Shown here one piece after another: positions 1 through 10,711 of a stretch of 10,711 nt of DNA. This DNA is from an uncultured Ruminococcus sp. (GTDB taxonomy: Bacteria > Bacillota > Clostridia > Oscillospirales > Ruminococcaceae). The notes below the pieces were generated by a model. It saw only the letters and a list, made by a program, of their open reading frames with translations, searched no databases and was not told the origin of the DNA. The stretch covers positions 1 through 10,711 of the forward strand of contig CAMHBN010000046.1 in the NCBI GenBank assembly GCA_946183385.1. Direction: 5' to 3'. A program made the translations under genes and the position numbers. Positions within the stretch are counted from its first letter, which is position 1, and the number at the start of each line of letters is the position of its first letter.

Positions 1-18
1 ATTTATAATATATTTGTA

Positions 19-58
19 TGTTATACTGCTATGAATATGGCTTCACAGCGGTATAGTA
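19..58. repeat. AT-rich long inverted repeat
   Basis: The arms TATACTGCT (22-30) and AGCGGTATA (47-55) pair with one G-T. An inner TGAA (32-35) pairs with TTCA (42-45) around the loop TATGGC. Weaker T-A and G-T pairs extend the stem out to 19 and 58. No T-tract follows on either side, so a terminator is not supported. It could be an operator-like dyad or the end of a mobile repeat; function unknown. Confidence 0.5.
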
Positions 59-101
59 ATAATATAACACATAATCGTGTAAAAAGCAAGAGCTTGTGTG
101 C

Positions 102-128
102 GGAACGCCGAGGAAGCCGTCCCCTACA
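102..128 (-). repeat. TGTAGGGG hairpin repeat, degenerate copy
   Basis: Read on the minus strand, this starts TGTAGGGGACGGC and closes with GGCGTTCC, forming an imperfect stem with a G-T pair and a mismatch. The opening eleven bases TGTAGGGGACG are identical to those of the copy between fabK and fabG (3028-3054). A third relative lies between fabZ and accC. It looks like a dispersed palindromic repeat family. Confidence 0.5.
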
Positions 129-136
129 TTTGCTGT

Positions 137-167
137 CCGCCGAAAGGCAGGGTTCCCCTGCGGGCGG
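137..167. repeat. Compound hairpin
   Basis: The inner stem GCAGGG (147-152) and CCCTGC (156-161) encloses the loop TTC. An outer stem CCGCC (137-141) pairs with GGCGG (163-167). No T-run follows, so it is described only as a structured repeat in the fabH leader. Confidence 0.45.
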
Positions 168-301
168 TTCGCGGAGACGCTTGTAAACGCGCTTACTAAC
201 GAAGGACGGCAAGTTTATACCCGCGATTGCTGCCCGCTGAAAGCAGATTGAACCTTTTGTACGGACTGAGCGAGCAAAGCGAGCGGGCTCGTAGTTGGAT
301 T

Positions 302-344
302 CAAAGGGGCTGTGCCCCTTTGCAGGGTCTGGGACAGAGTCCCA
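302..344. repeat. Double perfect hairpin upstream of fabH
   Basis: There are two perfect hairpins in a row. CAAAGGGGC (302-310) and GCCCCTTTG (314-322) form a 9-bp stem with loop TGT. TGGGAC (330-335) and GTCCCA (339-344) form a 6-bp stem with loop AGA. No T-tract follows either. From general familiarity, this pattern resembles dispersed repeats of ruminococcal genomes; that link is not verified. In the leader transcript it would sit about 55 bases before the fabH start. Confidence 0.55.
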
Positions 345-399
345 CAGAGATAAACGACGATTCTTTACTTTATGATATACATCAAAAAGGAGACGGAAT

Positions 400-1386
400 A
401 TGGGCATAAAAATACTGGGAATGGGGAGCTACCTTCCCGAACAGACGCTCAAAAACGACGATTTCACGCGCTTCGTCGAGACCAACGACGAGTGGATAAG
501 AACTCGCACGGGCATAGTCGAGAGGCGTATGGCAGGCTGGGAGCCCGTGTGGTATATGGGCTCGGAAGCTGCTAAAAAAGCCATTGCGCAGGCGGGGATA
601 TCTCCTGAGGATATCGGGCTCGTCATCGCGACGACGGCCACCAACGACTTCCACACCCCGAGCGTTGCCTGCATGGTGCAGAGCGAGACGGGCGCGGTCA
701 ATGCCGCAGCGTTCGATATGAACGCCGCGTGCTCGGGCTTCGTTTACGCATTCGATACGGCGCACCGCTTCCTCGCGACTGACAGCAGCCTCAAATACGT
801 GCTCATCGTCGCGGCGGAGGCGCTCTCCCGCTTCCTCGATTTCGGCGACAGGTCGTCGTGCATACTCTTCGGAGACGGCGCGGCGGCGGCAGTCGTGGAG
901 TACAGCGACACGCTCTTCACATCGGGGCTCGGCGCGGACGGAAGCGGCGGACGGCTCCTCTACGCGAGGGCTGTAGGCGTTGCCGAGGAAGTGAAGATAG
1001 ATTCCGATTTCGACGACGGCTTTCCCGAGAAGCGCCTCCACAAGCTGTATCAGGACGGCAAGGAGGTATACAAGTTCGCGACAAAGGCTCTGCCGAAGGC
1101 GTTCCATCTCGCGGCGGACAAGGCGGGCATAGCTCCCGGGGACATCGACTGGTTCGTGCCGCATCAGGCTAATATCCGCATTATCGAGACAGCCGCCAAG
1201 AACCTCGGAGCTCCGATGGAGAAGTTCATCGTGACCCTCGACCACTACGGCAACACCTCGAGCGCGTCGATACCGCTCGCGCTGTGTGAATCCGTCGAGA
1301 AGGGCATAATCAAGCGCGGACAGAAGCTCGCACTCATAGGCTTCGGAGCAGGTCTGACCTACGCGGGTGCGATATTTGAATACTGA
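400..1386 (+). CDS. fabH: Beta-ketoacyl-ACP synthase III (FabH)
   Basis: Condenses an acyl-CoA primer (acetyl- or branched-chain CoA) with malonyl-ACP to begin fatty acid synthesis; cytosolic. The 328-residue length is normal for the family. The full thiolase-fold Cys-His-Asn triad is visible: Cys111 in NAACSGF, His255 in PHQANIR and Asn285 in GNTSSAS. The N-terminal NDEWIRTRTGI (29-39) is the conserved CoA-binding segment, and the C-terminal GFGAGLTY is typical. The ATG is preceded by AAAGGAG (386-392) at a 7-base spacing, which fixes the start. It is the first gene of the cluster seen here, and the deaminase gene starts 1 base after its stop. Whether it prefers straight or branched primers cannot be read from the sequence. 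Confidence 0.97.
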   Translation: MGIKILGMGSYLPEQTLKNDDFTRFVETNDEWIRTRTGIVERRMAGWEPVWYMGSEAAKKAIAQAGISPEDIGLVIATTATNDFHTPSVACMVQSETGAVNAAAFDMNAACSGFVYAFDTAHRFLATDSSLKYVLIVAAEALSRFLDFGDRSSCILFGDGAAAAVVEYSDTLFTSGLGADGSGGRLLYARAVGVAEEVKIDSDFDDGFPEKRLHKLYQDGKEVYKFATKALPKAFHLAADKAGIAPGDIDWFVPHQANIRIIETAAKNLGAPMEKFIVTLDHYGNTSSASIPLALCESVEKGIIKRGQKLALIGFGAGLTYAGAIFEY

Positions 1387-1387
1387 T

Positions 1388-2038
1388 ATGCAGTACGGAG
1401 ACCTCCCCGCCCACTGGAAGCGCATATTCGAGCTCGAATGGCAGTCGGTGTGCGAGGGGAGCAAGGCTATAGCCGCCGTCATCACCGACGCCGACGGGAA
1501 CATCATCTCCGAGGGCAGGAATATGACGGGCGAGCGCACTATACCCAATCCCTCCGCGGCTCATGCCGAGACCGAAGCGGTAAGAGGTCTGGACACGGAG
1601 AGATTCCCCGACAAGCACAGCTATACGCTCCATGCGGGGCTTGAGCCGTGCGTGATGTGCATGGGGACGCTCGTTATGGGCGGGATACGCAATGTCGAGA
1701 TTGCCGCAAGGGACGATTTCGGCGGAGCTATGCACCTGCTCGGCAAGAGCGACTTCACCAGAAACAAGAATATCCGCGTCACGTGGCTCGATAACGAGCT
1801 CGGCGACGTGCAGCGGGCGCTCCAGACGATAAGGGAGCTCCTGTACAACACCGACAGCGCGAAGTTCAGCCGTATGCTGGCGGACTTCGCCGTGCATAAC
1901 TCCGCGGGAGTAAAGGCGGCGCAGGACATGGTCGGGCGCGGAATGTTCAGCGATAAACAGCCCTCGGACTACACCGCGGAAGAGGTGACAGACGAGGCGC
2001 TGAGACTAATAGCCAAATCAAAGGAGGACAACTTATGA
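1388..2038 (+). CDS. CDA/TadA-superfamily nucleoside deaminase-like protein
   Basis: A zinc-dependent deaminase of the cytidine/deoxycytidylate/TadA superfamily, 216 residues from the chosen ATG. The zinc and catalytic signature is complete: His59-Ala-Glu61 in AAHAETEAV, and Cys88 and Cys91 in LEPCVMCMG. The LEPCxMC form resembles COG0590 nucleoside and tRNA-adenosine deaminases, but about 90 residues follow the second cysteine motif, longer than plain TadA. The substrate is therefore not assignable. The ATG lies one base after the fabH stop with no clear ribosome-binding site, so translation is probably coupled. A GTG at 1367, overlapping fabH by 20 bases, is a possible but less likely start. 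Its stop overlaps the fabK start as ATGA. Nothing about its chemistry explains a place between fabH and fabK. Confidence 0.85.
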   Translation: MQYGDLPAHWKRIFELEWQSVCEGSKAIAAVITDADGNIISEGRNMTGERTIPNPSAAHAETEAVRGLDTERFPDKHSYTLHAGLEPCVMCMGTLVMGGIRNVEIAARDDFGGAMHLLGKSDFTRNKNIRVTWLDNELGDVQRALQTIRELLYNTDSAKFSRMLADFAVHNSAGVKAAQDMVGRGMFSDKQPSDYTAEEVTDEALRLIAKSKEDNL

Positions 2039-2961
2039 AAACACGTATAACCGAGCTTTTGGGCTGTGAGTACCCGATAATTCAGGGCGGTATGGCTTGG
2101 GTAGCCGAGCATACTCTCGCCTCTGCGGTGTCGAATGCGGGCGGTATCGGACTTATCGCGGGCGGAAGCGCTCCGATAGACTACCTCCGTGACCAGATCC
2201 GCAAGTGCAAGGAAAAGACAGATAAGCCGTTCGGCGTGAATATAATGCTTATGAGCCCGAATGCCGACGACCTCGCTCAGCTCTGCATAGACGAGGGCGT
2301 GAGAGTTGTCACAACGGGCGCGGGCAACCCGGGCAAATACATCCCCGCGTGGAAAGAAGCGGGAATAAAGGTCATCCCCGTTGTTCCGTCGGTGGCTCTC
2401 GCAAAGCGTATGGAGCGTGCGGGCGCTGACGCTGTAGTTGCCGAGGGCACGGAGAGCGGCGGTCATATCGGTGAGAACACGACGATGTGTCTCGTTCCTC
2501 AGGTCGTGGACGCGCTGGAGATACCCGTTATCGCGGCGGGCGGTATCGCTGACGGCAGAGGCATGGCGGCGGCGTTCATGCTCGGAGCTGAGGGCGTACA
2601 GATAGGCACGCGCTTCCTTGCGTCCGAGGAGTGTCAGATACACCCCACGTTCAAGGAGCTCGTCATCAAGGCTAAGGACACGGACAGCGTAGTTACGGGA
2701 CGCTATACGGGTCACCCGTGCCGCAACATAAAGACCAAGTTCTCAAAGAAGCTTGCCAACGGCGAAAAGGACGGCACCCTCTCGCCCGAGGAGTTCGAGC
2801 AGATAACGCTCGGCTCGCTCCGCAAGGCTGTCGTTGACGGCAACGTGGACGAGGGCTCGTTCCTCTGCGGAGCTATCGCGGGAATGGTCAACGAGATAAA
2901 GCCCTGCAAGGACATCGTTGAGGAGATAATGGCAGGCGCGGAGAAACTTCTTGCGAGATAA
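2035..2961 (+). CDS. fabK: FMN-dependent enoyl-ACP reductase II (FabK)
   Basis: Reduces trans-2-enoyl-ACP to acyl-ACP, the last step of each elongation cycle, using FMN and NAD(P)H. The 308 residues show the TIM-barrel nitronate monooxygenase/FabK fold: the N-terminal YPIIQGGMAWV, His144 in ESGGHIG (the same number as the conserved FabK histidine), and the phosphate-binding stretch AAGGIADGRGM (167-177) followed by GAEGVQIGTRF. A nitronate monooxygenase would look similar, but the length, these motifs and the FASII setting favour FabK. The start overlaps the deaminase stop by four bases and has a strong AAGGAGG (2021-2027). No FabI, FabL or FabV gene is in the window. FabK enzymes are characteristically insensitive to triclosan (family knowledge). 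Confidence 0.93.
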   Translation: MKTRITELLGCEYPIIQGGMAWVAEHTLASAVSNAGGIGLIAGGSAPIDYLRDQIRKCKEKTDKPFGVNIMLMSPNADDLAQLCIDEGVRVVTTGAGNPGKYIPAWKEAGIKVIPVVPSVALAKRMERAGADAVVAEGTESGGHIGENTTMCLVPQVVDALEIPVIAAGGIADGRGMAAAFMLGAEGVQIGTRFLASEECQIHPTFKELVIKAKDTDSVVTGRYTGHPCRNIKTKFSKKLANGEKDGTLSPEEFEQITLGSLRKAVVDGNVDEGSFLCGAIAGMVNEIKPCKDIVEEIMAGAEKLLAR

Positions 2962-2996
2962 TTACATTTGTAACGGCAGAAATTACATTTTGTACG
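2961..2996. promoter_or_regulatory. Two related palindromes, candidate operator before fabG
   Basis: ATTACATTTGTAACG (2961-2975) and ATTACATTTTGTACG (2982-2996) are near-repeats set exactly 21 bases apart, which is two helical turns. The first contains the perfect dyad TTACA-TT-TGTAA (2962-2973); the second is the same dyad with one extra T and one change at the end. The second copy overlaps the candidate -35 of the fabG promoter. This is the geometry of a pair of repressor half-sites, but I cannot match it to the published FabT or FapR consensus, so the regulator is unknown. Confidence 0.4.
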
Positions 2997-3019
2997 TTGC
3001 GATTTATCAGGAGTATGAT
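2990..3019 (+). promoter_or_regulatory. Candidate sigma-A promoter for fabG
   Basis: TTGTAC (2990-2995) and TATGAT (3014-3019) are separated by 18 bases, each four to five matches to the -35/-10 consensus. Transcription would begin near 3026, just before the hairpin at 3033-3054, leaving a leader of about 60 bases. The promoter would let fabG and downstream genes be expressed apart from fabH-fabK. Confidence 0.4.
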
Positions 3020-3027
3020 AGAATCAA

Positions 3028-3054
3028 TGTAGGGGACGCCGCCCTCGGCGTCCC
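3028..3054 (+). repeat. TGTAGGGG hairpin repeat in the fabG leader
   Basis: TGTAGGGG (3028-3035) opens a perfect 9-bp stem, GGGACGCCG (3033-3041) with CGGCGTCCC (3046-3054), loop CCCT. It is followed by GCGAGAAAAAACA rather than a T-run, so it is not a rho-independent terminator in this direction. It shares its opening with the copies at 102-128 (inverted) and 7533-7556. It lies between the candidate promoter and the fabG ribosome-binding site and would be transcribed. Confidence 0.6.
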
Positions 3055-3087
3055 GCGAGAAAAAACATAAACACGGAGGAAACAACT

Positions 3088-3828
3088 ATGGCAACAGCGA
3101 TAATAACAGGTGCTTCACAGGGTATCGGAGCTTGTATAGCGAAAAGGCTCGCGAAGGACGGCTTTGATGTGGCTATCAACCACTATCCGAGCGACAGCGA
3201 CAAGGAAAAGGCTCTCGCGGTGGCGGAGGAGTGCCGCGCATTCGGCGTGAAGGCTGAGTGCTACGCGGCGGACGTGTCCAAGTATGCGGACTGCGAGGCA
3301 ATGGTCGAGCAGGTCAAGGCTGACTTCGGCACGATAGACGCCCTCGTAAACAATGCAGGTATCACCAAGGACATCCTCCTTGCGCGTATGACCGAGGACA
3401 TCTACGACGCTGTCATCGCTGTCAACCAGAAGAGCGTGTACAATATGATGAAGCTCGTCTGCAGCGTTATGGGCAAGCAGAGGAGCGGCAGGATAGTCAA
3501 TGTTTCGTCTGTTGCGGGTCTGTACGGCAACCCCGGACAGGTCAACTACTCCGCATCAAAGGCGGCTATCATCGGCATGACGAAGTCCGTGGCAAAGGAG
3601 TACGGCAAGCGCAACATCACCTGCAACGCCGTTGCTCCGGGACTTATCCGCACTCCGATGACGGAGGTGCTGTCCGACGAGCTCAAGGCGAAGATGCTTG
3701 ACGCGGTAGCTCTCAGGCGCTACGGCGAGCCCGAGGAGATAGCCTCCGTGGTATCCTTCCTCGTCTCCGACAACGCGAGCTACATCACAGGACAGGTCAT
3801 CGAGATATCGGGCGGACTTTCAATGTAG
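3088..3828 (+). CDS. fabG: 3-oxoacyl-ACP reductase (FabG)
   Basis: NADPH-dependent reduction of 3-ketoacyl-ACP to 3-hydroxyacyl-ACP, the first reductive step of the cycle. A classical short-chain dehydrogenase of 246 residues, the usual FabG length. The Rossmann nucleotide motif TGASQGIG lies at 7-14 and NNAG at 88-91. The catalytic tetrad is Asn113, Ser141, Tyr154 and Lys158 (YSASK). The C-terminus ITGQVIEISGGLSM is the standard FabG ending. The ribosome-binding site GGAGGA (3075-3080) sits seven bases before the ATG. It is separated from fabK by a 126-base gap with its own candidate promoter. The stop codon TAG is immediately fused to the left end of a small inverted-repeat element. Confidence 0.96.
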   Translation: MATAIITGASQGIGACIAKRLAKDGFDVAINHYPSDSDKEKALAVAEECRAFGVKAECYAADVSKYADCEAMVEQVKADFGTIDALVNNAGITKDILLARMTEDIYDAVIAVNQKSVYNMMKLVCSVMGKQRSGRIVNVSSVAGLYGNPGQVNYSASKAAIIGMTKSVAKEYGKRNITCNAVAPGLIRTPMTEVLSDELKAKMLDAVALRRYGEPEEIASVVSFLVSDNASYITGQVIEISGGLSM

Positions 3829-3949
3829 TGAATAGAGAATAGTGAAGAGTGAATAGCTGCTGTGTCAGCTGACGCTGACATATTTGAATAATATCGCGAA
3901 GCGATACCTTTTCTATTCACTATTCGTTATTCGTTATTCACTTTTCACT
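3827..3949. mobile_element. MITE-like 123-bp inverted-repeat element
   Basis: The termini are AGTGAA (3827-3832) and TTCACT (3944-3949). The left arm is four degenerate heptamers (TGAATAG, AGAATAG, TGAAGAG, TGAATAG; 3829-3856). The right arm is five heptamers of the complementary type (CTATTCA, CTATTCG, TTATTCG, TTATTCA, CTTTTCA; 3913-3947). Between the arms lie two perfect hairpins: TGTCAGC/GCTGACA (3863-3880) and TATCGC/GCGATA (3892-3906). There is no coding potential, and I see no clear target-site duplication. The first two bases supply the AG of the fabG TAG stop. A non-autonomous mobile repeat or REP-like element is inferred. The RNA could fold into a long hairpin between fabG and fabF. 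Confidence 0.55.
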
Positions 3950-3990
3950 GATTTACCATTTATTTCAGCAATTGAATGAAAGGATATTTT

Positions 3991-5247
3991 ATGAGCAGAC
4001 GAGTAGTAATAACAGGCATGGGAGCGGTAACTCCCCTCGGTACAGGAGTTGAAAAATTCTGGGAGGGCATAAAGGCAAACAAGATAGGCTTCTCCTTCAT
4101 TGATAAATTCGATACGGAGCGTACAGGCGTGAAGATAGCGGGCATAGTCCGCGACTTCAACGAGGAGGATTACTTCGACGTTGAGGGCTGCTTCGACAAG
4201 AAGGAGTCCAAGCGCATGGATATGTTCACCAAGTACGCACTTGTAGCGGCACACGAGGCGCTCACAGACGCGGGCACGGACTTCTCCGACCTCGACCCGT
4301 ATAGAGCAGGCGTTATCGTCGGCTCGGGAATAGGCGGCATAGACCTCACCCTCAGTGAGTATGAGAGATACCTCGAAAAGGGACCGGGACGCATTTCCCC
4401 GTTCTATATCCCGATGATGATAAGCAATATGGCGGCGGGTACCATCTCGATGAAGACGGGCTTCCGCGGCGCCAACTTCGACATCACCACAGCCTGCGCG
4501 ACGGCTACACACGCTATCGGCGAGGCTTTCCGCAAGATAAAGGACGGCTACCTCGATGCGGCTGTCGCGGGCGGTACGGAGAGCACCAATGTTGAGTTCA
4601 CCTACGGCGGTTTCGCCAATATGAAGGCTCTCACCAAGAGCGACGACCTCTCACGCGCGTCGATACCCTTCGACAAGGAGAGAAACGGCTTCGTGCTCGG
4701 AGAGGGAAGCGGAATCGTCGTACTCGAGGAGTACGAGCACGCGAAGGCTCGCGGAGCCAAGATATACGCCGAGGTGGCAGGCTACGGCGCCACCTGCGAC
4801 GGCTACCACATGACCTCGCCCATGCCTTCGGGAGAAGCGGCGGGAATGGGTATGTCGCTCGCTATGCAGGAGGCAGGTCTGAAGCCCTCCGATGTTGACT
4901 ACATCAACGCGCACGGCACATCAACGGGTCTCAACGACAAGTACGAGACTGCCGCGATAAAGCTCGCATTCGGCGAGGACGCATACAAGGTGAAGATAAG
5001 CTCTACCAAGTCCATGACGGGACACCTTCTCGGCGCGGCGGGCGGTATAGAGGCTATCATCTGCGCCAAGACCATAGAGGAGGGGCTTATCCACGCGACT
5101 GTGGGATATAAAGTCCCCGACGAGGAATGTGACCTCGATTACTGCGTAAACGGCAACATCAGGCAGGAGGTGCGCGCGGCTCTGTCGAATTCGCTCGGCT
5201 TCGGCGGACACAACGCAACGCTCTGCTTCAAAAAAGTAACAGACTAA
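3991..5247 (+). CDS. fabF: Beta-ketoacyl-ACP synthase II (FabF)
   Basis: Elongating condensing enzyme: joins acyl-ACP with malonyl-ACP, releasing CO2. It has 418 residues from this start, normal for FabF. The Cys-His-His triad is Cys169 in TTACATATH, His308 in NAHGTST and His345 in SMTGHLLGAAGG; the lysine of the STKSMTGH motif is Lys340. The start at 3991 gives the canonical MSRRVVITGMG and has GAAAGGA (3978-3984) six bases upstream. An in-frame ATG at 3976 would add five residues but has no ribosome-binding site. The gap before it is the MITE-like repeat plus ~40 AT-rich bases with no clear promoter. The accB ribosome-binding site overlaps its stop. With no FabB-like gene here, FabF presumably does all elongation. 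Confidence 0.97.
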   Translation: MSRRVVITGMGAVTPLGTGVEKFWEGIKANKIGFSFIDKFDTERTGVKIAGIVRDFNEEDYFDVEGCFDKKESKRMDMFTKYALVAAHEALTDAGTDFSDLDPYRAGVIVGSGIGGIDLTLSEYERYLEKGPGRISPFYIPMMISNMAAGTISMKTGFRGANFDITTACATATHAIGEAFRKIKDGYLDAAVAGGTESTNVEFTYGGFANMKALTKSDDLSRASIPFDKERNGFVLGEGSGIVVLEEYEHAKARGAKIYAEVAGYGATCDGYHMTSPMPSGEAAGMGMSLAMQEAGLKPSDVDYINAHGTSTGLNDKYETAAIKLAFGEDAYKVKISSTKSMTGHLLGAAGGIEAIICAKTIEEGLIHATVGYKVPDEECDLDYCVNGNIRQEVRAALSNSLGFGGHNATLCFKKVTD

Positions 5248-5259
5248 GGAGAACATAAG

Positions 5260-5727
5260 ATGAACGAGATATTCGGCATGACCGACCTTGACACGATAAG
5301 CAGCCTTGCAGACATAATCAACGACAAGGAGCTTTCGGAGATAACGATAACAGAGGGCGGCAGAACTATAACTATCAAGGGCAAGAAGTGCGTACCCGCA
5401 CCCCTTATGGGTATGCCTCCGATGCCTCCGATGGGGGCAGGTGCTCCCGAGCCTCAGCCGCAGGCGGCTCCCGTGAAGGACGAGGCTAACGGCGGCAACA
5501 TCGTGAAGGCGCCCATAGTGGGCACGTACTACCGCTCGCCCTCGCCCGACAAGCCGCCGTTCGTGAAGATAGGCGACAAGGTCAAGAAGGGCGACGTCAT
5601 CATGATAATCGAGTCGATGAAGCTGATGAACGAGGTGCAGTCCGAGTTCGACGGCGTTGTCGAGCGCATACTCGTTGCCGACGGGCAGGCTGTTGAGTTC
5701 GACCAGCCCATAATGATAATCAAATGA
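5260..5727 (+). CDS. accB: Biotin carboxyl carrier protein of acetyl-CoA carboxylase (AccB)
   Basis: Carries the biotin that shuttles carboxyl groups between biotin carboxylase and carboxyltransferase. 155 residues, typical. The N-terminal domain (about 1-45) is followed by a flexible Pro/Met/Ala-rich linker (about 46-76), then the C-terminal biotinyl/lipoyl beta-barrel domain from about residue 80. The biotinylated lysine is Lys121 in ESMKLMNEV. The barrel begins with the conserved IVKAPIVGTYYRSPSPD (81-97). AAGGAG (5246-5251) overlaps the fabF stop, with 8 bases to the ATG. Its stop overlaps the start of an unknown membrane protein as ATGA, which is unusual: in related clusters accB is followed directly by fabZ. 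Confidence 0.97.
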   Translation: MNEIFGMTDLDTISSLADIINDKELSEITITEGGRTITIKGKKCVPAPLMGMPPMPPMGAGAPEPQPQAAPVKDEANGGNIVKAPIVGTYYRSPSPDKPPFVKIGDKVKKGDVIMIIESMKLMNEVQSEFDGVVERILVADGQAVEFDQPIMIIK

Positions 5728-6347
5728 GGCTGTCGGAGCTTACCTACATCACGCAGAACATCATTGACAAGGGCACCTTCAACGTCACCTCGCCCGAGAT
5801 GATGGACGAGGCGCGCCGCTACAATATGGCAATGGTGACGAATGCCGCAGAAAAGCGCCGCGTCGATGTCATTACGGGTATATGGTTCATCGTGCATCTG
5901 CCTCTTCCGCTCGCATGGGTCTGCTTTATGCTGGCAACACAAACGCTTGCCGATATGGGCTTCTACGCCGCGGGCGATTTCGGACGGATAATGACCTATG
6001 CGGCTATCGCGGCGGTGTTTCTCGGACTTGTCGCGTACTACGGACTTTTCGGCTACTACATCATATTCAGGTTCCAGCGCGACCCGAAGCTGGTAATGCT
6101 TTGCTCGCTTCCCGTTCTTCTGGCGGTGTTCCCGCTGGGTTTCCTTATAGTCGCGGTAAACGTGATAATGGCGTGGTGGTACACCAAAACGGACGAGAAG
6201 CTCTCGCATGAGGCGGGCTATCCCGCGTTCGTGCGGCTCAACGTCACTACCGTCGAGAGTGACGCCCACAGCGTGCTCGACCTCACTTACGACAGTATAA
6301 AGGAGCGCACCAGGCACCGGCGTTCGGAGGGAGATGAATTCCTGTGA
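5724..6347 (+). CDS. Unknown membrane protein, first of a paralogous pair
   Basis: I do not recognise a family for this 207-residue protein. A polar N-terminal segment (1-48) precedes hydrophobic stretches at about 49-72, 89-116 and 121-153. The last is long enough to be one or two spans, so there are three or four spans in all. Basic residues at 44-46 before the first span suggest a cytoplasmic N-terminus. A charged tail (about 154-207) contains EAGYPAFVRL. It is clearly related to the next gene: YIT at 8-10, NVTS at 20-23, EM at 25-26, EA at 29-30, NMxM at 34-37 and D120 fall at identical positions, and GYPxFV is offset by one. The ATG overlaps the accB stop (ATGA) with no ribosome-binding site, so it is probably translated by coupling to accB. 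A role at the membrane with the carboxylase or FASII enzymes is only a guess. Confidence 0.8.
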   Translation: MRLSELTYITQNIIDKGTFNVTSPEMMDEARRYNMAMVTNAAEKRRVDVITGIWFIVHLPLPLAWVCFMLATQTLADMGFYAAGDFGRIMTYAAIAAVFLGLVAYYGLFGYYIIFRFQRDPKLVMLCSLPVLLAVFPLGFLIVAVNVIMAWWYTKTDEKLSHEAGYPAFVRLNVTTVESDAHSVLDLTYDSIKERTRHRRSEGDEFL

Positions 6348-7066
6348 CGATACAAGACCTCAAATACATAACGCCGCTCGATATTCAGGCGGCTTACCTC
6401 AACGTCACCTCCTCGGAGATGTACGCCGAGGCTAAGGATTTCAATATGCACATGTACGATATGCAGAGGAAGCGCTGGAGATTCATGCGCGACTTCTGGC
6501 TGATGGTGGTGTTCAACGTCATCATGCTCGCGCTCGGTGTCCTTTCCGCGGCGAGCTCGTATACGTCCCTGCTGTTCTATGTTTCGGGCGGCAGAGGACC
6601 GCTGGGCTTCACTACGGGCGGAAATATGTTTGTAACGCTGTTTCCCGTGCCGATATACATCGTCCTGTTCGTGTGGCTCGTACTGATAAGGAAGATGTAC
6701 GATTCGCGGCTCGTGCTGGTGATAAGTCTAATGCTCTTTCCAGTGAACTACGGTTTCATCGGACTGACGATAGCAAACGTTATCCTCATCGGAGCAATGA
6801 ATAAAGTCGATAACGAGATAAAGGACGAGGTCGGCTATCCGCATTTCGTGGAGCTGACGCTGTCGTACATACGCGACGAGGAAAACGCCGAGGAAGGCGG
6901 CATGGAGAGCTACAGCGAGGAAGAGGCGACCGACGACCTCATCAGCGAGCGCAAGGAGAATCCCTTCGACAAGTACCGCACACGCTGGGCTGACGGCGAG
7001 GGCTCGATGCTCGCGGACAACGACATCAGCGCTGTAATAAATGGAAATAACATAGCTAAGGAGTAA
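6344..7066 (+). CDS. Unknown membrane protein, second of a paralogous pair
   Basis: Unrecognised 240-residue membrane protein, a diverged tandem copy of the preceding gene. It keeps the N-terminal pattern YIT...NVTSSEM..EA...NMHM (8-37), the DxxLV entry to the last hydrophobic region (120-124) and VGYPHFVEL after it (163-171). Hydrophobic spans lie at about 51-70, 97-115 and 122-151. It differs by having about 60 extra C-terminal residues (180-240) that are acidic first (EEENAEEGG-like composition, SEEEATDD) and then mixed polar, likely cytoplasmic and disordered. The start is GTG, overlapping the previous stop as GTGA; a purine-rich GGAGGGAG lies at 6326-6333. The fabZ ribosome-binding site overlaps its last codons. 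No catalytic motif is visible. Confidence 0.8.
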   Translation: MTIQDLKYITPLDIQAAYLNVTSSEMYAEAKDFNMHMYDMQRKRWRFMRDFWLMVVFNVIMLALGVLSAASSYTSLLFYVSGGRGPLGFTTGGNMFVTLFPVPIYIVLFVWLVLIRKMYDSRLVLVISLMLFPVNYGFIGLTIANVILIGAMNKVDNEIKDEVGYPHFVELTLSYIRDEENAEEGGMESYSEEEATDDLISERKENPFDKYRTRWADGEGSMLADNDISAVINGNNIAKE

Positions 7067-7071
7067 AAACT

Positions 7072-7524
7072 ATGTCTGATATACTTATGAATAAAGAGCA
7101 GATAATGGAGATAATCCCTCACCGCGACCCCTTCCTCCTCATCGACGAGATAGTGGACATGGAGGTCGGCGTGAAGGTTCACGCCCGCAAGTACATCAAG
7201 GAGGACGACTTCTGGTTCAAGGGGCACTTCCCCGGTTATCCCGTGACTCCGGGTGTGCTGATGGTGGAGATGCTCGCACAGGCGGGAGCTGTATGTATGC
7301 TCTCAAAGCCCGAATTCAAGGGCAAGATAGGTCTGTTCGGCGGCATCGACAAGGCTAAGTTCCGCAGACAGGTAGTCCCCGGCGACGTGCTCGACCTCGA
7401 GGTCGAGATGATCAAGCAGAGAGGACCTATCGGTACTGGCAGGGCTCTGGCGTCGGTAGGCGGAGAGAGAGCCGTATCCTGCGAGATAACTTTTGTAGTT
7501 ACTGACGGAGACAAGGAGCAGTAA
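7072..7524 (+). CDS. fabZ: 3-hydroxyacyl-ACP dehydratase (FabZ)
   Basis: Dehydrates 3-hydroxyacyl-ACP to trans-2-enoyl-ACP. A single hot-dog domain of 150 residues, normal for FabZ. The catalytic His52 lies in FKGHFPGYPVTPG and Glu66 in VLMVEMLAQAG; IIPHRDPFLLID (14-25) is the characteristic N-terminal FabZ motif. TAAGGAG (7057-7063) is eight bases from the ATG and abuts the stop of the second membrane protein, so the two are probably co-translated. FabZ normally does not isomerise the double bond, though the FabN branch of this family does. Residues alone do not tell me whether this enzyme can, and it is the only dehydratase in the window. Confidence 0.96.
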   Translation: MSDILMNKEQIMEIIPHRDPFLLIDEIVDMEVGVKVHARKYIKEDDFWFKGHFPGYPVTPGVLMVEMLAQAGAVCMLSKPEFKGKIGLFGGIDKAKFRRQVVPGDVLDLEVEMIKQRGPIGTGRALASVGGERAVSCEITFVVTDGDKEQ

Positions 7525-7532
7525 AGATAATT

Positions 7533-7567
7533 TGTAGGGGCGGATATCATCCGCCCGAATATGTCCT
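7533..7567 (+). repeat. TGTAGGGG hairpin repeat between fabZ and accC
   Basis: TGTAGGGG (7533-7540) leads into the perfect 8-bp stem GGGCGGAT (7538-7545) and ATCCGCCC (7549-7556), loop ATC. The outer bases GTAGG (7534-7538) and CCTAC (7563-7567) could form an alternative outer stem. Only a weak TTTT follows, so termination is doubtful. It makes up most of the 68-base gap before accC and is a member of the family at 102-128 and 3028-3054. Confidence 0.55.
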
Positions 7568-7592
7568 ACTTTTCAAAGGAGATACATTATAA

Positions 7593-8945
7593 ATGTTCAA
7601 AAAAATACTCATCGCCAACAGAGGCGAGATAGCGGTACGCATAATCAGAGCCTGCCGCGAGCTCGGCATACGCTGCGTCACGGTGTATTCCACCGCCGAC
7701 AGGACGTCCCTGCACGCGCAGATCGCCGATGAATCGGTATGTATAGGTCCTCCCGCGACCAAGGACAGCTACCTCAATATGAACGCTATCATACAGGCGG
7801 CTCTCAACGTCGGCGCGGACGCTATCCACCCCGGCTTCGGCTTCCTCTCGGAGAACGCGGAGTTCGCGCGTCTCTGCGAGAAAAACGGCATAACCTTCAT
7901 CGGACCTTCCTACAAGGCGATAGAAATGCTCGGCGACACGGCGGCTGCCAAGGAGACTATGGCGGCGGCAGGAGTCCCCGTTATACCCGGCTCGAAGGGA
8001 GCTGTCAAGAGCCTTGCCGAGGCTAAGAAGATAGCCGAGAAGTGCGGCTACCCCGTGCTTGTTAAAGCTTCCGCAGGCGGCGGCGGACGCGGTATACGCC
8101 GCGTGGATTCGCCGAAAGACCTCGAGGCGCAGATGACTGCCGCTCAGCAGGAGGCTCTGAGCTTCTTCGGCGACGATACCGTATATATCGAGAAATTCCT
8201 GATAAATCCCCACCATGTCGAGATACAGATGATAGCTGACAGACAGGGACACTACATCTACCTCGGCGAGCGCGACTGCTCTATGCAGAGACGCAATCAG
8301 AAGGTGCTGGAGGAGTGCCCGAGCCCTATCGTGGACTGCGAGCTCCGCAGACAGATGGGCGAGGCGGCTGTTACTGCGGCAAAGCAGTGCGGCTACTACA
8401 ACGCGGGTACGATAGAGTTCCTCGTGGACGAGAACCGCGATTTCTACTTCATGGAGATGAACACGCGCATACAGGTCGAGCACCCGATAACCGAGGAGGT
8501 AACGGGCTTCGACATCGTAAAGGCGCAGATAGAGATAGCGGCGGGACAGCCGCTCCACGTAACGCAGAACGACATCAAGATGCGCGGTCACGCGATAGAG
8601 TGCCGTATCAACGCGGAGAACCCGAAGCTGAACTTCCGTCCGTCGCCGGGTACTATCAATGCCCTGTACGTTCCGGGAGGTCCGGGCATACGCATTGACG
8701 GTGCGGTATATCAGGGCTACACGATAACACCGTACTACGACTCGATGATAAGCAAGCTCATAGCTCACGGCTCCGACCGCGACGACGCTATCCGCAAGAT
8801 GCGCTGGGCTCTCTCCGAGTTCATCGTTGACGGCGTGGACACCAACATCGACTTCCAGCTCGAGATAATCAAGCAGCCTGAGTTCCTCAGCGGAAACTAC
8901 GACATAGGCTTCCTCAACAGATTTGTGGAAAAAAGCAAGAAATAA
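7593..8945 (+). CDS. accC: Biotin carboxylase subunit of acetyl-CoA carboxylase (AccC)
   Basis: ATP- and bicarbonate-dependent carboxylation of the AccB biotin. 450 residues, full length. Domains in order: the N-terminal preATP-grasp domain starting FKKILIANRGEIA, the ATP-grasp domain with Lys158 and the glycine-rich loop KASAGGGGRGI (158-168), and the C-terminal biotin carboxylase domain. Active-site residues are all present: Lys237 in QRRNQKV, Glu275, Glu288 and Asn290 in MEMNTRIQVEHP, Arg292, Glu296, and Arg338 in ECRINAENP. AAAGGAG (7575-7581) lies eleven bases before the ATG, slightly long but the only good site. It is followed after 15 bases by accD. A 508-codon open frame on the opposite strand is a codon-bias artefact. 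Confidence 0.97.
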   Translation: MFKKILIANRGEIAVRIIRACRELGIRCVTVYSTADRTSLHAQIADESVCIGPPATKDSYLNMNAIIQAALNVGADAIHPGFGFLSENAEFARLCEKNGITFIGPSYKAIEMLGDTAAAKETMAAAGVPVIPGSKGAVKSLAEAKKIAEKCGYPVLVKASAGGGGRGIRRVDSPKDLEAQMTAAQQEALSFFGDDTVYIEKFLINPHHVEIQMIADRQGHYIYLGERDCSMQRRNQKVLEECPSPIVDCELRRQMGEAAVTAAKQCGYYNAGTIEFLVDENRDFYFMEMNTRIQVEHPITEEVTGFDIVKAQIEIAAGQPLHVTQNDIKMRGHAIECRINAENPKLNFRPSPGTINALYVPGGPGIRIDGAVYQGYTITPYYDSMISKLIAHGSDRDDAIRKMRWALSEFIVDGVDTNIDFQLEIIKQPEFLSGNYDIGFLNRFVEKSKK

Positions 8946-8960
8946 GGGGTGACATAACAG

Positions 8961-9803
8961 ATGTTTGACGATTTTTTCAATGTTGTTAAGCTCCGCTTCA
9001 ACGGCGGCGACGAGGACGAAAAGCCCTCTTTCAAATGTCCGAGATGTCAGAGCCCCGTACCAATGGATAAATACGAGGAGCTCCACAGGGTCTGCCCGAA
9101 CTGCAACTACCACGGCAGACTTCCCGCGAGCGAGCGTATCGCCATAACCGTTGACAGAGGAAGCTTCACCGAGCTCGACTCCGACCTCATCAGCGGCGAT
9201 CCCATCGACTTCCCCGAATATGCCGAGAAGCAGAAGGAGCTCCGCAAGTCCACGGGTCTGAAGGACGCCGTTGTTACGGGTACAGCCACAATCAAGGGCG
9301 TAAAGACCGTGATAGGCGTTATGGACTCAAACTATATGATGGGTTCGATGGGAAGCGTTGTCGGCGAGAAGATTGCGCGCGCCTTCGAGTACGCCACCGA
9401 GAAAGGGCTGCCCGTCGTGCTGTTCACGGCTTCGGGCGGTGCCCGTATGCAGGAGGGTATCGTCTCCCTCATGCAGATGGCTAAGACTTCGGGAGCCGTC
9501 AAGCTCCACAGCGACAACGGCGGACTGTACATAACCGTCCTCACCGACCCGACTACGGGCGGCGTTACGGCGAGTTTTGCCTCGCTCGGGGACGTCATCA
9601 TCGCCGAGCCGAAGATACTCATCGGCTTCGCGGGACGCCGCGTCATCGAGAGCACGATGAAGCAGCGCCTCCCCGAGGACTTCCAGCTTGCCGAATTCAT
9701 GCAGGAAAAGGGCTTTGTAGATATGATAGTCGAGAGAAAGCGCATGAGGGCTACTCTCGGACATATCCTCGAGCTCCACGGCTATAAGGGAAAGGAGGTC
9801 TGA
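8961..9803 (+). CDS. accD: Acetyl-CoA carboxylase carboxyltransferase subunit beta (AccD)
   Basis: With AccA it transfers the carboxyl group from carboxybiotin to acetyl-CoA, yielding malonyl-CoA. 280 residues, typical of Firmicutes. The N-terminal four-cysteine zinc ribbon is intact: Cys26, Cys29, Cys45 and Cys48 in CPRCQ...CPNCNYHGR. The crotonase-type domain follows, with MMGSMGSVVGEKIAR (126-140) and TASGGARMQEG (156-166), the acetyl-CoA/oxyanion-binding loops. The ATG has AAGGGGTG (8944-8951) overlapping the accC stop, a slightly imperfect site ten bases away. Its stop is three bases before the accA GTG, with accA's AAAGGAGG inside the last accD codons, favouring equal output of both subunits. 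Confidence 0.97.
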   Translation: MFDDFFNVVKLRFNGGDEDEKPSFKCPRCQSPVPMDKYEELHRVCPNCNYHGRLPASERIAITVDRGSFTELDSDLISGDPIDFPEYAEKQKELRKSTGLKDAVVTGTATIKGVKTVIGVMDSNYMMGSMGSVVGEKIARAFEYATEKGLPVVLFTASGGARMQEGIVSLMQMAKTSGAVKLHSDNGGLYITVLTDPTTGGVTASFASLGDVIIAEPKILIGFAGRRVIESTMKQRLPEDFQLAEFMQEKGFVDMIVERKRMRATLGHILELHGYKGKEV

Positions 9804-9806
9804 CCT

Positions 9807-10613
9807 GTGGACGAGAAAAAGACTGCGTGGGAACGCCTGAAGCTTGTTCATACCAAGGGCAGACCCACCATAAGAGACTATATACCGCTGATATTCAGCG
9901 ATTTCTATGAGATGCACGGCGACCGCTTCTACGGCGACGACAAGGCTGTCATCGGCGGCATAGCGTCGCTCGACGGTACTCCCGTGACCGTGATAGCTCA
10001 GGTCAAGGGCAGGGACATCGACGAGAACAAGGCTTGCAACTTTGCAATGCCGCTCCCCGAGGGCTACAGGAAGGCTCTCCGCCTCGCAAAGCAGGCTGAG
10101 AAATTCCACAGACCCGTTATCTGCTTCATCGACACCCCCGGAGCTTACGCGGGCGTTGCCGCTGAGGAGAGGGGACAGGGCGAGGCTATCGCCCGCAATA
10201 TCGCGGAGTTCATGACCCTGCGCACTCCTATCATCTCCATCGTCCTCGGCGAGGGCGGAAGCGGCGGAGCTCTTGCTCTCGGCGTGTGCGACGAGCTCGC
10301 CATGCTCGAGAACGCACAGTACTCCGTAATATCGCCGCGCGGCTTCGCGAGCATACTCTGGAAGGACGCCGAGCGCGAGGAGGAAGCCTGCAATATTATG
10401 AAGATAACCGCCGAAGATATGGTGCGTCTCGGGGTCGCGGAATCCATCATTGAGGAGCCTCTCGGCGGAGCACATAACGATTTAGACAAAATTTCAGAAA
10501 ATATCAAGGAATATTTGTTACATAAAATACCCGAAAAATGCAAAAAAGATATTGACGTTTTACTAAAAGAACGCTATACTAAGTTTAGAAAAATCGGAGA
10601 GTTCACAGAGTGA
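9807..10613 (+). CDS. accA: Acetyl-CoA carboxylase carboxyltransferase subunit alpha (AccA)
   Basis: Partner of AccD in the carboxyltransferase. 268 residues, the short Firmicute form, lacking most of the N-terminal helical extension of the ~319-residue enterobacterial protein. Visible motifs are MHGDRFYGDDKAVIGG (36-51), FIDTPGAYAG (107-116) and the oxyanion-loop region GEGGSGGALALG (148-159). The start is GTG with a perfect AAAGGAGG (9791-9798) eight bases upstream. The last ~45 codons, from about 10477, switch from GC-rich codons to AAA, TTA, ATA and GAT while the protein still ends in a normal-looking AccA tail (ERYTKFRKIGEF). This stretch hides a promoter for the next gene. Confidence 0.97.
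   Translation: MDEKKTAWERLKLVHTKGRPTIRDYIPLIFSDFYEMHGDRFYGDDKAVIGGIASLDGTPVTVIAQVKGRDIDENKACNFAMPLPEGYRKALRLAKQAEKFHRPVICFIDTPGAYAGVAAEERGQGEAIARNIAEFMTLRTPIISIVLGEGGSGGALALGVCDELAMLENAQYSVISPRGFASILWKDAEREEEACNIMKITAEDMVRLGVAESIIEEPLGGAHNDLDKISENIKEYLLHKIPEKCKKDIDVLLKERYTKFRKIGEFTE
10552..10580 (+). promoter_or_regulatory. Sigma-A promoter for acpP inside the accA 3' end
   Basis: TTGACG (10552-10557) and TATACT (10575-10580) are separated by exactly 17 bases, five of six matches to each consensus hexamer. The promoter lies within the last codons of accA. Transcription would begin near 10587, giving acpP a leader of about 90 bases. This would raise acyl carrier protein output above that of the long operon transcript, in line with the high cellular demand for ACP (general knowledge). 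Confidence 0.7.
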
Positions 10614-10627
10614 CACCGTTTTTCTGT

Positions 10628-10645
10628 CTCCTGCGTGAGCGGGAG
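10628..10645 (+). other. Hairpin in the acpP leader
   Basis: CTCCTGC (10628-10634) pairs with GCGGGAG (10639-10645), one T-G pair, loop GTGA. It is followed by CCCCATAAATAAAAG, not a T-run, so I do not call it a terminator of accA. It lies between the accA stop and the acpP ribosome-binding site and may act as an mRNA-stabilising or processing structure. Confidence 0.4.
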
Positions 10646-10676
10646 CCCCATAAATAAAAGATTGGAGGATAAAAAT

Positions 10677-10711
10677 ATGGTATTTGATAAGATCAAGGAG
10701 ATCATCGTAGA
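10677..10711 (+). CDS. acpP: Acyl carrier protein (AcpP), 5' end only
   Basis: Carries the growing acyl chain on phosphopantetheine through all FASII steps. Only the first eleven codons are present, reading MVFDKIKEIIV, which matches the first helix of bacterial ACPs. The DSL serine site lies beyond the window. The ATG has a strong GGAGG (10664-10668) with an 8-base spacing. It follows accA by 63 bases and has its own promoter candidate. The call rests on this short N-terminus, the strong initiation site and the FASII setting. Confidence 0.8.
   Translation, partial: MVFDKIKEIIV

Follow-up and report, generated by a model that had tools for sequence, protein, structure and literature searches.

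In the genus Ruminococcus, the junction between accB and fabZ is the main home of small integral membrane proteins whose family is, as judged by profile searches, undescribed, new and well bounded; its first copy there usually starts on the accB stop codon. Our favoured, still tentative, reading is that the two members found here, memA and memB, constitute an AccB-coupled membrane accessory of acetyl-CoA carboxylase (ACC) and FASII, likely a tether or brake, with a putative contact to AccB. Nearly as likely is the main rival, in which a generic membrane protein only borrows its place in the operon.

The window, that is, the whole 10,711-nt stretch of DNA analysed, carries a FASII cluster in the order fabH, deaminase-like gene, fabK, fabG, fabF, accB, memA, memB, fabZ, accC, accD and accA. 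Product names come from a Pfam scan of 8 of the 12 window ORFs (memA, memB and six others). The six non-mem proteins in that scan were FASII, deaminase-like or nitronate-monooxygenase-like, fabK having a nitronate monooxygenase domain; fabG, fabF, accD and accA are what we take the remaining genes to be from their sequences. The genome of origin (334 contigs totalling 2.1 Mb, 75% complete) is of Ruminococcus type; its nearest named records are R. flavefaciens YRD2003 and Ruminococcus metagenome-assembled genomes, several of which were sampled in the rumen. A first-pass annotation, made from the letters alone, had placed two adjacent membrane-protein genes between accB and fabZ, and both are present there as ORFs:

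5260..5727, + strand: accB, biotin carboxyl carrier protein of acetyl-CoA carboxylase (Pfam PF00364, E = 5.3e-22)
5724..5727, + strand: ATGA, 4-nt overlap of the memA start with the accB stop, proposed termination–reinitiation site; no upstream Shine-Dalgarno sequence, best duplex +0.6 kcal/mol (sequence)
5724..6347, + strand: memA (class A), 207 aa, with a conserved N-terminal segment of about 50 residues, 3–4 hydrophobic spans and a GYPxF box (ORF, family alignment)
5724..5873, + strand: conserved N-terminal segment of memA, YITxxxI...NVTSxEMxxEAxxYN (family alignment)
6216..6233, + strand: GYPAFV box of memA, past the last span (sequence)
6326..6333, + strand: GGAGGGAG, Shine-Dalgarno site of memB, duplex -9.7 kcal/mol (sequence and duplex energy)
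6344..6347, + strand: GTGA, 4-nt overlap of the memB start with the memA stop (sequence)
6344..7066, + strand: memB (class B), GTG start, 240 aa, memA-like architecture with a longer acidic tail containing MLADNDI (ORF, alignment, structure model)
6833..6850, + strand: GYPHFV box of memB, past the last span (sequence)
7072..7524, + strand: fabZ, which closes the slot on the right and has a Shine-Dalgarno site of its own (Pfam PF07977, E = 1.6e-28)

The annotation had been unable to assign either protein to a family, and profile searches of both agree. Pfam, searched at E ≤ 1, returned no family (best E values 0.19 and 0.4), NCBIfam gave no match over its curated cut-offs (best E 0.23) and PDB sequences gave no significant match (best E 0.62). 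Fold searches with a memB model (mean pLDDT 73) returned no trustworthy match, and an Rfam search at the gathering threshold found no RNA element. Named relatives in the sources were all 'hypothetical protein', and a search of open-licence papers found none on the memA/memB family.

memA and memB had been described as diverged duplicates, and their homology indeed lies well above chance: a phmmer search of their own genome linked them at E = 3.2e-15, profile–profile comparison gave a probability of 99.7 and E = 1.6e-26 over 175 columns, and their Smith–Waterman score is 172, whereas 1,000 locally shuffled controls averaged 36.7 and never exceeded 74. The shared motifs reported earlier are real as well, with identical residues in the two proteins at positions 8–10, 20–23, 25–26, 29–30, 34–35, 37, 120 and 123–124, and with GYPxFV past the last span in both, starting at residue 165 in memA and 164 in memB. 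Conservation was claimed to reside in the N-terminus and the post-membrane segment and not in the spans. Consistent with this, column entropy in the A family averaged 0.67 in the N-terminus, 0.82 in the post-membrane segment (35 columns) and 1.37 in the spans, and in the B family 0.76, 0.90 and 1.52, respectively. The family means of A and of B each showed three main hydrophobic segments.

From these conserved parts the annotation had gone on to propose a docking surface, which is not supported as stated. The memB structure model (60 sequences, mean pLDDT 73, pTM 0.54) has a short strand at residues 18–21, a long helix at 24–68 that runs into the first span, helices until 159 and a strand at 172–175, past the GYPxF box; we infer that the two strands pair with each other. 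Among the 60 strongest long-range covarying pairs, 19 link the N-terminus to the post-membrane segment, where the share of pairs that the two segments make up predicts 8.4, in a set of 122 sequences that excludes class C and pools classes A and B without correction for the class split. Because the model places strands in both segments and the segments covary, the two probably form one module, and both may simply be parts of a plain folded unit.

To place the pair in its genus, we surveyed 125 Ruminococcus genomes and read the accB–fabZ junction in the 117 that have both genes on one contig. Forty-eight held one to three copies of the family, 56 had no ORF of at least 100 aa, 11 held a 177-aa protein and 2 some other ORF. 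The eight genomes outside this count comprise five with no fabZ match (G015, G019, G035, G083 and G107), two in which accB was not found on the piece (G091 and G115) and one (G030) whose slot is divided between two contigs, the ends of which carry a B copy and pieces of a C copy. Gaps at the 56 empty slots had a median of 26 nt (range 11 to 637 nt). A gene tree of 94 copies, with many long branches, resolved three classes, A, B and C, and their order was constant: A comes first, B comes first or after A, and C comes last, before fabZ. The occupied slots were of the types AB (19), AA (9, including G043, whose second copy is a broken piece of ~120 aa), B (7), BC (6), C (4), A (2) and BCC (1); the class C call for the slot copy of G087 (163 aa, on a long branch) is uncertain. 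A heteromeric A-plus-B pair, as the annotation had envisaged, is not obligatory, since 19 AB slots stand against 9 AA, 13 with a single copy and 7 with B and C. The A profile matched 55 of the 125 genomes and a broad profile 69 at E ≤ 1e-4, its weaker matches being distant relatives; one match, L062, was rejected as false, reflecting hydrophobic similarity only. In one genome (G044) there were two slots, one on a 3.5-kb contig with B and an incomplete A (L213, G044:C47), which is kept out of the slot count, and one with BCC on the main contig (L045, G044:C7), from either a mixed assembly or a second cluster.

FASII clusters were said to run normally straight from accB to fabZ, and within the taxonomic family they do: accB adjoins fabZ in 28/28 loci from other genera, with a gap of at most 250 nt in 27 (the check covered 28 of the 82 genomes of other genera in which fabZ was matched). 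The one wider gap, in a single genome, contains an ORF that we take to be lipase-like (L239:659-1468). Within Ruminococcus, ORFs of at least 100 aa occurred in 61/117 accB–fabZ junctions, compared with 0/117 at fabF–accB, 5/117 at fabZ–accC, 0/98 at accC–accD, 0/45 at accD–accA, 1/115 at fabG–fabF, 4/103 at fabH–fabK and 13/107 at fabK–fabG. Random genomic positions in relatives had been named as what would speak against a FASII link; the family sits mostly in this acc/fab slot (48/117 genomes, other junctions holding an ORF in 0 to 13), although ten genomes have an off-cluster copy. The in-cluster pair is narrower in distribution than the annotation had assumed: it was found in the single genus Ruminococcus, and family- and order-level searches returned only distant relatives elsewhere, which are undercounted because the search profile scored only 8 candidates per genome.

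The first copy in the slot is tied closely to accB. In 40 of 48 genomes its start and the accB stop overlap, the shared stretch being 1 nt long in 29 and 4 nt in 11; in the remaining 8 the start lay 2 to 48 nt past the stop. A Shine-Dalgarno sequence (duplex with the 16S tail of ≤ -4 kcal/mol) preceded 2/49 first copies, 48/48 fabZ and 48/49 accB genes, these counts being derived from printed fractions and the accB start being taken as the start of the tblastn match; the rate was 69% for 36 second copies and 21% for 539 internal control windows. Part of this deficit follows from the overlap itself, as the region upstream of first copies is accB coding sequence. memA shows both features by which accB-coupled slot proteins were defined, the ATGA overlap and the lack of a Shine-Dalgarno site (duplex +0.6). 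Given the overlap and the missing site, memA translation should depend on ribosomes that finish accB, and so should be coupled to accB. The annotation had singled out this pair as its best candidate for an undescribed component, and the family searches bear it out as undescribed, while the overlap in 40/48 and the Shine-Dalgarno sites in only 2/49 support an accB-coupled start.

To follow the history of the slot, we used a species tree of 116 genomes built from fabF, fabG, fabZ and accC. Slot state changed at least 9 times for the family and 12 times for any occupant. Together with the constant place and class order, this suggests either long-standing occupancy that was lost several times or swapping at one and the same site. 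Off-cluster copies were present in G045, G046 (known from its search row alone), G058, G061, G069, G074, G087, G101, G106 and G109, and eight of these ten genomes have no family member in the slot. The eight off-cluster copies placed in the gene tree all fell on the class B side, seven of them in one clade, on a tree with many long branches; relocation out of the slot fits better than the reverse. In a recombination scan of 8 pairs, the nearly identical clusters L108 (G123), whose slot holds the 177-aa protein, and L104 (G073), whose slot is empty, had fabF, fabZ and accC DNA 91–96% alike and the first 150 nt of accB only 73% alike, a pattern resembling an exchange of the accB start.

The family changes fast yet is constrained. 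Where fabF is 80–90% identical, median identities were 38% for memA, 39% for memB and 37% for memC (319, 452 and 46 pairs), compared with 71% for accB and 93% for fabZ. Median dN/dS was 0.13 (N-terminus 0.08, spans 0.16, C-terminal part 0.125) across 39 close pairs that are not independent of one another, indicating purifying selection in close pairs. In mirror-tree partial correlations accB was not the highest partner of either class, with fabF top in both (class B: accB 0.25, fabF 0.62; class A: accB 0.03, fabF 0.38).

The junction has a second recurrent occupant. A 177-aa protein family was found in 12 of the 125 genomes, in 11 at accB–fabZ and in G115 beside fabZ at a contig end (L117:4484-5014, L118:1979-2509; slot in G005, G036, G038, G084, G092, G094, G109, G111, G115 and G123). 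In ten of these 11 the start lies 0 or 5 nt away from the end of accB and has no Shine-Dalgarno site; in G005 the assigned start lies 70 nt in, and is misplaced or leaves the N-terminus missing. The protein had no predicted spans, did not match the membrane-family profiles and gave nothing over cut-off in Pfam or NCBIfam. Its structure model was mostly strands (mean pLDDT 56, too weak for a fold search). As far as seen, it is soluble and unrelated to the mem family. Its identity is 79% between G095 and the distant G123 and 51% between G095 and the close G084, which suggests transfer from lineage to lineage. That one coupled place has taken in two unlike proteins is our best circumstantial evidence that the place matters.

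Several of these results favour, as a tentative choice, the reading of memA and memB as an AccB-coupled accessory of ACC: slot residence in 48/117 genomes with ORFs rarer at the other junctions, the coupled start without a Shine-Dalgarno site, the constant class order, the class B placement of the off-cluster copies, which fits movement out of the slot, the dN/dS of 0.13 and the 177-aa protein in the same coupled place. The association with AccB type points the same way. AccB N-domains, called by regular expression with one genome undetermined, are of two types, ETIEKLADI...KGK and xCNLTLEEI...IKIKNGD...IE; the slot is occupied in 57/101 genomes with type I and 1/15 with type II. As only 2 changes on the tree support this association, we note that its direction is right for an ACC link and do not use it as proof.

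Under the accessory reading, termination–reinitiation would allow the first mem protein to be made only when AccB is made, with AccB and a membrane protein appearing together. The N-terminal and post-membrane module, taken as cytoplasmic, would hold AccB, or the AccBC half of ACC, at the membrane; acting as tether or brake, it would tune malonyl-CoA supply to membrane growth, and the A, B and C paralogs would serve as alternative subunits. Other results weigh against it. The off-cluster copies in ten genomes, together with relatives beside non-FASII genes, argue against an ACC-only role; the mirror-tree analysis, having no special AccB signal, argues against an AccB tether; and the slot being empty in 56/117 genomes makes the family dispensable in those species.

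Two known ACC accessory systems offer partial parallels. CTI (carboxyltransferase interactor) proteins of plants, with cyanobacterial relatives, are reported to dock heteromeric ACC at the envelope membrane and to lower fatty acid synthesis (PMC7712654). Like memA and memB, they are small membrane proteins of a small paralogous family (PMC7712654); one membrane span, a coiled-coil domain and binding to alpha-CT (PMC7712654) set CTI apart from memA and memB, with their 3–4 hydrophobic segments and putative ACC binding. YqhY, an Asp23-family protein encoded in the accBC-yqhY operon of Firmicutes, has been proposed as an ACC regulator in B. subtilis (PMC5437119), and shares with memA and memB the position of an accessory gene inside an acc operon (PMC5437119). 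YqhY is an Asp23-domain protein (PMC5437119), whereas neither memA nor memB matched Asp23 (PF03780) in Pfam at E ≤ 1. By the features compared, memA and memB are not members of CTI or YqhY. Asp23 genes occurred in 125/125 surveyed Ruminococcus genomes, which makes simple replacement of a lost Asp23/YqhY slot resident unlikely. Little is known of how Gram-positive bacteria match ACC to the growth of their membranes, and the 2017 YqhY paper states in its abstract that no such control had been identified in B. subtilis (PMC5437119). A mem family made in step with AccB would be a direct, testable candidate for ACC control in major rumen bacteria, with the swap of the 177-aa protein into the same slot as a natural control.

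The main rival is that memA and memB belong to a wider superfamily within the same taxonomic family, defined by 3–4 spans, a G[YF]PxF box and an acidic tail, whose members would all share a function and a partner; the slot would then merely scale their amount to fatty acid synthesis, with no ACC contact. We rate this only a little less probable than the accessory reading. The G[YF]PxF box past the last span was present in 36/38 class A, 35/35 class B and 11/13 class C copies, in 8/8 orphans and in 17/18 members of a set of genus relatives named for a YfcE-like neighbour. Of the 16 loci of this YfcE set (L162, L163 and L165–L178), 13 adjoin a gene for a YfcE-like phosphodiesterase, assigned by eye, with a MRIIVISDTHGN-type start of the YfcE-like gene (also by eye) and a mem tail that is mostly M[DE][DEST][IL]; three further loci of relatives with the box (L159–L161) adjoin rnf-like genes. 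Neighbour names here (YfcE-like, rnf-like, gyrB, thymidine phosphorylase-like, zinc-ribbon-like and lipase-like) were read from sequence by eye and are what we take these genes to be. Twenty stretches were read among the weak broad-profile matches. In other genera of the taxonomic family, relatives lay in various places. Comparison of the mem family with profiles of these GYPxF relatives gave E values of 4.8e-12, 1.1e-11, 4.9e-17 and 5.6e-11, which are one-against-one values that membrane composition may help.

The relatives beside YfcE-like, rnf-like and other genes resemble memA and memB in size, spans and the G[YF]PxF box, and the YfcE set also shares its tail ending with class C: M[DE][DEST][IL] closes 12/13 class C copies and 15/18 of the YfcE set. 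Class A tails end in [FM]L plus at most one residue (35/38), and class B tails are of the xLxDNDI type (28/35). The relatives that were read differ in having no YIT...NxTSxEM N-terminus in that form and in lying outside FASII clusters. This wider family argues for either a function beyond ACC or a module fitted to several operons. The profile links, the relocated copies and the common tail ending, which hints at a partner outside ACC, all sit well with a generic protein. That explanation leaves unexplained, however, the genus-wide persistence of the slot and its coupled start, and the presence of the unlike 177-aa protein in the same coupled place.

A bolder form of the accessory reading, which we regard as doubtful, would make the end of accB a translational-coupling slot for exchangeable ACC accessory subunits, with multi-span membrane tethers (A, B and C) in about 40% of the surveyed genomes and an unrelated-looking, beta-rich soluble protein in about a tenth. 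If true, bacteria would anchor the committed step of fatty acid synthesis to the membrane, and two dissimilar proteins would have arrived convergently in one coupled place.

That the junction is instead a permissive insertion spot, where recombination replaces tolerated cargo that has nothing to do with FASII, we consider unlikely. The slot state did change at least 9 times on the species tree, the cargo is varied (the membrane family, the 177-aa protein, two other ORFs and the lipase-like ORF of another genus), and the identities of the 177-aa protein (G095/G123 79%, G095/G084 51%) suggest transfer; yet other junctions are far less filled, a coupled start without a Shine-Dalgarno site and a constant class order are unlike chance cargo, and dN/dS is 0.13. 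Finally, an envelope sensor or defence factor driven by conflict, for example with phages or bacteriocins, would account for the fast divergence (38–39% identity where fabF is 80–90%) and patchy presence but is highly improbable given the low dN/dS, lowest in the N-terminus, a PADLOC scan of memA, memB, one class C copy and the 177-aa protein that gave nothing of note (best E 0.065), and the six other Pfam-scanned window proteins, which are FASII, deaminase-like or nitronate-monooxygenase-like.

Other junctions of the cluster held recurrent small proteins of their own. At fabZ–accC, five of 117 genomes (G003, G023, G071, G099 and G104; L079, L075, L040, L076 and L048) encode a protein of ~126 aa with two predicted spans. 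At fabK–fabG, a protein of ~130–150 aa with a presumably zinc-ribbon-like CPVCG start was found in G045, G058, G084, G111 and G112, and thus in at least five of the 13 genomes (among 107) with an ORF there. The deaminase-like gene of the window (1367–2038; PF14437/PF00383) overlaps both fabH and fabK; only 4/103 genomes have an ORF at this junction, three of them deaminase-like by eye.
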